Shown here in pieces: positions 1 to 64,000 of a stretch of 64,000 nucleotides of DNA. The translations under genes were made by a program, and so were the position numbers. The notes below the pieces were generated by a model. That model was not told the origin of the DNA and searched no databases. It saw nothing but the letters and a program-made list of their open reading frames with translations. The DNA comes from Ralstonia pickettii (lineage in GTDB: Bacteria > Pseudomonadota > Gammaproteobacteria > Burkholderiales > Burkholderiaceae). Location: positions 1 to 64,000 of the forward strand of contig NZ_MCGB01000092.1 in assembly GCF_001699815.1 (NCBI RefSeq). The letters run 5' to 3'. Each line of letters starts with the position of its first letter. Positions within the stretch are counted from its first letter, which is position 1.

Positions 1-1557
1 CTTGGCAGTCTCAGGTACACGGTGGGCGATACCCACCACGTGCACGCGTCGTACAAGGATGGGAATTACGACGGCCGCTATGCGTGGATCAACGACAAGA
101 TCAACTCGCGCCTGGGGCGCGTGCGGCTCGACTACTTCATCTGCGACAAGATCACCGAACTGCCGAACGTGCAGGGCTTCCACGGCATCTTCCCGGACAA
201 GCGCGATCCGCTCGACCCGAAGATCAACTACACGACGCGCGTGTTCTGCGGCGGCGAGTTTGCGATCCCGCTACCGAACACGGCGGGCATCGATGATCCG
301 TCCAAGTACCGTTCACTGTTCACGTGCGTGGACGCTGAAACCATGGAAGTGCGCTGGCAGGTGCTGATCGACGGCAATTGCGACCTCGTCGCAACGTCGT
401 ACGACGGCAAGCTGGCCGCGACCAACCAGTACAACACCGAGATGGGCGTGCACTACGAAGACATGATGTCTGCGGAGCGCGATGCCTGTCTGTTCTTCAA
501 CGTTGCGCGCATCGAGGCGGCGGTCAAGGCCGGCAAGTTCAAGACCATCGGCGACTCCAAGGTGCCGGTGGTGGACGGCACGCACGCGGCCAACCAGGAT
601 CCGAAGACAGCACTGACCGCTTATGTGTCGGTGCCGAAGAATCCGCACGGCGTCAATGCCAGCCCCGACCAGAAGTACTTCGTCTGTGCCGGCAAGCTTT
701 CGCCCACCGGTACGGTCATCGAGCTGTCTCGCGTGCTCGACTGGTTCGACGGCAAGCTCGCCAAGATCGACGACGCCATCGTGGCGGAGGTCGAACTTGG
801 CCTGGGGCCGCTGCACACTGCGTTCGACGGGCGCGGCAACGCATACACGACGCTGTTCCTCGACAGCCAGATCGTGAAGTGGAACATTGACGCCGCCATC
901 AAGTTCCACAACGGTGACAAGAACGCGAAGTACGTGGTCGACCGCCTTGACGTGCATTACCAGCCGGGCCACCTGAGCGCATCGCAATCCGAAACCATGG
1001 CCGCCGACGGCAAGTTCCTCGCCGTGGGCTGCAAGTTCTCCAAGGACCGCTTCCTGCCCGTTGGCCCGCTGCACCCCGAAAACGAACAGTTCATCGACAT
1101 CTCCGGCGACAAGATGGTGCTGCTGCAGGACCACCCGATCCGCAGCGAGCCGCACGACTTCATCATCTTCAAGCGCGAGCTGCTGCACCCGAAGCAGGTC
1201 TATTCGCTGGACGATTTCCCGCTGGCCACCAAGGACCCGAAGCAGTCCGGCGTGGTGCGCAATGGCAAGAAGGTGACGGTGCGGCTCACCTCGCAGGCAC
1301 CGGCGTACAGCCTGCGCGAGTTCAAGCTGAAGAAGGGCGACGAGGTCACGCTGATCCTCACCAATCTGGACAAGGTCGAGGATCTGACGCACGGCTTCGC
1401 GATTCCGAAATACAACATCAACTTCATCGTCAATCCGCAGGAAACCGCGTCGGTCACGTTCATTGCCGATAAGCCCGGCGTGTTCTGGTGCTACTGCACG
1501 CATTTCTGTCATGCACTGCACCTTGAAATGCGCAGTCGCATGATCGTTGAGGCCTGA
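1..1557 (+). CDS. nosZ: Nitrous-oxide reductase NosZ (5' end outside window)
   Basis: NosZ is the periplasmic copper enzyme that reduces N2O to N2 in the last step of denitrification. The frame is open from base 1, giving 518 residues. The family is about 640 long, so roughly 120 N-terminal residues, including the TAT signal, lie upstream. Visible are the seven-bladed propeller with CuZ histidines (DTHHVHAS near residue 10, QGFHG, GPLHT, QPGHLS, SEPHD) and the C-terminal cupredoxin CuA site (THGF, then CTHFCHALHLEM close to the end). The residue between the two CuA cysteines that is Trp in the P. stutzeri enzyme is His here. nosR follows after 18 bases, so this gene heads a nos operon. Confidence 0.97.
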   Translation, partial: LGSLRYTVGDTHHVHASYKDGNYDGRYAWINDKINSRLGRVRLDYFICDKITELPNVQGFHGIFPDKRDPLDPKINYTTRVFCGGEFAIPLPNTAGIDDPSKYRSLFTCVDAETMEVRWQVLIDGNCDLVATSYDGKLAATNQYNTEMGVHYEDMMSAERDACLFFNVARIEAAVKAGKFKTIGDSKVPVVDGTHAANQDPKTALTAYVSVPKNPHGVNASPDQKYFVCAGKLSPTGTVIELSRVLDWFDGKLAKIDDAIVAEVELGLGPLHTAFDGRGNAYTTLFLDSQIVKWNIDAAIKFHNGDKNAKYVVDRLDVHYQPGHLSASQSETMAADGKFLAVGCKFSKDRFLPVGPLHPENEQFIDISGDKMVLLQDHPIRSEPHDFIIFKRELLHPKQVYSLDDFPLATKDPKQSGVVRNGKKVTVRLTSQAPAYSLREFKLKKGDEVTLILTNLDKVEDLTHGFAIPKYNINFIVNPQETASVTFIADKPGVFWCYCTHFCHALHLEMRSRMIVEA

Positions 1558-1575
1558 TTCCGAGGAGAAGCGCGC

Positions 1576-4239
1576 GTGCCCCGTGCGGGCCCGCGCGTGC
1601 CGATGAACTCCAAGATGCCATCCCGAAAACAAGGGTTCGCGGCGTGGGTCGCCGTGTTCCTCCTGATGCTGTTGGTGGGCGTGCAACCGGCGCAGGCCGG
1701 TCGCGGCGCCTACGAAGCCGAGTTGCCCGCCAATCTGGCCGAGGCCAAGGACCTGTGCGCGCTCGTACCTTGCGCCGACGTGTTTCCCGGCGCGGTGCGT
1801 TTTTCCGAACGCATGGGGCAACCGCCTTATGTGGAAGCCTATGGCGCAGCGCAAGGCGGTAAGGCGGCGCTGCTGGGCTACGTGATGCTGTCCACCGACA
1901 TCACGGACATCCCGGCCTATTCGGGCAAGCCCGTGGTCACGCTGATCGGCATGGACCGGCAAGGCCGCTATGTCGGCATCAAGGTCCTGAAGCATTCCGA
2001 GCCGATCCTGCTGCTGGGGATTCCCGAATCTGCGCTGCTGAACTTCAACAAGCAGTACATCGGCAAGTCGGTCAAGGACAAGATCGAAGTCGGTCAGTCA
2101 CGGCCAGACGAGGGTGTGCTTGGCGTCGATGCGATCTCGGGCGCCACCGTGACCGTGATTGCGCAGAACCAGGTGCTGGCCACAGCCACATCTTCCGTGG
2201 CGCGTCAGGTTGGCATTCTGGCGCCAACGCGCCATGAGCCCGCGCGCTATGCGCAGACCGGGCAGCGTGCAAGCTGGGCAGAACTCGTCAAGCAGGGCAG
2301 CGTGCAGCGCTTGCTGATCCGGCCCGAACAGCTTGGGCTCGAACGCGCGCCGGAACCGTTCATTGAACTGTGGTTCGGTGATCTCAATCATCCCGACCTG
2401 GGTGCGAGCCTGCTCGGCCAATCCGTCTGGAACGACCTGCACGCTCAGCTCAAGCAGAACGAGCATGCGATCTTCGTCATCCGCACCGCGGGCGCGGCGT
2501 CGTTCAAGGGGTCGGGCTTCGTACGCGGCGGCATCTATGACCGCATCCAGATCAAGCAAGGCGCGGAGTCCTTTACCTTCCGCGATTCGGACTACCTCAA
2601 CCTCTATGGCCTGGCAGCCCCTGGCGCGCCGGCCTACACGGAATCGGCCATCTTCGTGGTGCGCTCGCCAGCGTTTTCGGCGGCGTATCCGTGGAAGCTG
2701 TCCTTCCTGGGCAACCGCGTCGATCGGGCGACCGGCACGCGCAGCTTTGTTACGTTCGATGCCCCGTACTGGTTGCCCGAAACGCTGCTGCAGGGCGGGC
2801 ACCCGCATATCGACGAGCCGGAGGCCCCCTGGCGGCGGGTCTGGCGTACGCGCGCGCCGCAGATTGCACTCTTCATCGTGCTGCTCGTTTCGGTGAGCGT
2901 GGTGTATGCGCTGCGTGAGCGCCTGACGCGCCGTTCGACGCACAAGAACAAGTGGCCGGTGAACGCCTTCAAGTACACCGCGTGGGCCCTGAGCATCGGC
3001 TTCGTCGGTTTCGGTGCGATGGCGCAGCCGTCGATCACGCAAGTGCTGACATGGTTCCACTCGCTGCTGTTCCAGTGGACGTGGTCGCTGTTCCTGACGG
3101 ATCCGTTCATCTTCTGCTTCTGGATCTTCATCATCCTGACGGTGTTCCTCTTTGGGCGAGGGCTGTTCTGCGGATGGCTGTGCCCGTTCGGCTCGCTGTC
3201 GGAAGCGCTCTACAAGATTGGCGGACGGCTCGGCCTCAAACGCTGGCAGCGTCATCTGCCGCGTGCCTGGCACGACAAGCTGAAGTGGCTCAAGTACGCC
3301 ATCTTCTTCGGGTTGTTGACGGTGTCGGTGTTCTCGATGGGGCTGGCAGAAAAGCTTGCCGAGGTGGAACCGTTCAAGACGACATTCCTGGTCGGCATCA
3401 GCCACCGAGCGTGGCCCTACGGGCTGTTCGTCTGCACGCTGCTCGGGATCTCGCTGTTTGTCGAGCGCCCGTACTGCAAGTACATCTGCCCGCTGGGTGC
3501 CGCGCTTGCCATGCCGAGCACGTTCCGCTGGTTTGGCCTGCGCCGCAAGCAAGACTGCAACAGTTGCAAGGCCTGCGCCGTCGGTTGCGGGTCTTTGGCG
3601 ATCGACGCGGACGGCCGTATCGACCATCGCGAATGCCTGCACTGCCTCGATTGCATGGTGCTGTACACCGACGTCAAGGGCTGCCCGCCGCTTGCCAAGG
3701 AGCGCAAGCGGCGCGAGCGCGATGGGCTGGAGATCACGCCCATCGGCAAGGACGGCTACTTCATTCCCATCCAGCCGGTGCCGGTGCCCATGAACCCGCG
3801 GGTGGCGCAAGGCCCCGACCCGCGCATGCCGACCGACCGCGTGGTGCCGACCGGACGCGAAGGTGCGCGTGGCCTGCGCTGGCTGATGTTGGAATTGCGC
3901 GATCACCTCTGGCCGTGGAGCAGCAACGGGTGGAGGTCGGCGCGCGGCCTGCAGATCGCGGGGGCTTCGCTTGCGCTGGCAGCGAGCGTGGCATGGATCC
4001 TGGCGGCGACGGGCCACCTGTCGTCGGGCGCGGTCATCGCATGGTGGTTCGGCTGGAGCCTGTATGAAGTGCTGATCCGCCTTGCCGGCCGTCGCTACGT
4101 CAAGGATGGCCCGTGGTGGCAAGCCAATTATCGGCGCGCAACCGTCATGGACATGCTGAGCTACGTCGGCTTCAAGAACCTGCTGATTGGCGCCATGCTG
4201 TTCCTGACCCTGAAAGCGCTGGGGTGGCTGCAGGTATGA
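1576..4239 (+). CDS. nosR: NosR, membrane flavo/iron-sulfur protein for N2O reduction
   Basis: NosR is a polytopic membrane protein needed for nosZ expression and electron supply to NosZ. The GTG start is chosen because GAGGAG at 1562 sits 8 bases upstream; ATG 1603 is an alternative. The 887 residues show a signal/TM segment (about 15-40), a periplasmic FMN-binding domain with the SGATVT flavinylation motif near residue 188, TM helices from about 430, two CxxxCP motifs (CGWLCP near 532, CKYICP near 634) and a two-cluster ferredoxin domain (CNSCKACAVGC and CLHCLDC, about 661-695). After it comes a cytoplasmic stretch and a C-terminal hydrophobic extension that makes it longer than the usual 700-750 residues. 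The stop overlaps the nosD start. Confidence 0.95.
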   Translation: MPRAGPRVPMNSKMPSRKQGFAAWVAVFLLMLLVGVQPAQAGRGAYEAELPANLAEAKDLCALVPCADVFPGAVRFSERMGQPPYVEAYGAAQGGKAALLGYVMLSTDITDIPAYSGKPVVTLIGMDRQGRYVGIKVLKHSEPILLLGIPESALLNFNKQYIGKSVKDKIEVGQSRPDEGVLGVDAISGATVTVIAQNQVLATATSSVARQVGILAPTRHEPARYAQTGQRASWAELVKQGSVQRLLIRPEQLGLERAPEPFIELWFGDLNHPDLGASLLGQSVWNDLHAQLKQNEHAIFVIRTAGAASFKGSGFVRGGIYDRIQIKQGAESFTFRDSDYLNLYGLAAPGAPAYTESAIFVVRSPAFSAAYPWKLSFLGNRVDRATGTRSFVTFDAPYWLPETLLQGGHPHIDEPEAPWRRVWRTRAPQIALFIVLLVSVSVVYALRERLTRRSTHKNKWPVNAFKYTAWALSIGFVGFGAMAQPSITQVLTWFHSLLFQWTWSLFLTDPFIFCFWIFIILTVFLFGRGLFCGWLCPFGSLSEALYKIGGRLGLKRWQRHLPRAWHDKLKWLKYAIFFGLLTVSVFSMGLAEKLAEVEPFKTTFLVGISHRAWPYGLFVCTLLGISLFVERPYCKYICPLGAALAMPSTFRWFGLRRKQDCNSCKACAVGCGSLAIDADGRIDHRECLHCLDCMVLYTDVKGCPPLAKERKRRERDGLEITPIGKDGYFIPIQPVPVPMNPRVAQGPDPRMPTDRVVPTGREGARGLRWLMLELRDHLWPWSSNGWRSARGLQIAGASLALAASVAWILAATGHLSSGAVIAWWFGWSLYEVLIRLAGRRYVKDGPWWQANYRRATVMDMLSYVGFKNLLIGAMLFLTLKALGWLQV

Positions 4240-5531
4240 GGTGGCTGCCGGTGTTGCTCGTTGTCTGCGGCTGGCTTGCGGCTGTGCAGGGCGCTCACGC
4301 ATCGGCGGCCACCACGGTGCGCGTTGCGGCGGGGCAGTCGCTGCAAGCAGCCATCGACGCAGCACATCCGGGCGATGTGCTTGAGATCGAGCGCGGCACG
4401 TATACCGGCAACCTCATCGTCAACAAGCCTCTGACGCTGCGCGGACTCGATCGTCCCACGCTCAGCGGCGGCCAGCGCGGCGACACGATCCGCATCGGCG
4501 CACCGGACGTCGTGATCGAGGGCCTGATCGTTCGCGATTCGGGCGACAGCCTGAAAGAGCAGAACGCAGGCATCAACATCCTGCCCGGCGCGCATCGCGC
4601 CGTGGTGCGCCAGTGTGAGCTGACCTACAACCTGTTCGGTCTGTGGATCGAGAAAGCCAACGACGTGCGCATCGAGGCCAACACCATCACCGGCAAGCGT
4701 GACTACAACTCGGCGCAGCGCGGCAATGGCGTGGAGCTGTACAACACGCAAGGCGCGCGCATCATCGGCAACAACATCAGCTTCGTACGGGATGCGCTTT
4801 ACGTGGACGTGTCGCACCACGCCGTTTTCAAAGGCAATCGGCTCCACCACAGCCGCTATGGCACGCACTACATGAACTCCTACTACAACCTGTGGGAGGA
4901 CAACGACAGCTATGCCAACCGGGGCGGCCTGGCCTTGATGGAGGTGCGCGACCAGATCGTGCGCAACAACCGCACCTGGGGCAATGCCGACCACGGGATC
5001 ATGCTGCGCACGTTGCAGGACTCGGTGGTGGAGAACAACGTGGTGGCCGACAACGACCGCGGCTTCTTCATCTACGACGTGGAATACACGCAACTGCGCG
5101 GCAACCTCATCGTCGGCAACCAGGTGGGCGTGCACCTGTCGGCAGGCTCGACACGCAACGTCGTGCAAGGCAACGACTTCATCGGCAACCGAGAGCAAGT
5201 CCGCTACGTGGGCGCGCGTGACGAGGCATGGGGGGCACGCACGGCTGCCGAGCGCGCGCAGGGCAACTTCTGGAGCGACTACCTGGGCTGGGACCGCGAT
5301 GGCGATGGCATCGGCGATGTGCCCTACGAGGCCAACGACGTTGTCGACCGGCTGATCTGGCGTCACCCCGGCGTGCAACTGCTGTTGGCGAGCCCGGCGG
5401 TGCAGGCACTTAGATTCGTCAGCCGGCAGTTTCCCATCCTGCGTGTGCCGAGCGTGGTGGACGCGTATCCGCGCATGCAACCCGCGAACCCACATTGGAG
5501 CACCTGGCGTGACAGATCCCCTTCACGTTGA
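4236..5531 (+). CDS. nosD: NosD, periplasmic copper-site maturation protein
   Basis: NosD is a periplasmic right-handed beta-helix (CASH) protein that works with NosF and NosY in maturing the CuZ site of NosZ. ATG 4236 overlaps the nosR stop (ATGA), which points to translational coupling. A Sec signal peptide ending near AHASA (residues 1-24) is followed by repeated N-x-(I/V) beta-helix coils (e.g. IEANTITG, IIGNNISF, VVENNVVA) and the typical tail motif GNFWSDYLGWDRDGDGIGD near residue 345. The length of 431 residues is normal. The frame is open upstream to 4113 but that part lies inside nosR. Confidence 0.95.
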   Translation: MRWLPVLLVVCGWLAAVQGAHASAATTVRVAAGQSLQAAIDAAHPGDVLEIERGTYTGNLIVNKPLTLRGLDRPTLSGGQRGDTIRIGAPDVVIEGLIVRDSGDSLKEQNAGINILPGAHRAVVRQCELTYNLFGLWIEKANDVRIEANTITGKRDYNSAQRGNGVELYNTQGARIIGNNISFVRDALYVDVSHHAVFKGNRLHHSRYGTHYMNSYYNLWEDNDSYANRGGLALMEVRDQIVRNNRTWGNADHGIMLRTLQDSVVENNVVADNDRGFFIYDVEYTQLRGNLIVGNQVGVHLSAGSTRNVVQGNDFIGNREQVRYVGARDEAWGARTAAERAQGNFWSDYLGWDRDGDGIGDVPYEANDVVDRLIWRHPGVQLLLASPAVQALRFVSRQFPILRVPSVVDAYPRMQPANPHWSTWRDRSPSR

Positions 5532-6465
5532 CGAGACTGCCGCCATCTCGCTGCGCGGCGTCTGTAAACACTATGGTGCCGTGCGAGCCGTCGACGGCGT
5601 TGACCTGGACGTCGGCTACGGCGAACTGTTCGGCCTGATCGGGCACAACGGTGCCGGCAAGAGCACGCTGTTCAAGATGATGCTTGGGCTGATTCCGGCA
5701 ACCGCCGGCAGCATCCGCGTGGCCGGGGCATCGGTGCGTGGGGCTGCATTCCGCGCCGCGCGCAGGCAGATCGGCTACCTGCCCGAGAACCTCGTTCTGT
5801 ACGACAACCTGAGCGGGTTGGAGACCTTGCGGTTTTTCGCCAAGCTCAAGGGCGCACCGGCAGCCGATTGCGCGTCGCTGCTTGCCCGCGTCGGGCTGGC
5901 GGGTGCGGTCGACCAACCCGTGCGGGCGTATTCAAAGGGGATGCGGCAGCGCCTCGGGTTTGCGCAGGCGCTGTTGGGTGCGCCACGCGTGCTTTTTCTG
6001 GATGAGCCGACCAACGGCCTCGATCCGGCGGCAATCCACGACTTCTACGCCACGCTGCAGGCACTGCGCGAGCAGGGCGTCACGATCCTGATCACGTCGC
6101 ACATCCTGGCCGAGCTGCAGCAGCGCATCGACCGCCTTGCCATCCTGGCCGACGGCCGTGTCCTTGCGCTTGGCAGTGTCGCTGCACTGCGCGCACAGGC
6201 CGATCTGCCCCTGACGCTGGCCTTGCGGGTCGAGGCCGGCGCGCGCGGCGCACTGTGGGCGCAACTCGCGCCCTTGCGCGCACACGGCGCAGAGATCGTC
6301 GACGGGCAGGCCGAGCATGAGGTGATGCTGCGCTGCAGCCGCTCGCTCAAGATGGACGTACTTCAGGCACTGCAGCCGCTGGGCGGGCGCCTGCTCGATC
6401 TGCAGATCCACGAACCGTCGCTCGAAGACGTGTTCTTTGGCCTCAGGCAAACGGAGGCCGCATGA
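5509..6465 (+). CDS. nosF: NosF, ABC ATPase of the Nos maturation transporter
   Basis: NosF is the cytoplasmic ATPase partner of NosY and NosD. The GTG start at 5509 follows GGAG with 8 bases spacing and overlaps the end of nosD by 23 bases. The 318 residues contain Walker A GHNGAGKST near residue 45, the ABC signature in the form YSKGMRQRLG, Walker B VLFLDEPTNGLD and the switch histidine in ITSHIL. The C-terminal extension ending SLEDVFFGL is typical of exporters of this type. It is downstream-coupled to nosY through ATGA. Confidence 0.94.
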   Translation: MTDPLHVDETAAISLRGVCKHYGAVRAVDGVDLDVGYGELFGLIGHNGAGKSTLFKMMLGLIPATAGSIRVAGASVRGAAFRAARRQIGYLPENLVLYDNLSGLETLRFFAKLKGAPAADCASLLARVGLAGAVDQPVRAYSKGMRQRLGFAQALLGAPRVLFLDEPTNGLDPAAIHDFYATLQALREQGVTILITSHILAELQQRIDRLAILADGRVLALGSVAALRAQADLPLTLALRVEAGARGALWAQLAPLRAHGAEIVDGQAEHEVMLRCSRSLKMDVLQALQPLGGRLLDLQIHEPSLEDVFFGLRQTEAA

Positions 6466-7286
6466 TCGGCATCGAATATCGGCAAGTGGCCGCCGTGGCG
6501 GCCAAAGAACTGCGCGATCGCCTGCGCAACCGATGGGTGCTCGCAGTGGCCGTCGTCTTCGCCGTGTTCTCGCTCGTGATCAGCTACTTTGGCGGCGCCG
6601 AGCAGGGCACGCTCGGGCCGCGGTCCATCGAGTTCGTCATTACCAGCTTGGTCAGCCTCGTCATCTACCTGATCCCGCTGATTGCGCTGTTGCTTGGGTT
6701 CGATGCCGTTGTGGGCGAGCGCGAGCGCGGCTCGCTCGATCTGCTGCTGGCCCTCCCGCTGACGCGCGTGGAACTGCTGCTGGGCAAATACCTCGGGCTC
6801 GCCGCAGCGCTCACCCTGTCGACGTTGGGTGGCTTCGCGCTGATGGCCGTGCTCCTGTGGCACCAGTTCGGCTCGGCGGGGCTGTATCAGGCGGCTGGCT
6901 TCGTGCTGAGTTCGGTGCTGCTGGGGCTGGTCTTTCTGAGCCTGGCGCTGTTCGTCTCTGTCGTCAGCCGTGAGCGCACGCGTGCTTCGGGCGCCGCCAT
7001 CGCGCTGTGGTTTGGCTTCGTGCTGATATTCGACCTGTTGCTGCTCGGCCTGCTCGTCGCCACCGGCGGCAGCTTTGGTGGCCAGGCGCTGGCGTATCTG
7101 CTGCTGCTCAATCCCACCGATATTTTTCGCATCCTCAACGTGTTTTCGCTGGACCAGCTGCGGGGCTTGCATGGCCTCGTCAGCATCGTGCCGCCTGCCC
7201 TGGGCAACCCGTGGGCGATGGGCGCGGCGATGCTGGCTTGGATTGCCGCGCCGCTGGCACTGGCCGCCTGGAGATTCCGCGCATGA
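6462..7286 (+). CDS. nosY: NosY, membrane permease of the Nos transporter
   Basis: NosY is the integral membrane subunit of the NosFY transporter, thought to provide a sulfur species or to power CuZ assembly. The 274-residue protein has about six hydrophobic segments and the ABC-2-like motif VGERERGSLDLLLALPLTR (about residues 84-102) typical of NosY. Its ATG overlaps the nosF stop, and its own stop overlaps the nosL start, so four consecutive nos genes are translationally linked. Confidence 0.94.
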   Translation: MIGIEYRQVAAVAAKELRDRLRNRWVLAVAVVFAVFSLVISYFGGAEQGTLGPRSIEFVITSLVSLVIYLIPLIALLLGFDAVVGERERGSLDLLLALPLTRVELLLGKYLGLAAALTLSTLGGFALMAVLLWHQFGSAGLYQAAGFVLSSVLLGLVFLSLALFVSVVSRERTRASGAAIALWFGFVLIFDLLLLGLLVATGGSFGGQALAYLLLLNPTDIFRILNVFSLDQLRGLHGLVSIVPPALGNPWAMGAAMLAWIAAPLALAAWRFRA

Positions 7287-7813
7287 ACCCGGATCGTCGC
7301 CGCCTGCTGGCGGCTGCCCTGGCCGGATCGGCCGCCCTGATTGGTCTGGCTGCCTGTGGCCGGCAGGCCGAAGCCACCCTTGTCCCCGCTGAAGCCGACG
7401 CGGCGACCACCTGCGATCTGGATGGCATGCTGGTGGCGGATTATCCAGGGCCCAAGGCGCAGCTCTATTACCAGGGCGACGCGACGCCGCACTGGTGCTG
7501 CGATACGGTGGAAATGTTCAACACACTGCTCAAGCCGGAGCAGGCGCGGCCAATCCGGGCGGCGCTCGTGCAGGACATGGGCCAGGCCGACTGGGAGCAT
7601 CCTCGTGGCCACTGGTTTGACGCCAAGACCGGCTATTACGTGTTCGGCAGCCGGCGCCGCGGCTCGATGGGGCCGACGGTCGCGAGCTTCCGGCTGGAAG
7701 CCGATGCCCGCGCGTTCATTGCCCGCGACGGTGGCAAGCTGCTGCGCTACGCCGAAGTGACGCCAGACATGGTGGACCTCAGCGGTGGCGCGCTGCACGA
7801 CGGGCGGATGTAG
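7283..7813 (+). CDS. nosL: NosL, outer-membrane-type copper chaperone lipoprotein
   Basis: NosL is a Cu(I)-binding lipoprotein that delivers copper to NosZ in the periplasm. ATG 7283 overlaps the nosY stop. The N-terminus RRRLLAAALAG with lipobox LAAC near residue 25 supports lipidation, and the Cu site CDLDGM with its Cys/Met pair lies near residue 43. The product is 176 residues, the usual size. It ends 2 bases before a second NosL-like gene. Confidence 0.92.
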   Translation: MNPDRRRLLAAALAGSAALIGLAACGRQAEATLVPAEADAATTCDLDGMLVADYPGPKAQLYYQGDATPHWCCDTVEMFNTLLKPEQARPIRAALVQDMGQADWEHPRGHWFDAKTGYYVFGSRRRGSMGPTVASFRLEADARAFIARDGGKLLRYAEVTPDMVDLSGGALHDGRM

Positions 7814-7815
7814 CC

Positions 7816-8418
7816 ATGCGGCTGCGTCGATCGGGCTTGATGACAGTCGCTTTGCTGGCGGCCTCGCTCTGGTGGTATGGCGTGTATGCGAGCCGCCGGG
7901 TGGAGCCCGAGATTCCCACCGAAATCTGCTTCGTTGCGGCGCCAACGCCCTATGACCCGCGCTCGGGCACGGCGCCCGATGCGCCGCGCGCCATCCCGCT
8001 CAACGCACGCTGCCCGGTCTGCGGCGCGTTTCCGTCGCGCGCGCCGGATTGGGCAGCCCAGGTGATCTTTGCCGATGGCGACGCGTACTTCTTCGACTCG
8101 CCATTGAGCCTGTTCATCTACTTGCGCAACCTGCCGCGCTACGCCGCTGGCCGGAAATCGGCCGACATTGCCGCCGCCTACGTGCGTGCAGTTGGCGACG
8201 GGCGCTGGATTGCCGCGCTGCAGGCCGTCTACGTATGGGGGTCCGACGTGCCGGGGCCAATGCGCAGGGGCAATCTCCCTGCCTTCCGGAATCACACGGA
8301 TGCGCGCGATTTCATTACGCGCCACGGCGGATCAGTCACGGGCTCCGCCGGCATTACCGCAGAACGCCTCCGGGCGTTGGAACCCTCGCAGCCCCATCCG
8401 GCAGGTCGGCACACCTAG
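7816..8418 (+). CDS. Second NosL-like membrane-anchored protein
   Basis: This 200-residue protein has an N-terminal membrane anchor (about residues 8-25) and a region with ARCPVCGAFPSRAPDWAAQV and DAYFFDSPLSLFIYL resembling the NosL copper-site domain (a CPVCG-type motif followed by a FDSxxxL segment). The methionine that normally follows CPVCG is replaced by alanine. Position directly after nosL suggests a role in copper delivery to NosZ or in redox handling of copper. The assignment to the NosL superfamily is from motif resemblance, and the function is inferred from context. Confidence 0.75.
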   Translation: MRLRRSGLMTVALLAASLWWYGVYASRRVEPEIPTEICFVAAPTPYDPRSGTAPDAPRAIPLNARCPVCGAFPSRAPDWAAQVIFADGDAYFFDSPLSLFIYLRNLPRYAAGRKSADIAAAYVRAVGDGRWIAALQAVYVWGSDVPGPMRRGNLPAFRNHTDARDFITRHGGSVTGSAGITAERLRALEPSQPHPAGRHT

Positions 8419-8530
8419 CGCGTTCCCGTCTGGTTGTGGGGCGACGCAGATTGCACCGTGCGGGCCATGCTGGCGTGGTGCTTGGCGGCCATCTGTCGAT
8501 AAGCCGGCCCGGAAGCTGGTTTTTCGGCGC

Positions 8531-8558
8531 TTCGACAGGCGGTGCGGCCTTGGATAAT
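8531..8558 (+). promoter_or_regulatory. Candidate sigma70 promoter of flhB
   Basis: GATAAT at 8553-8558, with an upstream TG, is a good extended -10. TTCGAC at 8531-8536 is a weak -35 with 16 bases between. It lies about 55 bases before the flhB start in a 193-base intergenic gap that otherwise contains a 12-bp direct repeat and short GC hairpins. This is from inspection only. Confidence 0.35.
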
Positions 8559-8611
8559 GCGACGGCCGGCCAACCTGCCGGCATGTCCCGCCCACCCCCT
8601 CGCACGCCGGC

Positions 8612-9775
8612 ATGTCCGAAGAAAGCGATCTCGAAAAAACCGAACCAGCCTCTCCGAGGCGCCTCGAGCAGGCGCGCGAGGAAGGCGACGTTCCCAGATC
8701 ACGGGAACTGGCTTCGTTCGCCCTCACGGCAGTGTCCGCGGGTGGTTTGTGGGTGATGGGCGACTCGATTGTGCGGGCAGCGTCGTCCTTTCTGGCGCGC
8801 TGCCTGGAGTTCCACCGCTACAACTACACCAGCGGGCAGGACCAGTGGAACTACGTGACCGGCCAGTTCATGCCGCTGGCCATGACCCTGGGCGGGCTGA
8901 TGCTGATGCTGGTGATTGCCGCGCTGTCGCCGTTGGCGCTCACGCGCGGGGCCATCTCGTTCAAGCCGCTGTCCCCAGACATTTCGCGCCTGTTCAAGCT
9001 GCAGGGGCTGACGCGCATGTTCTCGCTGGAGGGGCTGATGGAGCTGCCCCGCCTGCTGATCAAGCTGTTCCTGATTGCCGGCGTCGGCTGGCTGCTGGTC
9101 CGGTATTACCGGGGTGACCTGATCGAGCTGCCGCAGCAGGACCTGGGCGTTGCCATGCGCGACACCCTGCACGTGGCCGGCGTGGCCTTCCTCTGCATGG
9201 CAGCGGTGATGATGCTGGTGGCGGCCGTGGATGTGCCGCTGTCGTTGTGGCAATACGCGCGCAAGCACCGCATGACCAAGGAAGAAGTGCGCAAGGAGCA
9301 CCGCGAGTCCGAAGGCGATCCGCACGTCAAGGGCCGCATCCGCAACCTGCAGCGCCAGGCCGCCCAGCGCCGGATGATGGCCGACGTGCCCAAGGCCGAT
9401 GTGATCGTCACCAACCCAACGCACTACGCCGTGGCGCTGCGCTATTCCGAAAAGGAAGGCGGCGCGCCGCGCGTGCTGGCCAAGGGCGCCGACATGGTGG
9501 CGGCCAAGATCCGCGAGCTGGGCACGGAGCACAAGATTCCCATTCTGGAAGCGCCCCCGCTGGCCCGGGCGCTGTACCGCCACACCGAGATCGGCCACCA
9601 GATTCCCGAGGCGCTTTACGCCGCCGTGGCCGAAGTGCTCGCCTATGTCTACCAGTTGCGCCGCCTGCATCAGGTGGGCGGCCGAGTGCCGGTGCGCCCG
9701 ACCGACCTGCCGGTGCCTGCCGAGTTGGACCCGGGGCCACAGCCCGGCCCGGACGACGAGCCCGAAGACGCATAA
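8612..9775 (+). CDS. flhB: Flagellar export switch protein FlhB
   Basis: FlhB is the membrane protein of the flagellar type III export gate that switches substrate class from rod/hook to filament. The 387 residues show four TM segments (about residues 30-210), the conserved cytoplasmic linker TKEEVRKEHRESEGDP, and the autocleavage motif NPTH near residue 268 followed by YAVALRY. The C-terminal tail is rich in Pro and acidic residues. There is no clear Shine-Dalgarno before ATG 8612. flhA does not follow immediately; a 293-base spacer intervenes. Confidence 0.96.
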   Translation: MSEESDLEKTEPASPRRLEQAREEGDVPRSRELASFALTAVSAGGLWVMGDSIVRAASSFLARCLEFHRYNYTSGQDQWNYVTGQFMPLAMTLGGLMLMLVIAALSPLALTRGAISFKPLSPDISRLFKLQGLTRMFSLEGLMELPRLLIKLFLIAGVGWLLVRYYRGDLIELPQQDLGVAMRDTLHVAGVAFLCMAAVMMLVAAVDVPLSLWQYARKHRMTKEEVRKEHRESEGDPHVKGRIRNLQRQAAQRRMMADVPKADVIVTNPTHYAVALRYSEKEGGAPRVLAKGADMVAAKIRELGTEHKIPILEAPPLARALYRHTEIGHQIPEALYAAVAEVLAYVYQLRRLHQVGGRVPVRPTDLPVPAELDPGPQPGPDDEPEDA

Positions 9776-10068
9776 AGTGCCGCCCGCCGAGTAAAGAGCT
9801 CCACGCGCCGAGCTCCGAGCTCGGATCGCCGAGCAAAAAGCATCGCCCTCGACACTTTTTGCATGGCGAACGGCTGTTTGAGGCTCGCGCATGTCTCGCT
9901 TGGCGTGCAATTTCGCCCAAACGGCGCCACTGGCCGCTTCCACACCCCCCGGTGGGAGGGTATTCCAAAGAAAAGCCGCCTTTTGGGCGGCTTTCTCACG
10001 TCTTCGATTTGGCGGCGCGCCCGGCAAGATGGCATCCATCGAAAAGCCCCCCGCTGCACGCCCCGCCA
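9776..10068. other. Non-coding spacer between flhB and flhA with hairpins and CGCCGAG repeats
   Basis: This gap carries several copies of a CGCCGAG-like unit (near 9785, 9807 and 9826), GAGCTC palindromes, an inverted repeat GCAAAAAG (9833-9840) with CTTTTTGC (9855-9862), and a terminator-like hairpin at 9972-9994. No plausible protein is encoded. The flhA reading frame is open back through the spacer into the flhB region, but that is a frame shadow. Confidence 0.6.
9972..9994. terminator. Hairpin with 9-bp stem, possible bidirectional terminator
   Basis: AAAGCCGCC (9972-9980) pairs perfectly with GGCGGCTTT (9986-9994) around TTTTG. On the plus strand it ends in TTTCTC, and on the minus strand in TTTTCTTT. 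It may end or attenuate transcription between flhB and flhA. Confidence 0.55.
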
Positions 10069-12195
10069 ATGAACGCCGCACTGCTCCGAGTCACCGACAT
10101 CCTGCGCAAGGGCGACTACCGCTCCGCCGCGGGCCCGGTGCTCATCATCCTGATCCTGGCGATGATGGTGCTGCCATTGCCGCCGTTCATCCTGGACCTG
10201 CTGTTCACCTTCAACATCGCGCTGTCGATCATCGTGCTGCTGATCAGCATGCACACGCTCAAGCCGCTGGATTTCTCGTCGTTCCCGAGCATCCTGCTGA
10301 TCACCACGCTGATGCGGCTGTCGCTGAACGTGGCGTCCACGCGTGTAGTGCTGATGGAAGGCCACACCGGCCCCGACGCCGCCGGCAAGGTGATCGAGGC
10401 GTTTGGCCACTTCCTCGTGGGCGGCAACTACACCGTCGGCATCGTGCTGTTCGTCATCCTGGTGATCATCAACTTCATGGTGATCAGCAAGGGCGCGGGC
10501 CGGATCGCCGAGGTCAGCGCGCGCTTCACGCTCGATGCGATGCCCGGTAAGCAGATGGCCATCGACGCCGACCTGAACGCCGGCCTCATCCGTGAAGACG
10601 AAGCCCGCAGGCGCCGCACGGAGATCGCCCAGGAAGCCGAATTCTTCGGCTCCATGGACGGTGCCAGCAAGTTCGTGCGCGGCGACTCGGTGGCGGGTAT
10701 CGCCATCCTGTTGATCAACATCGTCGGCGGCCTGGCGGTGGGCGTGCTCCAGCACGGCATGGACGTGGGCCACGCGGCCACCAACTACACGCTGCTGACC
10801 ATCGGCGACGGCCTGGTCGCGCAGATTCCCGCGCTGGTGATCTCCACCGCGGCGGGCATCATGGTCAGCCGCGTCTCCACCGACAAGGACGTCGGCCAGC
10901 AACTGTCGAGCGAGCTGTTTGCCATGCCGACGGTGCTGATGACCACCGCCGGCGTGCTGGGCCTGCTGGGCCTGGTGCCGGGCATGCCGCACTTCCCGTT
11001 CATCCTGTTTGGGGGCGGCCTTGGCTATCTGGGCTGGTACCTGAAGAAGAAGCGCGAAGTGCCCGAGATCGAGCCCGTGCTGCAGGCCATTGCCCCGGTG
11101 GATACGCCCGAAGCGAGCTGGGACGACGTGTCGTGGGTCGACGTGCTGGGCCTGGAAATCGGTTACCGCTTGATCCCGCTGGTCGACAAGAGCCAGGACG
11201 GCGAGCTGCTGCGCCGCATCAAGGGCATCCGCAAGAAATTCACGCAGGACATGGGCTTCCTGGCGCCGGTGGTGCATATCCGCGACAACCTGGAGCTGGG
11301 CCCATCGTCGTACCGCATCACGCTCAAGGGCGTGGAGATCGGCCACGGCGAGGTGCAGCAGGGCAAGTTCCTGGCCATCAATCCGGGCGGCCAGGATGGC
11401 ATGGGCGGTCATGGCGGCATGGGTGGCCTCGGTGGTCGACTGGGCACGCAACTGCCCGGCACGCCCACCGTGGACCCGACCTTTGGCCTGCCGGCCATGT
11501 GGATCACCGCCGATGTGCGCGATCGCGCGCAGGCCGAGGGCTACACCGTGGTCGATTGCAGCACCGTCATCGCCACCCACGTCAATCAGTTGATTTACAC
11601 CCATAGCACCGAGCTTCTCGGCCGTTTGGAAGTCCAGCAGTTGCTCGATCATTTGGGCAAGGAAGCACCGAAGCTGGTCGAAGACGTTGTACCCAAGCTG
11701 TTGCCCGTCGCGACCGTGCAGAAGGTGCTGCAGAACCTGCTGGACGAAGGCCTGCATATCCGCGATATCCGCACCATCGTCGAGACGCTGGCGGAACACG
11801 GAGGCAGGACGCAAGACCCCGCCGAACTCACCGCCGCCGTGCGTGTGGCGCTGGGCCGGGCGATTGCCCAGCAGCTCTTCCCGAACAAGACCGAAATGCA
11901 GGTCGTCACGCTTGACCCGAATCTGGAGAACATCTTGCTGCAAAGCGTCGTTGGCTCTAACGCCGGCCCGATCGAACCGCAACTGGCCGACTCGCTCATG
12001 CAGGCGGCAGCGGACTCGTCGCGGCAGCACGAACAGATGGGTCAGACGGGCGTCCTGCTCGTGCCGCCCGCACTGCGCCCGATGCTTGCCCGCCTGTTCA
12101 AGCGTGCCGCACCGAGCCTGCGCGTGCTGTCGCACGCAGAAATTCCGGATCACCGAACGATTAAGGTTGTCGCCATGCTTGGAGGCCGCGCATGA
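10069..12195 (+). CDS. flhA: Flagellar export gate protein FlhA
   Basis: FlhA is the large membrane subunit of the flagellar export gate, with a C-terminal nonameric ring that docks chaperone-substrate complexes. ATG 10069 is chosen because family homology begins at ALLRVTDILRKGDY. The product is 708 residues. N-terminal TM helices, the FHIPEP signature region (about residues 130-200, with MPGKQMAIDADLNAG) and the cytoplasmic domain are present. An unusual Gly/Met/His-rich stretch (GGQDGMGGHGGMGGLGGRLG) sits near residues 440-460, where homologues have a short loop. The stop overlaps the flhF start. Confidence 0.96.
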   Translation: MNAALLRVTDILRKGDYRSAAGPVLIILILAMMVLPLPPFILDLLFTFNIALSIIVLLISMHTLKPLDFSSFPSILLITTLMRLSLNVASTRVVLMEGHTGPDAAGKVIEAFGHFLVGGNYTVGIVLFVILVIINFMVISKGAGRIAEVSARFTLDAMPGKQMAIDADLNAGLIREDEARRRRTEIAQEAEFFGSMDGASKFVRGDSVAGIAILLINIVGGLAVGVLQHGMDVGHAATNYTLLTIGDGLVAQIPALVISTAAGIMVSRVSTDKDVGQQLSSELFAMPTVLMTTAGVLGLLGLVPGMPHFPFILFGGGLGYLGWYLKKKREVPEIEPVLQAIAPVDTPEASWDDVSWVDVLGLEIGYRLIPLVDKSQDGELLRRIKGIRKKFTQDMGFLAPVVHIRDNLELGPSSYRITLKGVEIGHGEVQQGKFLAINPGGQDGMGGHGGMGGLGGRLGTQLPGTPTVDPTFGLPAMWITADVRDRAQAEGYTVVDCSTVIATHVNQLIYTHSTELLGRLEVQQLLDHLGKEAPKLVEDVVPKLLPVATVQKVLQNLLDEGLHIRDIRTIVETLAEHGGRTQDPAELTAAVRVALGRAIAQQLFPNKTEMQVVTLDPNLENILLQSVVGSNAGPIEPQLADSLMQAAADSSRQHEQMGQTGVLLVPPALRPMLARLFKRAAPSLRVLSHAEIPDHRTIKVVAMLGGRA

Positions 12196-14090
12196 AAATG
12201 CATCGATTTACCGGACTGACGTCGCGTGACGTGTTGCGCAAGGTCCGCGACCAACTGGGCGATGGCGCTCTGATCCTGTCGAACCGTGCCATTCCGGGCG
12301 GCATCGAGATCATCGCGGCATCCGATTCGCACGTGGATGCGCTGGTCGATACGCAGTCGTCGGCACCCAAGACGGCACAGCGCCGCCCGATGGCTCCGGC
12401 TCCGATTCCCGAGCCCGCACCGATTGCCGCTGCAACCGCAGCCGTCGCCGCCGCTCACGCTCCCGCTGAAGAGGCCGCGCAGGCCGAGGCCCCGGCACCC
12501 AACGCACTGGCCCGTCTGCGTAACCGCTTCATTGCTTCGCGCCGCGCTCCCGCACAGGAAGACGCACCGGCAGCGCCGGCTGCTCCCGTGGCCAAGCCGG
12601 CCGGCCGCACGCTGCAAACGCGCGTGGACGACGACGTGGCGTTTGGCGAAGAAGATGCGCTGGCCGCGTCCACCCGCATGCTGGCGGGCCTGTCGCTCGA
12701 CCGTGCCAATGCCGAGGTTGCCCAATCTGCGGCGCAGGCCCTGGCCAGCACCGCCCAGTTCATCGCCCGCCGCAGCACGGTGGAAGACGACCAGCCGGAA
12801 ATGGAATCGACCGCCCGCTTTGCCGCACGTCGTGAGCAGGCACGCGAACAGGATGACCGCCCGGTCACGCTGCGCAGCTTTACCGAGCGCGTGGAAGCGC
12901 AGGCGCGCACCCTCCGTGCAGAACAGCAGAAGACTGAGGCGCCCATGAAGGCGCGCATCGAGGCGCAAGCCGAGGCAGGCACGTCGTCCGACATTTTCGT
13001 CCGCGTGGAGGACACGATGGTCAAGCCCGAAGCCCCGCGTGATGACGTGAGCCTGCAGCGTTCGGCCTTCCAGGCCGACGTGAAGGAAAGCATCCGTGCC
13101 GAGACCGACGTGATGACCCGCCGCATGGTTGGCGAGATCGAAACGCTCAAGAGCACGCTGAACGACGCCATGTCGAGCCTGGCCTCGCTGGGCGTGAAGT
13201 TGGGCGACCCGGTGCGTACGCGCCTGTTCCAGACCATGCTCAACGCAGGGTTCTCGGCGCAGCTCACGCGCTACGTGCTGGAGAACATGCCGCAGCACGA
13301 CGCGTATGAAGGTGCGCTGGACTTCGTGCAGCGCGCGATTGAAAAGAACCTGAGCACCGTGTCGGACGAGAACAGCCTGCTCGACCAGGGCGGCGTGTTT
13401 GCCCTGATGGGCCCGACCGGCGTGGGCAAGACCACCACGACCGCCAAGCTGGCCGCGCGCTTCGTGCTGCGCCATGGCGCATCGCGCGTGGCACTGCTCT
13501 CAACCGACAGCTACCGGATCGGCGGCCACGAGCAACTGCGCATCTACGGCAAGATCCTGGGCGTCTCGGTGCATGCCGTGAAAGACGCGCAAGACCTGAG
13601 CCTGGCGCTGAACGACCTGCGCGAGAAGCACGTGGTGCTGATCGACACCATCGGCATGAGCCAGCGTGACCGCGCCGTGTCCGAGCAGATGGCGATGCTG
13701 CATGCCGTGGGCCCGTCGATCAAGCGCCTGCTGCTGCTCAACGCTGCCAGCAACGGCAAGACGCTCGATGAGGTCGTGGGCGCCTACCGCGACGCCAACC
13801 TGGCCGGCTGCATCCTGACCAAGATCGACGAGGCTGCCTCGGTGGGCCACGCGATGGACGTGATGATCCGCCGCCGCTTGCCGCTGCACTACGTGTCGTA
13901 CGGCCAGCGTGTGCCGGAAGACATTGCAGTGCCGAACAAGAAGCTGCTGATCCACCGCTCGTTCCGGGCCGGTGCAGAGCAGTCGTCGTTCTCGCTGGAT
14001 TCGGATGAATCGTTACTCGTGGCGCAAGGCGCGGTGTTACGCAACGCAGGCAACCGCGAACCCGGCCTGGCCGCTTTCGATTTCGCCTGA
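12192..14090 (+). CDS. flhF: Flagellar SRP-like GTPase FlhF
   Basis: FlhF is an SRP-family GTPase that sets polar flagellar position and number. The 632 residues have an N-terminal B domain (MKMHRFTGLTSRDVLRKVRDQLG), a long Ala/Pro/Gln-rich linker (about 60-330), an N domain, and the G domain with G1 GPTGVGKTT near residue 408, LLSTDSYRIGGHEQL, the G3-like DTIGMSQRD and TKIDEA. It starts within the flhA stop (ATGA) after GGAGG, and flhG follows 15 bases after its end. Confidence 0.95.
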   Translation: MKMHRFTGLTSRDVLRKVRDQLGDGALILSNRAIPGGIEIIAASDSHVDALVDTQSSAPKTAQRRPMAPAPIPEPAPIAAATAAVAAAHAPAEEAAQAEAPAPNALARLRNRFIASRRAPAQEDAPAAPAAPVAKPAGRTLQTRVDDDVAFGEEDALAASTRMLAGLSLDRANAEVAQSAAQALASTAQFIARRSTVEDDQPEMESTARFAARREQAREQDDRPVTLRSFTERVEAQARTLRAEQQKTEAPMKARIEAQAEAGTSSDIFVRVEDTMVKPEAPRDDVSLQRSAFQADVKESIRAETDVMTRRMVGEIETLKSTLNDAMSSLASLGVKLGDPVRTRLFQTMLNAGFSAQLTRYVLENMPQHDAYEGALDFVQRAIEKNLSTVSDENSLLDQGGVFALMGPTGVGKTTTTAKLAARFVLRHGASRVALLSTDSYRIGGHEQLRIYGKILGVSVHAVKDAQDLSLALNDLREKHVVLIDTIGMSQRDRAVSEQMAMLHAVGPSIKRLLLLNAASNGKTLDEVVGAYRDANLAGCILTKIDEAASVGHAMDVMIRRRLPLHYVSYGQRVPEDIAVPNKKLLIHRSFRAGAEQSSFSLDSDESLLVAQGAVLRNAGNREPGLAAFDFA

Positions 14091-14105
14091 CAAGGGGGCG
14101 CGACC

Positions 14106-14897
14106 ATGACGACGCCATTCGCCAAGGATCAAGCCGCAGGGCTGCGGCGCATGCTCGGTCATGCCGCTGCCCGCCGGGTGCTGGTGATCGGTGCGGAAGA
14201 GCAGGTCGATGACTTTGTCGACAACCTGCGCATCGCGCTGTCCGCCATGGGCCGCGACACGGCCGTAGTGAACGCCCAGACCATGCTCGCCATGCCCGGC
14301 GTGCTCGAGCAGTACGACGAGACGGCGGATGTGACGCTCGTGGCCGCGCATTTTGGCACCCGGGCGCTGAGCACCGTGGCTGAAGCGTGCGACGACGTGC
14401 TGCTGACCTTCTCGGATGGTCCGGAAGGCCTCAAGAGCGCGTACACGCTACTCAAGAAAACCGCCGTGCTGCAAGGCAGCGCTGGCATCCGCACCGTGGT
14501 GTGCGGCGCGCACTCGGTGGATTCCGCCGTGCGCGTGTTCGGCAACCTGGCCAACACCGTGGGCCAGTACCTGAACACCCGTATCGATTTCGCCGGCTAC
14601 CTCCCTGAGGACCGGCACGTAGAACTCGCGCTCTCGCTCGGCAAGCCCGTGGCGAGTGCGTTTCCCGCATCGCCTTCGGCCATGGCCTTCCGCCAGCTTG
14701 CCGAAGAAATGTTGAGCTGGGCCAGCGCCGAGGCCCAAGCCGGTGATGGCAGTGTGCCGTCGCGGGTGGTCATGTCGGCGCGGGCACCGGCACAGCCGGC
14801 AGATGAATCGGCGCAGGCAACGTCAATGTCGGCATCGACAGCGACAGCGACAGCGACACCCGGCGCCACCGCACGCGCGGCCGAATTGGTTTATTGA
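14106..14897 (+). CDS. flhG: Degenerate FlhG/FleN-like flagellar number regulator
   Basis: The position between flhF and fliA and the N-terminal motif KDQAAGLRRML (the DQAxxLR helix that stimulates FlhF GTPase) identify this as FlhG. The 263-residue protein keeps the MinD-like fold pattern (VLVIGAEEQVDDFVDNLRIAL, DVTLVAAHFG, GIRTVVCGA, YLPED). However, the Walker A loop GKGGVGKT is replaced by GAEEQVDD, and the catalytic aspartates of the deviant Walker and switch motifs are not evident. The Ala/Thr/Ser-rich C-terminal tail (about 215-255) is low complexity. It probably cannot hydrolyse ATP and may act only as an FlhF partner. Confidence 0.8.
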   Translation: MTTPFAKDQAAGLRRMLGHAAARRVLVIGAEEQVDDFVDNLRIALSAMGRDTAVVNAQTMLAMPGVLEQYDETADVTLVAAHFGTRALSTVAEACDDVLLTFSDGPEGLKSAYTLLKKTAVLQGSAGIRTVVCGAHSVDSAVRVFGNLANTVGQYLNTRIDFAGYLPEDRHVELALSLGKPVASAFPASPSAMAFRQLAEEMLSWASAEAQAGDGSVPSRVVMSARAPAQPADESAQATSMSASTATATATPGATARAAELVY

Positions 14898-14905
14898 GGC
14901 GCAGC

Positions 14906-15667
14906 ATGAACGAAGCGTCAAAGGCAGGCATGGATATGTACACCGCAACCGGTCGCAAGACCAAGTCCGACGAGATGGCCACGTACGCACCCCTGGTGCG
15001 CCGCATTGCCAACCAGATGATGGTCAAGCTGCCGGCCAGCGTTGAGCTGGACGACCTGATCCAGGCCGGCATGATGGGCTTGCTCGATGCGCTGTCGCGC
15101 TATGAGGAAACGCAGGGCGTGCAGTTCGAGTTCTACGCGGCCCAGCGTATTCGCGGCGCGATCCTGGACGAACTGCGCGGCTCGGATTGGCTGCCGCGCG
15201 GCCTGCGCCGCAACGCGCGCACGATCGAGCAGGCAATCCAGAAGCTGCAGCAGCAGAAGGGCCGCGCGCCCACCGAAACCGAGATTGCCGTAGCGCTGGG
15301 CATGTCGCTGGCCGAATATCAGAAGCAACTGGTCGACCTGCAAGGCAGCCAGTTGCTGTATTACGAAGATTTCGACCGTGAAGACGCTGACGCCTTCATC
15401 GAGAACCGCGCACCCGAGAACGACGCCACGCCGCTGGACCAACTGCTAGACCACGACCTGCGCGAATCGGTTGTCGCTGCCATCGAGGGACTGCCCGAGC
15501 GCGAGAAGCTGATGATGAGCCTCTACTACGAGCAGGATCTGAACCTGCGTGAAATCGGCGCCGTGATGGGCGTGTCGGAATCGCGCGTGTGCCAGATCCA
15601 CAGCCAGGCGATTGCCCGCATCCGTTCGCGCCTGCGCGATCGCGCATGGCTGCCGACGCCGACCTGA
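14906..15667 (+). CDS. fliA: Flagellar sigma factor FliA (sigma28)
   Basis: FliA directs RNA polymerase to late flagellar promoters. ATG 14906 is preceded by GAGG at 14896 inside the flhG stop region, and a TTG at 14894 is a worse alternative. The 253 residues contain region 2 (YAPLVRRIANQMMVKLPASVELDDLIQ split as usual, then YAAQRIRGAILDELR), region 3 (LPRGLRRNARTIEQAI) and region 4 with the helix-turn-helix LREIGAVMGVSESRVCQIHSQA near the end. It is the last gene before a strong terminator. Confidence 0.96.
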   Translation: MNEASKAGMDMYTATGRKTKSDEMATYAPLVRRIANQMMVKLPASVELDDLIQAGMMGLLDALSRYEETQGVQFEFYAAQRIRGAILDELRGSDWLPRGLRRNARTIEQAIQKLQQQKGRAPTETEIAVALGMSLAEYQKQLVDLQGSQLLYYEDFDREDADAFIENRAPENDATPLDQLLDHDLRESVVAAIEGLPEREKLMMSLYYEQDLNLREIGAVMGVSESRVCQIHSQAIARIRSRLRDRAWLPTPT

Positions 15668-15762
15668 TATGAGGTCGGCTGAGAGCTGCTAACAAAACCC
15701 TCTGCTTCACTGGGTTGGATGGCGGCTCTTGGTCCCAGCTTTACCTGCCAGGTATTTCTACT

Positions 15763-15799
15763 GCGCGGTCAGCGACTCATGTCGCGGCCGCGCTTTTTC
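15763..15799 (+). terminator. Rho-independent terminator after fliA
   Basis: Two-part stem: GCGCGG (15763-15768) with CCGCGC (15788-15793) and GCGAC (15772-15776) with GTCGC (15781-15785), a TCAT loop, then TTTTTC. Its location 96 bases after fliA fits the end of the flagellar transcript. Confidence 0.8.
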
Positions 15800-15905
15800 T
15801 TTGGGGCCTCGGTCACGAGGCACGCTTGGAGGCGTGAAACAGGTAGATCACGGCGCACATGCGTTTCAGAACGCAAAATATGTACACAAAAAACGTATGT
15901 AATTG

Positions 15906-15935
15906 TTGACAGAAAAATGGCGCCCCTCCAAGATT
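15906..15935 (+). promoter_or_regulatory. Candidate sigma70 promoter of the NCS2 permease
   Basis: A perfect -35 TTGACA (15906-15911) is followed after 18 bases by AAGATT (15930-15935) as a weak -10. It lies about 110 bases upstream of the permease start. Confidence 0.45.
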
Positions 15936-16045
15936 CCGGCAAATACGCGGCATCACGCCGCATGAATGCCGGCGGATGGAACCCGCCCCATCCGCCTAAA
16001 GCACGCTCCCGGCATTGACACGGGGGCGGCCCCAGGAGACAGACA

Positions 16046-17473
16046 ATGCGCCAATCCCCCGGCCAACCCACGCCTTCTTCGTCAACAATCGCCGACACCG
16101 TTGCCGATCCCGTCAACGAGTTCCTGCCGCTGCCGCGCCTGTTCGCGCTTGGCCTGCAACACCTGCTGGTGATGTACGCCGGGGCGATTGCCGTGCCGCT
16201 GATTGTCGGCAATGCGCTCGGCCTCTCGAAGAGCGATCTCTCGTATCTCGTCAATTGCGACCTGTTTGCGGCTGGGATCGGCACGCTGATCCAATCGCTC
16301 GGCTTCCTGATTTTCGGGATCCGCCTGCCGGTCATGATGGGCGTCACGTTTGCGGCGGTTGCCCCGATGATCGCCATCGGTGTGGAGCCCGGCATGGGGC
16401 TGCCCGGCATCTTCGGGGCGTCGATCGTTTCCGGCGTGTTCGGCATTGCCGTTGCACCGCTGATGGGGCGGCTGCTGGGCCTGTTCCCGCGCGTGGTGAC
16501 GGGCACGGTCATCATGCTGATCGGCTTTTCGCTGCTGAGCGTAGGGATCAACTGGGCCGCGGGCGGCCAGCAGATGATTCCGCAGGTGGTGGACGGCGTG
16601 CGCCACATGGTGCCGAACCCGGCGTTTGGCGATCCGTTCGGCCTCGCCATTGCGGCGCTGGTGCTGGTGACGATCCTGCTGCTGACCAAGTTCGGCAACG
16701 CACTGCTGTGCAACATCGCTGTGCTGCTGGGCATCGTCACGGGCACGCTTGTCGCGGCGGCGTTCGGCAAGGTGTCAATGGCCGATGCGAGCGCTGCGCC
16801 GCTGATGACGCTGGTGACGCCGTTCTACTTCGGCATGCCGAAGTTCGAGCTGTCGGCCATCATCTCGATGTGCATCGTGATCGTGATCACGCTGGTGGAA
16901 TCGACTGGCATGTTCCTCGCGCTGGCGCACGTGGTGGGCAAGCCGATCTCGCGCAACGAACTGACCAATGGCCTGCGTGCCGACGGTCTGGCGACGGTCG
17001 TGGCCGGTGTGTTCAATACGTTCCCGCATACGTCGTTCTCGCAGAACATCGGGCTGGTGTCGATCACGGGCGTGCGGTCGCGCTACGTGGCGGCCGCCGG
17101 CGGTGTGCTGCTGATCGTGCTGGGGCTGTTTCCGAAGCTGTCTTACGTGGTGGCATCGGTGCCGCAATACGTGCTGGGCGGCGCGGGCATCGTGATGTTC
17201 GGCATGGTGGCCGCAGCCGGTATCCGCATGCTGGGCATGGTCGATTTCCAACAGCAGCGCCACAACCTGCTGATCATCGCGGTGTCGGTGGGCTTTGGCA
17301 TGATGCCGACGCTGGCGCCGGCCTTCTTCCATCACTTCCCGGACTGGACGCGCCCGATCACCCACAGCGGCATCGTAATGGGCACGCTGGTGGCCGTTGT
17401 GCTGAACGCCTGGTTCAACGGCATTCGCGGCTCGCACGAAGTGATACATGGCGAGGCCGCAGCCGCACATTGA
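16046..17473 (+). CDS. NCS2-family purine (xanthine/urate type) permease
   Basis: This 475-residue integral membrane symporter belongs to the nucleobase:cation symporter-2 family. It has about 12-14 hydrophobic segments, the ESTGMF motif of TM8 (near residue 290), and NTFPHTSFSQNIGLVSITGV near 328, a signature of xanthine/uric-acid rather than uracil transporters. AGGAGA lies 8 bases before ATG. There are no purine-catabolism genes next to it, so the substrate assignment is by motif only. It converges on galM. Confidence 0.9.
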   Translation: MRQSPGQPTPSSSTIADTVADPVNEFLPLPRLFALGLQHLLVMYAGAIAVPLIVGNALGLSKSDLSYLVNCDLFAAGIGTLIQSLGFLIFGIRLPVMMGVTFAAVAPMIAIGVEPGMGLPGIFGASIVSGVFGIAVAPLMGRLLGLFPRVVTGTVIMLIGFSLLSVGINWAAGGQQMIPQVVDGVRHMVPNPAFGDPFGLAIAALVLVTILLLTKFGNALLCNIAVLLGIVTGTLVAAAFGKVSMADASAAPLMTLVTPFYFGMPKFELSAIISMCIVIVITLVESTGMFLALAHVVGKPISRNELTNGLRADGLATVVAGVFNTFPHTSFSQNIGLVSITGVRSRYVAAAGGVLLIVLGLFPKLSYVVASVPQYVLGGAGIVMFGMVAAAGIRMLGMVDFQQQRHNLLIIAVSVGFGMMPTLAPAFFHHFPDWTRPITHSGIVMGTLVAVVLNAWFNGIRGSHEVIHGEAAAAH

Positions 17474-17501
17474 GCATCCAACGCCCGCGCTTCAACGCGG
17501 C

Positions 17502-18584
17502 TCAGGTTTCTCTGGCAACCGAGACGCGGTATGCAGTGCGCTGCCGATAGACCTGGCCCGGGCGCAGCATGACCGCCTCCGCATCGGGCATGTTGACCTG
17601 GTTCGGAAACGCACTCGCTTCCAGACATAAGCCGCTGCGTTGCGCGTGCGTGCCCGACAGCATGTGGCCCGAGTAGAACTGAAGCCCGCGCTGGTCTGTG
17701 AGCACTGTCAATTCGCGGCCGCTGCCGGGTTCATACAGACGCGCGACCGGACGCACATGCGGGTGATCGTCCGGCACCGTGTTACGCAGCATGAAGCAGT
17801 GGTCGAACCCGCCGGCCTGCGCCAACTGCGCGTTAGGCCAGTCCAGCCGTACCCCGATGGGCGCCGCCTGCCGAAAATCGAATGCCGTGCCGGCGACACT
17901 CACTGCCCGCGTCGGGATCAACTTGGCATCGACTTCCAGGTAGGCATCGGCATCGATCGACAGGATGTGGCCCCTGATGTCAGTGCCGGGCTTTCCGCTG
18001 AGGTTGAAATATCCGTGGCTGGTCAGGTTGATTGGCGTGGGCGCATCGGTGCGGGCCTCGTAGTCGATTGACAGCGTGCCGTCGTCGTCAAGCGCATAGC
18101 GAACCTGGACGGCGACATTGCCCGGGAACCCCGCATCGCCTTCCGCAGACATGAGCCTCAGGACCAAAGCGCCGTCCTGCTCTTCGGCGTCCCATAGCGC
18201 TCGATGAAATCCGCTTGCCCCTCCATGCAGCAGATTGCTGTCCTCATTGCGGTCGAGCGCGTAGTCGATGCCGTCGAGCGTAAAGCGTGCGCCGGCAATC
18301 CGGTTGGCCCAGCGCCCGATCAAGCCCCCAAGGTAGCCCCCCGATTGAAGGTAGGCGGCAGGCGTCGCGTGGTTGAGCAGAATCTCGCCCAGGCGCCCGC
18401 CGCGATCCGGCGCTTGCCAGGAGACGAGCGTCGCCCCGAGGTCGCTGATCGAAACGCGCATGTCCGAGGCATTGCGCAGCGTGAACAGCCGAACCGGCTC
18501 ACCGTCGGGCAAGTGCCCCCATGTTGCTGACGAGATGGCGCCGTCGAGCGGCGCGTGTGCGGACAGCGCTGGCGCGATGCTCAT
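17502..18584 (-). CDS. galM: Aldose 1-epimerase (mutarotase) GalM
   Basis: GalM interconverts alpha and beta anomers of aldoses. The 360-residue protein shows LGATLVSWQAPDR, GGLIGRWANRIAGARF, LLHGGASGFHRALW with the substrate-binding His, INLTSHGYFNLSG with the catalytic His, and the C-terminal QFYSGHML and LCLEASAFPNQVN with the catalytic Glu. The start ATG 18584 overlaps the xylR stop (ATGA), so it is translationally coupled to xylR. This suggests mutarotation of xylose or other pentoses entering through the neighbouring importer. Confidence 0.94.
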   Translation of the reverse strand: MSIAPALSAHAPLDGAISSATWGHLPDGEPVRLFTLRNASDMRVSISDLGATLVSWQAPDRGGRLGEILLNHATPAAYLQSGGYLGGLIGRWANRIAGARFTLDGIDYALDRNEDSNLLHGGASGFHRALWDAEEQDGALVLRLMSAEGDAGFPGNVAVQVRYALDDDGTLSIDYEARTDAPTPINLTSHGYFNLSGKPGTDIRGHILSIDADAYLEVDAKLIPTRAVSVAGTAFDFRQAAPIGVRLDWPNAQLAQAGGFDHCFMLRNTVPDDHPHVRPVARLYEPGSGRELTVLTDQRGLQFYSGHMLSGTHAQRSGLCLEASAFPNQVNMPDAEAVMLRPGQVYRQRTAYRVSVARET

Positions 18585-19804
18585 GATTGGCCCTCTGCGA
18601 TGGCGCGTTCCTGGTATTCGCGCGGCGTGCAATCCAGCTCACGGCGGAATACGGCGTGCATATATTGCGGGGACGTAAAGCCGCAGCGCACCGCCACCTC
18701 GGCGGTTGCAACATCACGGCTGGCCAGCATGTGCTTGGCCGCGTCGAGCTTATGGCGAAGGATTTCCTGGTGCACGGTGCAATGCAATTCACGACGAAAG
18801 TGTTCTTCGAGCGATGACCGCGAGATACCGACGTAGTCCGCGACCTGCTCGGTCTTGATCCCTTGGCAGGCATATTGCCGAATGAAGTGCCGCGCCCGCA
18901 TGACATACGGGCTGGCAAGCGGCTGGTGCCGGGACGACGCCAGCACATTGATGCCGACCGGCGGCACGAGAATCTGCCGGCCTGCCAGGCGGGCGCCGCC
19001 CAGCATCTGATGCAGCAGATGTGCGGCGGTGCGACCCATTTCCACAGTGCCCTGAATGACCGACGACAACGGGATGCGGCTCAGCGTGCGCGTGAGTGGA
19101 TCGTTGTCGATGCCGATGATGGCGATTTCTTCCGGCACGGCGAACCCTGCCGTCATGCAGGCCTGCAGCAGATGCCGCGCCCGCGCATCCGTCACGGCAA
19201 TGATGCCGATGGGCCTGGGCAAGCCGCGCAGCCATTCGATCAACTGGCTGATCGCCTGATGCCAGGTCGGCGCGCTGGTCGAAAGCCCCCGATAGATCTC
19301 CTGCTCAACGGGGGCGGCGGGATTGTCCTGCCGGCGCAAACGCGTAAAGGCCAGTTCGCGCTGCTGTGCCCAGCGGTTTTCCGGCGCCTGGGGCAGGCTG
19401 TACAGCGCAAAGTGCTGCAGGCCGGCTTCGATCAGGTGCCGGTATGCCAGCGCGACCAGCTTGCTGTTGTCCGTTGCGACATAGGGCACGTTTGCCGGGT
19501 AGTGCGCGGCGTCTTCATACGATGAGCCGACGGCCACCACCGGAAGCGGACAGTCGCGCAGCGCTTCAGCCACGGCGGGGTCGTCGAAATCCGCGATGAT
19601 GCCGTCGCCGTCAAAGCGCTCGATACCGGGCAGGCGGCAGCGGAAGTCCTCTTCCAGAAACAGGTCCCACGTCACGCGGGTGGAGCGCATGTAGTCGCCA
19701 ATGCCCGCAATGATTTCGCGGTCATACACCTTGTTGGCATTGAACAGCAGCGCAATGCGATGAATGCGCGCGTGCTGCGAAGGATCGGGCAGTTGACGAT
19801 GCAT
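18581..19804 (-). CDS. xylR: XylR, AraC-family D-xylose regulator
   Basis: XylR activates xylose genes on binding D-xylose. The N-terminal periplasmic-binding-like domain begins with HRIALLFNANKVYDREI, matching E. coli XylR, and carries EEDFRCR and DGIIADFDD. The C-terminal AraC helix-turn-helix pair is VADYVGISRSSLEEHFRREL and AEVAVRCGFTSPQYMHAVFRREL. The start at 19804 gives 407 residues (E. coli 392). ATG 19840 and GTG 19876 are possible but less like homologues. It is divergent from xylFGH and coupled to galM. Confidence 0.92.
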   Translation of the reverse strand: MHRQLPDPSQHARIHRIALLFNANKVYDREIIAGIGDYMRSTRVTWDLFLEEDFRCRLPGIERFDGDGIIADFDDPAVAEALRDCPLPVVAVGSSYEDAAHYPANVPYVATDNSKLVALAYRHLIEAGLQHFALYSLPQAPENRWAQQRELAFTRLRRQDNPAAPVEQEIYRGLSTSAPTWHQAISQLIEWLRGLPRPIGIIAVTDARARHLLQACMTAGFAVPEEIAIIGIDNDPLTRTLSRIPLSSVIQGTVEMGRTAAHLLHQMLGGARLAGRQILVPPVGINVLASSRHQPLASPYVMRARHFIRQYACQGIKTEQVADYVGISRSSLEEHFRRELHCTVHQEILRHKLDAAKHMLASRDVATAEVAVRCGFTSPQYMHAVFRRELDCTPREYQERAIAEGQS

Positions 19805-19922
19805 GGCTTGAGGGCGCTCGCGGTGGCAGGGGTTTGCCATACGGCGGTGGCGCCGGGGCGTGCCGCTCGCCCGCACATTCTATGGGCTGCGTGCGGCGCT
19901 GTCAGACGATGCCCGCCGGTTG

Positions 19923-19962
19923 GAAATAAATGTTAGGGCGGTTGGGCAATTTCGTAATTGCC
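19923..19962. promoter_or_regulatory. Candidate XylR control region between xylR and xylF
   Basis: The gap between the divergent xylR and xylF holds GAAATAAA at 19923-19930, reminiscent of an enterobacterial XylR half-site, and a perfect inverted repeat GGCAATT (19945-19951) / AATTGCC (19956-19962). Assignment to XylR is inference from position. Confidence 0.35.
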
Positions 19963-20073
19963 GGTGCCAAGGCGGCGCATGCACCATGCGACTGCCGTCG
20001 AGCCGGCCGAAATCTATTGCGGCGCAGCAGACGCCACGTCGGTACCCACCAACAAAAGAAGATGGAGTGAGAC

Positions 20074-21102
20074 ATGAAATCGAACCAACGCCGTTGTGTT
20101 CTGAGGGCCGCCTTTTGCGGTGCAGTGCTCGCCAGCCTGTCGATGGGCGCGCCGCTGGCGCACGCGAGCAAGGCGCATCCGGAAATCGGCTTCTGTATCG
20201 ACGATCTGCGCGTGGAGCGCTGGTCGCGCGACCGCGATTACTTTGTCGCCGCTGCAGAAAAACTGGGTGCCAAGGTGTCGGTGCAATCGGCGGACGCCAG
20301 CGAGCAACGCCAGATCTCGCAGATCGAGAACCTGATCTCGCGCGGTGTCGACGTGATCGTCATCGTGCCGTTCAACTCCAAGGCGCTGACCAACGTGGTG
20401 GCCGAAGCCAAGAAGGCGGGCATCAAGGTGGTGTCATATGACCGCCTGATTCTCGATGCCGACGTTGACGCCTACATTTCGTTCGATAACGAGAAGGTGG
20501 GTGAACTGCAAGCGCAGGGCGTCTTCAACGTGCGCCCGAAGGGCAACTACTTCCTGCTGGGCGGCGCGCCGACGGACAACAACGCGAAGATGCTGCGGCA
20601 GGGCCAGTTGAAGGTGCTGCAGCCTGCCATCGACCGTGGCGACATCAAAGTTGTTGGCTCGCAATGGGTGCCCGAGTGGAGCGCCTCTGCGGCGCTGGGT
20701 ATCGTTGAAAACGCGCTGACCGCGAACAACAACAAGATCGATGCCGTGGTCGCATCCAACGACGGCACGGCCGGTGGCGCGATCCAGGCGCTGGCTGCGC
20801 AGAAGCTGGCCGGCAAGGTGCCGGTGTCGGGCCAGGATGCGGACCTTGCCGCCGTCAAGCGCGTGATTGCCGGCACGCAGACGATGACGGTCTACAAGCC
20901 ACTCAAGCTGATTGCCACCGAGGCTGCGCAGCTTTCGGTAGCCCTCGCCAAGGGCGACAAGCTCAAATACAACGCGCAGTACGACAACGGCAAGAAAAAG
21001 GTCGACACGGTGCTGCTGCAACCCACCCAACTCACCAAGGACAACGTCAACCTGGTGGTGAAAGACGGCTTCTACACGCAGGCTCAGATCAGCGGCCAGT
21101 AA
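20074..21102 (+). CDS. xylF: D-xylose ABC transporter binding protein XylF
   Basis: XylF is the periplasmic binding protein of the xylose ABC importer. It has 342 residues with a signal peptide (cleavage after AHA near 32), then IGFCIDDLRVERWSRDRDYF, the ligand region DLRVERW typical of XylF, IVPFNSKAL, SYDRLILDADVDAYISFDN and SGQDADLAAVKRVIAGTQTMTVYKPLK. GATGGAGTGAGAC upstream of ATG supplies the ribosome site. It heads the xylFGH-xylBC run and is divergent from xylR. Confidence 0.96.
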   Translation: MKSNQRRCVLRAAFCGAVLASLSMGAPLAHASKAHPEIGFCIDDLRVERWSRDRDYFVAAAEKLGAKVSVQSADASEQRQISQIENLISRGVDVIVIVPFNSKALTNVVAEAKKAGIKVVSYDRLILDADVDAYISFDNEKVGELQAQGVFNVRPKGNYFLLGGAPTDNNAKMLRQGQLKVLQPAIDRGDIKVVGSQWVPEWSASAALGIVENALTANNNKIDAVVASNDGTAGGAIQALAAQKLAGKVPVSGQDADLAAVKRVIAGTQTMTVYKPLKLIATEAAQLSVALAKGDKLKYNAQYDNGKKKVDTVLLQPTQLTKDNVNLVVKDGFYTQAQISGQ

Positions 21103-21127
21103 GGTCGCGCAGTCAGGGCCGCTTTGT

Positions 21128-21158
21128 GCCGGCGATGAGCTAACCCTTCGTCGCCGGC
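21128..21158 (+). other. Stable hairpin between xylF and xylG
   Basis: GCCGGCGA (21128-21135) pairs perfectly with TCGCCGGC (21151-21158). No T tract follows, so it is probably an mRNA-stabilising or partial-termination structure that raises XylF over XylGH, a common arrangement in binding-protein operons. Confidence 0.5.
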
Positions 21159-21183
21159 CGCGTTCGTACCTCAAGGACGGGGC

Positions 21184-22737
21184 ATGTCTGAACCTCTGTT
21201 GCAGATGCGCGGCATCGTCAAGACGTTCGACGGTGTGAAGGCGCTTGACGGTATCAACCTGGTCGTGAGGCCAAGCGAGTGTGTTGGCCTGTGCGGCGAG
21301 AACGGCGCCGGAAAATCCACGCTCATGAAGGTGCTCTCCGGTGTGTACCCGAGCGGCACCTGGGATGGCGAAATCCTCTGGGAGGGGCAGCCACTGCGCG
21401 CCGGCGGTATTTGCGACACCGAGCGCGCGGGTATCGTCATCATTCATCAGGAACTGATGCTGGTGCCGGAATTGTCGGTGGCGGAGAACATCTATCTTGG
21501 CAACGAAATCACGCTGCCAGGCGGCCGCATGAATTACGCGGCCATGTACCAGGGCGCCGACAAGCTGCTGCGCGACCTGAACATCCAGGGCATCAACGTG
21601 GCGTTGCCCGTGATGCACTACGGCGGCGGCCATCAGCAGCTGATTGAAATTGCCAAGGCGCTTAACAAGCGCGCCAAGCTGCTGATCCTGGATGAGCCGT
21701 CGTCATCGCTCACGGCGGCGGAGACGCGCATCCTGCTCGACATCGTGCGCGACCTGAAAGCGCGCGGCATTGCGTGCGTCTACATCTCGCACAAGCTCGA
21801 CGAGGTGGAGGCGGTGTGCGACACCGTGACCGTCATCCGCGATGGCCGCCATGTGTCGACCGCGCCGATGCGTGATCTGACTACCGACCGCATCGTCGCG
21901 CAGATGGTCGGGCGCGAAATTACGCAACTGTTTCCGCGCGAGCCGCATCCCATCGGCGAGGTGGTGTTCGAGGCACGCAACGTGACGTGCTACGACGCCA
22001 ACAACCCGACTCGCAAGCGGGTCGACGATGTGTCCTTCGCGGTGCGGCGTGGCGAAATTCTCGGCGTGGCGGGATTGGTTGGGGCAGGGCGCACCGAGCT
22101 GATGCAGGCGGTGTTTGGCGCGTACGAAGGTGCCAGTGAGGTGGAGCTGGTGCTGGACGGAAAGCCGCTGAAAATCCGCGCGCCGCTAGACGCCATTCGT
22201 GCGGGCATTGCGATGGTGCCGGAAGACCGCAAGCGTCACGGCATCGTTTCGCTGATGAGCGTGGGGCACAACATCACGCTGGCCGTCCTGCAGCGTTTCG
22301 CGCGTCTTGGGCGCATTGACGGCGCGGCCGAACTCGACACGATCCGCAAAGAGATGCGCCGGCTTGCCGTGCGTGCGGCGCATCCGATGCTACCCATTGC
22401 CAGCCTGTCGGGCGGCAATCAGCAAAAGGCCGTTCTGACGCGAATGCTGCTGACCGAGCCGCGCGTCCTGATTCTGGACGAGCCGACGCGCGGCGTGGAC
22501 GTCGGCGCCAAATACGAGATCTACAAGCTGATCGGTGATCTCGCCAAGCGCGGCATGGCCATCATCGTGATCTCGTCGGAGCTGCCCGAAGTGCTTGGCA
22601 TTTCGGACCGCGTGCTCGTGATCGGCGAGGGCGAACTGCGCGGCGACTTCGTGAACGACGGCTTGACGCAGGAACACATTCTGACCGCAGCCATTCAACC
22701 GGTGCGGCACACATCCACTTTTCATCGGGGTGGCTAG
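21184..22737 (+). CDS. xylG: D-xylose ABC transporter ATPase XylG
   Basis: XylG is the double-domain ATPase of the sugar importer. The 517-residue protein has a first nucleotide domain with Walker [10 protein letters not shown] near residue 39 and Walker [12 protein letters not shown]. The second has the degenerate P-loop GLVGAGRTE near 298, signature [12 protein letters not shown] and Walker [24 protein letters not shown] precedes ATG. The xylH start is 2 bases after the stop. Confidence 0.96.
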
Positions 22738-22739
22738 GC

Positions 22740-23942
22740 ATGACCTCTCAAACAAGCCCTCAAGCCGCAGGCGGGGTGGACCATTCGCGCAGCACAATCA
22801 AAGCAACGCAGCGCTTGCGGCAACTCTTTGCCCGCTACAAGATCCTGGCCTTGCTGATCGCCGTGGCGGCAATCTGGCTGTTCTTTTCGATGCTGACCGA
22901 CGGTGCGTTTACGTCGCCGCGCAATCTCTCCAATCTGCTGCGGCAGATGTCGATTACGGGGATGCTGGCCTGCGGGATGGTCTTCGTCATCATCGCGGGC
23001 GAGATCGATCTTTCGGTCGGTTCGTTGCTTGGCTTGCTCGGTGGCGTGGCGGCCATCCTGGATCAAGGACTGGGCTGGCCGATCACGGCGACGGTGCCCG
23101 TGGTGCTGCTGCTCGGCGTGGCCATGGGCCTGTTCAACGGATGGTGGTCGACCTACCGGGGCGTGCCGTCCTTCATCGTCGGCCTGGGCGGCATGCTGGC
23201 GTATCGCGGCATCCTGCTCGGCCTGACGCATGGCTCGACGATTGCGCCGGTGTCGGACAGCTTCGTGCTGATCGGCCAAGGTTACTTGCCGCGCCATGTG
23301 GGCGACCTCATGGCGGTGCTGATCTTCTGCCTGTTGATCTTCGTGGTGGCGAGGCAGCGGCGTGAACATCGCCGCTATGAACTCGACGTCGCGCCGCTCT
23401 GGCAGGACGTCGCCAAGCTTGTTGTGGCGGGCGCGGTCATCGTCGCCTTTGTCGCCACGCTCAACAGCTATGGCGGCATTCCGGTGCCTGTTCTGCTCGT
23501 GCTGGCGTTGCTCGGTATTTTTTCTTGGATCGCCAGCCAGACGGTTTTCGGCCGCCGTATCTACTCCGTGGGTTCAAACCTTGAAGCCACACGCCTGTCG
23601 GGCATTAACACCGATCGCGTGAAGCTTGCCATTTTCGGGCTCATGGGCTTGATGTGCGCGTTTGCCGGCATCGTCAATACGGCGCGTCTGGCGGCGGGCT
23701 CGCCGTCCGCCGGAACCATGGGCGAACTGGATGCCATTGCGGCCTGCTTCATCGGCGGCACGTCCATGCGCGGCGGCGCGGGTACGGTCTACGGCGCGCT
23801 GGTCGGTGCGCTGGTCATGGCGAGCCTCGACAACGGCATGTCCATGCTCGACGTGGACGCGTACTGGCAGATGATCGTCAAGGGCAGCATCCTCGTGCTG
23901 GCCGTCTGGGTGGACGTCATCTCGCGCTCCGGCCGCCGCTGA
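22740..23942 (+). CDS. xylH: D-xylose ABC transporter permease XylH
   Basis: XylH is the membrane subunit forming the translocation path. The 400 residues have about ten TM segments, with the BPD_transp_2 signatures FVIIAGEIDLSVGSLLG (near 83), GLGGMLAYRGILLG, and GELDAIAACFIGGTSMRGGAGTVYGALVGAL near 325. It is adjacent to xylG and followed after 46 bases by xylB. Confidence 0.95.
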   Translation: MTSQTSPQAAGGVDHSRSTIKATQRLRQLFARYKILALLIAVAAIWLFFSMLTDGAFTSPRNLSNLLRQMSITGMLACGMVFVIIAGEIDLSVGSLLGLLGGVAAILDQGLGWPITATVPVVLLLGVAMGLFNGWWSTYRGVPSFIVGLGGMLAYRGILLGLTHGSTIAPVSDSFVLIGQGYLPRHVGDLMAVLIFCLLIFVVARQRREHRRYELDVAPLWQDVAKLVVAGAVIVAFVATLNSYGGIPVPVLLVLALLGIFSWIASQTVFGRRIYSVGSNLEATRLSGINTDRVKLAIFGLMGLMCAFAGIVNTARLAAGSPSAGTMGELDAIAACFIGGTSMRGGAGTVYGALVGALVMASLDNGMSMLDVDAYWQMIVKGSILVLAVWVDVISRSGRR

Positions 23943-23988
23943 GGCTGCGCTACAGGCTTTATCTCTTTTGCTGTCACTGGAATCTCTT

Positions 23989-24756
23989 ATGTCTTATGCG
24001 ATTTATCCGAGCCTTGTTAACAAGAACGTTGTGATTACCGGCGGCGGTAGCGGCATTGGCGCTGCCATTGTCGAAGGCTTTGCCAAACAGGGCGCGCGTG
24101 TGACGTTCCTCGATATCGCCCGTGCCGACTCAGAAGCGCTGGCGTCGTCGCTGGGCGAGTGCGTGCATCCGCCGGTCTTCCGCTACTGCGACTTGCGCGA
24201 CATCGACACGTTGAACGCCACGTTCTCGGATATCGAGGCCGACACCGGCCCCATCGACGTGCTGATCAACAACGCCGCCAATGATGACCGCCATCAGATC
24301 GGAACCGTGACCCAGGCCTATTGGGACAACCGCATCGAGGTGAACCTGCGCCATCAGTTCTTCTGCGCGCAGGCCGTGCTGCCCAGCATGAAGAAGCGGG
24401 GGCACGGCGTGATCCTCAACCTTGGGTCCATCTCGTGGCACCTTGCCCAGGCGGACCTCGCCATCTACATGACGGCCAAGGCCGGCATCGAGGGCCTGAC
24501 GCGCGGTCTGGCGCGTGATCTGGGCGGATTCGGCATTCGCGTCAATTGCATCGTGCCCGGCGCGGTGCGCACGCCGCGGCAGATGGCGCTCTGGCAATCG
24601 CCCGAGAGCGAAGCCAAGCTGCTGGGCGAGCAATGCCTGCATGAGCGTGTCGACCCTGAACATGTGGCACGTATGGCGCTTTTTCTTGCGTCGGACGATG
24701 CCGCGCGTTGCACAGCGCGCGAGTACTTTGTCGATGCCGGGTGGTACGGCGGATGA
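23989..24756 (+). CDS. xylB: D-xylose 1-dehydrogenase (SDR), XylB of the oxidative pathway
   Basis: This short-chain dehydrogenase oxidises D-xylose to D-xylonolactone with NAD+. The start ATG 23989 begins MSYAIYPSL, matching the Caulobacter xylose dehydrogenase start. Visible are the Rossmann motif TGGGSGIG near residue 14, LINNAANDDRH, the catalytic Ser in LGSISWHLAQ and YMTAK (Tyr near 161), and the C-terminal REYFVDAGW. The name is that of the Caulobacter Weimberg pathway, not xylulokinase. Its stop overlaps the xylC start. Confidence 0.92.
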   Translation: MSYAIYPSLVNKNVVITGGGSGIGAAIVEGFAKQGARVTFLDIARADSEALASSLGECVHPPVFRYCDLRDIDTLNATFSDIEADTGPIDVLINNAANDDRHQIGTVTQAYWDNRIEVNLRHQFFCAQAVLPSMKKRGHGVILNLGSISWHLAQADLAIYMTAKAGIEGLTRGLARDLGGFGIRVNCIVPGAVRTPRQMALWQSPESEAKLLGEQCLHERVDPEHVARMALFLASDDAARCTAREYFVDAGWYGG

Positions 24757-25658
24757 TGGCGCCGATCATTCCGGATTGCGTCTGGCGCGTCGGCGCAACG
24801 CTTGGGGAGGGCGCGGTGTGGCACGCGGCATCGCGCTGCGTGGTCTTTGTCGATATCCAGGGCAGGCGGCTCTACCGCTATGACCCCGATACCGATGTGC
24901 GCCGCAGCTGGGTCGCGCCAGGCCAGATCGGCTTTGCGCTGCCCAGCGTTGACGGCAGCTGGATCTGCGGCGTACCAGGCGGTCTCTATCGGTTCAGCTT
25001 CGAAACCGGCACCTTCAGCCGCGTGTTGCCGGTCGAGACCGACAGGCCGGGAAATCGGCTCAATGATGGTTATGTCGACCGCACCGGCGCGCTGTGGTTT
25101 GGTTCGATGGACGATGCGGAGCGCGAGCCGAGCGGGCAGCTCTACCGGGTAGGCGGGGATGGTGGCCTGAGCGTGCGCGATTCGGGCTACGTGATCACGA
25201 ATGGCCCGACCGCGAGCCCGGACGGCCGCACGCTCTATCACACCGATACCTTGCAGCGTGTGATCTATGCCTTCGACCTCGGCGACGACGGCAGCCTGGA
25301 ACGCAAACGCATCTTCACCTCGATCGAGGGCAGCGGTTATCCAGACGGCATGGCCGTCGACGAGGAGGGGTGCCTGTGGGTCGCGCTGTTCGGCGGCGGG
25401 CGGATCGAGCGGTTCTCGCCCGACGGCCGATGCATCGGGCGTGTCGACTTTCCCTGTTCCAACATCACCAAGCTTGCGTTCGGCGGCGATGACTTGCAGA
25501 CGGTCTATGCAACCACCGCCCGAAAGGGCCTGACGGACGAGGCGTTGCAGAAGGAGCCGCTTGCCGGCGGCTTGTTCGCGTTTCGCGCGCCGGTCAGAGG
25601 GCTCCCGTCCACGGATTGTGCTGTGGACTTTTCCGCAGCGGCGACAGGTCAGCCCTGA
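24753..25658 (+). CDS. xylC: Xylono-1,4-lactonase XylC (SMP-30 family)
   Basis: XylC hydrolyses D-xylonolactone to D-xylonate. ATG 24753 overlaps the xylB stop (an in-frame ATG three bases later is possible), giving 301 residues. SMP-30/gluconolactonase metal ligands are visible: Glu in LGEGAVWH near 18, Asn in NRLNDGYVD, Asn in ITNGPTASPDG and Asp in GYPDGMAVDEEG. The 3' end overlaps the convergent xylX by 10 bases. Confidence 0.9.
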   Translation: MMAPIIPDCVWRVGATLGEGAVWHAASRCVVFVDIQGRRLYRYDPDTDVRRSWVAPGQIGFALPSVDGSWICGVPGGLYRFSFETGTFSRVLPVETDRPGNRLNDGYVDRTGALWFGSMDDAEREPSGQLYRVGGDGGLSVRDSGYVITNGPTASPDGRTLYHTDTLQRVIYAFDLGDDGSLERKRIFTSIEGSGYPDGMAVDEEGCLWVALFGGGRIERFSPDGRCIGRVDFPCSNITKLAFGGDDLQTVYATTARKGLTDEALQKEPLAGGLFAFRAPVRGLPSTDCAVDFSAAATGQP

Positions 25659-26833
25659 CGGACGAGCCCACGTGCCGCCAGGTTGCGATACAGAGCCCGG
25701 ACACCGAACGTCCACGGCGCGATTTCCGTCGACAGGCGTACCGTGTTGACCAGCGCGCCGAGGGGCGGGGCGCTGATCGTCACGCGGTCGCCCAGGTGGT
25801 GCGTAAAGCCGGCGCCAGGTGCGTCACGGTCCTTGATCGGCGAGAACATCGTGCCGAGAAACAGCATGAAGCCGTCCGGATACTGATGGTGCGGTCCGCA
25901 GGTCTGGGCGACGAGGTCAAGCGGGTCGCGGCTGATCTCGCTCATGTGGCTCACGCCGTCGAGCACGAAGCCGTCGTCGGCGCCATCAACACGCAGCGAC
26001 ACCTGCGTCGCGCGGATCGTGTCGAGCGTGAAGCGCTCGTCAAACAGGCGCACGAACGGGCCGATGGCGCAGGAGCCGTTGTTGTCCTTGCATTTGCCCA
26101 GCAGCAGCGCGGAGCGCCCCTCGATGTCGCGCAGATTCACGTCGTTGCCCAGCGCTGCTCCCACGACATGCCCCGTGCTGCTGACCGCCAGCACGATCTC
26201 CGGCTCCGGATTGTTCCACCGCGAGGCCGGATGCAGACCCACGTCGGCGCCGAATCCGACTGCCGACATCGGTTGCGATTTGGAAAACACTTCCGCATCG
26301 GGGCCGATGCCGACTTCCATGTATTGTGACCATGCGCCCCGGCGCTGCAGTTCGTCCTTGAGCCGCATGGCCGCATCGGAGCCGGGCTTGATCTTGGAGA
26401 GATCCGAGCCCACCACCCCGGCAATGGACGCGCGCACGTCGCGCGCCTTGGCTGGGTCGCCGCCTGCCTGCTCTTCGATCACCCGTTCGATCAGGCTGAC
26501 GGCAAACGTCACGCCGCAGGCCTTGATCGGCTGCAGATCGTTCGGAGCGAGCAGGGTTGGCGCGTTGCCCGCACGATCGGCAGCCAGTGAGCGTTCGACA
26601 AGCGTTTCGACGCGACCGAGGTTTTCCCCTTGGGCCTGCCGCGCGACGGCCAGTGCGTCAGGATGCTCGAACAGATCTGCCACCGTTGGCACGGCTTCCG
26701 TGATGTCGAACACGACCCCGTTGCGCACCACCACGACGGATGGCCCCTTGCTTTTTTCTGTTGTGCGCCAGACCCGACCGACGAGCGTTGCATGCTCGAG
26801 ATCGTGCGGCAAGTGGTTGGCGATGGCGGTCAT
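25649..26833 (-). CDS. xylX: 2-keto-3-deoxy-D-xylonate dehydratase XylX (FAH family)
   Basis: XylX converts 2-keto-3-deoxy-D-xylonate to 2-ketoglutarate semialdehyde in the Weimberg pathway. ATG 26833 is chosen because GGAG lies 5 bases upstream; ATG 26848 is also possible. The 394 residues align well with the Caulobacter protein as I remember it: CGVTFAVSLIERVIEE, WSQYMEVGIGPDAEVF, WNNPEPEIVLAV, GNDVNLRDIEGRSALLL and YPDGFMLFLGTMFSP. These cover the FAH-family metal-binding acidic residues. It is divergent from iclR with a shared control region. Confidence 0.92.
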   Translation of the reverse strand: MTAIANHLPHDLEHATLVGRVWRTTEKSKGPSVVVVRNGVVFDITEAVPTVADLFEHPDALAVARQAQGENLGRVETLVERSLAADRAGNAPTLLAPNDLQPIKACGVTFAVSLIERVIEEQAGGDPAKARDVRASIAGVVGSDLSKIKPGSDAAMRLKDELQRRGAWSQYMEVGIGPDAEVFSKSQPMSAVGFGADVGLHPASRWNNPEPEIVLAVSSTGHVVGAALGNDVNLRDIEGRSALLLGKCKDNNGSCAIGPFVRLFDERFTLDTIRATQVSLRVDGADDGFVLDGVSHMSEISRDPLDLVAQTCGPHHQYPDGFMLFLGTMFSPIKDRDAPGAGFTHHLGDRVTISAPPLGALVNTVRLSTEIAPWTFGVRALYRNLAARGLVRQG

Positions 26834-26922
26834 GTGCGCTCCGTTCATTGAACTGTCCTGTTGCCAGGGAACCCGCGTGATCGTAGAGATGGCGATGCGG
26901 GGTGTCCAACCACGTGACGCAA

Positions 26923-26940
26923 TTTCCAACCTGTTGGAAA
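26923..26940. promoter_or_regulatory. Perfect 18-bp dyad, probable IclR-family operator
   Basis: TTTCCAAC (26923-26930) and GTTGGAAA (26933-26940) form a perfect inverted repeat around CT, in the shared region between xylX and the IclR gene. Its TGGAAA/TTTCCA arms resemble known IclR-family sites. It probably controls both divergent genes. Confidence 0.65.
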
Positions 26941-26972
26941 ATCGAGCCAATTGCGAGCGGAGCAGGTTTCCA

Positions 26973-27728
26973 GTGAAGACAGACTACGAGGTGCCAGCAC
27001 TCAAGCGCATTCATGACGTGCTGGAAATACTCTGCGCGGCGACGTCTCCCGTCCGGCCGGCCGCATTGGCGCAGGCGACGGGCATGTCCAGAAGCACGTT
27101 GTACCTGCTGCTGGAGTCGCTCGAAAAGCGTCGCTGGATCGAGAAGCAGGCAGACGGCTATCTGATCGGCTTGACCCTGTTTGAGTTGGGCAACGCTTAC
27201 TTCCGCCACGACAGCTTATTGGCAGCGTTCCGGCGCGAATCCGCCGCCTTCGTGGCCGCACACAATGAAGTCGTGCAACTGGCTGTGCTCGACGGTACGG
27301 AGGTCGTCTACATCGCGCGGGAAGACGCGCCGAGGCCGGTCCGCCTGGTATCGGATGTCGGCCTGCGCCTGCCGGCCCATTGTTGTGCGCTGGGCAAGGC
27401 GCTGCTCGCAAGCCTTGACGATGAAGCGGTGCGCGCGCTCCTGCCGGCTCGTCTTGCCGCCATGACGGAGCGCACCACCACGCGCCGCGCCGATTTGCTC
27501 GACGAGCTTGAGCGCATTCGCGTGCGGGGGCTGGCGACAGAGCGTGAGGAGGTGGTGGCGGGGCTCGCCTGCTTCGCGGCGTTTGTGGGCATCACGCCGC
27601 TAGGGAAACGCGTTGCGGTGAGTTCGAGCGTGCCCGTCAGCCGACTGGACGCCCGCAGGGAGAAACGCCTCGTCGTCGGTGTTGCGGGGATGGCGGACCG
27701 CATCGGCCGCGCGCTCGCGCAGGCATAG
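26973..27728 (+). CDS. IclR-family transcriptional regulator, probably of xylX
   Basis: The 251-residue regulator has an N-terminal winged helix (ALKRIHDVLEILCAATSPVRPAALAQATGMSRSTLYLLLESL split around residue 10-50) and a C-terminal effector domain (VVYIAREDAPRPVRLVSDVGLRLPAHCCALGKALLASL near 115, GLATEREEVVAGLACFAAFV). GTG 26973 is chosen because GGAG precedes it and the dyad operator lies just upstream. ATG 26889 is in frame but would place the operator inside the gene. Context suggests control of xylose oxidation by a pathway intermediate. Confidence 0.88.
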   Translation: MKTDYEVPALKRIHDVLEILCAATSPVRPAALAQATGMSRSTLYLLLESLEKRRWIEKQADGYLIGLTLFELGNAYFRHDSLLAAFRRESAAFVAAHNEVVQLAVLDGTEVVYIAREDAPRPVRLVSDVGLRLPAHCCALGKALLASLDDEAVRALLPARLAAMTERTTTRRADLLDELERIRVRGLATEREEVVAGLACFAAFVGITPLGKRVAVSSSVPVSRLDARREKRLVVGVAGMADRIGRALAQA

Positions 27729-27817
27729 CGGCGGGCTGCTTCGTGGCCGGTTCCGCTATGATCGCCACACCTCTTTTTTCTTTCCTCTTTTCTCCCCTCG
27801 GCGCGTAGACGTTTCTC

Positions 27818-28834
27818 ATGACCACCGGCACCACTCCTCCTCGCATGGCCGATGTTGCGCGCGTTGCCGGCGTGTCGAAGATGACCGTGTCGCGGGTGCT
27901 GGCAGGCGGCAGCGTGTCGCCCGAGACCCGCGCGCGCGTGCAAGAGGCCATCGATGCACTCGGCTACGTTGCTACGGCTGCGGCTGGAATGCTGTCCAGC
28001 GGCCGATCGGAATTCGTCGCCGCCCTGGTGCCTTCGCTGGCGAGTTCCAACTTTGCCGATACCGTGCGCGGACTGAGCGATGCGCTGGCGCCGCATGGTC
28101 TGCAACTGCTCCTGGGCGATACCGACTACCACCTCGATCAGGAGGAGGCGCTGGTGCGGTCGCTGCTGCGCCATCAGCCGCGTGGCATTGCCTTGACCGG
28201 GCGCCATCACAGTCCAGGCACGCGTGCGTTGCTGGAGCGCGCCGGCATCCCCATCGTCGAGATGTGGGATCTGCCTGAGCGCCCGATCGATCGCGCGGTC
28301 GGGTTCTCGAACGCCAAGGCGTCGCTCGCGATGCTGCATCACCTGCATCAGCGGGGCTACCGGCGCATTGGTTTCCTGTGCGGGGCAAGCGAACTGGACC
28401 GGCGCGGCACCGACCGCATGCGCGGGTACATGAGCGGAATCAAGTCGCTTGGCCTTGGCGAGCCGCGTGTGATCCGCCTGGGCGAGTCGCCCATCACCAT
28501 GAGCCACGGCGGCCCGGCGATGGCCGCGTTGCTCGATGCCTGGCCCGACACCGATGCCGTGATGTGCGTGAGCGACATGTCCGCATTCGGCGCCATCATG
28601 GAATGCCACCGGCGCGGTCTGTCCGTGCCCGGTGACATTGCTGTTGGGGGCTTCGGCAATTTTGAAGTCGCGTGGTGCTGCCACCCGACCATCACGACGA
28701 TTTCCGTCGACGCCTATGGCATCGGCCTGCGCACGGGCGAGGTCTTGCTCGATGCGCTCGGCGTTGGCGAGGCCACGAGCACCCGCAAGCTCTCACGCAT
28801 CGACTTCAGCGTTGTCGAGCGCGAGAGCGCATAG
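27818..28834 (+). CDS. LacI/GntR-type transcriptional regulator
   Basis: The 338-residue LacI-family repressor has helix-turn-helix MADVARVAGVSKMTVSRVLA near residue 10 and a periplasmic-binding-like effector domain (FVAALVPSLASSNFADTVRGL, IVEMWDLPERPIDRAVGFSN, GFGNFEVAWCCHPTITTISVD). The domain is most like gluconate-type (GntR) members. It is convergent with xylD, and a GntR-like operator lies upstream of xylD, so xylD is a likely target, with a sugar acid such as xylonate as plausible effector. The effector is inference. Confidence 0.9.
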   Translation: MTTGTTPPRMADVARVAGVSKMTVSRVLAGGSVSPETRARVQEAIDALGYVATAAAGMLSSGRSEFVAALVPSLASSNFADTVRGLSDALAPHGLQLLLGDTDYHLDQEEALVRSLLRHQPRGIALTGRHHSPGTRALLERAGIPIVEMWDLPERPIDRAVGFSNAKASLAMLHHLHQRGYRRIGFLCGASELDRRGTDRMRGYMSGIKSLGLGEPRVIRLGESPITMSHGGPAMAALLDAWPDTDAVMCVSDMSAFGAIMECHRRGLSVPGDIAVGGFGNFEVAWCCHPTITTISVDAYGIGLRTGEVLLDALGVGEATSTRKLSRIDFSVVERESA

Positions 28835-28855
28835 CCGGCTGCTTCATGCGCAGCG

Positions 28856-30640
28856 TCAATGCGAGTGCCGTGGATTGCCGCGCGTCTCGATGACGTTCAG
28901 GTACAGGGTTGCCGGCTCCAGGCATCCGCCCGTTGAAAGCTGCCCGACGCACTTCCGATAGATTTCCTGCCAGGGCGTTTGCGACTGCGGCACGCTGAAG
29001 GTCGCGCTTTCACGGCGGCGTTCCAGCTCTTCCGCATCGACCAACACATCGACCCTGCGTGCATTGAGGTCCACGCGGATGCGATCGCCCGTGCGCAGCA
29101 GCGCAAGCCCGCCACCGGCTGCCGCCTCCGGAGACATGTTCAAGATCGATGGGCTGGCCGAGGTACCGCTTTGCCGGCCATCGCCCATGCAGGGCAGCGA
29201 TTCGATCCCTTGCTTGACCAGTGCTGCGGGCGGCGCCATGTTGACGACCTCCGCGCTGCCCGGATAACCGACCGTTCCGCAGCCACGGATAACGAGGATG
29301 CAGCGTTCATCAATGGCGAGGGCCGGATCGTTGATGCGGGCGTGATAATCCTCGGGGCCATCGAAGACAATCGCGCGCGTCTCGAAAACATTTTCCGCGC
29401 CGGGCTCGCTCAGGTAGGTCTGCCGGAATGCCTCGCCTACCACCGACATCTTCATGATGGCGCTGTCGAAGAAATTGCCCGACAGCACGATGAAGCCGGC
29501 GCGATGCTTGAGCGGTGCGTCCACAGGAAAGATCACCTCGCGGTCGGCGGCGGGGGCGGCATCGGCAATTGCGCCGATCGTCCGGCCCGATACGGTGGGG
29601 CAATCGCGGCGCAGCAACCCGCCCGCGTCAAGCTGGCGCAATACGGCGGGCACGCCGCCCGAGCGGTGGAAGCTCTCGCCCAGGTATTCGCCTGCCGGCA
29701 TGCAGTTCACGAGCAGCGGAACCGACTCTCCGTGGCGCTGCCAGTCTTCAAGGCTCAGTTCCACGCCCATGTGGCGCGCGATTGCGATGAGGTGTGGCGG
29801 GCAGTTGGTCGACGCACCAAGCGCGGAGGCCACCATGATGGCGTTTTCGAACGCCGCGCGCGTCATGATCGTCGAGGGGCGGATGTCTTCACGCACGAGG
29901 TCGACGATGCGCTTGCCCGTGGCATAGGCCATCTGCCCACGCTCGCGATACGCCGCCGGAATGCTGGCGCACCCAGGCAGCGACATGCCCAGCGCTTCGG
30001 CCAGGCTGTTCATCGACAGCGCGGTGCCCATCGTATTGCAGTGGCCAATCGACGGCGACGACGCGGTGGTCAACTCCATGAAGCCTTCGTAGTCGATGTC
30101 GCCGGCAGCCAGCCGGTTGCGCGCATGCCAGATGACGGTGCCCGAGCCCACCCGTTTGCCCTCGTGCCAGCCGTCCAGCATCGGCCCGCCAGACAGGACG
30201 ATGGCCGGCAGGTCGACCGTGGCAGCGGCCATCAGGCAGGCGGGCGTGGTTTTATCGCAGCCGGTCGTCAGCACGACGCCGTCAAGCGGGAAGCCATGCA
30301 GGATCTCGACCAGACCGAGATAGGCGAGATTCCGATCGAGCGCCGCGGTCGGGCGGCGACTTTGCTCGGCCAGCGGGTGAACTGGAAACTCCATCGGAAT
30401 GCCGCCCGCGTCGCGTATGCCGGCCTTCACACGCTGCGCCAGCTCAAGGTGGTGCCGGTTGCAAGGGGCCAGATCATTACCCGTCTGCGCAATGCCGATG
30501 ATCGGCCGGCCAGACTGCAACTCTTCACGCGTCAAGCCGTAGTTCATGAAGCGTTCTACGTAGAGGGCGGTCATGTCTGCGTGGCTCGGATCGTCGAACC
30601 AAAGCTGGCTGCGCAGTCTGCGTGGAGGTTGGGCGGGCAT
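28856..30640 (-). CDS. xylD: D-xylonate dehydratase XylD (IlvD/Edd family)
   Basis: XylD dehydrates D-xylonate to 2-keto-3-deoxy-D-xylonate using an iron-sulfur cluster. ATG 30640 is chosen because homologues start with a short PRRxRSxxWFD segment. The 594 residues include cluster cysteines in LAPCNRHHLEL (near 68), TTGCDKTTPAC and GHCNTMGTALSMN. RERGQMAYATGKRIVDL, GVPAVLRQLDAGG and GDGRQSGTSASPSILN are also present. The sequence matches the pentonate branch (Caulobacter XylD) better than IlvD or Edd. It is separated from the other xyl genes by two regulators. Confidence 0.93.
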   Translation of the reverse strand: MPAQPPRRLRSQLWFDDPSHADMTALYVERFMNYGLTREELQSGRPIIGIAQTGNDLAPCNRHHLELAQRVKAGIRDAGGIPMEFPVHPLAEQSRRPTAALDRNLAYLGLVEILHGFPLDGVVLTTGCDKTTPACLMAAATVDLPAIVLSGGPMLDGWHEGKRVGSGTVIWHARNRLAAGDIDYEGFMELTTASSPSIGHCNTMGTALSMNSLAEALGMSLPGCASIPAAYRERGQMAYATGKRIVDLVREDIRPSTIMTRAAFENAIMVASALGASTNCPPHLIAIARHMGVELSLEDWQRHGESVPLLVNCMPAGEYLGESFHRSGGVPAVLRQLDAGGLLRRDCPTVSGRTIGAIADAAPAADREVIFPVDAPLKHRAGFIVLSGNFFDSAIMKMSVVGEAFRQTYLSEPGAENVFETRAIVFDGPEDYHARINDPALAIDERCILVIRGCGTVGYPGSAEVVNMAPPAALVKQGIESLPCMGDGRQSGTSASPSILNMSPEAAAGGGLALLRTGDRIRVDLNARRVDVLVDAEELERRRESATFSVPQSQTPWQEIYRKCVGQLSTGGCLEPATLYLNVIETRGNPRHSH

Positions 30641-30943
30641 GGTGTCTCGGTCGTTATATGCAACTGGGGTTCCCTCCGCGGGGAATTGGCGTGGCGCTTT
30701 CCGGAAGCCTGTGACGCAATTTTGGTACCGGTAACAGCGCATGGTAGAGCCGGAAGAAGGCGCAGGCAATAGCGCGTGTTGTCAGCCCCACTTCGGGGGA
30801 GGGTGTTTGGATTTGCCGACACCTGCCTGAGCGCAAGCGTTTGCCGCTCCGCCGGCTGGTGGGGGAGGGTTGCGGTTTCACGATTCTGCAAACAACGCGC
30901 CCTATGTTGGGCCGATCTTCGGGGGAAGATAGGGGGGGCTGCC
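30641..30943. other. Intergenic region upstream of xylD
   Basis: This 303-base divergent gap contains the candidate LacI-type operator at 30723-30736, a short CCCCACTTCGGGG hairpin near 30785 and the AGGGGGG ribosome site of the next plus-strand gene at 30931. No coding sequence is supported. Confidence 0.5.
30723..30736. promoter_or_regulatory. GntR/LacI-type operator upstream of xylD
   Basis: TGGTACCGGTAACA is a near-perfect dyad (6 of 7 positions) and, read on the minus strand, TGTTACCGGTACCA resembles the TGTTACC/GGTAACA sites of gluconate-type LacI repressors. It lies 83 bases upstream of the xylD start. Confidence 0.6.
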
Positions 30944-31483
30944 ATGCAGGTGTTATCCGCACGATTCGAAAAGACTGACGCGGGGCGACGTGAAATCGCC
31001 ATGCGCAGCGGCGCGCTCAGCCGCTCAAGCCGCGCGCTGCTCATCATGGTGGACGGGCAGGCTACGGGAGAGGACCTTGTCGTACGTGCCGGCCAGCTCG
31101 GCCTGGAAGCGCAGGCCGTGGTTGAGCTGGTGCAGGCAGGTTTCATTCAAAGCGCAACCGATGTTGCTGGCGAGCCCGTCTTCGTTCAGGTGGCCGAGCC
31201 GCAACCCGAGGCGCCCAAGCCCGCTGCACCTGCCGCACCGGCGCGCAAGCGTTCGCTGGCGGCGGCGCGCATGTACCTCATGGACATTGCGGCACGCACA
31301 TTCAGCTCGGCCGAGCACCCGATCCGCCAGCGCCTGGTCGAGGCCACCGACCGCGCCTCTGTGGAGAGCGCGTTCGATGCGTTGCTGGCGGCCCTGCGCG
31401 AAGCCACATCGGCGTCGATGGTGGAACAGGTGGAGGTGTCGTTCCGCGGGTTCCTGCCGGCCGAGGACGGTGTGGCCGGCTGA
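30944..31483 (+). CDS. Conserved hypothetical protein, possible regulatory N-domain
   Basis: This soluble protein of 179 residues was not recognised as a named family. ATG 30944 follows a purine-rich AGGGGGG site. The N-terminal part (SALSR-like SRSSRALLIMVDGQATGEDL followed by a VVELVQAGFIQ helix, residues about 20-65) resembles a small helical module seen at the start of some Burkholderiaceae regulatory proteins. A Pro/Ala linker (about 80-100) joins it to a C-terminal helical domain. There are no membrane segments. It converges on the hydrolase gene with 4 bases between them. Confidence 0.6.
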   Translation: MQVLSARFEKTDAGRREIAMRSGALSRSSRALLIMVDGQATGEDLVVRAGQLGLEAQAVVELVQAGFIQSATDVAGEPVFVQVAEPQPEAPKPAAPAAPARKRSLAAARMYLMDIAARTFSSAEHPIRQRLVEATDRASVESAFDALLAALREATSASMVEQVEVSFRGFLPAEDGVAG

Positions 31484-31487
31484 CCGG

Positions 31488-32147
31488 TCACGCTGCCCGC
31501 TGCGCCACCTCATCCTTGAGCAGCCCACGGGCCCGCTGATTCGACTTGTAGATATTGTCGCGCACGGGCACCGCGCCGGTCTTCACGCTGTGCACCCATT
31601 CCTGGGTCGACATGACCGCCGCGAAGCGCGATTGCAGCACCACGCTGAACACGCGGTGGATCTCTTCCGCACTCGCAAAGCCGGCCTGGTTTTGATACGG
31701 CACCGCGCCCGACGCGTCATGCAGAAACTCCACCGCCGTGCCGTTGTGCAGGGCGTGGTTGATCGTGGATGCATCGCAGTTGTGCGTCATGTAGCCCACC
31801 ACGGTGAGCGTATCGATGCCGCGGGCTTCCAGCCATTGCGCCAGGTCCGTCTCCGGATAGGCGCTGGGCAGCAGCTTGCGCAGATAGTGGTCATGCGGAC
31901 GCGACGCCACCACGGGGTGCAGTTGCCAGCCGTCGGTATCAATGGCAAACAGCGGCGAGCTGGCCGGCGAGGTCTGCTGCACGACGATCACCGGAATGCC
32001 CGCCTCGCGTGCCGCATCCATGGCGACGCCGATGTTTGCGACGGTCTGCTGCGGGTCCGGATACTCGATCGGCAGGCCGCCGGTGAAATATTCGTTCTGC
32101 ACATCGATGACGATCAGGGCGCGCTTCGGGGTGTTGTTCGTGGTCAT
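31488..32147 (-). CDS. Isochorismatase-like cysteine hydrolase
   Basis: This cysteine hydrolase superfamily member has 219 residues. The catalytic triad is visible as Asp in LIVIDVQNEYF near 13, a Lys in the middle (HYLRKLLPSAY) and Cys in GYMTHNCDAST near 115. GAGGAG upstream of ATG 32147 fixes the start. The substrate is unknown; relatives act on amides or imides. The divergent GlxA-type regulator is its likely controller, a common pairing. Confidence 0.9.
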   Translation of the reverse strand: MTTNNTPKRALIVIDVQNEYFTGGLPIEYPDPQQTVANIGVAMDAAREAGIPVIVVQQTSPASSPLFAIDTDGWQLHPVVASRPHDHYLRKLLPSAYPETDLAQWLEARGIDTLTVVGYMTHNCDASTINHALHNGTAVEFLHDASGAVPYQNQAGFASAEEIHRVFSVVLQSRFAAVMSTQEWVHSVKTGAVPVRDNIYKSNQRARGLLKDEVAQRAA

Positions 32148-32281
32148 GGCTGACTCCTCAAGGTCGGTTGGATCGGGCATTTGCGTGAGCCCGTGGACAG
32201 CATCTTCGCCGATGACTATCCTTCCCGACAGTGGCCCGAAATACGTTTATCGAAAGAATCAGGCCAAAGCGCGGAGCCCGT

Positions 32282-33277
32282 ATGCAACCCCAGCAACTCC
32301 AGCAACCTCAGCATCCCCAGGAAATCGCCGTTCTGGCCTTCAACGACATCAGCCCGTTTCACCTGTCCGTGCCGTGTCTTGTATTTGAAGACCGCGTCTG
32401 GGCGGGGCTGCCGTCCTACAACCTGCGGATCTGTGCCGGGGAGCCCGCCAGGAAGGGCGGTCTGCGCACCACGGCTGGGTTTGCCGTGCAGACGGATTTC
32501 ACACTCGAAGATGCCGCCCGCGCCGACGTGCTGGTCGTGCCGTCATGGCGCGATACGGAAGAGCGGCCGCCGGCGGCCATGGTGAATGCGGTACGGGATG
32601 CTTACGAACGCGGCGCCACGGTGGTCGGCCTGTGCCTGGGCGCGTTTGTGCTGGCGGAGGCAGGCGTGCTCGATGGCCACGAGGCCACCACGCACTGGAG
32701 CGCTGCCGATGCGTTCTCCCAACGCTACCCGCGTGTGAAGCTGGTGCCCGATGTCCTGTATCTGGACGCTGCCGACGGCCGGCTGGTGACATCTGCAGGC
32801 ACCGCCGCCGGGTTGGATTGCTGCCTGCACCTGGTGCGCCGCTGGCATGGCGCGGAGGTGGCCAACCGCATGGCGCGGCGGCTCGTGGTGGCGCCGCACC
32901 GGCAGGGCGGTCAGGCGCAATACATCGAGCAACCGCTGCACGATGCGCCGGGCGGTGATCGACTGTCCGATTTGCTGAACTGGGCAGTGGCCAACTTGGC
33001 ACAGCCGCATTCGCTCGACTCGCTGGCCGAACGCGCGGCCATGAGCCGGCGCAATTTCACGCGGCGCTTTCGTGAACTGACAGGAACCACTGTCAGCCAA
33101 TGGTTGCTCGGGCAGCGTCTGGCCTATGCGCAACGCATGCTGGAAACCACGCGTCAGCCGGTCGAAGCGATTGCGCAACTGGCGGGGTTCGGCAGCGCCG
33201 TATCGCTGCGCCAGCATTTCAGCCGGACGTATCACACGTCGCCCAGCGCTTACCGCGCCTTGTTTGCGCAAGCCTGA
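32282..33277 (+). CDS. GlxA-family regulator (DJ-1/PfpI domain plus AraC HTH)
   Basis: The 331-residue regulator has an N-terminal DJ-1/PfpI-like domain (IAVLAFNDISPFHLSVPC, VVGLCLGAFVLAEAGVLDG with the nucleophile-elbow Cys, THWSAADAF) and a C-terminal AraC domain (LDSLAERAAMSRRNFTRRFRELTG, VEAIAQLAGFGSAVSLRQHFSR). ATG 32282 follows GGAG. It is divergent from the cysteine hydrolase and probably activates it. Confidence 0.9.
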   Translation: MQPQQLQQPQHPQEIAVLAFNDISPFHLSVPCLVFEDRVWAGLPSYNLRICAGEPARKGGLRTTAGFAVQTDFTLEDAARADVLVVPSWRDTEERPPAAMVNAVRDAYERGATVVGLCLGAFVLAEAGVLDGHEATTHWSAADAFSQRYPRVKLVPDVLYLDAADGRLVTSAGTAAGLDCCLHLVRRWHGAEVANRMARRLVVAPHRQGGQAQYIEQPLHDAPGGDRLSDLLNWAVANLAQPHSLDSLAERAAMSRRNFTRRFRELTGTTVSQWLLGQRLAYAQRMLETTRQPVEAIAQLAGFGSAVSLRQHFSRTYHTSPSAYRALFAQA

Positions 33278-33281
33278 AAAG

Positions 33282-33305
33282 AAAAAAAAGCGGCTGGTCA
33301 GCCGC
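33282..33305 (-). terminator. Terminator of the glycine-zipper lipoprotein gene
   Basis: Read on the minus strand, GCGGCTG pairs with CAGCCGC (33290-33305) and is followed by a run of eight T. It lies 14 bases beyond the stop of the minus-strand lipoprotein gene and also faces the end of the GlxA-type gene. Confidence 0.85.
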
Positions 33306-33318
33306 TGTGGTGTGTTGT

Positions 33319-33501
33319 TTACTTGCTCAGCTCGTGGCCGATGACGGCGCCTGCTGCGGCACCTCCGATCGTCCCAGCCGTGCTGTGCGTCATTTCGTGG
33401 CCAGCCACACCGCCTGCCACCGCGCCGCCGGCCGTACACGCCGCGAGCGTGGGCGCCAGCGCGGCAAGTGCGCATATCAGCGCCGTTTTCCATGCATTCA
33501 T
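33319..33501 (-). CDS. Small glycine-zipper lipoprotein (OsmB-like)
   Basis: A 60-residue protein with signal peptide and lipobox LAAC (Cys near residue 22), then Gly/Ala-rich glycine-zipper segments (GGAVAGGVAG, TIGGAAAGAVIGHEL). AGGAGG precedes ATG. It has its own terminator. It is probably an outer-membrane lipoprotein; function unknown. Confidence 0.8.
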   Translation of the reverse strand: MNAWKTALICALAALAPTLAACTAGGAVAGGVAGHEMTHSTAGTIGGAAAGAVIGHELSK

Positions 33502-33573
33502 GATGTCCTCCTGAGTGGCCGGCCAGATGCAGCGGTCGGCATATCCCTCAGTCGAGCAAAGCGCGTGCCGCGC

Positions 33574-34134
33574 TCACATGAACAGCGGTGACAGCGACAG
33601 ATGCGACAGCGCGATCACGATCACCTGCGCAATCACCAGCAGGATCAGCGGAGACAGGTCGAGCCGCCCGCCCAGCGGAGGGACCACGCGGCGGATCGGG
33701 CGCAACAGCGGGTCGACCAGTGTGTTGAGCACCGCGCCCATTGGCGATGCCGGCCCCATCCACGATAGAACGGCCGATGCAATGGTCACCCACACCAGCA
33801 CGTTGAACGCCCATTTGAGCACGGTGAAGAGCGCGGCCACAAAGCCCATTGGCACGAGTGCCATCGGGCTCACGCCCACCGACGCCACCAGCAGGAAGAG
33901 ATAGACAAGCGCCGTGGCATAAGCCGCCACCAGCGATGACCAGTCGATATAGCCCGTGGCCGGAATCACCCGGCGCAGCGGGTGCACCAGCCAGCCGGTC
34001 AACTGGAAGATGGCCTGTGACAGCGGATTGCGCGGTGACAGCCGCACCGCTTGCGTCCAGGCGCGCAGGAGCAGCGCCGCGCCAAAGAGCGAGAAGATCG
34101 TGTCGAGCAGAAAACGCGTGATATCGCCGAACAT
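33574..34134 (-). CDS. YggT-family integral membrane protein
   Basis: The 186-residue membrane protein has two YggT repeats, each with hydrophobic helices followed by a PxRRxxPP-like amphipathic motif (HPLRRVIPATGYIDWSSLV and LLRPIRRVVPPLGGRLDLSPLI). Homologues are linked to osmotic stress and membrane biogenesis, but no mechanism is known. GGAG lies upstream of ATG 34134. It is not next to proC or yggS here. Confidence 0.9.
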   Translation of the reverse strand: MFGDITRFLLDTIFSLFGAALLLRAWTQAVRLSPRNPLSQAIFQLTGWLVHPLRRVIPATGYIDWSSLVAAYATALVYLFLLVASVGVSPMALVPMGFVAALFTVLKWAFNVLVWVTIASAVLSWMGPASPMGAVLNTLVDPLLRPIRRVVPPLGGRLDLSPLILLVIAQVIVIALSHLSLSPLFM

Positions 34135-34311
34135 GCGTCCGGTTCTCCTATGGTCAGGTCTGGCAGAAGCGCGCGGTAAACGCGGCGCGCTGAGGCGCGG
34201 TATTGTCGCACGGCAATCTGATGGGGATCTGTGCGTTGTGCCTCTGCGCAGCGGCGGCGCATTCGCGTATTGTGGTGCCCGTTCGCCGCTTTTTCTGCCA
34301 GGAGATCTGCC

Positions 34312-34875
34312 TTGAAGCCCATCCTATTTCGCGCGTTGTTGTCGCTGGCGTGCCTGTCCGCTGTGCCGCATGTGCATGCGCAGGCCGATACCACGTTCAC
34401 CGTCGAATCGCCTGCCTTTGCCGACAACGGCGTCATGGACCGCAAGTACGCCGGCAAGAACCCCGCCAACGCCAATTGCACGGGCGACAACGTCTCGCCG
34501 CCGCTGCACTGGTCGAACGTGCCCGCGGGCACCAACAGCCTTGTGCTGATCGTCTCCGACCCGCAGGGCGCGGGCGGCCTGGGCGTGAACCACTGGATGG
34601 CCTACGGTATGCCGGCCACGCAGACGAGCCTGCCGGAAGGCGCCGGCACCGGCCCGGCGCTGCGCATGGGCCAAAACTCCATCGGCAAGCCGGCGTATCT
34701 CGGGCCGTGTCCGCCCAAGGGCACCGGCATGCATCACTACGTATTTTTGCTGATCGCCACGGACCTGGCGCCGGATGCGCTGCCCAATGGGCTGACCCGC
34801 GCTGAACTGGATGCGGCCATCAAAGGGCATAGCAAAGGCGCCGCAGCCTGGATCGGCCGATTCGGCAACTTTTGA
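34312..34875 (+). CDS. Exported YbhB/YbcL (PEBP) family protein
   Basis: A phosphatidylethanolamine-binding-protein-like protein of 187 residues with a Sec signal peptide (ending AHAQA). A TTG start at 34312 is chosen because AGGAG lies 7 bases upstream and the signal peptide begins there. Family motifs are ENCTGDNVSPPLHW-like NCTGDNVSPPLHWS, LIVSDPQG, NHWMAYGMPA and GPCPPKGTGMHHYVF. The bacterial role is unknown. Confidence 0.88.
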   Translation: MKPILFRALLSLACLSAVPHVHAQADTTFTVESPAFADNGVMDRKYAGKNPANANCTGDNVSPPLHWSNVPAGTNSLVLIVSDPQGAGGLGVNHWMAYGMPATQTSLPEGAGTGPALRMGQNSIGKPAYLGPCPPKGTGMHHYVFLLIATDLAPDALPNGLTRAELDAAIKGHSKGAAAWIGRFGNF

Positions 34876-34924
34876 CGGATGCGAGGCCGCTCACGGTTCC
34901 GCGCTGCGCGCGGCCGGCGGCGGC

Positions 34925-35911
34925 TCACAATCCCGCTACCGGAAAATTCGCCTGCCAGACAGCGCTTTGTACGTTCACCGGTTTCGGAATCAGCTTCTGC
35001 TGCAGGAACAGGTCGGCAATCTGCTGCTGCGAGGCCACGATCTGCGGCGTGACCGGCGTGACGCCGTAGGGCACGCGCCGCAACCAGGTCTCGACAACGG
35101 GCTGCTCGATGCCGAGTTTGGGCGCCAGCAGGGCGGCGGTTTCCTGCGGATGCTGATTCACCCACAGCCCCGCCGTGCGCAACTGGGCCAGGATGGCATT
35201 GACCGCGCGCGGATGCGTGTTCACGAATTCCGGCGTGGCTTCGTAGAAGTTGAACACCGGCAGCTCGCTGAAATCGCCCAGCGTGCGTGTCTTCAACGCC
35301 TTCTGTGCCAGCGCGTAATACGGATCCCACACGACCCACGCATCGACCGCGCCGCTCTCGAAGGCTGCGCGCGCCTCGGCCGGTGGCAGGTAGATCGGCT
35401 GAATATCCTGCACCGTGAGGTTGGCGCGACGAAGCAGCTGCACCAGCAGGTAGTTGGAGCTGGAGCCCTTTTGCAGCGCGATGCGCTTGCCTTTCAGGTC
35501 AGCCACGCTGTGCGCGGGTGAGCTGTCGAGCACGAACAGCGCCTCGTTGGTCTTGCCGCCCGGCTCGGCCCCCACATAGACAAGGCGTGCGCCTGCGGCC
35601 TGCGCAAACACAGCCGGCGGCGCGCCGGTGTAGCCGAACTCAATGCTGCCGGTGTTGAGCGCCTCCAGCAGTTGAGGCCCGGCAGGGAATTCCTTCCATT
35701 CCACCTTGTAGCCAAGCTCGGCCAGCGGTTTGTCGAGCGCGCCTTGCGCTTTCAGCACCGCCAGCAGTCCGGCTTTCTGAAAGCCGATACGCACCGTGGT
35801 CGGCTCGGCGGCCTGCGTCAGGCCTGCGCACAGCGCCATGCCGGCGCCAAGCAATGCGGCCAGCCAGCGTCGGCGGCCAGATGGGGCGGTGTGGGGCGGA
35901 TGGCTTTGCAT
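34925..35911 (-). CDS. Sulfonate/taurine-type ABC transporter binding protein
   Basis: SsuA/TauA-like periplasmic binding protein of 328 residues with a signal peptide (cleavage near TQAAEP, residue 35). It shows VRIGFQKAGLLAVLKAQGALDK, GSIEFGYTGAPPAVFAQAAG, LKGKRIALQKGSSSNYLLVQLL and VDAWVVWDPYYA, all typical of aliphatic sulfonate binders. No permease or ATPase of this type lies in the window. It is 97 bases downstream of the DUF971 gene on the same strand and may belong to the GntR-headed operon. Confidence 0.88.
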   Translation of the reverse strand: MQSHPPHTAPSGRRRWLAALLGAGMALCAGLTQAAEPTTVRIGFQKAGLLAVLKAQGALDKPLAELGYKVEWKEFPAGPQLLEALNTGSIEFGYTGAPPAVFAQAAGARLVYVGAEPGGKTNEALFVLDSSPAHSVADLKGKRIALQKGSSSNYLLVQLLRRANLTVQDIQPIYLPPAEARAAFESGAVDAWVVWDPYYALAQKALKTRTLGDFSELPVFNFYEATPEFVNTHPRAVNAILAQLRTAGLWVNQHPQETAALLAPKLGIEQPVVETWLRRVPYGVTPVTPQIVASQQQIADLFLQQKLIPKPVNVQSAVWQANFPVAGL

Positions 35912-36008
35912 GGTTCCTCCTGCGTCGTCTGTGTTGTGCAGCTGATGCTACGGACAGCGCACGCACGAAGGAACGAACAAGATTGCATGTGGATAGACGC
36001 CGCCAACG

Positions 36009-36302
36009 TCAGCCCGGCGCTGCTATGGCGACAAGCTCCGCCAGATACGCCCACGGATAGATGCCGCGCGCATGTCCATCACTGAAAACCAGTTGCACGC
36101 CGTAACCCGCAGGCGCGATGCTGGTGACGCGCACGGCGGCCGGCACGTTGATCGGCGTGCCGTGATGGCGCTTGAACTGGCACTCCGCACAGCGGCACGC
36201 CTCGCGCAATGCCGCGTGGTCAAGTACGACAACGGCGTCTGCCCAGTGCAACCGCAGCCGGCCTTGGGCGACGTCGTTGTCGATACGCTCAGGCGGATGC
36301 AC
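36009..36302 (-). CDS. DUF971-family protein
   Basis: A small protein of 97 residues: IDNDVAQGRLRLHWADA, REACRCAECQFKRHHGTPIN with two cysteines near residues 38 and 41, then GYGVQLVFSDGHARGIYPWAYL. This is the DUF971/gamma-butyrobetaine-hydroxylase N-terminal-like fold, found alone or attached to iron-sulfur assembly proteins. A GTG start at 36302 is inferred, overlapping the HEAT-protein stop by 14 bases. The Cys and His pattern could bind a metal. The exact start is uncertain because the frame continues upstream inside the HEAT gene. Confidence 0.75.
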   Translation of the reverse strand: MHPPERIDNDVAQGRLRLHWADAVVVLDHAALREACRCAECQFKRHHGTPINVPAAVRVTSIAPAGYGVQLVFSDGHARGIYPWAYLAELVAIAAPG

Positions 36303-37248
36303 GGGCGCGCTCGATTTGTGCCAAGGCGATCCGCACGGCCTTGACGACTTCCGGGTCGCCATCGGTTTGTGCGCTGCGCAGGGCGGGCAGGGCAGAGGCT
36401 TCGCCGATCTCTCCCAGTGCGAGTGCCGCCTCCTTGCGCAGGTTGCTGATTGGGTGCGTGAGCAACGCAGCGAGCGCATCGACGGCATGCGCGGCGCGCC
36501 ACCGGCCAAGCGCGCGGGCCGCCTGTAGACGGACCTGCCAATATGCATCGGCCAGCGCATCCACCAACGCCTGCGTGACATGTAGGTCCGGAGCCAACGC
36601 CCGCAGTTTGCCGAGCGTGCTGGCGCTTTCCTCGCGCACGCGCCAGGCGGTGTCATGCAGCGCAGCGAGCAGCGCGGGCAGCACGGCAGCATCGGTGGCG
36701 AGGCCGAGGGCGCCCACTGCGGCACGGCGCACGTCGACATCCGCGTCATGGCGTGCGCGTTCCGCCAGAGCAGGCAATGCGCCCACATGCTTGCGCCAGC
36801 CGAGCACCGCAACGGCCTCGCGACGCACGGCGGCGTCGGCGTCTTGCAAGGCGTGCAGCGCGGGTGCTTCGCTCTCGGGCACGCGCAGTTCACGCAGCCC
36901 ACGCAATGCGGCGGCGCGTACAAAGGCGCTGGCATGGTCGACGTAAGCCAACAGCGCGGACGCAGACTCGGGCGATTTCAAATCGGCCAGGCCGATTGCC
37001 GCGGCATCACGCACGGCGCCATCCACATCTTCCAGCGCGCGGGCGAGTGCGGCCACGGTATCCGGCTGTTCCCACGTTGCGAGGATTCGCGCAGCTTCCA
37101 GCCGAACTTCGGGGGCAGGGTCTTGCTCAAGCAGGGCAATCACGTTTGGCAGCGAATCGGCGTCTTCTTCATCGGCGATCTGCAGCAGGGCAACGCGGCG
37201 GGTGGCGGCATCCGCGTCGTGCAGGCGCGCCAGGGGTGTTGTCGTCAT
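36289..37248 (-). CDS. HEAT-repeat (PBS lyase-like) scaffold protein
   Basis: The 319 residues are almost entirely tandem HEAT/PBS-lyase repeats of about 31 residues (e.g. VRLEAARILATWEQPD, VRDAAAIGLADLKSPE, VRREAVAVLGWRKHV, VRRAAVGALGLATDA, VRLQAARALGRWRAAH, LRKEAALALGEIGEAS). These form a helical scaffold for protein contacts. It begins 7 bases after the ferredoxin gene ends and overlaps the DUF971 gene. A role as assembly factor or scaffold for the flavoprotein/ferredoxin pair is inferred. Confidence 0.88.
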   Translation of the reverse strand: MTTTPLARLHDADAATRRVALLQIADEEDADSLPNVIALLEQDPAPEVRLEAARILATWEQPDTVAALARALEDVDGAVRDAAAIGLADLKSPESASALLAYVDHASAFVRAAALRGLRELRVPESEAPALHALQDADAAVRREAVAVLGWRKHVGALPALAERARHDADVDVRRAAVGALGLATDAAVLPALLAALHDTAWRVREESASTLGKLRALAPDLHVTQALVDALADAYWQVRLQAARALGRWRAAHAVDALAALLTHPISNLRKEAALALGEIGEASALPALRSAQTDGDPEVVKAVRIALAQIERARASA

Positions 37249-37255
37249 CGCCGCC

Positions 37256-37528
37256 TCAACGCAACAGGTACGGGATGTCGACCTTCACCGCGCCGGTCGG
37301 GCAGTCCTGCTCGCACGGCATGCAGTACCAGCATTCATCGAATTGCATGAAAGCCTTGCCTTTGGTCAGGTCGATGGCGAGCAGGTCGAGTGGGCAGACG
37401 TCGACGCACACGGTGCAGCCCTTGTCGGCAATGCACTTGGCTTCGTCGATGGTGACGGGCGCGCTGCTGCGCGAGGTGATGTCGTGCGGCGTGTGGGTGA
37501 AATGAACGGTCGTCTGTTGCATTGTCAT
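37256..37528 (-). CDS. AprB-like 4Fe-4S ferredoxin subunit
   Basis: This 90-residue ferredoxin has two 4Fe-4S clusters: CIADKGCTVCVDVCP near residue 32 and CWYCMPCEQDCP near 66. The spacing and the DECWYC sequence resemble the beta subunit of adenylylsulfate reductase, without its C-terminal extension. The ATG overlaps the stop of the flavoprotein gene (ATGA), so it is very likely its electron-transfer partner. Confidence 0.9.
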   Translation of the reverse strand: MTMQQTTVHFTHTPHDITSRSSAPVTIDEAKCIADKGCTVCVDVCPLDLLAIDLTKGKAFMQFDECWYCMPCEQDCPTGAVKVDIPYLLR

Positions 37529-39249
37529 GCAGCCTTCGGAATGCGCATCTGCGCGTAGGAATCGGTGCCGAGCACATCGACAGGGATGACGTACGGCTCA
37601 ACCGCCTGCTTGCGGCTGGCCATGGCGCCGTGTGCGTCCTTGTACAAGCGCGTGTGGCAGAACCAGTTGGCGTCGTCGCGTTCGGGGTAGTCCACGCGAT
37701 GGTGATACAGGCCCCAGCGGCTCTCGGTGCGGAAGAGCGAAGCGCGCGCGGCCATCTCGGCGCAATCGCGGATGAAGCTGACTTCCATCGCGCGCATCAG
37801 CTCGTGCGGGTTGCGCGCGTGCAGGTGCGTGATGTCTTCGGCAATCTCGTCGAAGCGGCGCAGGCCGATTTCCATCTTGCGCGTGACCTTGGGCGGCTGC
37901 AGGTAATCGTTCACCATGCGGCGCAGCTTGTATTCCACCTGGGCGGGGGCCAGTCCGTGGTCGCGTTGCAGCGGCGCAAAGATGCGCGCGCGTTCTCGTT
38001 CGATCTGCGCGTCGTCGACGCGGGCGACGCCTTGCCGGCCCGCGATGTAGTCCGCCGCGTTCTGCCCCGCAAACCAGCCATACGTAAACGCGCCGAGCAT
38101 GTAGTTGTGCGGCACGGCCGCCATGTCGCCCGCCGCGTAAAGGCCCGGCACGGTGGTTTCCGCGCGTGCATTCACATACACGCCAGACGCGCTGTGCCCG
38201 CTGCAGAAGCCGATTTCCGAGATGTGCATCTCCACCATCTGCGTCCGGTAATCGGTGCCGCGCCCCGCGTGGAAGCGGCCGCGGCTCGGGCGCTCGTTAG
38301 TGTGCAGGATGGTCTCGATGGTCTGGATGGTTTCTTCGGCCAGATGGTCGAGCTTGAGAAACACCGGCCCCTTTCCGCCCTGCAGCTCCTGGTAGAACTC
38401 CCACATCATCTGGCCGCTCCAGTAGTCGCACTGGATGAAGCGTTCGCCGCGCGCGTTGGCGGTGTAGCCGCCCAGCGGGCCGGTCACATACGCGCAGGCG
38501 GGGCCGTTGTAATCCTTGATGAGCGGGTTGATTTGGAAGCATTCCAGGTTGGAAAGCTCCGCGCCCGCGTGATACGCCATGGCATAGCCATCGCCCGCGT
38601 TGGTGGGGTTTTCGTATGTGCCCATCAGGTAGCCGGAGGCCGGCAAGCCAAGCCGCCCTGCAGCGCCGCAGCTCAGCACCACGGCCTTTGCGCGCACCAC
38701 GAGGAAATCCGCCGTGCGGCAATCGAAGCCGAGCACGCCGCAGGCGGCGCCATCGGCATCCGTCAGCACACGCGTGACGACAATGCGGTTCGTGATCTCC
38801 ACCCGCGCACGCTTGAGCTGGCGATACAGCACCTTCTTGATGTCGTGCCCCTCCGGCATCGGCAGCACGTAGCTGCCCATGTGGTGGACCTTCTTGACGG
38901 CATAGTCGCCGGTTTCGTCCTTCTCGAACTTCACGCCCCAGCGGTCAAGCTGCTCGATGGTGGCAAAGCTGTGCTGCGCATACGCATACACGCCCGATTG
39001 ATCGACGATGCCATCGTTGGCTAGCGTGATCTCGCGCGTGTATTGCTCAGGCGTGGCATGCCCGGGGATGACCGCGTTGTTCAGTCCGTCCATGCCCATC
39101 GAGATGGCGCCGCTGCGCTTCACGTGCGCCTTGTCGATCAGCAGCACACGCAGCGCAGGGTTGCGTTCTTTTGCCTTGATGGCCGCCATCGGGCCGGCCG
39201 TGCCGCCGCCCACGACGACGAGGTCGTACTCCAGTTCCAACGTGTTCAT
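37525..39249 (-). CDS. AprA/fumarate-reductase-like flavoprotein subunit
   Basis: FAD-dependent oxidoreductase of 574 residues. Visible are the dinucleotide fold VVVGGGTAGPMAAIKA near residue 12, DKAHVKRSGAISMGMDGLN near 40 (the AprA-like KxxxxRSGA segment), AKAVVLSCGAAGRLG, GDGYAMAYHAGAELSNLE and the second FAD motif TTVPGLYAAGDMAAVPHN near 362. It is closer to adenylylsulfate-reductase alpha than to succinate dehydrogenase, but no sat, aprM or qmo genes are near. Translation is coupled to the GntR gene upstream and the ferredoxin downstream. The substrate is unknown; a sulfur or sulfonate compound is suggested by the nearby binding protein. Confidence 0.88.
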   Translation of the reverse strand: MNTLELEYDLVVVGGGTAGPMAAIKAKERNPALRVLLIDKAHVKRSGAISMGMDGLNNAVIPGHATPEQYTREITLANDGIVDQSGVYAYAQHSFATIEQLDRWGVKFEKDETGDYAVKKVHHMGSYVLPMPEGHDIKKVLYRQLKRARVEITNRIVVTRVLTDADGAACGVLGFDCRTADFLVVRAKAVVLSCGAAGRLGLPASGYLMGTYENPTNAGDGYAMAYHAGAELSNLECFQINPLIKDYNGPACAYVTGPLGGYTANARGERFIQCDYWSGQMMWEFYQELQGGKGPVFLKLDHLAEETIQTIETILHTNERPSRGRFHAGRGTDYRTQMVEMHISEIGFCSGHSASGVYVNARAETTVPGLYAAGDMAAVPHNYMLGAFTYGWFAGQNAADYIAGRQGVARVDDAQIERERARIFAPLQRDHGLAPAQVEYKLRRMVNDYLQPPKVTRKMEIGLRRFDEIAEDITHLHARNPHELMRAMEVSFIRDCAEMAARASLFRTESRWGLYHHRVDYPERDDANWFCHTRLYKDAHGAMASRKQAVEPYVIPVDVLGTDSYAQMRIPKAA

Positions 39250-40031
39250 TTGGTGCCTTGCAAAGGAAGGATGGATTGCGCATGCGCCGCCACCTGCCGA
39301 TCCAGCCGAAGCCGGTACTGGAAAGCGTCGCCGCGAAAATACAGGCGTTCAAAATCGATGGGCGTGCCCTGTGCGTCGTGCGTCAGACGCTCCACGCGCA
39401 ACAGTGCCGCGCCTGCGCCCGTGTCGAGTGCGGTTGCGGTGGCGTGGTCGGCCAGCGCCGCATCGATGGCCAGCGTCGCATGACCGAGCGCCACCCCTGC
39501 GTCCTGCTCCAGCACGAGGAAAACATCGCGCGTGACGAGGTCCGCCCGCGCGACGCTGCTGCCCAGCGGCTCCGGCAGCCACGTCACCTCAAGGGAAACC
39601 GGCACCTGATCGAGCAACCGCACGCGATGCAATTCCGTGACGGCCGTGCCAGGTGCCAGTTGCAGCGCCTGTGCCACGTCGGTCGGCGCGGGCAGCGTGC
39701 GCAGCTTCAGCACGCGGTTACGGATGGCATGACCTTGTGCCGACATCGCCTCGGCAAAGCCCTGCAGCGCCGTCACGTTCTGAAAGGCCTTGGGCTGGCT
39801 CACAAACGTGCCTTTGCCGTGACGGCGGAAGATCAGCCCTTCGTTCTGCAGATCGGCCAGTGCCTGACGCACGGTGATGCGACTGGCGTTGAACTGCTCG
39901 CCCAGCGCCGCTTCCGACGGCAGCAGCGAGGCCGGCGCGTAGTGGCCGCTGAGAATGCCCTCGCGCAGCGTGCCCTTGATGCGCTCATAGAGCGGCGGGG
40001 CAGGTTGGCGGTGCAAATTTGAGGTGGTCAT
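39246..40031 (-). CDS. GntR-family (HutC/UTRA) regulator heading the AprA-like operon
   Basis: The 261-residue regulator has an N-terminal winged helix (PPLYERIKGTLREGILSG, SEAALGEQFNASRITVRQALADLQNEGLI near 40-70, GKGTFVS) and a C-terminal UTRA effector domain (TELHRVRLLDQVPVSLEVTWLPE, IDFERLYFRGDAFQYRL). ATG 40031 is chosen for family length. The stop overlaps the flavoprotein ATG, so it is co-translated with the operon and probably autoregulates it through the inverted repeats upstream. Confidence 0.9.
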   Translation of the reverse strand: MTTSNLHRQPAPPLYERIKGTLREGILSGHYAPASLLPSEAALGEQFNASRITVRQALADLQNEGLIFRRHGKGTFVSQPKAFQNVTALQGFAEAMSAQGHAIRNRVLKLRTLPAPTDVAQALQLAPGTAVTELHRVRLLDQVPVSLEVTWLPEPLGSSVARADLVTRDVFLVLEQDAGVALGHATLAIDAALADHATATALDTGAGAALLRVERLTHDAQGTPIDFERLYFRGDAFQYRLRLDRQVAAHAQSILPLQGTK

Positions 40032-40077
40032 CGATAGGCGCAACTCGTCATAACAAGTGCGCCCAGTGTAAAAAGCA

Positions 40078-40135
40078 GGCGTATGCAGCGGAACGAAGCT
40101 TTTTCGATATGCATGCTCGGTTTTTGGCATACGCC
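40078..40135. promoter_or_regulatory. Inverted-repeat array upstream of the GntR gene
   Basis: GGCGTATGC (40078-40086) and GCATACGCC (40127-40135) are perfect 9-bp arms 40 bases apart. TATGCA occurs in the left arm (40082-40087) and again at 40108-40113. Three related sites about 23-26 bases apart suggest cooperative binding of a dimeric regulator, most likely the GntR protein. Confidence 0.5.
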
Positions 40136-40221
40136 GCCGCCACAGCTCTGGCTGAGCGGTCTGCACAGCTGGCATCGCCTTGCGCGATGTTGGTGCGCTG
40201 CACGATGCGCAAACGCTGTGT

Positions 40222-40243
40222 CTGATATCAAAACCGATATCAG
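40222..40243. promoter_or_regulatory. CTGATATC dyad, candidate operator
   Basis: CTGATATC (40222-40229) and GATATCAG (40236-40243) are perfect 8-bp arms around AAAACC. It lies 183 bases before ytfQ and 190 bases before the GntR gene, so either could be the target. Confidence 0.45.
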
Positions 40244-40426
40244 TCAGCCCCCAAAAAAACATTAGACGGTCATGTCAGGCTGTCCATACCATGGCTCACC
40301 ACGGATCACCGGCAAGGGAAGACGGGCGCCGCATGCCGGATTCGACTCGTGTATCGCGTTGCAAAGACGACGTGCGCAGCCCCGGGGGTAGTGACCGGCT
40401 GCGTTCCACCATAACGGAGACAAACG

Positions 40427-41413
40427 ATGCAAAAAACGAGCGCTGCGTGCGCCAGACGGACCGTATTGACCTTCCTGGCTACGGCCGGTGTGCTGCTGGC
40501 CACGGGCTTGGCGACAGCGGCGCACGCGGCTGACAAGTCGTTCACCATGGGTTTTGCCCAGGTGGGCGCCGAGAGCGAATGGCGGACCGCCAATTCGGAG
40601 TCGATCAAATCGACGGCCAAGGCGCAGGGCGTGAACCTGAAGTTCTCCGACGCGCAGCAGAAGCAGGAAAACCAGATCAAGGCAATCCGCTCGTACATCG
40701 CGCAGAAGGTCGACGTCATTGCGTTCTCACCGGTGGTGGAATCCGGCTGGGACACGGTGCTGCAGGAGGCCAAGGCCGCCAAGATTCCGGTCATCCTGAC
40801 CGACCGCGGCATCGACAGCAAAGACACCTCGCTCTACACCACGTTCATCGGATCGGATTTCGTCGAGGAAGGCCGCAAGGCGGGCCGCTGGCTGCTTGAA
40901 AACGTCAAGCCCAAGGGTGACGTGAACATCGTCGAGCTGCAAGGCACCGTCGGCTCTGCGCCCGCCATCGACCGCAAGCGCGGGTTTGAAGAGATCATCA
41001 AGGCCGACCCGCACTACAAGATCATCCGCTCGCAAACCGGCGACTTCACCCGCGCCAAGGGCAAGGAAGTGATGGAAGCCTTCCTGAAGGCCGAGGGTAA
41101 GAAGATCAACGTGCTGTACGCGCACAACGACGACATGGCGATCGGTGCCATCCAGGCCATTGAAGAGGCAGGGCTCAAGCCGGGCAAGGACATCACCATC
41201 ATCTCGATCGACGGCGTGAAGGGCGCGTTTGAAGCCATGATGGCCGGCAAGCTGAACGTCACGGTGGAATGCAGCCCGCTGCTCGGGCCGCAACTGATGG
41301 ACACCGCGCGCGCCGTGCTGGCAGGCAAGACCGTGCCCAAGCGCATCGTCACCAAGGAAGGCATCTTCCCGATGGAGGTGGCGGCCAAGGAGTTCCCGAA
41401 CCGCAAGTACTGA
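40427..41413 (+). CDS. ytfQ: Galactofuranose-type ABC transporter binding protein YtfQ
   Basis: The 328-residue periplasmic sugar-binding protein has a signal peptide (cleavage near AHAAD, residue 35). It follows E. coli YtfQ closely: MGFAQVGAESEWRTAN, QQKQENQIKAIRSYIAQKVD, IVELQGTVGSAPAIDRKRGFEE, IIRSQTGDFTRAKGKEVMEAF and YAHNDDMAIGAIQAIEEAGLKPG. It is first of four transporter genes. The ligand in this organism could be galactofuranose, galactose or another furanose. Confidence 0.93.
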   Translation: MQKTSAACARRTVLTFLATAGVLLATGLATAAHAADKSFTMGFAQVGAESEWRTANSESIKSTAKAQGVNLKFSDAQQKQENQIKAIRSYIAQKVDVIAFSPVVESGWDTVLQEAKAAKIPVILTDRGIDSKDTSLYTTFIGSDFVEEGRKAGRWLLENVKPKGDVNIVELQGTVGSAPAIDRKRGFEEIIKADPHYKIIRSQTGDFTRAKGKEVMEAFLKAEGKKINVLYAHNDDMAIGAIQAIEEAGLKPGKDITIISIDGVKGAFEAMMAGKLNVTVECSPLLGPQLMDTARAVLAGKTVPKRIVTKEGIFPMEVAAKEFPNRKY

Positions 41414-41513
41414 GGGGGGGGCATTCGCAAGCCCTTTGCTGAATCGGGGAATGCAGGCGGGGCGGGTGACGGTGACTCGCCTTGCCGGTATGCACCCTCA
41501 ACAGGCCACACCC

Positions 41514-43091
41514 ATGTCCGATCACGTTGATCAACCCGCCGCGACAGATGCACGCGGCGCGCTGCTGCACATGCGCGGCATCTGCAAGAACTTTCCCGGC
41601 GTGCAGGCGCTGGCCGCGGTCGATTTCCGCTTGTTTCCCGGAGAAGTGCACGCTCTGATGGGGCAGAACGGCGCCGGCAAGTCGACGCTCATCAAGGTGC
41701 TGACGGGCGTTGAAGCGCCCGATGCGGGCGAGATCGTGCTCGGCGGTCAGCCCATCGCGCCAAGCTCGCCGCTGGAGGCGCAAAAGCTCGGCATCAGCAC
41801 GGTGTACCAGGAGGTCAATCTCTGCCCGAACCTGACCGTGGCGGAGAACATCCACATCGGCCGCTTTCCCATGCGCATGGGCAGCATCGACTGGCGGGCC
41901 ACCAACCGGGCGGCGCAGGCGCTGCTGGCTGATCTGAACATCCACATCGACGTGACGCTGCCGCTGTCGCTGTATCCGGTGGCCATTCAGCAGATGGTGG
42001 CGATTGCGCGCGCGCTTTCCACCGAAGCCCGCATCCTGATCCTGGACGAGCCCACCTCCAGCCTGGACGATGACGAAGTAGCCCGCCTGTTTGCCGCCAT
42101 CCGCACACTCAAGGCACGCGGCATGGCCGTGCTGTTCGTCACGCATTTTCTGGAGCAGACCTACGCGATTGCCGACCGCATTACCGTGCTGCGCAACGGC
42201 CGGCTGGAGGGCGAATATGCCGCGCGCGATCTGCCGCAACTGCAACTGATCAACAAGATGGTCGGGCGCGACATCGATGCGAGCCGCTTCGAGCGCACCG
42301 AGGTGCCATCCGTGGATGACACCGCGCCCGCATTCCTGAGCGCGCGCGGCATGGGCCGTCGTGGTGTCGTGCAACCGCTCGATCTGGACGTCCGCCCCGG
42401 GCAGGTGCTCGGCCTTGGCGGCCTGCTCGGCTCAGGCCGAACGGAGACCGCGCGGCTGCTGTTCGGCGTTGACCGCAACGATGCGGGCTCGATCAACGTG
42501 CACGGGCAAGCGCGCCAGTTCAGCTCGCCGCGTGATGCCATCCGCCAGGGCATCGGCTTCTGCCCGGAAGACCGCAAGACCGAGGGCATCATCGCCGAGC
42601 TGTCGATTCGCGAGAACATCATCCTCGCGCTTCAGGCCAAGCGCGGGCTGTTCCGCTATCTGCCCAAGAAGCGCCAGCGCGAGATTGCCGACCAGTACAT
42701 CGCCCAGCTCGGCATCAAGACGCCCGACGCTGAAAAGCCGATCGGCCAACTCTCGGGCGGCAACCAGCAGAAGGCCGTGCTCGCGCGCTGGCTGGCGACC
42801 GACCCGGCCATGCTGATCCTGGACGAACCCACGCGCGGCATCGACATTGCCGCCAAGCTCGACATCATGGACCTGGTGACCGCGCAGTGCCGCAAGGGCA
42901 TGGCGATCCTGTTCATCTCCAGCGAGCTGCCGGAGGTGCTGCGCGTGAGCCACCGGCTGGCGATCCTGCGCGATCGCAAGAAGGTGGGCGAGCTGGCCGG
43001 CGCCGATGTGACGGAAGACAACCTGTGCCACGTGATTGCCGGCGGCGACGTGCCCGCCAGCCAATCCACCACCACCGGAGGCGCTGCATGA
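41514..43091 (+). CDS. ytfR: Galactofuranose-type ABC transporter ATPase YtfR
   Basis: Sugar ABC ATPase of 525 residues with two nucleotide domains. The first has GQNGAGKST near residue 52 and ILILDEPTSSLDDDE. The second has GLLGSGRTE near 306, [18 protein letters not shown] and [15 protein letters not shown] 41514 is preferred; ATG 41490 in frame is possible. Its stop overlaps the ytfT start. Confidence 0.93.
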   Translation: MSDHVDQPAATDARGALLHMRGICKNFPGVQALAAVDFRLFPGEVHALMGQNGAGKSTLIKVLTGVEAPDAGEIVLGGQPIAPSSPLEAQKLGISTVYQEVNLCPNLTVAENIHIGRFPMRMGSIDWRATNRAAQALLADLNIHIDVTLPLSLYPVAIQQMVAIARALSTEARILILDEPTSSLDDDEVARLFAAIRTLKARGMAVLFVTHFLEQTYAIADRITVLRNGRLEGEYAARDLPQLQLINKMVGRDIDASRFERTEVPSVDDTAPAFLSARGMGRRGVVQPLDLDVRPGQVLGLGGLLGSGRTETARLLFGVDRNDAGSINVHGQARQFSSPRDAIRQGIGFCPEDRKTEGIIAELSIRENIILALQAKRGLFRYLPKKRQREIADQYIAQLGIKTPDAEKPIGQLSGGNQQKAVLARWLATDPAMLILDEPTRGIDIAAKLDIMDLVTAQCRKGMAILFISSELPEVLRVSHRLAILRDRKKVGELAGADVTEDNLCHVIAGGDVPASQSTTTGGAA

Positions 43092-44137
43092 ACCCCGTCA
43101 ATCTGCGCGCACTGACTGGCCACCGATTGTTCTGGCCGGGCGTGACGCTGCTTTTGCTGTGTCTGCTCAACGCGTGGTTCAACCCGCATTTCTTTCACCT
43201 CGACATTCGTAATGGGCATCTGTACGGCAGCCTGATCGACATCCTCAACCGCGCAGCACCGCTCATGCTCGTATCGCTCGGCATGACGCTGGTGATTGCG
43301 GTGGGCGGCATCGATATTTCAGTGGGCGCGGTGGTCGCCATTTCCGGCGCCATTGCGGCATCGCTTGTCGGCGGCACGCTGGTCGTGCAGAACGGCCTGC
43401 CCGTGTATGTGACCAAGGCCCCACTGCTGCTGGCGCTGCTGGCTGCGGTGGGCGCAGCGTTGGTGTGCGGCCTGTGGAATGGCCTGCTGGTGGCGGGTGC
43501 GGGCATGCAGCCCATCATCGCCACGCTGATCCTGATGGTGGCCGGCCGCGGCGTGGCGCAGCTCATTACCGGCGGCCAGATCATCACCGTGTACTACGAG
43601 CCGTTCTTCTTCGTGGGCAATGGCTATCTGTTCGGGCTGCCGTTTGGGTTGTACATCGCGGCTGCTGTGCTGGGCCTGTTGTTGCTGTTGATGCACCGCA
43701 CGGCGCTGGGTCTGTTTGTCGAGGCCGTCGGCATCAACCCCGTGGCCGCGCGTCTTGCGGGGCTCAACACCAAGGCGCTGCTGTTTGGCATCTACGCATT
43801 CTGCGGCGCCATGGCCGGTGTTGCGGGGCTCATCATCTGCTCCAACGTCAAGAGCGCGGACGGCAACAACGCCGGGCTGCTGCTGGAGCTTGACGCCATC
43901 CTGGCCGTCACGCTGGGCGGTACCTCCCTGGCGGGCGGCAAGTTCAGCCTGTGGGGCAGCGTGATCGGGGCGCTCATCATCCAGACGCTGACCTACGCGA
44001 TCTATTCGATGGGTGTGCCGCCAGAAATCAACCTCGTGGTGAAAGCCGTGGTGGTGTTTGCCGTATGCCTGGCGCAATCGGAGGCGTTTCGCAGCATGCT
44101 CTTTCAACGCCACAGCCGTGCGGGGGCGCAGTCATGA
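43088..44137 (+). CDS. ytfT: Galactofuranose-type ABC permease YtfT
   Basis: Membrane subunit of 349 residues with about nine TM helices and the family motifs GMTLVIAVGGIDISVGAVVA near 63, GMQPIIATLILMVAGRGVAQLITGG near 145 and ELDAILAVTLGGTSLAGGKFSLWGSV. The start lies in the ytfR stop (ATGA), and the stop overlaps the yjfF start. Together with YjfF it forms a heterodimeric channel, as in E. coli. Confidence 0.92.
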   Translation: MNPVNLRALTGHRLFWPGVTLLLLCLLNAWFNPHFFHLDIRNGHLYGSLIDILNRAAPLMLVSLGMTLVIAVGGIDISVGAVVAISGAIAASLVGGTLVVQNGLPVYVTKAPLLLALLAAVGAALVCGLWNGLLVAGAGMQPIIATLILMVAGRGVAQLITGGQIITVYYEPFFFVGNGYLFGLPFGLYIAAAVLGLLLLLMHRTALGLFVEAVGINPVAARLAGLNTKALLFGIYAFCGAMAGVAGLIICSNVKSADGNNAGLLLELDAILAVTLGGTSLAGGKFSLWGSVIGALIIQTLTYAIYSMGVPPEINLVVKAVVVFAVCLAQSEAFRSMLFQRHSRAGAQS

Positions 44138-45207
44138 GAATCAATCCACGGCGCTTGCCGTTCTACGTCACGCTGTTTTTGTTTGCGCTGTTGTTCGGCT
44201 TCGGCTCGGTGACTTACACGGGCTTCTTCAGCGTGCAGGTGTTTCTCAATCTGCTGATCGACAACGCGTTCCTGATCGTCGTTGCTATCGGCATGACGTT
44301 CGTCATTCTATCGGGCGGCATCGATCTATCGGTGGGGGCGGTGGTGGCGCTCACCACCATGATCTCCGCCGCGCAGGTCGAACACCACGGCTGGTCGATC
44401 GGTGTGGTGGTGCCTCTGGTGCTCGCCGTCGGGTGCCTGTTCGGCCTGGTGATGGGCGTGCTGATCCAGGTGTTCCGGATTCAACCGTTCATCGTCACGC
44501 TGGGCGGCATGTTCCTCGCGCGGGGGCTGTGCTACCTCATCAGCATCGATTCGATCAGCATTACAGACCCGATCTATACCGCGCTGTCGCAGTACAAGAT
44601 CCAGGTGGGCGGCGGCAATTACGTATCGCCCAGCGTGGTGATTGCGCTGGTCGTGTTTGCCGCGGCGGCGTGGCTCGCGCATTGCAGCCGCTTTGGCCGC
44701 ACGGTGTACGCGCTGGGCGGCAATGAACGGTCTGCGTTGCTGATGGGTTTGCCGGTGGTGCGCACGCGCATCCTCGTCTATGTGCTCAGCGGGTTTTGCT
44801 CGGCACTGGGCGGCGTGCTGGTCACGTTCTACATGCTGTCCGGCTACGGGCTGCACGCGCAAGGTATGGAACTGGACGCCATTGCCGCCACGGTGGTCGG
44901 CGGCACGCTGCTCACTGGCGGCGTGGGGCTGATCAGCGGTAGTGTGGTGGGCGTGCTGTTGCTGGGCGTCATCCAGTCGCTGATCACCTTTGACGGCACG
45001 CTCAGCTCCTGGTGGGCGCGCATTGCCATTGGCGTGCTGCTGTGCCTGTTCTGCCTCATGCAGCGTTTCCTGGGGCGCGCGCAACGCGGAGCGTCATTGC
45101 CCCCGTCGACCCCGCACAGGCCGGCGCGGCCGTCGAACGAGACGGCCAAGGACGCCCCGGCCTCGGCCATCCTCATGCAGTCGCACGCCGTACCGCCTTT
45201 CAATTAG
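44134..45207 (+). CDS. yjfF: Galactofuranose-type ABC permease YjfF
   Basis: The second permease, 357 residues, carries FVILSGGIDLSVGAVVALTTM near 60, QPFIVTLGGMFLARGLCYLIS near 115 and MELDAIAATVVGGTLLTGGVGLISG near 248. A hydrophilic Pro/Arg-rich tail (about 312-357) is longer than in E. coli. It is the last gene of the ytf operon. A truncated aroQ remnant follows after 46 bases. Confidence 0.92.
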   Translation: MRINPRRLPFYVTLFLFALLFGFGSVTYTGFFSVQVFLNLLIDNAFLIVVAIGMTFVILSGGIDLSVGAVVALTTMISAAQVEHHGWSIGVVVPLVLAVGCLFGLVMGVLIQVFRIQPFIVTLGGMFLARGLCYLISIDSISITDPIYTALSQYKIQVGGGNYVSPSVVIALVVFAAAAWLAHCSRFGRTVYALGGNERSALLMGLPVVRTRILVYVLSGFCSALGGVLVTFYMLSGYGLHAQGMELDAIAATVVGGTLLTGGVGLISGSVVGVLLLGVIQSLITFDGTLSSWWARIAIGVLLCLFCLMQRFLGRAQRGASLPPSTPHRPARPSNETAKDAPASAILMQSHAVPPFN

Positions 45208-45253
45208 GCACACGCAGTTGCGGTTTCCCGTAGGCATACCGACCTTGTAAAGG

Positions 45254-45616
45254 TTGTTTCGTGCAACTATCAGATTGCAGGCGTTGGGCGCCGAACCTGG
45301 CGTGCAGGTGGAGTCATTCCAAACCAACAGCGAAGCGGCGATGTGCGAGCGCATTCATGGTGCGTTCGAAGAGCGCCAGGACGCCGTGCTGATTAACGCA
45401 GGCGCGTGGACGCATTACAGCTACGGCATCCGCGATGCGCTGGCGATCCTGACGTGTCCGGTGGTGGAATTGCATATGTCCAACATCCACGCACGCGAGC
45501 CGTTCCGACATCACTTGGTATTTGCTGACATCGTCAGCGGGCAGATCTGCGGGTTTGGCGTCCAGAGTTACCTTCTGGCCCTGCGGGCGGCGGCATCGGC
45601 AATCGATCACGCTTAG
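45254..45616 (+). pseudogene. aroQ: 5'-truncated type II 3-dehydroquinate dehydratase (aroQ remnant)
   Basis: The frame encodes about 110 residues homologous to AroQ from the middle onward: VESFQTNSEAAMCERIH, INAGAWTHYSYGIRDALAIL, VELHMSNIHAREPFRHHLVFADIVSGQICGFG (in parts) with the catalytic His in HxSNxHAREPFR. The N-terminal segment with NGPNLNLLG and the catalytic loop Tyr is absent, and nothing upstream restores it. The only start is a TTG with no good ribosome site. It is probably non-functional and served as a second copy of a shikimate or quinate enzyme. Confidence 0.75.
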
Positions 45617-45664
45617 CGGCGGCGGTCCTTCGTGAACCGATAGCGCTTTCCAGTTTCGACAATG

Positions 45665-46234
45665 CTATGGATGAAGCTTCTCGCCCTTGTTCAGCATGTC
45701 GATGAACTGAGTAATCTTCTTGGCACGCGTCTCGGCCTTCTTTACGTTCTGGATCCTGAACAGAATCGCGTACCGGTTCTGGCCATTCAAGGTAGCGAAG
45801 AATTGCTTGGCCTTCGGGTTGGCATCCAAAGCCTGCTGCAGGTCATCCGGCACGGTTGACGTACCCGCAGGCGAATAGGCCGCCTCCCAGCGGCCGTCTT
45901 GCTTGGCCAGCTCGATTGCGCGAAGCCCTGCAGGGCGCATTCTCCCGGCGGTGATCAAGGCTTCAGCCTTGGCGGTGTTGATCTTCGACCAGATGCTCTT
46001 GGCGGTTCTGGGCGTGAACCGCTGCAGCCAGTAGTGCTCGTTTTCCGCCTGCTTTTGCCCGTCGATCCATCCATAGCAGAGGGCGCTCTCAACGGCCTCT
46101 GCATAAGACACGGTGGATTGTTCGGCCGACCGCCTTGCGATGCGGAGCCAGACACCGGTCACAGTCTCTCCGTGGGTTTCCAGCCAGGCTTCCCAGGCTT
46201 CCTGATTGATGAAGGAAAGTTTTGGATTGTGCAT
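45665..46234 (-). CDS. YdeI/OmpD-associated family protein
   Basis: A 189-residue cytoplasmic protein with the YdeI/bacteriocin-protection family pattern: FINQEAWEAWLETHGETVTGVWLRIARR, SYAEAVESALCYGWIDGQ near 48, WLQRFTPRTAKSIWSKINTAKAEAL and a C-terminal YxxWIxxAK-like region (ETRAKKITQFIDMLNKGEKLHP). ATG 46234 is chosen because homology begins there. Function is not established; some members protect against peptide stress. Confidence 0.87.
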   Translation of the reverse strand: MHNPKLSFINQEAWEAWLETHGETVTGVWLRIARRSAEQSTVSYAEAVESALCYGWIDGQKQAENEHYWLQRFTPRTAKSIWSKINTAKAEALITAGRMRPAGLRAIELAKQDGRWEAAYSPAGTSTVPDDLQQALDANPKAKQFFATLNGQNRYAILFRIQNVKKAETRAKKITQFIDMLNKGEKLHP

Positions 46235-46271
46235 CGCGCTGGACCGTTCGCCATCGAGTTTGTCGGAGACG

Positions 46272-46697
46272 TTACTCGCGCCTGAAACCGAGAACACCCC
46301 TGCCCATTGCGTTTTCGGAAACCAATGGGTTCGGCATCCACGCCGTGCGCACTTCCAGCTTGTCTCCATCCAGCGTATAGAACCGTTCCTGCTCCGTGCC
46401 GGTCCAGGCTTCATTCCAGGACGCGTCAACCTTCGTGATGAACCGATCGTCTTCGACCCGATACCGCCCGGTATAGGCCACGATCGTGCGGAACAGCGCC
46501 GCCAGCTTCTCGTCTGTATTCCCCTGCTCCCGCACTTTCGCGGTGAGGAGCACCATCATGCGCCCGTCAGCGCCGAAGATCAGCGACCCATTGGGATCAG
46601 CGCCCCAGGGCTGCGTACGCTCCTTAGTCTCCTGAAGCTCGGTCTCGAAAGACAACAGCCGCCAGCTACCGTGCAGCTTCGTATCGCGCTCAGTCAT
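46272..46697 (-). CDS. Lipocalin-like domain protein
   Basis: 141 residues with the small lipocalin-like pattern: LHGSWRLLSFETELQETKE, PWGADPNGSLIFGADGRMMVLL, YTGRYRVEDDRFITKVDASWNEAWTGTEQERFYTLDGDKL (in parts). AGGACGA sits before ATG 46697; an in-frame ATG at 46712 is possible. No signal peptide. It may bind a small hydrophobic ligand. It lies in a run of three minus-strand genes. Confidence 0.82.
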   Translation of the reverse strand: MTERDTKLHGSWRLLSFETELQETKERTQPWGADPNGSLIFGADGRMMVLLTAKVREQGNTDEKLAALFRTIVAYTGRYRVEDDRFITKVDASWNEAWTGTEQERFYTLDGDKLEVRTAWMPNPLVSENAMGRGVLGFRRE

Positions 46698-46719
46698 CGT
46701 TCGTCCTGTCATCGCTCGT

Positions 46720-47382
46720 TTAAGTATTCGTAGGCAATGGGCGCCGCAAAACAACATGCGTCGCCTTTTCTGATGCTACGGATTCAACGCACGCGTAGCC
46801 CAGCGCTCGCAAGTCGATCCCCTCAAACAGGGGTTCCCCTCGGCCAAGCAAGACCGGCGAGATCGCGATGTGCAGTTCATCGATGAGGCCTTCACGCAGG
46901 TACTGCCGGATGGTGCTCGGCCCTCCGCCAATGCGTACATCCTTCCCGCCAGCGGCCTCGCGCGCACGGTCGAGCGCTTCTCGAAAGCCGCCTGTGATGA
47001 AGTGGAAGGTCGTGCCGCCCGCCATCTCGATGGGCGCACGCGCGTGGTGGGTCAACACGAAAACGGGAACGTGATACGGCGGGTTGTCGCCCCACCAGCC
47101 TTTCCAATTGTCGTCGGGCCAATCCCCGCGAATGGGGCCGAACATGTTGCGCCCGAGAATCCACGCCCCCACGTTCCGGAAACTACGGGCGGCAAAGTCA
47201 TCGTCAACGCCAGTTGTACCGCCGTCCTTGCCGAACAGGGTCCGCTGGAACGTGCGCGTCGCGACCAGCCACTGGTGCAGCTCCATCCCGCCAATGCCGA
47301 GCGGATTGTTGATGTCCTGATCCGGACCTGCGCCGTATCCGTCAAGCGAGAGGGTGAAGCCCGCAACGCGAACGCGTGTCAT
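46720..47382 (-). CDS. Dihydrofolate reductase-like (RibD C-terminal) protein
   Basis: 220 residues with the RibD-C/DHFR fold: [17 protein letters not shown] at the N-terminus, [19 protein letters not shown] near 70, [42 protein letters not shown] near 150. GGAG precedes ATG 47382. It is probably an NADPH-dependent reductase of unknown substrate, common in soil bacteria. Confidence 0.88.
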
Positions 47383-47557
47383 CGTTTGTCTCCAGCTCCA
47401 ATCGGACGCCCGATCGGTCATCAACGGATGCCGGCGTCAGGACCTGCATATTAGTACCGGGGCCAGCCGAACGTGCGGCGCGCGTCGGGCTGGCCATCGG
47501 CCGTTGGGGGGGAGGGCCCCGCCATCATTTAGAATCGCACACTTTGCCCGACCTCCC

Positions 47558-48481
47558 ATGTGGTTCAAAAATCTCCAGCTTCATCGTCTGCCGGCACCTT
47601 GGGCCGTGACCCCTGACCAGCTTGAAAAGTGGCTGGCACCTCACGCGTTTCAACCGGGCAACAGCGTAGAAAAGCAGACCTTCGGCTGGGCCTCGCCGCG
47701 TGACGACGGCGCGCTCGTGTATTCGAACAACGGGCAGATGCTGCTGGTATTCCGTGCCGAGAAGAAGCTGCTGCCCGCGTCCGTCATCAATCAGGTGACC
47801 AAGGCCCGGGCGCTTGAGCTGGAGGAGCAGCAGGGCTTCAAGCCCGGCCGAAAGCAACTGCGCGAACTCAAGGAACAGGTGACCGACGAACTGCTGCCGC
47901 GCGCCTTCAGCATTCGCCGCGATACGCGGGTGTGGATCGATACGGCAAATGGCTGGCTCGTGATCGATGCAGCTTCGCAGGCGGTTGCCGACGACGTGCG
48001 CGGCCTGCTCGTCAAGTCGATCGATCAATTGCCACTCACCAGCGTGCATGTGAAGCATTCGCCTGTTGCGGCGATGACGGAGTGGCTGCTCTCCGGCGAC
48101 GCGCCCGGCGGCTTCACCGTCGACCAGGACGCCGAGTTGCGCTCGACGGGCGAGGGCGGCGCCACGGTGCGATACGTTGGCCACGCGCTGGAGGCAGAAG
48201 ACATGCGCCGGCACATCGAAGCTGGCAAGCAATGCATGCGGCTCGCCATGACCTGGGACGACCGGGTCTCCTTCGTGCTGACGCCGTCGCTCCTGATCAA
48301 ACGCGTGACGCCGCTGGACGTGATCAAGGAAGCCGAAGACCCCACCGCGCAGAACGACGACGAGCGCTTCGACTCCGATGTCGCGCTGATGACCGGCGAG
48401 TTGGCGCGGATGCTGAGCGACCTGGTCGACAGCCTCGGCGGCGATCAGCTCGATGCCGTGCAACAGGCCAAGGCGGCCTGA
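47558..48481 (+). CDS. rdgC: Recombination-associated protein RdgC
   Basis: RdgC is a ring-shaped DNA-binding protein that modulates RecA. The 307 residues start [11 protein letters not shown] and include [73 protein letters not shown] (in parts) and [21 protein letters not shown] possible -10 TAGAAT lies at 47530, but a matching -35 is not clear. The length fits the family. Confidence 0.95.
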
Positions 48482-48558
48482 GTTTCGTCAGCCGGCTTGA
48501 AGTTGCGCAGGAGTCGGTGCAGGTTGACGAGGCCGTATTGTCGTAACGTGAACGTTGC

Positions 48559-49059
48559 TCAGTCGGTCCGCCCGGCGCGCAGGTCGCTCTTGCGGATGAG
48601 CTGCAAGAGCGTTTCCGCAGGCTTGCTCAAGCGCCGTGCCAACAACGTGATGAACTCGATGGCCGGCAGCGGCGGTAAAACGTCGCCATTGACGGGCGGC
48701 ACCAGCCCGCCGCCGGCCAGGTTTTGCGCACGCACGGTAATCCCCAGCCCGCCCCGGGCCGCGGCAATAGATCCGGAATGACTGCAGCTGGTGCAGACGA
48801 TGCGCCACAGCCAACCCGCTGCGGCCAACGTGTCGAGCACGATGGAACGCGTCACGCTCGGCTCGTTGACGAGGATGAGCGGCAGCGGCTGAGTTACGTC
48901 GACCACGGTACCGGGCCGGGCAAGCCATTCGAGCTGCCCTCGGAACAGCGGGACACCACGTCGGCCGCCTTCGCGGCGCTTGCCGGCAATCAGGTCGAGC
49001 GAGCCGTCTTCGATGCCTTCGTACGGCTTGCTGGTCATCCCCATCGTGACCTCGACGCA
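48559..49059 (-). pseudogene. LysR-family regulator, C-terminal remnant
   Basis: About 165 residues of a LysR substrate-binding domain are readable: SLDLIAGKRREG, RGVPLFRGQLEWLARPGTVVD, LILVNEPSVTRSIVLDTLAAAGWLWRIV and ARGGLGITVRAQNLAGGGLVPP. The N-terminal helix-turn-helix is missing; the frame meets a stop just before GVT-MGMTSK at 49060. It lies head to head with a broken MFS gene, so both lost their 5' halves. Confidence 0.75.
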
Positions 49060-49316
49060 TCAGGATGCCGGCAGCGGCAACAGTTTGTGTTCGATGGTGC
49101 AGATACTCGCCATCGGCTTGGGCGTATCGATCGGAGGGGGGGCTTGTCAGCCTTTTCTCGGTCAAGCTTGGCGTGGCTGCGCCGGCGTATCGGCTGGCGT
49201 TCTTCACCATGGGCGTGGTGACCGTGTTTTCCGCGTTGATTTTCCGCAAGCTCGACGCGAAGCCCACGCCGTTGCTTACTAAGAACCTGGAAGCCGAGGC
49301 TGTACAGGCACGCTAA
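49056..49316 (+). pseudogene. MFS (DHA2/EmrB-like) transporter, C-terminal remnant with frameshift
   Basis: The end of a 14-TM-type drug exporter is readable: DAGSGNSLCSMVQILAIGLGVSIGG in one frame up to about 49138, then LVSLFSVKLGVAAPAYRLAFFTMGVVTVFSALIFRKLD in the next. The frame changes in a run of seven G (49136-49142), where six would keep it open. At least 380 N-terminal residues are absent. The remnant starts within about ten bases of the LysR remnant. Confidence 0.7.
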
Positions 49317-49406
49317 GGATACCGGCGCTTCATCCCGGGTACCTTCGAACGTGTAGCCGTCATGCGGGTTTATGTGTGCATGAATCTCCGCAAAACCGCT
49401 GCCAGG

Positions 49407-49838
49407 TTATCCGCGCATGCGCAAGAGATCGGCGTAAGAAATCAGTTTGCGTTTTCCTGTTCCGAGCGTCTTGCGCTTTGATGTCGAGCGAGCTGGTTTG
49501 CTGCGCTCGAACTTGGCCGCAGCACGTGCATCTTCCTTGGCATGCACGCTGGCGGACCTGGTTTCCGCCTTGACGCGTTCGGCTTCCAGCCGGGCGGCAA
49601 CCCGCTCCTCGCGGGCAACTTCCTGCGCGGCCGAGAGGATTTCTGCCTTGAGTTGATCACGTCGCTGTTTGGCCGCAACGCGGGCGGCCTGCAGTTGCTC
49701 CTTACGTTGCCGAAGCCAGTCTTTTCGGCTTACCGGCGCGGGCCGTGCCTCTGCAGGCACACTCAGGCGCAAAGCCCGGCTGGCGGCAACTTTCTCGGCG
49801 TGGATCGGGCGGCGCGGATCGCGTTTCACATCACTCAT
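49407..49838 (-). CDS. Hypothetical basic coiled-coil protein
   Basis: 143 residues, strongly basic and Ala-rich. A central helix of about 75 residues (RKDWLRQRKEQLQAARVAAK, then EVAREERVAARLEAERVKAE) is predicted coiled coil, and a Lys/Arg/Ser-rich tail ends in KLISYADLLRMRG. No signal peptide or named domain was recognised. It could be a nucleic-acid or nucleoid-associated protein. GGAG lies 11 bases before ATG 49838. Confidence 0.6.
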   Translation of the reverse strand: MSDVKRDPRRPIHAEKVAASRALRLSVPAEARPAPVSRKDWLRQRKEQLQAARVAAKQRRDQLKAEILSAAQEVAREERVAARLEAERVKAETRSASVHAKEDARAAAKFERSKPARSTSKRKTLGTGKRKLISYADLLRMRG

Positions 49839-50207
49839 GGTGCGCAACGCTCCCAGGCGGCACCGCTGTGCCGCCGAGCACCAACCAGCAGGGGATGGCG
49901 GATCATGACGTTCATTCTGTCAACCGTACCATAGGGCCCCATGTCCCGCAGGGGTGATGCGCGACCATCGAGTTCTTGGGCGTGCGAATGCATGGCCCTA
50001 CCGTCATTCCAATGCGGAATCCACGTCAGCAAGGCGGCGTTTAAGCCGCTGCGTCACGGCAGCTGATGCCATTGGGCGCCTGCCCGGCGCATGGCTTTTC
50101 CGCCGCCTGCAATACCGCATGTGCGTGAATACGCCACCAAATTGCATCGCCGTTGGCGCAAAATAACGGTTTGGGCATTTTGCGCCCCTCGCACTCTTGG
50201 AGACGGT
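49839..50207. other. Intergenic region upstream of ilvE
   Basis: 369 bases with no convincing gene. It contains a perfect 8-bp inverted repeat GGCGGCAC (49856-49863) / GTGCCGCC (49868-49875) close to the minus-strand coiled-coil gene and a few short GC hairpins. The ribosome site GGAG of ilvE is at 50199-50202. Confidence 0.5.
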
Positions 50208-51308
50208 ATGAACAACGTTGTCGAATCGGCTATTTCGATCGAGAAGCGCCCGAACCCTGTTCCGGCGGAAGAGCGCGCGCGCCTGCTGGAAAACCCCGCT
50301 TTCGGCCGCGTCTTCACGGATCACATGGCCACCATCCGCTACACCGAGGGCAAGGGCTGGCACGACGCCAAAATCGGCGCGCATGGCCCGATCCAGTGCG
50401 ATCCGTCCACGCTGGTGCTGCACTACGCGCAGGAAATCTTCGAGGGCATGAAGGCCTACCGCCTGCCGGACGGCGGCGGTGCGCTGTTCCGCCCGGAAGC
50501 CAATGCGCGCCGGTTCCAGAATTCCGCCAAGCGCCTGGCGATGCCCGCGCTGCCGGAAGACCTCTTCCTGCAGGCCGTGCGCGAGCTGGTCAAGCTCGAT
50601 CGCGACTGGATTCCGTCGGGCCAGGGCTCGGCGCTGTACCTGCGCCCGTTCATGATCGCCACCGAAGTGGTCCTGGGCGTGAAGCCTTCGGCCGAATACC
50701 TGTTCTGCGTGATTGCGTGCCCGGTGGGCGCGTACTTCAAGGGCGATGCATCGTCGGGCGTCACCATCTGGGTGTCGGACAACTACACGCGCGCCGCACC
50801 GGGCGGTACGGGCGAGGCCAAGTGCGGCGGCAACTACGCCGCCAGCCTGGTCGCTCAAGCTGAAGCCACCCGCGAGGGCTGCGACCAGGTCGTCTTCCTC
50901 GACGCGGTGGAGCGCAAGTGGATCGAAGAGCTGGGCGGTATGAACGTGTTCTTCGTCTTCGATGACGGTTCGCTGCAGACGCCGCCGCTGACTGGCACGA
51001 TCCTGCCGGGCATCACGCGCGATTCGTTGATCACGCTGGCGCGCGGCATGGGCCTGACCGTGCGCGAAGAGCCGTACTCCATCGACCAGTGGCAGGCCGA
51101 CGCCCAAAGCGGCCGCCTGCGTGAAGCCTTTGCGTGCGGCACCGCAGCGGTCGTCACGCCCATCGGCAAGGTCAAGGGCCACAAGCACAACTTCACCATC
51201 GGCGATGGCAAGGCAGGCGAGCTGACGACCAAGCTGAAGGCGGCGCTGGTCGATCTGCAGAACGGCCGCGCACCGGACCCGCACGGCTGGCTGGACCGCC
51301 TGTTCTGA
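50208..51308 (+). CDS. ilvE: Branched-chain amino acid aminotransferase
   Basis: PLP-dependent class IV aminotransferase catalysing the last step of Leu, Ile and Val synthesis. The 366 residues follow the long (eukaryote-like) subgroup: VLHYAQEIFEGMKAYR near 66, LYLRPFMIATE, GGTGEAKCGGNYAASL with the PLP Lys near 205, EELGGMNVFFVFDDG and EAFACGTAAVVTPIGKV near 310. GGAGACGGT precedes ATG. An alpha/beta hydrolase follows 7 bases after the stop. Confidence 0.95.
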   Translation: MNNVVESAISIEKRPNPVPAEERARLLENPAFGRVFTDHMATIRYTEGKGWHDAKIGAHGPIQCDPSTLVLHYAQEIFEGMKAYRLPDGGGALFRPEANARRFQNSAKRLAMPALPEDLFLQAVRELVKLDRDWIPSGQGSALYLRPFMIATEVVLGVKPSAEYLFCVIACPVGAYFKGDASSGVTIWVSDNYTRAAPGGTGEAKCGGNYAASLVAQAEATREGCDQVVFLDAVERKWIEELGGMNVFFVFDDGSLQTPPLTGTILPGITRDSLITLARGMGLTVREEPYSIDQWQADAQSGRLREAFACGTAAVVTPIGKVKGHKHNFTIGDGKAGELTTKLKAALVDLQNGRAPDPHGWLDRLF

Positions 51309-51315
51309 ACCGGGT

Positions 51316-52128
51316 ATGGCCGAATCGCTTTCTGCGCCGTCCGTCGACGGCACCGAAGCCTGGATCACCACGCCCGATGGCCGTCTCCATGCCAGGCAAT
51401 GGGGCGGCCCGGTCAACGATGCCGCCAAACCGCCCATCGTGCTGCTGCACGATTCGCTCGGCTGCGTCGCGCTGTGGCGTGATTTTCCGCAGCGTCTGGC
51501 GCAGTCGACCGGACATGCGGTCATCGCCTATGACCGGCTCGGCTTTGGCCGATCCGACGCATATCCCGGCCAGTTGGATCCGGGCTTCATCCAGCAGGAA
51601 GCGTACGGTGGCTTTGCCGCGCTGACCGACCAGTTTGGCGTGGATCGCTTCTTCGTCTTCGGCCACAGCGTCGGTGGCGGCATGGCGGTGTCGATTGCCG
51701 CAGCGTATCCGGGCCGCTGCGCAGGCTTGATTACCGAGTCGGCGCAGGCGTTTGTGGAAGAGCAAACGCGCCAAGGCATCCGTATCGCTCAGGCGCAGTT
51801 TGCCGAGCCCGGCCAGATGGGCCGGCTCGAGCGGTACCACGGCAGCAAGGCGCAATGGGTGCTGGATGCGTGGGTGAACACGTGGCTGTCTCCGGCATTT
51901 GCGCAGTGGTGCCTGGACGACGCGCTGCTTGCCGTGCGCAGCCCGGTACTGGCGCTGCACGGCACCGAAGACGAATACGGCTCGACTGCGCAGCCGGAGC
52001 GCATCGTCACGCTGGCCGGCGCGCCTGCCACGCTCAAGCTGGTGCAGCGTTGCGGGCATGTGCCGCATCGGGAGCAGGAGGCCGCTGTGCTCGCCGCCGT
52101 CAACGCCTTCCTGAGCGCCTCCGCCTGA
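51316..52128 (+). CDS. Alpha/beta hydrolase
   Basis: 270-residue alpha/beta-fold hydrolase with PPIVLLHDSLGCVALW near 39, YDRLGFGRSD, the nucleophile elbow GHSVGG near 117, LALHGTEDEYG carrying the acid and CGHVPHREQ carrying the catalytic His. No signal peptide. Its proximity to ilvE suggests co-transcription but not a clear role; the substrate is unknown. Confidence 0.9.
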   Translation: MAESLSAPSVDGTEAWITTPDGRLHARQWGGPVNDAAKPPIVLLHDSLGCVALWRDFPQRLAQSTGHAVIAYDRLGFGRSDAYPGQLDPGFIQQEAYGGFAALTDQFGVDRFFVFGHSVGGGMAVSIAAAYPGRCAGLITESAQAFVEEQTRQGIRIAQAQFAEPGQMGRLERYHGSKAQWVLDAWVNTWLSPAFAQWCLDDALLAVRSPVLALHGTEDEYGSTAQPERIVTLAGAPATLKLVQRCGHVPHREQEAAVLAAVNAFLSASA

Positions 52129-52430
52129 TTCTTGGGCGTTCGCCCGGTGCCTGAGGTGCACGGCGTCGGCATTCGCACCCGGCCTCCTTTCAGGTGCGTC
52201 GCACCAAAATCGAACGACCGTTTTTAAATCGTTCGTTTCAATCGCCTGCTTTTTTCCCGTCTTCAGAGGGCTGCCCGGCGGCCCTTTCGTTTGGAGTTTG
52301 GCGCCTACTTTCCGGCGTTGGTCTCTTCTCCTGCTGCGCCTATAACGCAGATGTCGGGCACGACCCCGGCGGCGCACGCATGTGCGTACACAAGCCAAGC
52401 CGCCCAGCGGGGCAAAACAGGAGGAAGACA
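52129..52430. other. Intergenic region upstream of alkB
   Basis: 302 bases without a supported gene. It holds an inverted repeat at 52211-52235, a T-rich tract around 52250, a GC hairpin near 52268-52284 followed by TTTCG that may end transcription from ilvE, and the AGGAGG of alkB at 52420. Confidence 0.5.
52211..52235. promoter_or_regulatory. CGAACGA/TCGTTCG inverted repeat upstream of alkB
   Basis: CGAACGA (52211-52217) and TCGTTCG (52229-52235) form perfect 7-bp arms around an 11-base AT-rich spacer, 195 bases before alkB. It resembles a TetR-type operator. A terminator for the preceding hydrolase is an alternative, but only TTTCA follows. Confidence 0.45.
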
Positions 52431-53594
52431 ATGGCAACACCCGGCATGGTCGCGTCCGTGGAATGGACCGACGGCAAGCGCTATCTTTGGATGCTCGGCG
52501 CGCTGACCATCACGCTACCCATCGTCGCGGCCGTTTCGGCGCTGGCGACCGGCTGGCATCCGCTCTGGTGGGCGGGGCCATTCATCGTGTTCACGATCAT
52601 CCCGCTGCTCGATTTCCTGATTGGCGACGACCCAGAGAACCCGCCCGAAGACGTCGTCCCGACGCTGGAAAAACAGCGTTACTACCGCCGCATCGTCTAC
52701 CTGGCGACCACCGTGCTTTACGTGAGCTTTGCGGTATCGATGTGGGTGCTGCGCACGTATGACCTTGTCTGGTACGACTACATTGCGTTCGCGTTTTCGG
52801 TGGGCGTGGTGACGGGCATCTCGATCAACACCGCGCATGAACTGGGCCACAAGACCGACGGCTTCGAGCGCTGGTTGGCCAAGATCACGCTCGCCCCTGT
52901 CGCGTATGGCCACTTCTTCGTCGAGCACAACCGCGGCCACCACGTGCGCGTGGCCACGCCGGCCGACCCGGCAAGCGCGCGCTATGGCGAGTCGTTCTGG
53001 GAATTTCTGCCGCGTACGGTGGTAGGCAGCGTCAAATCGGCATGGGCATTGGAGAAACGTCGGCTGGAGCAGCAGGGCCACTCGGTCTGGTCCTGGCGTA
53101 ACGATGTGCTCAACGCCTGGGCGATGACGGTAGTGCTGTGGGGTGTATGCATCGCGTTCGTCGGGCTCAAGGCGGTGCCGTTCCTGATCATCCAGGCCAT
53201 CTACGGCGCCTCGTTGCTGGAAGTGGTGAACTACCTCGAGCACTACGGCCTGTGCCGCCAGCAATTGCCCAGCGGCCGCTACGAACGATGCACGCCGCAG
53301 CATTCGTGGAACAGCAACCACGTGGTGACGAACCTGTTCCTGTATCAACTGCAGCGGCATGCCGATCACCACGCCAACCCGACGCGGTCTTTCCAGGCGT
53401 TGCGGCATTTCGAGCATTCGCCGCAATTGCCGGCCGGCTATGCGGCGATGATCATGGTCGCCTATGTGCCGCCGCTGTGGTTTCGCGTGATGAACCCGCG
53501 CGTGGTGGCGCACTACAACGGCAACATGTCGCTGGCAAATATCAAGCCGTCGATTCGCGACAAGGTGCTCGCGCAGTATCCGGCGCGCGCCTGA
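52431..53594 (+). CDS. alkB: Alkane 1-monooxygenase AlkB
   Basis: Membrane non-haem diiron hydroxylase that oxidises medium-chain n-alkanes at C1. The 387 residues have about six TM helices and all histidine boxes: HELGHK near 137, EHNRGHH near 166, LQRHADHH near 307, plus the HYG motif NYLEHYGL near 270. AGGAGGAAGACA precedes ATG. No rubredoxin or rubredoxin reductase gene is near, so electrons come from elsewhere in the genome. Confidence 0.94.
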   Translation: MATPGMVASVEWTDGKRYLWMLGALTITLPIVAAVSALATGWHPLWWAGPFIVFTIIPLLDFLIGDDPENPPEDVVPTLEKQRYYRRIVYLATTVLYVSFAVSMWVLRTYDLVWYDYIAFAFSVGVVTGISINTAHELGHKTDGFERWLAKITLAPVAYGHFFVEHNRGHHVRVATPADPASARYGESFWEFLPRTVVGSVKSAWALEKRRLEQQGHSVWSWRNDVLNAWAMTVVLWGVCIAFVGLKAVPFLIIQAIYGASLLEVVNYLEHYGLCRQQLPSGRYERCTPQHSWNSNHVVTNLFLYQLQRHADHHANPTRSFQALRHFEHSPQLPAGYAAMIMVAYVPPLWFRVMNPRVVAHYNGNMSLANIKPSIRDKVLAQYPARA

Positions 53595-53603
53595 CCTGCC
53601 GGC

Positions 53604-53867
53604 CTAGCGCCGGGCCACCAGATACTGCACACCCTGCGCGCCGTACCGCTCGGTGTGCGGTGCATTGGCCGCCAGATGAAACGTGTCGCCGGGCCGGTAG
53701 ACGCGCTCCGCGCCTTCTGCGCGGATGTGAATTTCGCCGGCCAGGATGAGCGCTTTCGCCTCGAACGGGTGCGTGTGCGTGTCCAGCTCGCCCGGCTCTC
53801 GCGTCACCAGAACAAACTCCGTAAAGCCTTCCGCTCTTAGCGCGCTGACGAATGCGTCGCGGTCCAT
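53604..53867 (-). CDS. Small cupin-domain protein
   Basis: An 87-residue single-cupin protein: LDTHTHPFEAKALILAGEIHIRAEG carries the HxHxxxxE-type metal motif, and a second motif is PGDTFHLAANAPHTE. GGAG precedes ATG 53867. The substrate is unknown. It converges on alkB with 9 bases between stops. Confidence 0.85.
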   Translation of the reverse strand: MDRDAFVSALRAEGFTEFVLVTREPGELDTHTHPFEAKALILAGEIHIRAEGAERVYRPGDTFHLAANAPHTERYGAQGVQYLVARR

Positions 53868-53923
53868 TGGCGTGTCTCCGTGTTGTGATGCGTGCCCCGT
53901 TTCACCATAAGCGCAGGGCGCAG

Positions 53924-53950
53924 AAATAAAAAGACGGCCCGGAGGCCGTC
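53924..53950 (-). terminator. Orphan minus-strand terminator
   Basis: GACGGCC (53933-53939) pairs perfectly with GGCCGTC (53944-53950) around CGGA. Read on the minus strand it is followed by TTTTTATT. No minus-strand gene ends here; it lies between the cupin gene and the divergent AraC gene. Confidence 0.65.
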
Positions 53951-54095
53951 GGAAATTCGGCTGTGGGGAAGCCAAATACAACGCTGGCAAGTATCTGACT
54001 ATCGATATCAGAAATCTAATTGATCTTTGTTATGACGACGATAGGGCGCCGTGTGGCGCAGAATGCCGAGGCGCCACCGAGTTCCCGGACCTGCC

Positions 54096-54995
54096 ATGAA
54101 CGCCATCACGCCTCTCGCCTTGCTTGAATCCGCTCCAGTCAGCCTGCGCTCCAGCGACGGGCTTGGTTGGGACGGCTTTGCCGCCACGCTGCTCGGGATC
54201 CGCGCCGGCGCGTACCGGGTGCCGGCCATGGCGCAGCACCGGGTCAACGTGCATGTCGGCCCGCCTGTGCGGATGAATTGCGTATGCGATGGCCGCCGCT
54301 ATTCACGCATCCAGGCACACGGCGATGCGGACGTGATTCCCGCAGGCGTGCCCGGCATGTGGACGGACGATGCCGACTGCCGGATTCTGCGGATCGCCAT
54401 CAGCGACACGTCTGTACGCAGCATCGCCGAACAGATTGGCGTGCGAGCCGACATCACGCCGCGTCTGCAATGGCGCGATGCGCGCGTGCGTCATCTTGCC
54501 GCAGCGTTGGGGGCTGAGCTGCTAGCGGAGGACACCTCCGACGCGTTATATGCAGAGGGCCTGTGCACGGCGTTGGTCGTTCGTCTGCTCAGCAGCAGTC
54601 GGGATGGTGCCGCCGGTGTGGCCGACCGCACCGGCACGTTGGCGCCTCGCGTGGCTACGCGCGTGATCGACTACATCGAAGCCCATCTGCATGCGCGCCT
54701 GACGCTGGCTGAGCTGGCCGCGCAGGCCGGCTTAAGCGTGCCCCATTTCAATGTGCTGTTTCGTGCAACGCTGGGTGTGCCGGCGCATCGCTACGTCGTG
54801 CAGCGCCGGGTGGCGCGCGCAAAAGCGTTGCTGTTGGAAGGCCGTCGCAGTGCGTCGCAGATTGCGCTAGACGTGGGCTTTGCGCACCAGAGCCATATGA
54901 CGGAGTGGATGCAGCGGTTGCTCGGCGTCACGCCCCGTGACGTCATCCGCGCCGGCAAGGCGTTGGCCGCGGCTGCGGACCCGCCGGCTGCGTAG
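54096..54995 (+). CDS. AraC-family transcriptional regulator
   Basis: The 299-residue regulator has a variable N-terminal domain and a C-terminal AraC helix-turn-helix pair: LTLAELAAQAGLSVPHFNVLFRATLGVPAHRYV near 205 and SASQIALDVGFAHQSHMTEWMQRLLGVTP near 253. ATG 54096 is chosen by typical length. An NmrA-like gene follows on the same strand after 94 bases and is a likely target. Confidence 0.88.
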   Translation: MNAITPLALLESAPVSLRSSDGLGWDGFAATLLGIRAGAYRVPAMAQHRVNVHVGPPVRMNCVCDGRRYSRIQAHGDADVIPAGVPGMWTDDADCRILRIAISDTSVRSIAEQIGVRADITPRLQWRDARVRHLAAALGAELLAEDTSDALYAEGLCTALVVRLLSSSRDGAAGVADRTGTLAPRVATRVIDYIEAHLHARLTLAELAAQAGLSVPHFNVLFRATLGVPAHRYVVQRRVARAKALLLEGRRSASQIALDVGFAHQSHMTEWMQRLLGVTPRDVIRAGKALAAAADPPAA

Positions 54996-55089
54996 TCGAT
55001 CCACCGAATCTGCCAAATTCCTCCGTTCCTGCAAGTTTGGTTTGCGGCCCGCTCTAAGCTCGTGCCTCCCACTTGAGAGGAGCGCGAAC

Positions 55090-55980
55090 ATGTTTGTCAT
55101 CTTTGGGGCATCGGGCAAAGTCGGACACGCGACCGCCGTAGCGCTGCGCAATGCGGGGCGGCCTGTGCGGGCGGTCGTGCGCGGTGCGCGGCAAGGCGAA
55201 GCGCTGGCCAGAATCGGCTGCGAGATTGCGATCGCCGATCTGACCGATCCGGCCTCCGTTGCTTCCGCCATCAAGGGCGCGACGGCTGTGCAGATGTTGT
55301 GTCCAGTGCCGGTGGGCGACGTTGACCCCGCCTTCACCATGGAGCGCATGATCGACGTAGCCGCCGATGCGCTGCGCGCCAACCCGCCATCGGCTGTCCT
55401 GGCCCTGTCGGACTACGGCGCCGAGCTGGACCGGGGCACCGGCCTGACGCGGTTGTTCCATCTGCTGGAAGAGCGGCTCAAGCCGCTGGCGACGCACCTG
55501 ACGCTGCTGCGCTCAGCGGAGCATGCGCAGAACTGGGCGGCGATGCTGCCCGTCATGCTGGCGACCGGGCGGCTGCCGAGCCTGCACTATCCGCTGGATC
55601 GCGCGTTTGCGACCGTCGCCACGCAGGACGTAGGCGCGCTGGCCGCCCAGTTGCTACTCGATGGGCCATCGGCCAACACACCTCGCATCGTCAGCGTGGA
55701 AGGCCCGCGCCGTGTGAGCCTGATCGACGTCGCACGCGCGTTCAGCGCTGTCGTCGGCCGCGAGATTGTTGCCGACGCCGTGCCGCGCACCGCCTGGTCG
55801 CCGATGCTGCAGCGTGCCGGTCTGAGCGCGAACCATGTGCAACTGCTCACCGAACTCTACGATGCGGTCAACGCCGGGCAGATCGACGTGGAGAAAGGCG
55901 TGTCGGAGCAGCGTTTCGGCAAGACCGAGCTGCACGATGTGTTTGCCTCGCTGCTCGCGACGCACATGAGCTCGAGCTAG
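55090..55980 (+). CDS. NmrA-like NAD(P)-binding protein
   Basis: Atypical short-chain dehydrogenase/NmrA family member of 296 residues. Rossmann motif FGASGKVGHATAVAL lies at the start and VRAVVRGARQGEAL fits NADP selection. ADLTDPASVASAIKGATAVQML and the late ETELHDVF-like region are family typical. GAGGAG precedes ATG. The role may be redox sensing or isoflavone-reductase-like chemistry; unknown. Confidence 0.88.
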   Translation: MFVIFGASGKVGHATAVALRNAGRPVRAVVRGARQGEALARIGCEIAIADLTDPASVASAIKGATAVQMLCPVPVGDVDPAFTMERMIDVAADALRANPPSAVLALSDYGAELDRGTGLTRLFHLLEERLKPLATHLTLLRSAEHAQNWAAMLPVMLATGRLPSLHYPLDRAFATVATQDVGALAAQLLLDGPSANTPRIVSVEGPRRVSLIDVARAFSAVVGREIVADAVPRTAWSPMLQRAGLSANHVQLLTELYDAVNAGQIDVEKGVSEQRFGKTELHDVFASLLATHMSSS

Positions 55981-56105
55981 CGGGGGCGCAGCCCACGCCT
56001 GCAAATGCGAATGCCTCTTATGCGGATTTGTATCTGCGGCCGCCGGTTATTTCGCACTGCACGCAATCGCCTCACTATGATCTCGGGATTGCTCCGGAGG
56101 TCATC

Positions 56106-56891
56106 ATGGTGGGTGCACGCATTGCGCGCGCGATTGGAACGGCGGTTGTGTTCTCGGCATTTGCGCTGCCGGCGCACGCGGTGTTGCCTGACGAGATCCA
56201 GGTCTACACCGGTGATATCAACGCGCCGGGCGAGTTCGGGCTGGAGCTGCACGTCAACACCACGCCCAGCGGCATCGGCACGCCAAGCTATCCAGGCGAA
56301 GTCACGACACCGCACGGCTGGCGTGCCACGGCGGAGTTCTCGTATGGCCTGACGCCCTCGCTGGAGCTGGGGCTCTATGTGCCGACCACGCTCACGCGCG
56401 AGAACACGTTCTACGTGACCGGCCCGAAGGTGCGGGTGAAATGGATGCCCATGCGCCCGGTTGATGGCGTAGGGAACTTTGCAGGCATCAACGTCGAACT
56501 TGCCCACGTGGCAGGCCGCTTTGAGGCATCCCAGAACGCGGCAGAACTGCGACCCATCTATGGGTATCAGAACGACCGCTGGCTTTGGGCAGTCAACCCG
56601 GTGCTCGATTGGAATCTCTCGGGGGACGGGCGCAGCGGCGTGCCGGAGGCCGCGCCCAGTTTCAAGATTGCACGTACGGTTGCGACAGGGGTGCGCGCCG
56701 GCACGGAGTATTACGCCGGGCTTGGCCCCATCAACCACATCGCGCCTTTGCATGAGCAGCAGCACACGGTGTTCCTGGCGTTCGACGTGGACCGCAAGCC
56801 GTTCGTCTTCAACTTTGGCATCGGCCGCGGCCTGACACGCGCCTCAGACCGCTGGACGCTGAAGTGGATTTTCGAGATTCCGCTGAGCTGA
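56106..56891 (+). CDS. Exported protein of unknown function, possible outer-membrane barrel
   Basis: 261 residues with a Sec signal peptide (cleavage after AHA, near 25). The mature part alternates hydrophobic and polar residues in beta-strand-like runs (EFGLELHVN, WRATAEFSYGLTPSLELGLYVP, GINVELAHVAG, VFLAFDVDRKPFVFNFGIGRGL) and ends in a strand closing with F-E-I-P-L-S. This fits a small beta-barrel. GGAGG precedes ATG. No family name was recognised. Confidence 0.72.
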   Translation: MVGARIARAIGTAVVFSAFALPAHAVLPDEIQVYTGDINAPGEFGLELHVNTTPSGIGTPSYPGEVTTPHGWRATAEFSYGLTPSLELGLYVPTTLTRENTFYVTGPKVRVKWMPMRPVDGVGNFAGINVELAHVAGRFEASQNAAELRPIYGYQNDRWLWAVNPVLDWNLSGDGRSGVPEAAPSFKIARTVATGVRAGTEYYAGLGPINHIAPLHEQQHTVFLAFDVDRKPFVFNFGIGRGLTRASDRWTLKWIFEIPLS

Positions 56892-56965
56892 TCCCTGGCC
56901 GCTGAGTTACGCAACACCTATGCTTTGCAGCAACCGATTGCGCCGGGTCCGCCAAGGAGGCCGCC

Positions 56966-57490
56966 ATGATGATCGACTTACGCTGCGTTGCAATGGTGTT
57001 GCTGTTGTCAGCGTCTGGGGCGCACGCCGAAGACGACCTGCAGAACCGCGGTCACGACCCGTTCTTCCAGATCTCGTCGGGTGTGGCCAACTGCCCTGAA
57101 CCGGCCGGCCCGCGCATCAGCGAAGCCGAGTGGAAGCGCGATTCGCACCACCGCATCGAGCATGGCAACCATTGCTGGGTGGAGGGCCGCTGCCGCTTGC
57201 CCAACGCGTTTTCCTACGACGATGAGATTGCCGAGACGGCAAAGCGGCGCCTGCAATGGATGTCCATCCACGTGCCGGGATGGCAGCAGAACACCACGCT
57301 GTGGGTGACGGTATGGCAGCGGTGGATGCTGGTGCAGGGCTGTGTGGCGCCGGGCTACGTGTTGGCGCCGTTCATGACGGCGCTGCATGACGTGCCTGAT
57401 GTCGAGCGCTTCATCAACGAGACGACGGCACACCCGGAGCAGGGCGTGCCGTATGCGGTGTTCCGCAAGGGCGCGGTTGCCAAGCCTTGA
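56966..57490 (+). CDS. Exported BON-domain-like protein
   Basis: 174 residues with a signal peptide ending SGAHAED (near 22). The mature part has six cysteines (CPEP, HCWVEGRC, GCVAPG). A C-terminal segment (AKRRLQWMSIHVPGW, TTLWVTVWQRWMLVQGCVAPG, DVERFINET) resembles a divergent BON lipid-binding domain. A start at ATG 56966 follows CAAGGAGG. Function unknown. Confidence 0.65.
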   Translation: MMIDLRCVAMVLLLSASGAHAEDDLQNRGHDPFFQISSGVANCPEPAGPRISEAEWKRDSHHRIEHGNHCWVEGRCRLPNAFSYDDEIAETAKRRLQWMSIHVPGWQQNTTLWVTVWQRWMLVQGCVAPGYVLAPFMTALHDVPDVERFINETTAHPEQGVPYAVFRKGAVAKP

Positions 57491-57522
57491 CACTAGGTCG
57501 CCTGACTTCCTGACGTAGCGGC

Positions 57523-58002
57523 TCAGGGTTTGTGTTTCTGGTAGGTACCGACGAGCTCGGCTTCAGCCAGCACGTGGCCACGCATGGCGCGCTCCAGTTC
57601 GGCCTTGGTGGGTGCGCCAAGCTCCGGTAGTTCCACGTTCAGCGCGTAAAGCTTGTGATAGTAGCGATGACGCCCAATGGGCGGGCAGGGGCCGCCGTAA
57701 GCGGTGCGCTGCCAGTCGTTGTTGCCGGGGCGAGCACCCGGAGGCAGTCCCTTGCGTGATGCATCTTCTGCCAGCGAAGTGGTGCCGGGCGGGATGTTGT
57801 AGAGCACCCAGTGGACCCACGTCATCTTGGGTGCTGCGGGGTCGGGCGCGTCGGGGTCATCGACGATCAGCGCCAGGCTGCGTGTGCCTGCCGGGGCGCC
57901 GGTCCACGCGAGCGGCGGCGATGTGTCCGCGCCTTCACATGTCAGGCGGCTGGGGATTTCGCCGCCAGCGGCAAAGGCCGGAGAGGTCAAGGCGAGCGTC
58001 AT
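57523..58002 (-). CDS. YbhB/YbcL (PEBP) family protein
   Basis: PEBP-like protein of 159 residues: LTSPAFAAGGEIPSRLTCEGADTSPPLAW, ALIVDDPDAPDP with the ligand Asp, THWVLYN-like VHWVLYNIPPG and YGGPCPPIGRHRYYHKLYAL. ATG 58002 is chosen because TGAGG sits 6 bases upstream and homologues start there. The frame stays open to 58104 and could add a hydrophobic leader, so an exported form is possible. A second YbhB-type gene is at 34312. Confidence 0.85.
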   Translation of the reverse strand: MTLALTSPAFAAGGEIPSRLTCEGADTSPPLAWTGAPAGTRSLALIVDDPDAPDPAAPKMTWVHWVLYNIPPGTTSLAEDASRKGLPPGARPGNNDWQRTAYGGPCPPIGRHRYYHKLYALNVELPELGAPTKAELERAMRGHVLAEAELVGTYQKHKP

Positions 58003-58220
58003 GGCGTGCCTCACTTGAGCGGAGTTGGAGGAACCACACAGCACGGTTGCCAGCAGTGACGCCCTGCCCAGCATTCGGATCATTCGGCGGTATGCAGGCG
58101 GCATGTGCGAGGTCCCGGTCGGCGAGAGCGCATCCAGTCGAACGCGCTCCTGACTCCTTTCAAGCTAGTGCGCGGCGCCGGGGCAGACAAGGATTGCCGC
58201 CGCCGCGGCACCCATTGCCT

Positions 58221-58583
58221 TCAGGCGAACCACCCCAGCGCCAACGCAGTCGCGGCCGGCACCGTCTGCACAAAGAAAATTCGTTTGTTGACCGTGACGG
58301 CGCCCCAGATGCCGGCCACCGCCACGCAGATCAGCCCGAACAGCGCAAACGCGGCGTTGATGGCGGGGTCTGGTGCGATCAGCCCAATGACCAGTGCGGC
58401 TACCAGAAAGCCGTTGTACAGGCCCTGGTTGGACGCCATGGCGGCGGTTTCGGCGGCTTTTTCCGGCGTGATGCGGAATACCTTGGGGCCGCGCGTCTTC
58501 CACAGCACCATCTCGAGTACGACGATGTAGACGTGGATCAGCAGCACCAGCAGGTAGGCGATGAGGCCGAGGGTTTTGATCAT
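58221..58583 (-). CDS. DUF1304-family membrane protein
   Basis: The 120-residue inner-membrane protein has four hydrophobic helices and the DUF1304 pattern VYIVVLEMVLWKTRGPKVF near 18 and ASNQGLYNGFLVAALVIGL near 50. ATG 58583 is preferred over an in-frame TTG. Function unknown. Confidence 0.87.
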   Translation of the reverse strand: MIKTLGLIAYLLVLLIHVYIVVLEMVLWKTRGPKVFRITPEKAAETAAMASNQGLYNGFLVAALVIGLIAPDPAINAAFALFGLICVAVAGIWGAVTVNKRIFFVQTVPAATALALGWFA

Positions 58584-58768
58584 GGGAGGCAATCAGGGTG
58601 TGAACGTGCCGCCATGATAGAGACTTTGTGCCGCGTATCGGCTCCCTGATGGAGGGGTATCGGCAGGGCTAAGGCGCACGCAGCCCGTTCCCCGCCGACG
58701 CGCCGCCTGCAAATTTCATCTGGCAGGACTATGCTGTGCGTTTTCGTTCCAGGCAGAGGAGCCATCGC

Positions 58769-59485
58769 ATGACCGCATCGCAAGGATCCATGATCACGTT
58801 CAAACGCCCGGATGGGCAGGAACTCCAGGGCTATCTGGCCAAGCCGGCCAAGGCAGAGGGCGCCCCGGGCATTGTCGTCATCCAGGAGTGGTGGGGCCTG
58901 AATGACCAGATTCGCGGCGTGGCCGACCGCCTCGCGCGCGCGGGCTACGTGGCCCTGGTGCCCGACCTCTATCGCGGCACCATGACGGTGGAAGAGGAAG
59001 AAGCGCACCACCTGATGACCAACCTGAACTTTGGCGACGCGGCCACGCAGGATGTGCGCGGCGCCGTGCAATACCTCAAGCAGACCTGCGGCCGCGTGGG
59101 CGTGACGGGCTACTGCATGGGCGGCGCGCTGACGCTCCTGACGCTGAGCAACGTGCCGGAGGCGGATGCCGGCGTGGTCTGGTACGGCTATCCTCCGCTG
59201 GAATACATCGACGCCTCGAAGATCAAGGTGCCGGTGCAGGGCCACTGGGGCACGCAGGACACCGCCTTCAAGATCGAAGGCGTCGATGCGCTGGAAAAGA
59301 AGCTCGTCGATGCTGGCGTCGATGTGGACTTCCACCGCTATCTCGCGCATCACGCCTTCGCCAATGAAACGGCCGTGGGCGAGAACCGCATCGCCATCAC
59401 GCAATACGACCCGGTGTGGGCCGAACATGCGTGGGACCGCGCGCTGACGTTCTTCGGCCGCACGCTGTGGCCGCGTCAGGGGTAA
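58769..59485 (+). CDS. Dienelactone hydrolase family protein
   Basis: 238-residue alpha/beta hydrolase. The nucleophile elbow is GYCMGG near 113 with Cys as in carboxymethylenebutenolidase, the acid is in GTQDTAF near 167, and the catalytic His is in YLAHHAFAN near 196. EWWGLNDQIRGVADRLARAGY near 40 is family typical. GAGGAG precedes ATG. It probably acts on a lactone in aromatic degradation or a detoxification role. Cys-based chemistry suggests a genuine dienelactone hydrolase, but no aromatic genes are adjacent. Confidence 0.9.
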   Translation: MTASQGSMITFKRPDGQELQGYLAKPAKAEGAPGIVVIQEWWGLNDQIRGVADRLARAGYVALVPDLYRGTMTVEEEEAHHLMTNLNFGDAATQDVRGAVQYLKQTCGRVGVTGYCMGGALTLLTLSNVPEADAGVVWYGYPPLEYIDASKIKVPVQGHWGTQDTAFKIEGVDALEKKLVDAGVDVDFHRYLAHHAFANETAVGENRIAITQYDPVWAEHAWDRALTFFGRTLWPRQG

Positions 59486-59569
59486 GCGCACGCAGGACGG
59501 CGAGATTGGCGGTACGGCGCGCTCACGAAATGCTGCAATTTCGCATGTGGGCTGCGCTGTTGCCGCCGC
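59486..59569. other. Upstream part of the leader-RNA region
   Basis: The 84 bases between the hydrolase stop and the TATAAT of the candidate leader RNA contain no gene and no convincing terminator. No good -35 hexamer was found at the expected distance. Confidence 0.4.
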
Positions 59570-59816
59570 TATAATTCTTGGCGCTGCCGCACCAACGACA
59601 GCTGGGTTTAGCAGCCTATTCTTACCGTATGGCCGGACGGCCGCCTCGTGCGGTTTTTTTACGTCCGTGCTCGCGCACGCCTTTACCTCGGCGGGCCGGG
59701 CAGGGGACCTTCGGGTCGCCGGCGTCCTACGGGCCGGTCTGCTAACCCTGTCGTCGGGCCCGCCACCCTCGTTTAGCAGCGATTAGTCGGGCCTTTTGCT
59801 ATCCGTAGGAGGCTCC
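59570..59816 (+). ncRNA. Candidate structured leader RNA with mutually exclusive pairings
   Basis: A perfect TATAAT (59570-59575) is followed by about 240 bases rich in helices: a terminator-like hairpin (59641-59660), CGTGC/GCACG (59666-59679), GACC-TTCG-GGTC (59706-59717) and GGCGGGCC (59690-59697) with GGCCCGCC (59757-59764). GGGTTTAGCAG (59604-59614) can pair with CTGCTAACCC (59739-59748), which can also pair with TTAGCAG (59773-59779) just ahead of AGGAGG. These alternatives suggest an attenuator or riboregulator. Boundaries and class are unknown. Confidence 0.5.
59641..59660 (+). terminator. Intrinsic terminator inside the candidate leader RNA
   Basis: CCGC (59641-59644) pairs with GCGG (59650-59653) around CTCGT, and seven T follow (59654-59660). 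It lies 66 bases after TATAAT, so it would end a short transcript unless antiterminated. Confidence 0.6.
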
Positions 59817-59909
59817 ATGACTGTTGTGTTCGGCGGGCGTCGCCCCGCGTCTTTTCCTTCTCCACCTTGGCTGTGCCCCGTTCCGTTACGACTCGGGAGC
59901 CGCCAATGA
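59817..59909 (+). CDS. Short leader ORF coupled to the next gene
   Basis: A 30-codon ORF beginning MTVVFGGRRPASF, rich in Pro and Arg, starts 4 bases after a strong AGGAGG. Its stop TGA overlaps the ATG of the following gene (59906-59909, ATGA). Strong initiation plus overlap suggests a leader peptide that controls the downstream gene by coupling. It has no known homologue that I recognise. Confidence 0.5.
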   Translation: MTVVFGGRRPASFPSPPWLCPVPLRLGSRQ

Positions 59910-60178
59910 CACTCACCAAACGCCGAGTCTACCTTGACGGTGCGCTGGAAGCGCGAACCTTCCTCTGCCGAACGCAGGCCTACGTGTGCGAGTTCGGGCA
60001 GCATCGGCCGCGCCTGCTGCGGCAGCAACTGATGGAGTACACGGGCGGCGCCTATCCGCCCGCATTCGCGCGCGGGTTTGTCGACATGATCGGGGCATAC
60101 CTGTCGCTGGCACTTGAGCGCAGCGATATCGACCCAGCCACGTGGGAACTGATGGCCGAGGTCGAACGGTTGCGTTAG
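59906..60178 (+). CDS. Conserved hypothetical protein of 90 residues
   Basis: A small soluble protein with TLTKRRVYLDGALEARTFLC at the N-terminus, a central Arg/Leu helix (HRPRLLRQQLMEYTGG) and GFVDMIGAYLSLALERSDIDP. No known domain was recognised. ATG 59906 is coupled to the preceding short ORF and also has GGGAG upstream. It converges on the FAD oxidoreductase gene. The reading frame is open upstream to 59867, but that part would lie inside the leader ORF. Confidence 0.65.
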   Translation: MTLTKRRVYLDGALEARTFLCRTQAYVCEFGQHRPRLLRQQLMEYTGGAYPPAFARGFVDMIGAYLSLALERSDIDPATWELMAEVERLR

Positions 60179-60201
60179 ATGCCCTGCGGCGGCGCGGGCA
60201 A

Positions 60202-61824
60202 TCAGTTGCCCAGAATGCGCCGGGCCGCCCGATCGCCCCACCACGCCGCCTCTTCGAACACGGAATAGCCGGACAGGTCCGCATGCGCGTAGTGGATCGG
60301 CCCGGCGCTCTCACGCAGGCGCGCAATGCCGGGTCTGGAGAGAAAGCCCGGTGTGGGAATCGCCATCGCATGGCCGCGTAGCGTCAGGTCGGCCCGGCGG
60401 ATCTGCGTGCGCAGGCGGATGCCGTACACCGTATCGAGATCGGCCAGCGCACGATCGAGCAGCGTTTGCGGCGATGCCTTCAGCAGCCATTCACGCGCGG
60501 CCTTCGGTGTCATGTCCGACAGCGCCACGTAGGCCGTGAACACGCTCTGCGCGGGCGGCCCGACGCGAATGTCCTGGTGATTGGCGACCACATATCCCAG
60601 GCCCGTGCCGCGATAGACCACGTTGTCCCACGCCAGCGGCGTGTCGTCGTGTTCGGGCGGAAAGCCGTCGATGAGCAGGTTGGCGAGCAGCCACGGTGCG
60701 GTTTCGGGCAACTCGGCGGCGGGCACGTCAAAGCCGTCGACGATGTGTTTGGCAACGTGCAGCGGCATCGCGCTGACCACGTGATCGGCTAGCAGGCGCA
60801 CGACGCGGCCATCCGCTTGCAGCACATCGGCAAAGACGCGTGCGCTGGCCTCGTTCGTCGTACCGATGCGCGCGGCGCTGCCCTGCAGCAAACGGCCCGG
60901 TTCGTCCAATCCGGCGGCTTCGAACAGCCGCTTGGCCATCCAGTCAAGGCCTTCCGGCCACGTGAGCACGGTGCCTTGCTCGGCGTTGCTTGCCATGCCG
61001 CCGCGGCTGGCGAAATAGGCGATGCCGGCCCAGGCGGAAACCTGATCCGCCGTGGCGCCGTAATCGTCGCGGCAGCAGTAATCGGCATACCAGTGCAGCG
61101 TGGCGGCGCGGTAGCCCTCGCGGTGCAGCCAGTCGCGGAAGGTGAGTGCGTCTAGCGCGCGCCAAGCTGGGTCTGCGGACGAGAGCGCCGTCGGCACGGC
61201 GAAGACGCGGCGGCCGTCGGCACCGGTGGTCTGGCGCAGCCGGTCGATGTGGGCGAAGAACCTGGTGTGCTCGGCGCGTTCCGCCTCGGTAATGCCTTCG
61301 TGCGGCACAAAGCCGTCTTGCCAGCGATTGCCGAGCCACAGGCGTTCATCGGGCGCGTGAACGAGCACGCGTTCGTCGTACGTCGGGCGCAGGGCAAACG
61401 GGTCGCGCTCGATGACGCCAAAGTCGGCCAGCATCTCTCGCACGTGCGTCGATTCCATCGACGGCAGTGGCAGATAATGCGCCCCCGTGGGGAAGCGCTG
61501 CGTGCCGAACGCACCGCCCGCGGCATTGCCATAGCGCTCCGGTCCCTCGACGACAACCACGTCGCGCCGGCCGCCTTTTGCCAGCCGCCACGCGCAGCTT
61601 AATCCGCCAATGCCGCTGCCGCAGATGGCAACGCCCACGCGCCGCGTTTCCGATGGTGCCGGCAGCACGCGCAGGTCGCGCAGTTGATGGCCGGCAGTCT
61701 GGCCGGGCATGCGCACGCTGGGCGTGATTTCAGTAAAGGCGCGAAAGCCCGCCCACGAAGCCGCACCCGCGGCAGCCACACCGGCTGCAGCTGCGCCCAC
61801 AAGAAAGCTGCGTCGCGTTGCCAT
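60202..61824 (-). CDS. TAT-exported FAD-dependent amine-oxidase-like oxidoreductase
   Basis: 540-residue flavoprotein with a TAT signal (TRRSFLVGAAAAGVAAAG, residues 3-20). The FAD Rossmann motif is VAICGSGIGGLSCAWRLAKGG near 68, followed by VVVVEGPERYGNAAGG. The end SGYSVFEEAAWWGDRAARRIL fits an FAD-binding C-terminal motif of the amine-oxidase/NAD(P)-binding 8 type. ATG 61824 overlaps the stop of the upstream spermidine-synthase-like gene, so they form an operon. A role in oxidising a polyamine-related compound in the periplasm is inferred. Confidence 0.85.
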   Translation of the reverse strand: MATRRSFLVGAAAAGVAAAGAASWAGFRAFTEITPSVRMPGQTAGHQLRDLRVLPAPSETRRVGVAICGSGIGGLSCAWRLAKGGRRDVVVVEGPERYGNAAGGAFGTQRFPTGAHYLPLPSMESTHVREMLADFGVIERDPFALRPTYDERVLVHAPDERLWLGNRWQDGFVPHEGITEAERAEHTRFFAHIDRLRQTTGADGRRVFAVPTALSSADPAWRALDALTFRDWLHREGYRAATLHWYADYCCRDDYGATADQVSAWAGIAYFASRGGMASNAEQGTVLTWPEGLDWMAKRLFEAAGLDEPGRLLQGSAARIGTTNEASARVFADVLQADGRVVRLLADHVVSAMPLHVAKHIVDGFDVPAAELPETAPWLLANLLIDGFPPEHDDTPLAWDNVVYRGTGLGYVVANHQDIRVGPPAQSVFTAYVALSDMTPKAAREWLLKASPQTLLDRALADLDTVYGIRLRTQIRRADLTLRGHAMAIPTPGFLSRPGIARLRESAGPIHYAHADLSGYSVFEEAAWWGDRAARRILGN

Positions 61825-63401
61825 CAGCGCAGCACGCCGTGCCAGTCTTCTTCGAAATACCGCACCAGCGATTGATTGTTCAGCCGGTTCGGCTCTACTT
61901 TCGGGCGCGGCATGTCGGGCGCGAAGCTGAACATCTGATGCGTGGTGTCGGCATCCAGAAAGCGTGTCGGCACGCGGTACGAGGCGGGTGGCTGGAAATC
62001 CGCGCGGCCCGGTGCGGCCAGGATGAAGCCCCATTCACCAAAGGACGGCACCAGCGCGTGGTACGGCCACGTGCGGTAACCGGCTTCCTTCAGCGTCGCA
62101 TCCACACACCAGTACGAACGCGGCGCGAAATAGGGCGACGTGGCTTGAATGACAACCAGGCCCGTATCCGCCACATGGCGCGACAGCAGTCGATAGAACG
62201 GCACCGAATACAGCTTGCCGATGCTGAAGTTGGACGGGTCCGGAAAATCGACGATGGCCACATCGAACATGTCGGTGGCGGTCTGCATCCATTGCGCAGC
62301 ATCGGCGTTGACCACCGTCACGCGCGGGTCACTGAACGCATGCTGATTGAGCGCAACCAATGCCTCGGCGTGCGAGAACAGGTTCGTCATGCGTGGGTCC
62401 AGGTCGACCAGCGTGACGTGCTCGATTTGCGGGTACTTCAGGATCTGCCGCAGCGCGAGTCCGTCGCCGCCGCCCAGCACCAGCACGCGCCGCGCACCGC
62501 GCACGGCTTCGAGCGCAGGCAGCACCAGCGCCTCGTGATAGCGGTATTCGTCGCGCGAGGAAAACTGCAGGTTGCCGTTGATGTACAGGCGCAGGTCGTC
62601 TTTCCAGCGCGTGACGACCAGCCGCTGATACGGCGAGGAAATCGCGTGGATGATCTCGTCGCCAAAGAGCGCGCGCTCCGACCAGTGCGTGAGCTTGTCT
62701 GACGCGCCAAAGCCCGCGAGCAATGCTGCCGCTACCGCGCCGGCGCGCCACGCCATCGCGGTACGCATGCGGGCCGAAAGCGCCAGCTCGGCGCGGAAGT
62801 GCCAGAGCGTCCAGACCGCAATCGCGGTATTGAACAGGCCGAACAGGAAGCCGGTGCGCACCAGCCCCAGGCGCGGCGCCAGCACCAGCGGAAACAGCAG
62901 CGACACCGCCAGCGCGCCAAGGTAATCGAACGTCAGCACGCGGCTGACGAGATCGGAGAACTTTGCCTGCCGCCGATGCAGCATGCGCATCACCAGCGGG
63001 ATCTCCATGCCGACCAGTACGCCGATCACCGTCACCAGCGCGTACAGCACCAGGCGGAACGGCGCCGATTCCAGCGCAAACAACGCAAACAGCGCCGCGG
63101 CAGACACGCCGCCAAACAGCCCGACCAGCAATTCCAGATCGACAAAGCGGGCAAGCAGCGCGTCATCGGCCACGTAGCGCGAGAGCCACGAGCCGATGCC
63201 CATCGCAAACAGATAGGCGCCGATGATGGAAGAGAACTGCAGGATGGAATCGCCCAGCAGGTACGAAGCCAATGCCCCGGCAATCAATTCGTAAGCGAGC
63301 CCGCACGAGGCCACCACAAAGACGGCGAGGACCAGCAAGGCATTGCCGCGGCCCGAAGGCTGCGTAGGTTCGTATGTGGCGTCAGGCTGCGGCGTCGACA
63401 T
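61824..63401 (-). CDS. Membrane-bound spermidine-synthase-like protein
   Basis: 525 residues: an N-terminal membrane domain with about seven helices (residues 20-230, including GLAYELIAGALASYLLGDSI) followed by a polyamine aminopropyltransferase domain. This has YQRLVVTRW, LYINGNLQFSSRDEYRYHEALV near 275, VLVLGGGDGLALRQIL near 305, VDLDPRMTNL and IVDFPDPSNFSIGKLYS. The DPSN version of the usual DxxDP motif suggests altered substrate. It is divergent from a DUF350 gene, a neighbourhood seen in other proteobacteria. Confidence 0.88.
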   Translation of the reverse strand: MSTPQPDATYEPTQPSGRGNALLVLAVFVVASCGLAYELIAGALASYLLGDSILQFSSIIGAYLFAMGIGSWLSRYVADDALLARFVDLELLVGLFGGVSAAALFALFALESAPFRLVLYALVTVIGVLVGMEIPLVMRMLHRRQAKFSDLVSRVLTFDYLGALAVSLLFPLVLAPRLGLVRTGFLFGLFNTAIAVWTLWHFRAELALSARMRTAMAWRAGAVAAALLAGFGASDKLTHWSERALFGDEIIHAISSPYQRLVVTRWKDDLRLYINGNLQFSSRDEYRYHEALVLPALEAVRGARRVLVLGGGDGLALRQILKYPQIEHVTLVDLDPRMTNLFSHAEALVALNQHAFSDPRVTVVNADAAQWMQTATDMFDVAIVDFPDPSNFSIGKLYSVPFYRLLSRHVADTGLVVIQATSPYFAPRSYWCVDATLKEAGYRTWPYHALVPSFGEWGFILAAPGRADFQPPASYRVPTRFLDADTTHQMFSFAPDMPRPKVEPNRLNNQSLVRYFEEDWHGVLR

Positions 63402-63578
63402 GCTGCGGGGGTGGAAAATGAAGGGGCGTTAACAAACGGCGGATGCCAAGGCGAGCGCGATTGTGCCGCCTTTTTTCCCGGCCTGCGAGCCGCCTGGTGC
63501 GGGGCTGCATCGGGGGGTACGCAAGCGGCGCATCAGCCGCTATAGTGGCGCCACCTATGTACTGCTCGGCCTCTACCC

Positions 63579-63977
63579 ATGCCCGACATGACCGCTCCCG
63601 TGATCGCCTATGCCTCGCACCTGCTGGCGGGCGCCGTGGTGTTCTCCGGCTTCTTTTTCGTCTATCTGCGCCTGACGCCGTATGACGAGTTCAAGCTGAT
63701 CCGCGAAGGCAATATTGCGGCGGCGCTGTCGCTGTCCGGTGCGCTGCTCGGCTTCGTGCTGACCATTGCGTCGAGCATCACGCATGCCGATGGCTTGGTG
63801 CCGTTCCTGTTCTGGGCGGTGATGGCGTCGGTGGTGCAGCTGATCGTCTTCCTGGTGCTCACGCGGCTGATGCCGGACTACCGGCTGCAGATCGAGCACA
63901 ACAACATCGCCGCCGGTATGCTGTTTGGCGTGAGCGCGCTGGCCGTTGGCGTGATCAACGCCGCGTGCCTGTCGTGA
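63579..63977 (+). CDS. DUF350-family inner-membrane protein
   Basis: 132 residues with four TM helices and the DUF350 pattern LAGAVVFSGFFFVYLRLTPYDEF, REGNIAAALSLSGALLGFVL near 44 and QIEHNNIAAGMLFGVSALAVGVIN near the end. It is divergent from the spermidine-synthase-like gene and probably starts a transcript running past the window end. Function unknown; homologues accompany aminopropyltransferase-like genes. Confidence 0.88.
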   Translation: MPDMTAPVIAYASHLLAGAVVFSGFFFVYLRLTPYDEFKLIREGNIAAALSLSGALLGFVLTIASSITHADGLVPFLFWAVMASVVQLIVFLVLTRLMPDYRLQIEHNNIAAGMLFGVSALAVGVINAACLS

Positions 63978-64000
63978 CCTTGTCCTGATTGTTCCTGCCC

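Follow-up and report, generated by a model that had tools for sequence, protein, structure and literature searches.

Five adjoining minus-strand genes (36009-40031) of the window, meaning the whole 64,000-nucleotide stretch of a Ralstonia pickettii contig that was analysed, formed a tight operon encoding a GntR regulator, a flavoprotein, a ferredoxin, a HEAT-repeat protein and a DUF971 protein. This gene set was widely conserved and was undescribed in the literature searched, no description of the combination being found in open-licence PMC papers. Comparison of the sequences suggested that the products could constitute a ferredoxin-fed reductase of the AprBA type, acting on an imported organosulfur or sulfur-oxyanion compound with the HEAT and DUF971 proteins as maturation or docking partners, a reading to which we assign a probability of roughly 45%.

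The operon and its conservation

Gene calls checked on the sequence placed six minus-strand genes at 34925-40031, the positions claimed beforehand.

39246..40031, minus strand: GntR/UTRA regulator, first gene of the operon (PF00392, 4.5e-21; PF07702, 5.1e-37)
37525..39249, minus strand: FAD protein of the AprA/FrdA superfamily, likely catalytic subunit (NF006131, PRK08275; own clade; active-site columns)
37256..37528, minus strand: AprB-like ferredoxin with two [4Fe-4S] sites, likely electron donor subunit (PF12838, 3.1e-8)
36289..37248, minus strand: HEAT-repeat protein (PF13646, 1e-52)
36009..36302, minus strand: DUF971 (GBBH-like_N) protein, candidate Fe-S maturation factor (PF06155, 9.8e-20; 71.5 bits, cut-off 22.8)
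34925..35911, minus strand: SsuA-type sulfonate-binding protein, neighbour only (TIGR01728, 234.6 bits, cut-off 163.5)
40043..40058, no strand assigned: probable operator ACTTGTTATGACGAGT, conserved upstream of the GntR gene

The GntR and flavoprotein genes shared an ATGA (39246-39249), as did the flavoprotein and ferredoxin genes (37525-37528), and 7 bases separated the ferredoxin gene from the HEAT gene, in agreement with the joints reported for these five genes in the preliminary description. The GTG start of the DUF971 gene at 36302, assigned by reading, produced a 14-base overlap with the HEAT gene (some searches used 36009-36305). The gap of 97 bases between the DUF971 and ssuA genes held no terminator-like site, and such matches occurred at chance level over 34700-40440 (5 versus a mean of 4.6). 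PADLOC returned HEAT-repeat matches only.

Conservation was analysed at 135 comparison loci from three phyla, all chosen by presence of the flavoprotein and excluding the window (136 rows when it is added); the search seeds came from the window and some of the scanned loci. As some loci represented the same contig in the named and unnamed sets, collapsed counts were also made. The ferredoxin was present at all 135 loci, a separate HEAT gene at 130 and DUF971 at 114, each being detected in 0 of 20 stretches of a small control set. The gene-order comparison proposed in the preliminary description thus indicated that these neighbours are co-conserved with the flavoprotein. The set was also present in cyanobacteria and actinobacteria; Mrp/NBP35 replaced DUF971 in all three cyanobacterial loci read, and in each of the two actinobacterial loci read a single gene joined the HEAT region to the flavoprotein. 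DUF971 and Mrp were both absent from the stretch at 18 of the 135 loci, 3 of which are truncated by contig ends. Sampling of 120 relatives and of 398 genomes of the phylum, the own genome counted in both, gave 33 and 21, respectively, with a flavoprotein above the family cut-off.

Beyond the core, the neighbouring families varied with lineage and no constant additional gene was detected in the loci scanned. Ferredoxin-NADP reductase (FNR) or GltD-type reductase genes were present near some loci, as were TauD or LLM monooxygenase genes, and YeiH and TauE/SafE exporters occurred in some. Sulfur-linked neighbours were confined to a minority of loci, in a comparison with seeds from the same loci and a small control.

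Transport and regulation

In the relatives, an SsuA/TauA-like binding protein of ∼470 amino acids with an ABC transporter was present at 86 of the 135 loci, a result that supplied the permease and ATPase for which the preliminary description had suggested a search. This binding protein was absent from the stretch read at the other 49 loci and from all 16 Ralstonia-type genomes. The window SsuA was 24 to 30% identical to it, lacked its C-terminal part and was linked to the gene set in 6 of 13 Ralstonia-type rows (the window counted, some rows being the same contig). By sequence, the window SsuA is a separate paralogue of the conserved binding protein, and it was rejected both as the binding protein of the operon and as the member of the set that it had been described as. 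The association with sulfonate-type transport was upheld through the binding protein of the relatives and not through the window SsuA. The latter scored 295.8 with the PRK11553 model, barely under the cut-off of 299; family seeds detected no permease or ATPase beside it within 20001-60000. Another contig of the genome carried an SsuC (383 bits, cut-off 347) with an ATPase and an SsuA of 46% identity beside it.

In the relatives, all three transporter components (binding protein, permease and ATPase) were close to SsuABC/TauABC, the closest match of the permease being nitrate NtrB. The binding protein was nearest to SsuA/TauA, with nitrate, bicarbonate and thiamin binders among the lower matches listed; unlike SsuA, it fell under the SsuA_fam cut-off and carried an additional, weakly NosL-like C-terminal part. 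Matches to the NosL Pfam family were obtained for 14 of 16 of these proteins at an E value of ≤1 (best, 4.3e-4), and one cyanobacterial protein of this type scored 24.1 bits against a cut-off of 24. This likeness rests on weak Pfam scores, since no NosL structure appeared among the 50 matches listed for a modelled importer protein, itself a weak model (pLDDT 64.8).

The operator family had the consensus ACTTGTYATRACAAGT, and 107 of 113 GntR-headed loci scored at least 9 of 12 positions with this consensus, which was derived from the same loci, as opposed to 4.3% of base-shuffled stretches. Allowing up to 3 mismatches, the window held one match versus 0.12 expected. The position of the conserved operator, directly before the ATG at 40031, led to the choice of this ATG as the GntR start in preference to one farther upstream at 40262. 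The perfect word occurred at one place in the own genome and at a single place per genome in 7 of 10 genomes searched; another (G040) had the operon operator with one mismatch and no perfect match, two (G058 and G078) had no match, and G057 had two further one-mismatch sites elsewhere. A looser pattern was at background in the own genome (51 versus 58 for the control). Further members of a GntR regulon were rejected on the scale of these searches; the regulator would bind the operator before its own gene and control mainly its own operon. An inverted repeat farther upstream, CTGATATC-N6-GATATCAG, was discarded, being perfect only in the window and one other (L096) of the eight Ralstonia-type rows listed.

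The flavoprotein-ferredoxin pair

The flavoprotein scored 1127.5 bits against a cut-off of 587 for NF006131 (PRK08275) and contained FAD_binding_2 and Succ_DH_flav_C domains, its superfamily taking in fumarate, urocanate and tricarballylate enzymes. In a second model, NF010374 (PRK13800; 898 positions), the first two thirds matched the window flavoprotein and the end matched the HEAT protein; this model thus combines an NF006131-like flavoprotein with HEAT repeats, the arrangement of the actinobacterial loci read. The only name that either family carries is that of a fumarate reductase/succinate dehydrogenase flavoprotein subunit. A widespread protein is annotated as fumarate reductase, and no open-licence PMC paper naming either family for bacteria was found.

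The closest flavoprotein in the PDB was the alpha subunit of Methanothermococcus PAPS reductase (3.4e-64), followed by AprA. The ferredoxin matched AprB chains (3gyx_B, 2.1e-9; 1jnr_B, 4.7e-7) and had eight Cys residues and a CWxCxxCxxxCP motif in 136 of 136 rows, the motif being as in the AprB rows compared. These results bore out the proposed resemblance of the pair to AprA and AprB. A structure model of the flavoprotein was poor (pLDDT 53.6; alignment A2, 20 close sequences), and its fold match is supporting only. A tree of 23 chosen rows, subject to long-branch warnings, placed the flavoprotein in a clade separate from AprA and methanogen PAPS reductase and also from SdhA/NadB, an outcome that did not refute the preliminary description. 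Supports were 97/99 for the NF006131-type clade and 100/99 for SdhA plus NadB, with weak deep forks (74/92). One locus (L012) was omitted from alignment A1.

We took Asn74, Arg265 and His398 to be the active-site residues of AprA. The numbering of N74, W234 and R265 agreed with that in the PDB matches, while H398 was placed by alignment only. The equivalents of Asn74 and His398 were Asn and His in 136 of 136 rows, the His at column 352 being common to SdhA and NadB as well. The equivalent of Arg265 was Leu in all 136 rows versus Arg in 6 of 6 AprA rows, and hence the chemistry of AprA may not carry over. Asn57 and a KDxxGP motif were AprA-like and unlike SdhA/NadB, the HGANRL-type stretch of the latter was missing, and the nucleotide-binding loop differed from those of APS/PAPS reductases.

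As the preliminary description had stated, there was no sat gene near the pair, and a PF01747 search gave 0 matches in the whole genome and was positive in 5 of 14 control genomes. Similarly, no product was named aprM or qmo in 14 annotated plasmid neighbourhoods of relatives, whose gene tables are incomplete. Because of the Arg265-to-Leu replacement and a genome without sat, the pair is, judged from sequence, not an APS reductase; the separate clade and a ferredoxin lacking the AprB C-terminal tail are further differences from AprBA.

Passages of PMC10322725 describe the Methanothermococcus PAPS reductase (PDB 8a8o) as an assimilatory enzyme with a fumarate reductase-family FAD subunit and a ferredoxin subunit with two [4Fe-4S] clusters, in which a Trp is proposed to act in electron transfer. 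The window pair shares this subunit plan, the Trp and the Asn74 and His398 equivalents. In contrast, it has Leu in place of the Arg of the methanogen enzyme and a different substrate loop, and it is accompanied by HEAT and DUF971 proteins, to which most relatives add an importer of the sulfonate type. Nucleotide chemistry is not expected of the pair.

Proposed function and alternatives

The operon would encode a cytoplasmic AprBA-like reductase. In some relatives the electrons could come from NADPH by way of a ferredoxin-NADP reductase encoded nearby, or through a GltD-like reductase. The ferredoxin would take them up on its two [4Fe-4S] clusters, and its conserved Trp would relay them to the large-subunit FAD. 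The FAD would reduce a small sulfur-containing substrate, such as an organosulfonate or related S-oxo compound, releasing usable sulfite or sulfide. The HEAT and DUF971 proteins may be Fe-S maturation or docking partners: DUF971 (Mrp/NBP35 in cyanobacteria) would supply the ferredoxin with its clusters, and the HEAT protein would hold maturation factor, ferredoxin and flavoprotein together. In most relatives the dedicated SsuA/TauA-like ABC system would import the substrate; Ralstonia, without a cognate importer, would use another route, perhaps the window SsuA paired with the Ssu permease from the other contig. Several observations weigh against this reading: Leu occupies the Arg265 position, the binding protein of the importer is missing at 49 loci and from the Ralstonia-type genomes, DUF971 and Mrp are both missing at 18 loci, sulfur-linked neighbours are few, and binding proteins of the SsuA-like kind can also take nitrate, bicarbonate or thiamin.

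Aerobic desulfonation is known through oxygenases such as SsuD and TauD. A bolder version of the proposal, tentative and on balance unlikely, is that aerobes perform an O2-independent, assimilatory reductive desulfonation, using an AprBA-type flavin and Fe-S enzyme to cleave or reduce organosulfonates taken up by the cell, with its own mini Fe-S assembly unit (a HEAT adaptor with DUF971 or Mrp/NBP35). Such a unit would have partial counterparts in the cytosolic pathway of eukaryotes, namely NBP35 and MMS19. If true, a ferredoxin-driven reductase would represent a different solution from that of SsuD, which is treated as a desulfonating oxygenase in parts of PMC4267179.

An enoate reductase of the fumarate reductase type, reducing a C=C bond in an organic anion that is imported and contains no sulfur, with the sulfur neighbours incidental, would fit the domains, the superfamily and the His shared with SdhA and NadB. 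We consider this unlikely, as the tree separates the flavoprotein from SdhA/NadB (albeit with weak deep forks), the active-site motifs are AprA-like, and the importer and sulfur-linked neighbours point elsewhere.

A role as electron source for a sulfonate oxygenase whose gene lies elsewhere has a proposed precedent in AsfA/AsfB, a reductase-ferredoxin pair required for aromatic desulfonation according to portions of PMC4267179 and PMC2864759, the latter locating asfAB on C. metallidurans CHR2. Our system resembles asfRABC in the pair, the binding protein and sulfur scavenging and differs in that asf is LysR controlled. We took CHR2 to be NC_007974, which was absent among 53 records matching the flavoprotein at 1e-60. 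Identity of the window pair with Asf appeared unlikely from this comparison at the level of the replicon. Within 710-850 kb of NC_007974, the sole flavoprotein match at an E value of 1e-3 was TcuA-like (NF006130, 781.1 bits) and adjoined an open reading frame with Cys-rich motifs; we infer from locus-tag numbering, the record being unannotated, that this pair is asfAB. Although monooxygenase genes lie near some loci, the set has no constant oxygenase, and the invariant active-site positions suggest catalysis in the flavoprotein itself, making an electron-supply role quite improbable.

AprBA of sulfur oxidisers runs in the oxidative direction. An enzyme passing electrons from sulfite, a thiol or a sulfinate to ferredoxin or NADP, with the YeiH and TauE/SafE exporters clearing the product, appears very improbable: the dedicated importer and the FNR/GltD-type reductases point to electron supply, and the 14 annotated neighbourhoods showed no evident quinone-linked partner. 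Assimilation of sulfate by a divergent APS or PAPS reductase, despite the methanogen enzyme being the nearest solved structure, is scarcely credible given scores under both curated cut-offs (PRK06854, taken as the methanogen type, 293.8 versus 557; aprA TIGR02061, 189.6 versus 641.75, which nothing in the whole genome exceeded), the altered Arg265 and nucleotide-binding loop, the lack of sat, and two PF01507 (CysH/CysD-type) genes already in the genome.

Since Mrp/NBP35 takes the place of DUF971 in the cyanobacterial loci, the gene set also offers a small genetic setting for the function of DUF971.

Gene order and conservation of the set

The window covers the opening 64 kb of a contig 138 kb long, in a genome of 5.24 Mb. 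Profile matches and sequence gave the following features, with the operon genes in order of reading:

Minus strand: GntR/UTRA regulator
Minus strand: flavoprotein (NF006131 family, AprA-like)
Minus strand: small two-cluster ferredoxin
Minus strand: HEAT-repeat protein
Minus strand: DUF971 protein
40043-40058: candidate operator ACTTGTTATGACGAGT, just before GntR
40222-40243: perfect inverted repeat CTGATATC-GGTTTT-GATATCAG, likewise upstream of GntR
40427-45207, plus strand, upstream: genes that look like an ABC importer for ribose-type sugars, with a binding protein, an ATPase and two permeases

Joints from GntR to DUF971 were overlapping or 7 bases apart, and the gene of an SsuA-type binding protein, also on the minus strand, followed after a 97-base gap. 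The GntR-headed cluster of the preliminary description was thus recovered at its place with all genes, the overlaps and the 7-base joint. Some of the other loci in the set also have genes like those of the ribose-type importer nearby.

Of 120 relatives, 33 had a flavoprotein above the NF006131 cut-off, as did 21 of 398 genomes sampled across the phylum; both counts include the window's own genome. A total of 135 loci, all selected for holding the flavoprotein, were read: 40 neighbourhoods (23 from relatives, 17 from the phylum sample), the best 80 of at least 520 confirmed loci, and 15 from a plasmid collection. Presence was scored with bit-score thresholds fixed in a script, using seeds from the window and some of the same loci. 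The ferredoxin was detected in 135/135 loci, HEAT as a separate gene in 130, DUF971 in 114, an Mrp/NBP35 protein in 3 and a binding protein of ~470 amino acids in 86, while none of these was detected in 20 control stretches from arbitrary places in genomes of the same set; the neighbours are co-conserved with the flavoprotein. Collapsing at 97% flavoprotein identity, window included, left 82 groups, with ferredoxin in 82, HEAT in 78, DUF971 in 65 and three transporter genes together in 56. Immediately downstream of the flavoprotein, on the same strand, lay the ferredoxin in 129 of 136 rows.

HEAT was missing as a separate gene from five loci, three of which ended at contig ends. The other two were actinobacterial, the only such loci read, and in both the flavoprotein reading frame itself contained a segment resembling the HEAT protein of the window; from this fusion we infer that HEAT would be part of the complex or dock onto it. 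In 3/3 cyanobacterial loci read, Mrp/NBP35 (ParA and FeS_assembly_P domains) occupied the place of DUF971. HCF101, an Fe-S scaffold of the Mrp/NBP35 NTPase family, carries a DUF971 domain, and we infer that DUF971 may serve Fe-S maturation here.

The module was also carried on rhizobial plasmids (Mesorhizobium L178, Sinorhizobium L195, Rhizobium L198), and its neighbours in L195 include a NodA-family gene and sulfonate genes. An extra FdxA-like ferredoxin gene, a label that reflects a reading of one gene family, annotated FdxA in L176, lay near the module in L049, L051, L052, L053, L079, L088 and L176.

Nature of the enzyme and its possible substrates

The proposed likeness to adenylylsulfate reductase was supported: the closest solved structure for the flavoprotein was the alpha subunit of Methanothermococcus PAPS reductase (3.4e-64), followed by A. 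fulgidus AprA, and AprB chains were the nearest small ferredoxin subunits, with two multi-domain ferredoxins ranking above them. In a 23-row maximum-likelihood tree, whose deep forks were weak and which drew long-branch warnings, three clades were resolved: the flavoprotein family (97/99), AprA together with PAPS reductase (100/100), and SdhA together with NadB, so that the flavoprotein fell outside the last of these. Two further Burkholderiales AprA-like flavoproteins (L181:7894-9657 and L182:7702-9387), which reached none of the cut-offs of the listed models, formed their own clade; in L181 a CWxC-motif ferredoxin adjoins.

All 136 ferredoxins had eight Cys and the motif CWxCxxCxxxCP; a Trp has been proposed to act in the electron transfer of PAPS reductase (PMC10322725). 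The columns of AprA Asn74 and His398 held Asn and His in 136/136 flavoproteins, the Asn being common to AprA and PAPS reductase and not found in SdhA or NadB, and the His common to all four. At the Arg265 column, in contrast to dissimilatory AprBA and the Methanothermococcus enzyme (Arg in 6/6 AprA rows and in PAPS reductase), the family had Leu in 136/136. The counterpart of the AprA loop that holds the nucleotide also differed, being a near-invariant KVHHxGxYVLPMPxG.

Genes for YeiH, TauE/SafE-TSUP, TauD, LLM monooxygenase or SfnB lay near 30/135 loci versus 0/20 controls, a count biased upwards as 8 of the 135 loci supplied seeds, and annotated sulfur genes were present in Nostoc and Sinorhizobium neighbourhoods. 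Together with the likeness of the importer to SsuA/TauA, these genes are suggestive of a link to a sulfur compound. Replacement of the Arg265 equivalent argues against a simple carry-over of sulfite chemistry from AprA. Our tentative reading, at a probability of about 45%, is a reductase of an organosulfur or sulfur-oxyanion compound. Databases already list the flavoprotein's families under the name fumarate reductase. A sulfur-free enoate reductase appears unlikely, and a role of flavoprotein and ferredoxin in electron supply somewhat more so. A ferredoxin-NADP reductase gene was within the stretch in 10/135 loci and a large GltD-like reductase (PRK06567-like, 606.6 bits, below the cut-off of 1072) in 4 rows, 2 of them search seeds; as these genes suggest that electrons would flow towards the flavoprotein, oxidation, with the enzyme running the opposite way, is improbable. 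Judged by sequence, the enzyme is not an APS reductase, though built like one, because of the Arg265-to-Leu change in 136/136, the altered nucleotide loop, the lack of sat (absent, as first noted for the window, from a whole-genome search) and the presence of two PF01507 genes in the genome, and an APS/PAPS reductase is thus very improbable.

By its parts, asfRABC (arylsulfonate desulfurisation) was the closest named system; no shared flavoprotein was found at 1e-60 on the C. metallidurans replicon taken to carry asfAB. No description of the gene set was found in searches of open-licence PMC papers. The set would represent a reductase of the AprBA type whose active site has changed and which has helpers and, in most relatives, its own importer. 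On the C. metallidurans megaplasmid (L199:33508-36226), a TcuA-like flavoprotein precedes an ORF that contains two Cys clusters, the pair being by position perhaps asfAB, and an IS30-type transposase-like ORF lies between this pair and a LysR-like ORF.

Regulation and the importer

A site scoring at least 9/12 against the consensus ACTTGTNNNNACAAGT was present in 107 of 113 GntR-headed loci (zone from 120 bases upstream of GntR to 30 bases inside the gene), and base-shuffled stretches reached this score in 4.3%; as the consensus was read from the same loci, the count measures conservation and is not an independent prediction. Perfect matches occurred at a single place per genome in 7/10 genomes tested, indicating that GntR probably controls mainly its own operon. 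Alphaproteobacterial and cyanobacterial loci mostly had Crp/Fnr or LysR neighbours in its stead. The inverted repeat at 40222-40243 was also perfect in locus L096, whereas L097 had an altered form.

Among Beta- and Gammaproteobacteria that have the importer, the genes most often ran in the order GntR, flavoprotein, ferredoxin, binding protein, permease, ATPase, HEAT and DUF971. The permease and ATPase sought by the preliminary description were thus present in relatives, beside the ~470-aa binding protein, but the window's SsuA was not their partner. That binding protein fell below the SsuA_fam cut-off, was closest among solved structures to SsuA and TauA, and was 24 to 30% identical to the window's SsuA and ~120 to 160 residues longer. 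At 1e-60 it was found in 12/120 relatives, 11 of which held the flavoprotein, and in 0/16 Ralstonia-type genomes, the window's own included, 15 of which held the flavoprotein. Nor did the window's SsuA hold up as a conserved operon member, being linked to the operon in 6/13 Ralstonia-type rows, some from the same contig. It is a second SsuA in the genome; an Ssu permease on another contig (383 bits, cut-off 347) adjoins an ATPase and an SsuA 46% identical to the window's. Since the cognate binding protein is absent from the 16 genomes and the window's SsuA is separate, the permease and ATPase seem to have been lost in the Ralstonia-type genomes together with that cognate protein; the window's SsuA may now serve the enzyme.

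At L177:14094-15518 and in homologues, the SsuA-like binding protein carries an additional C-terminal part that bears a weak likeness to NosL. Cyanobacterial LysR regulators of ~670 amino acids (L174:9676-11676 and L193:9388-11424) also matched the ~470-aa binding protein in sequence, as if the regulator sensed the transported ligand.
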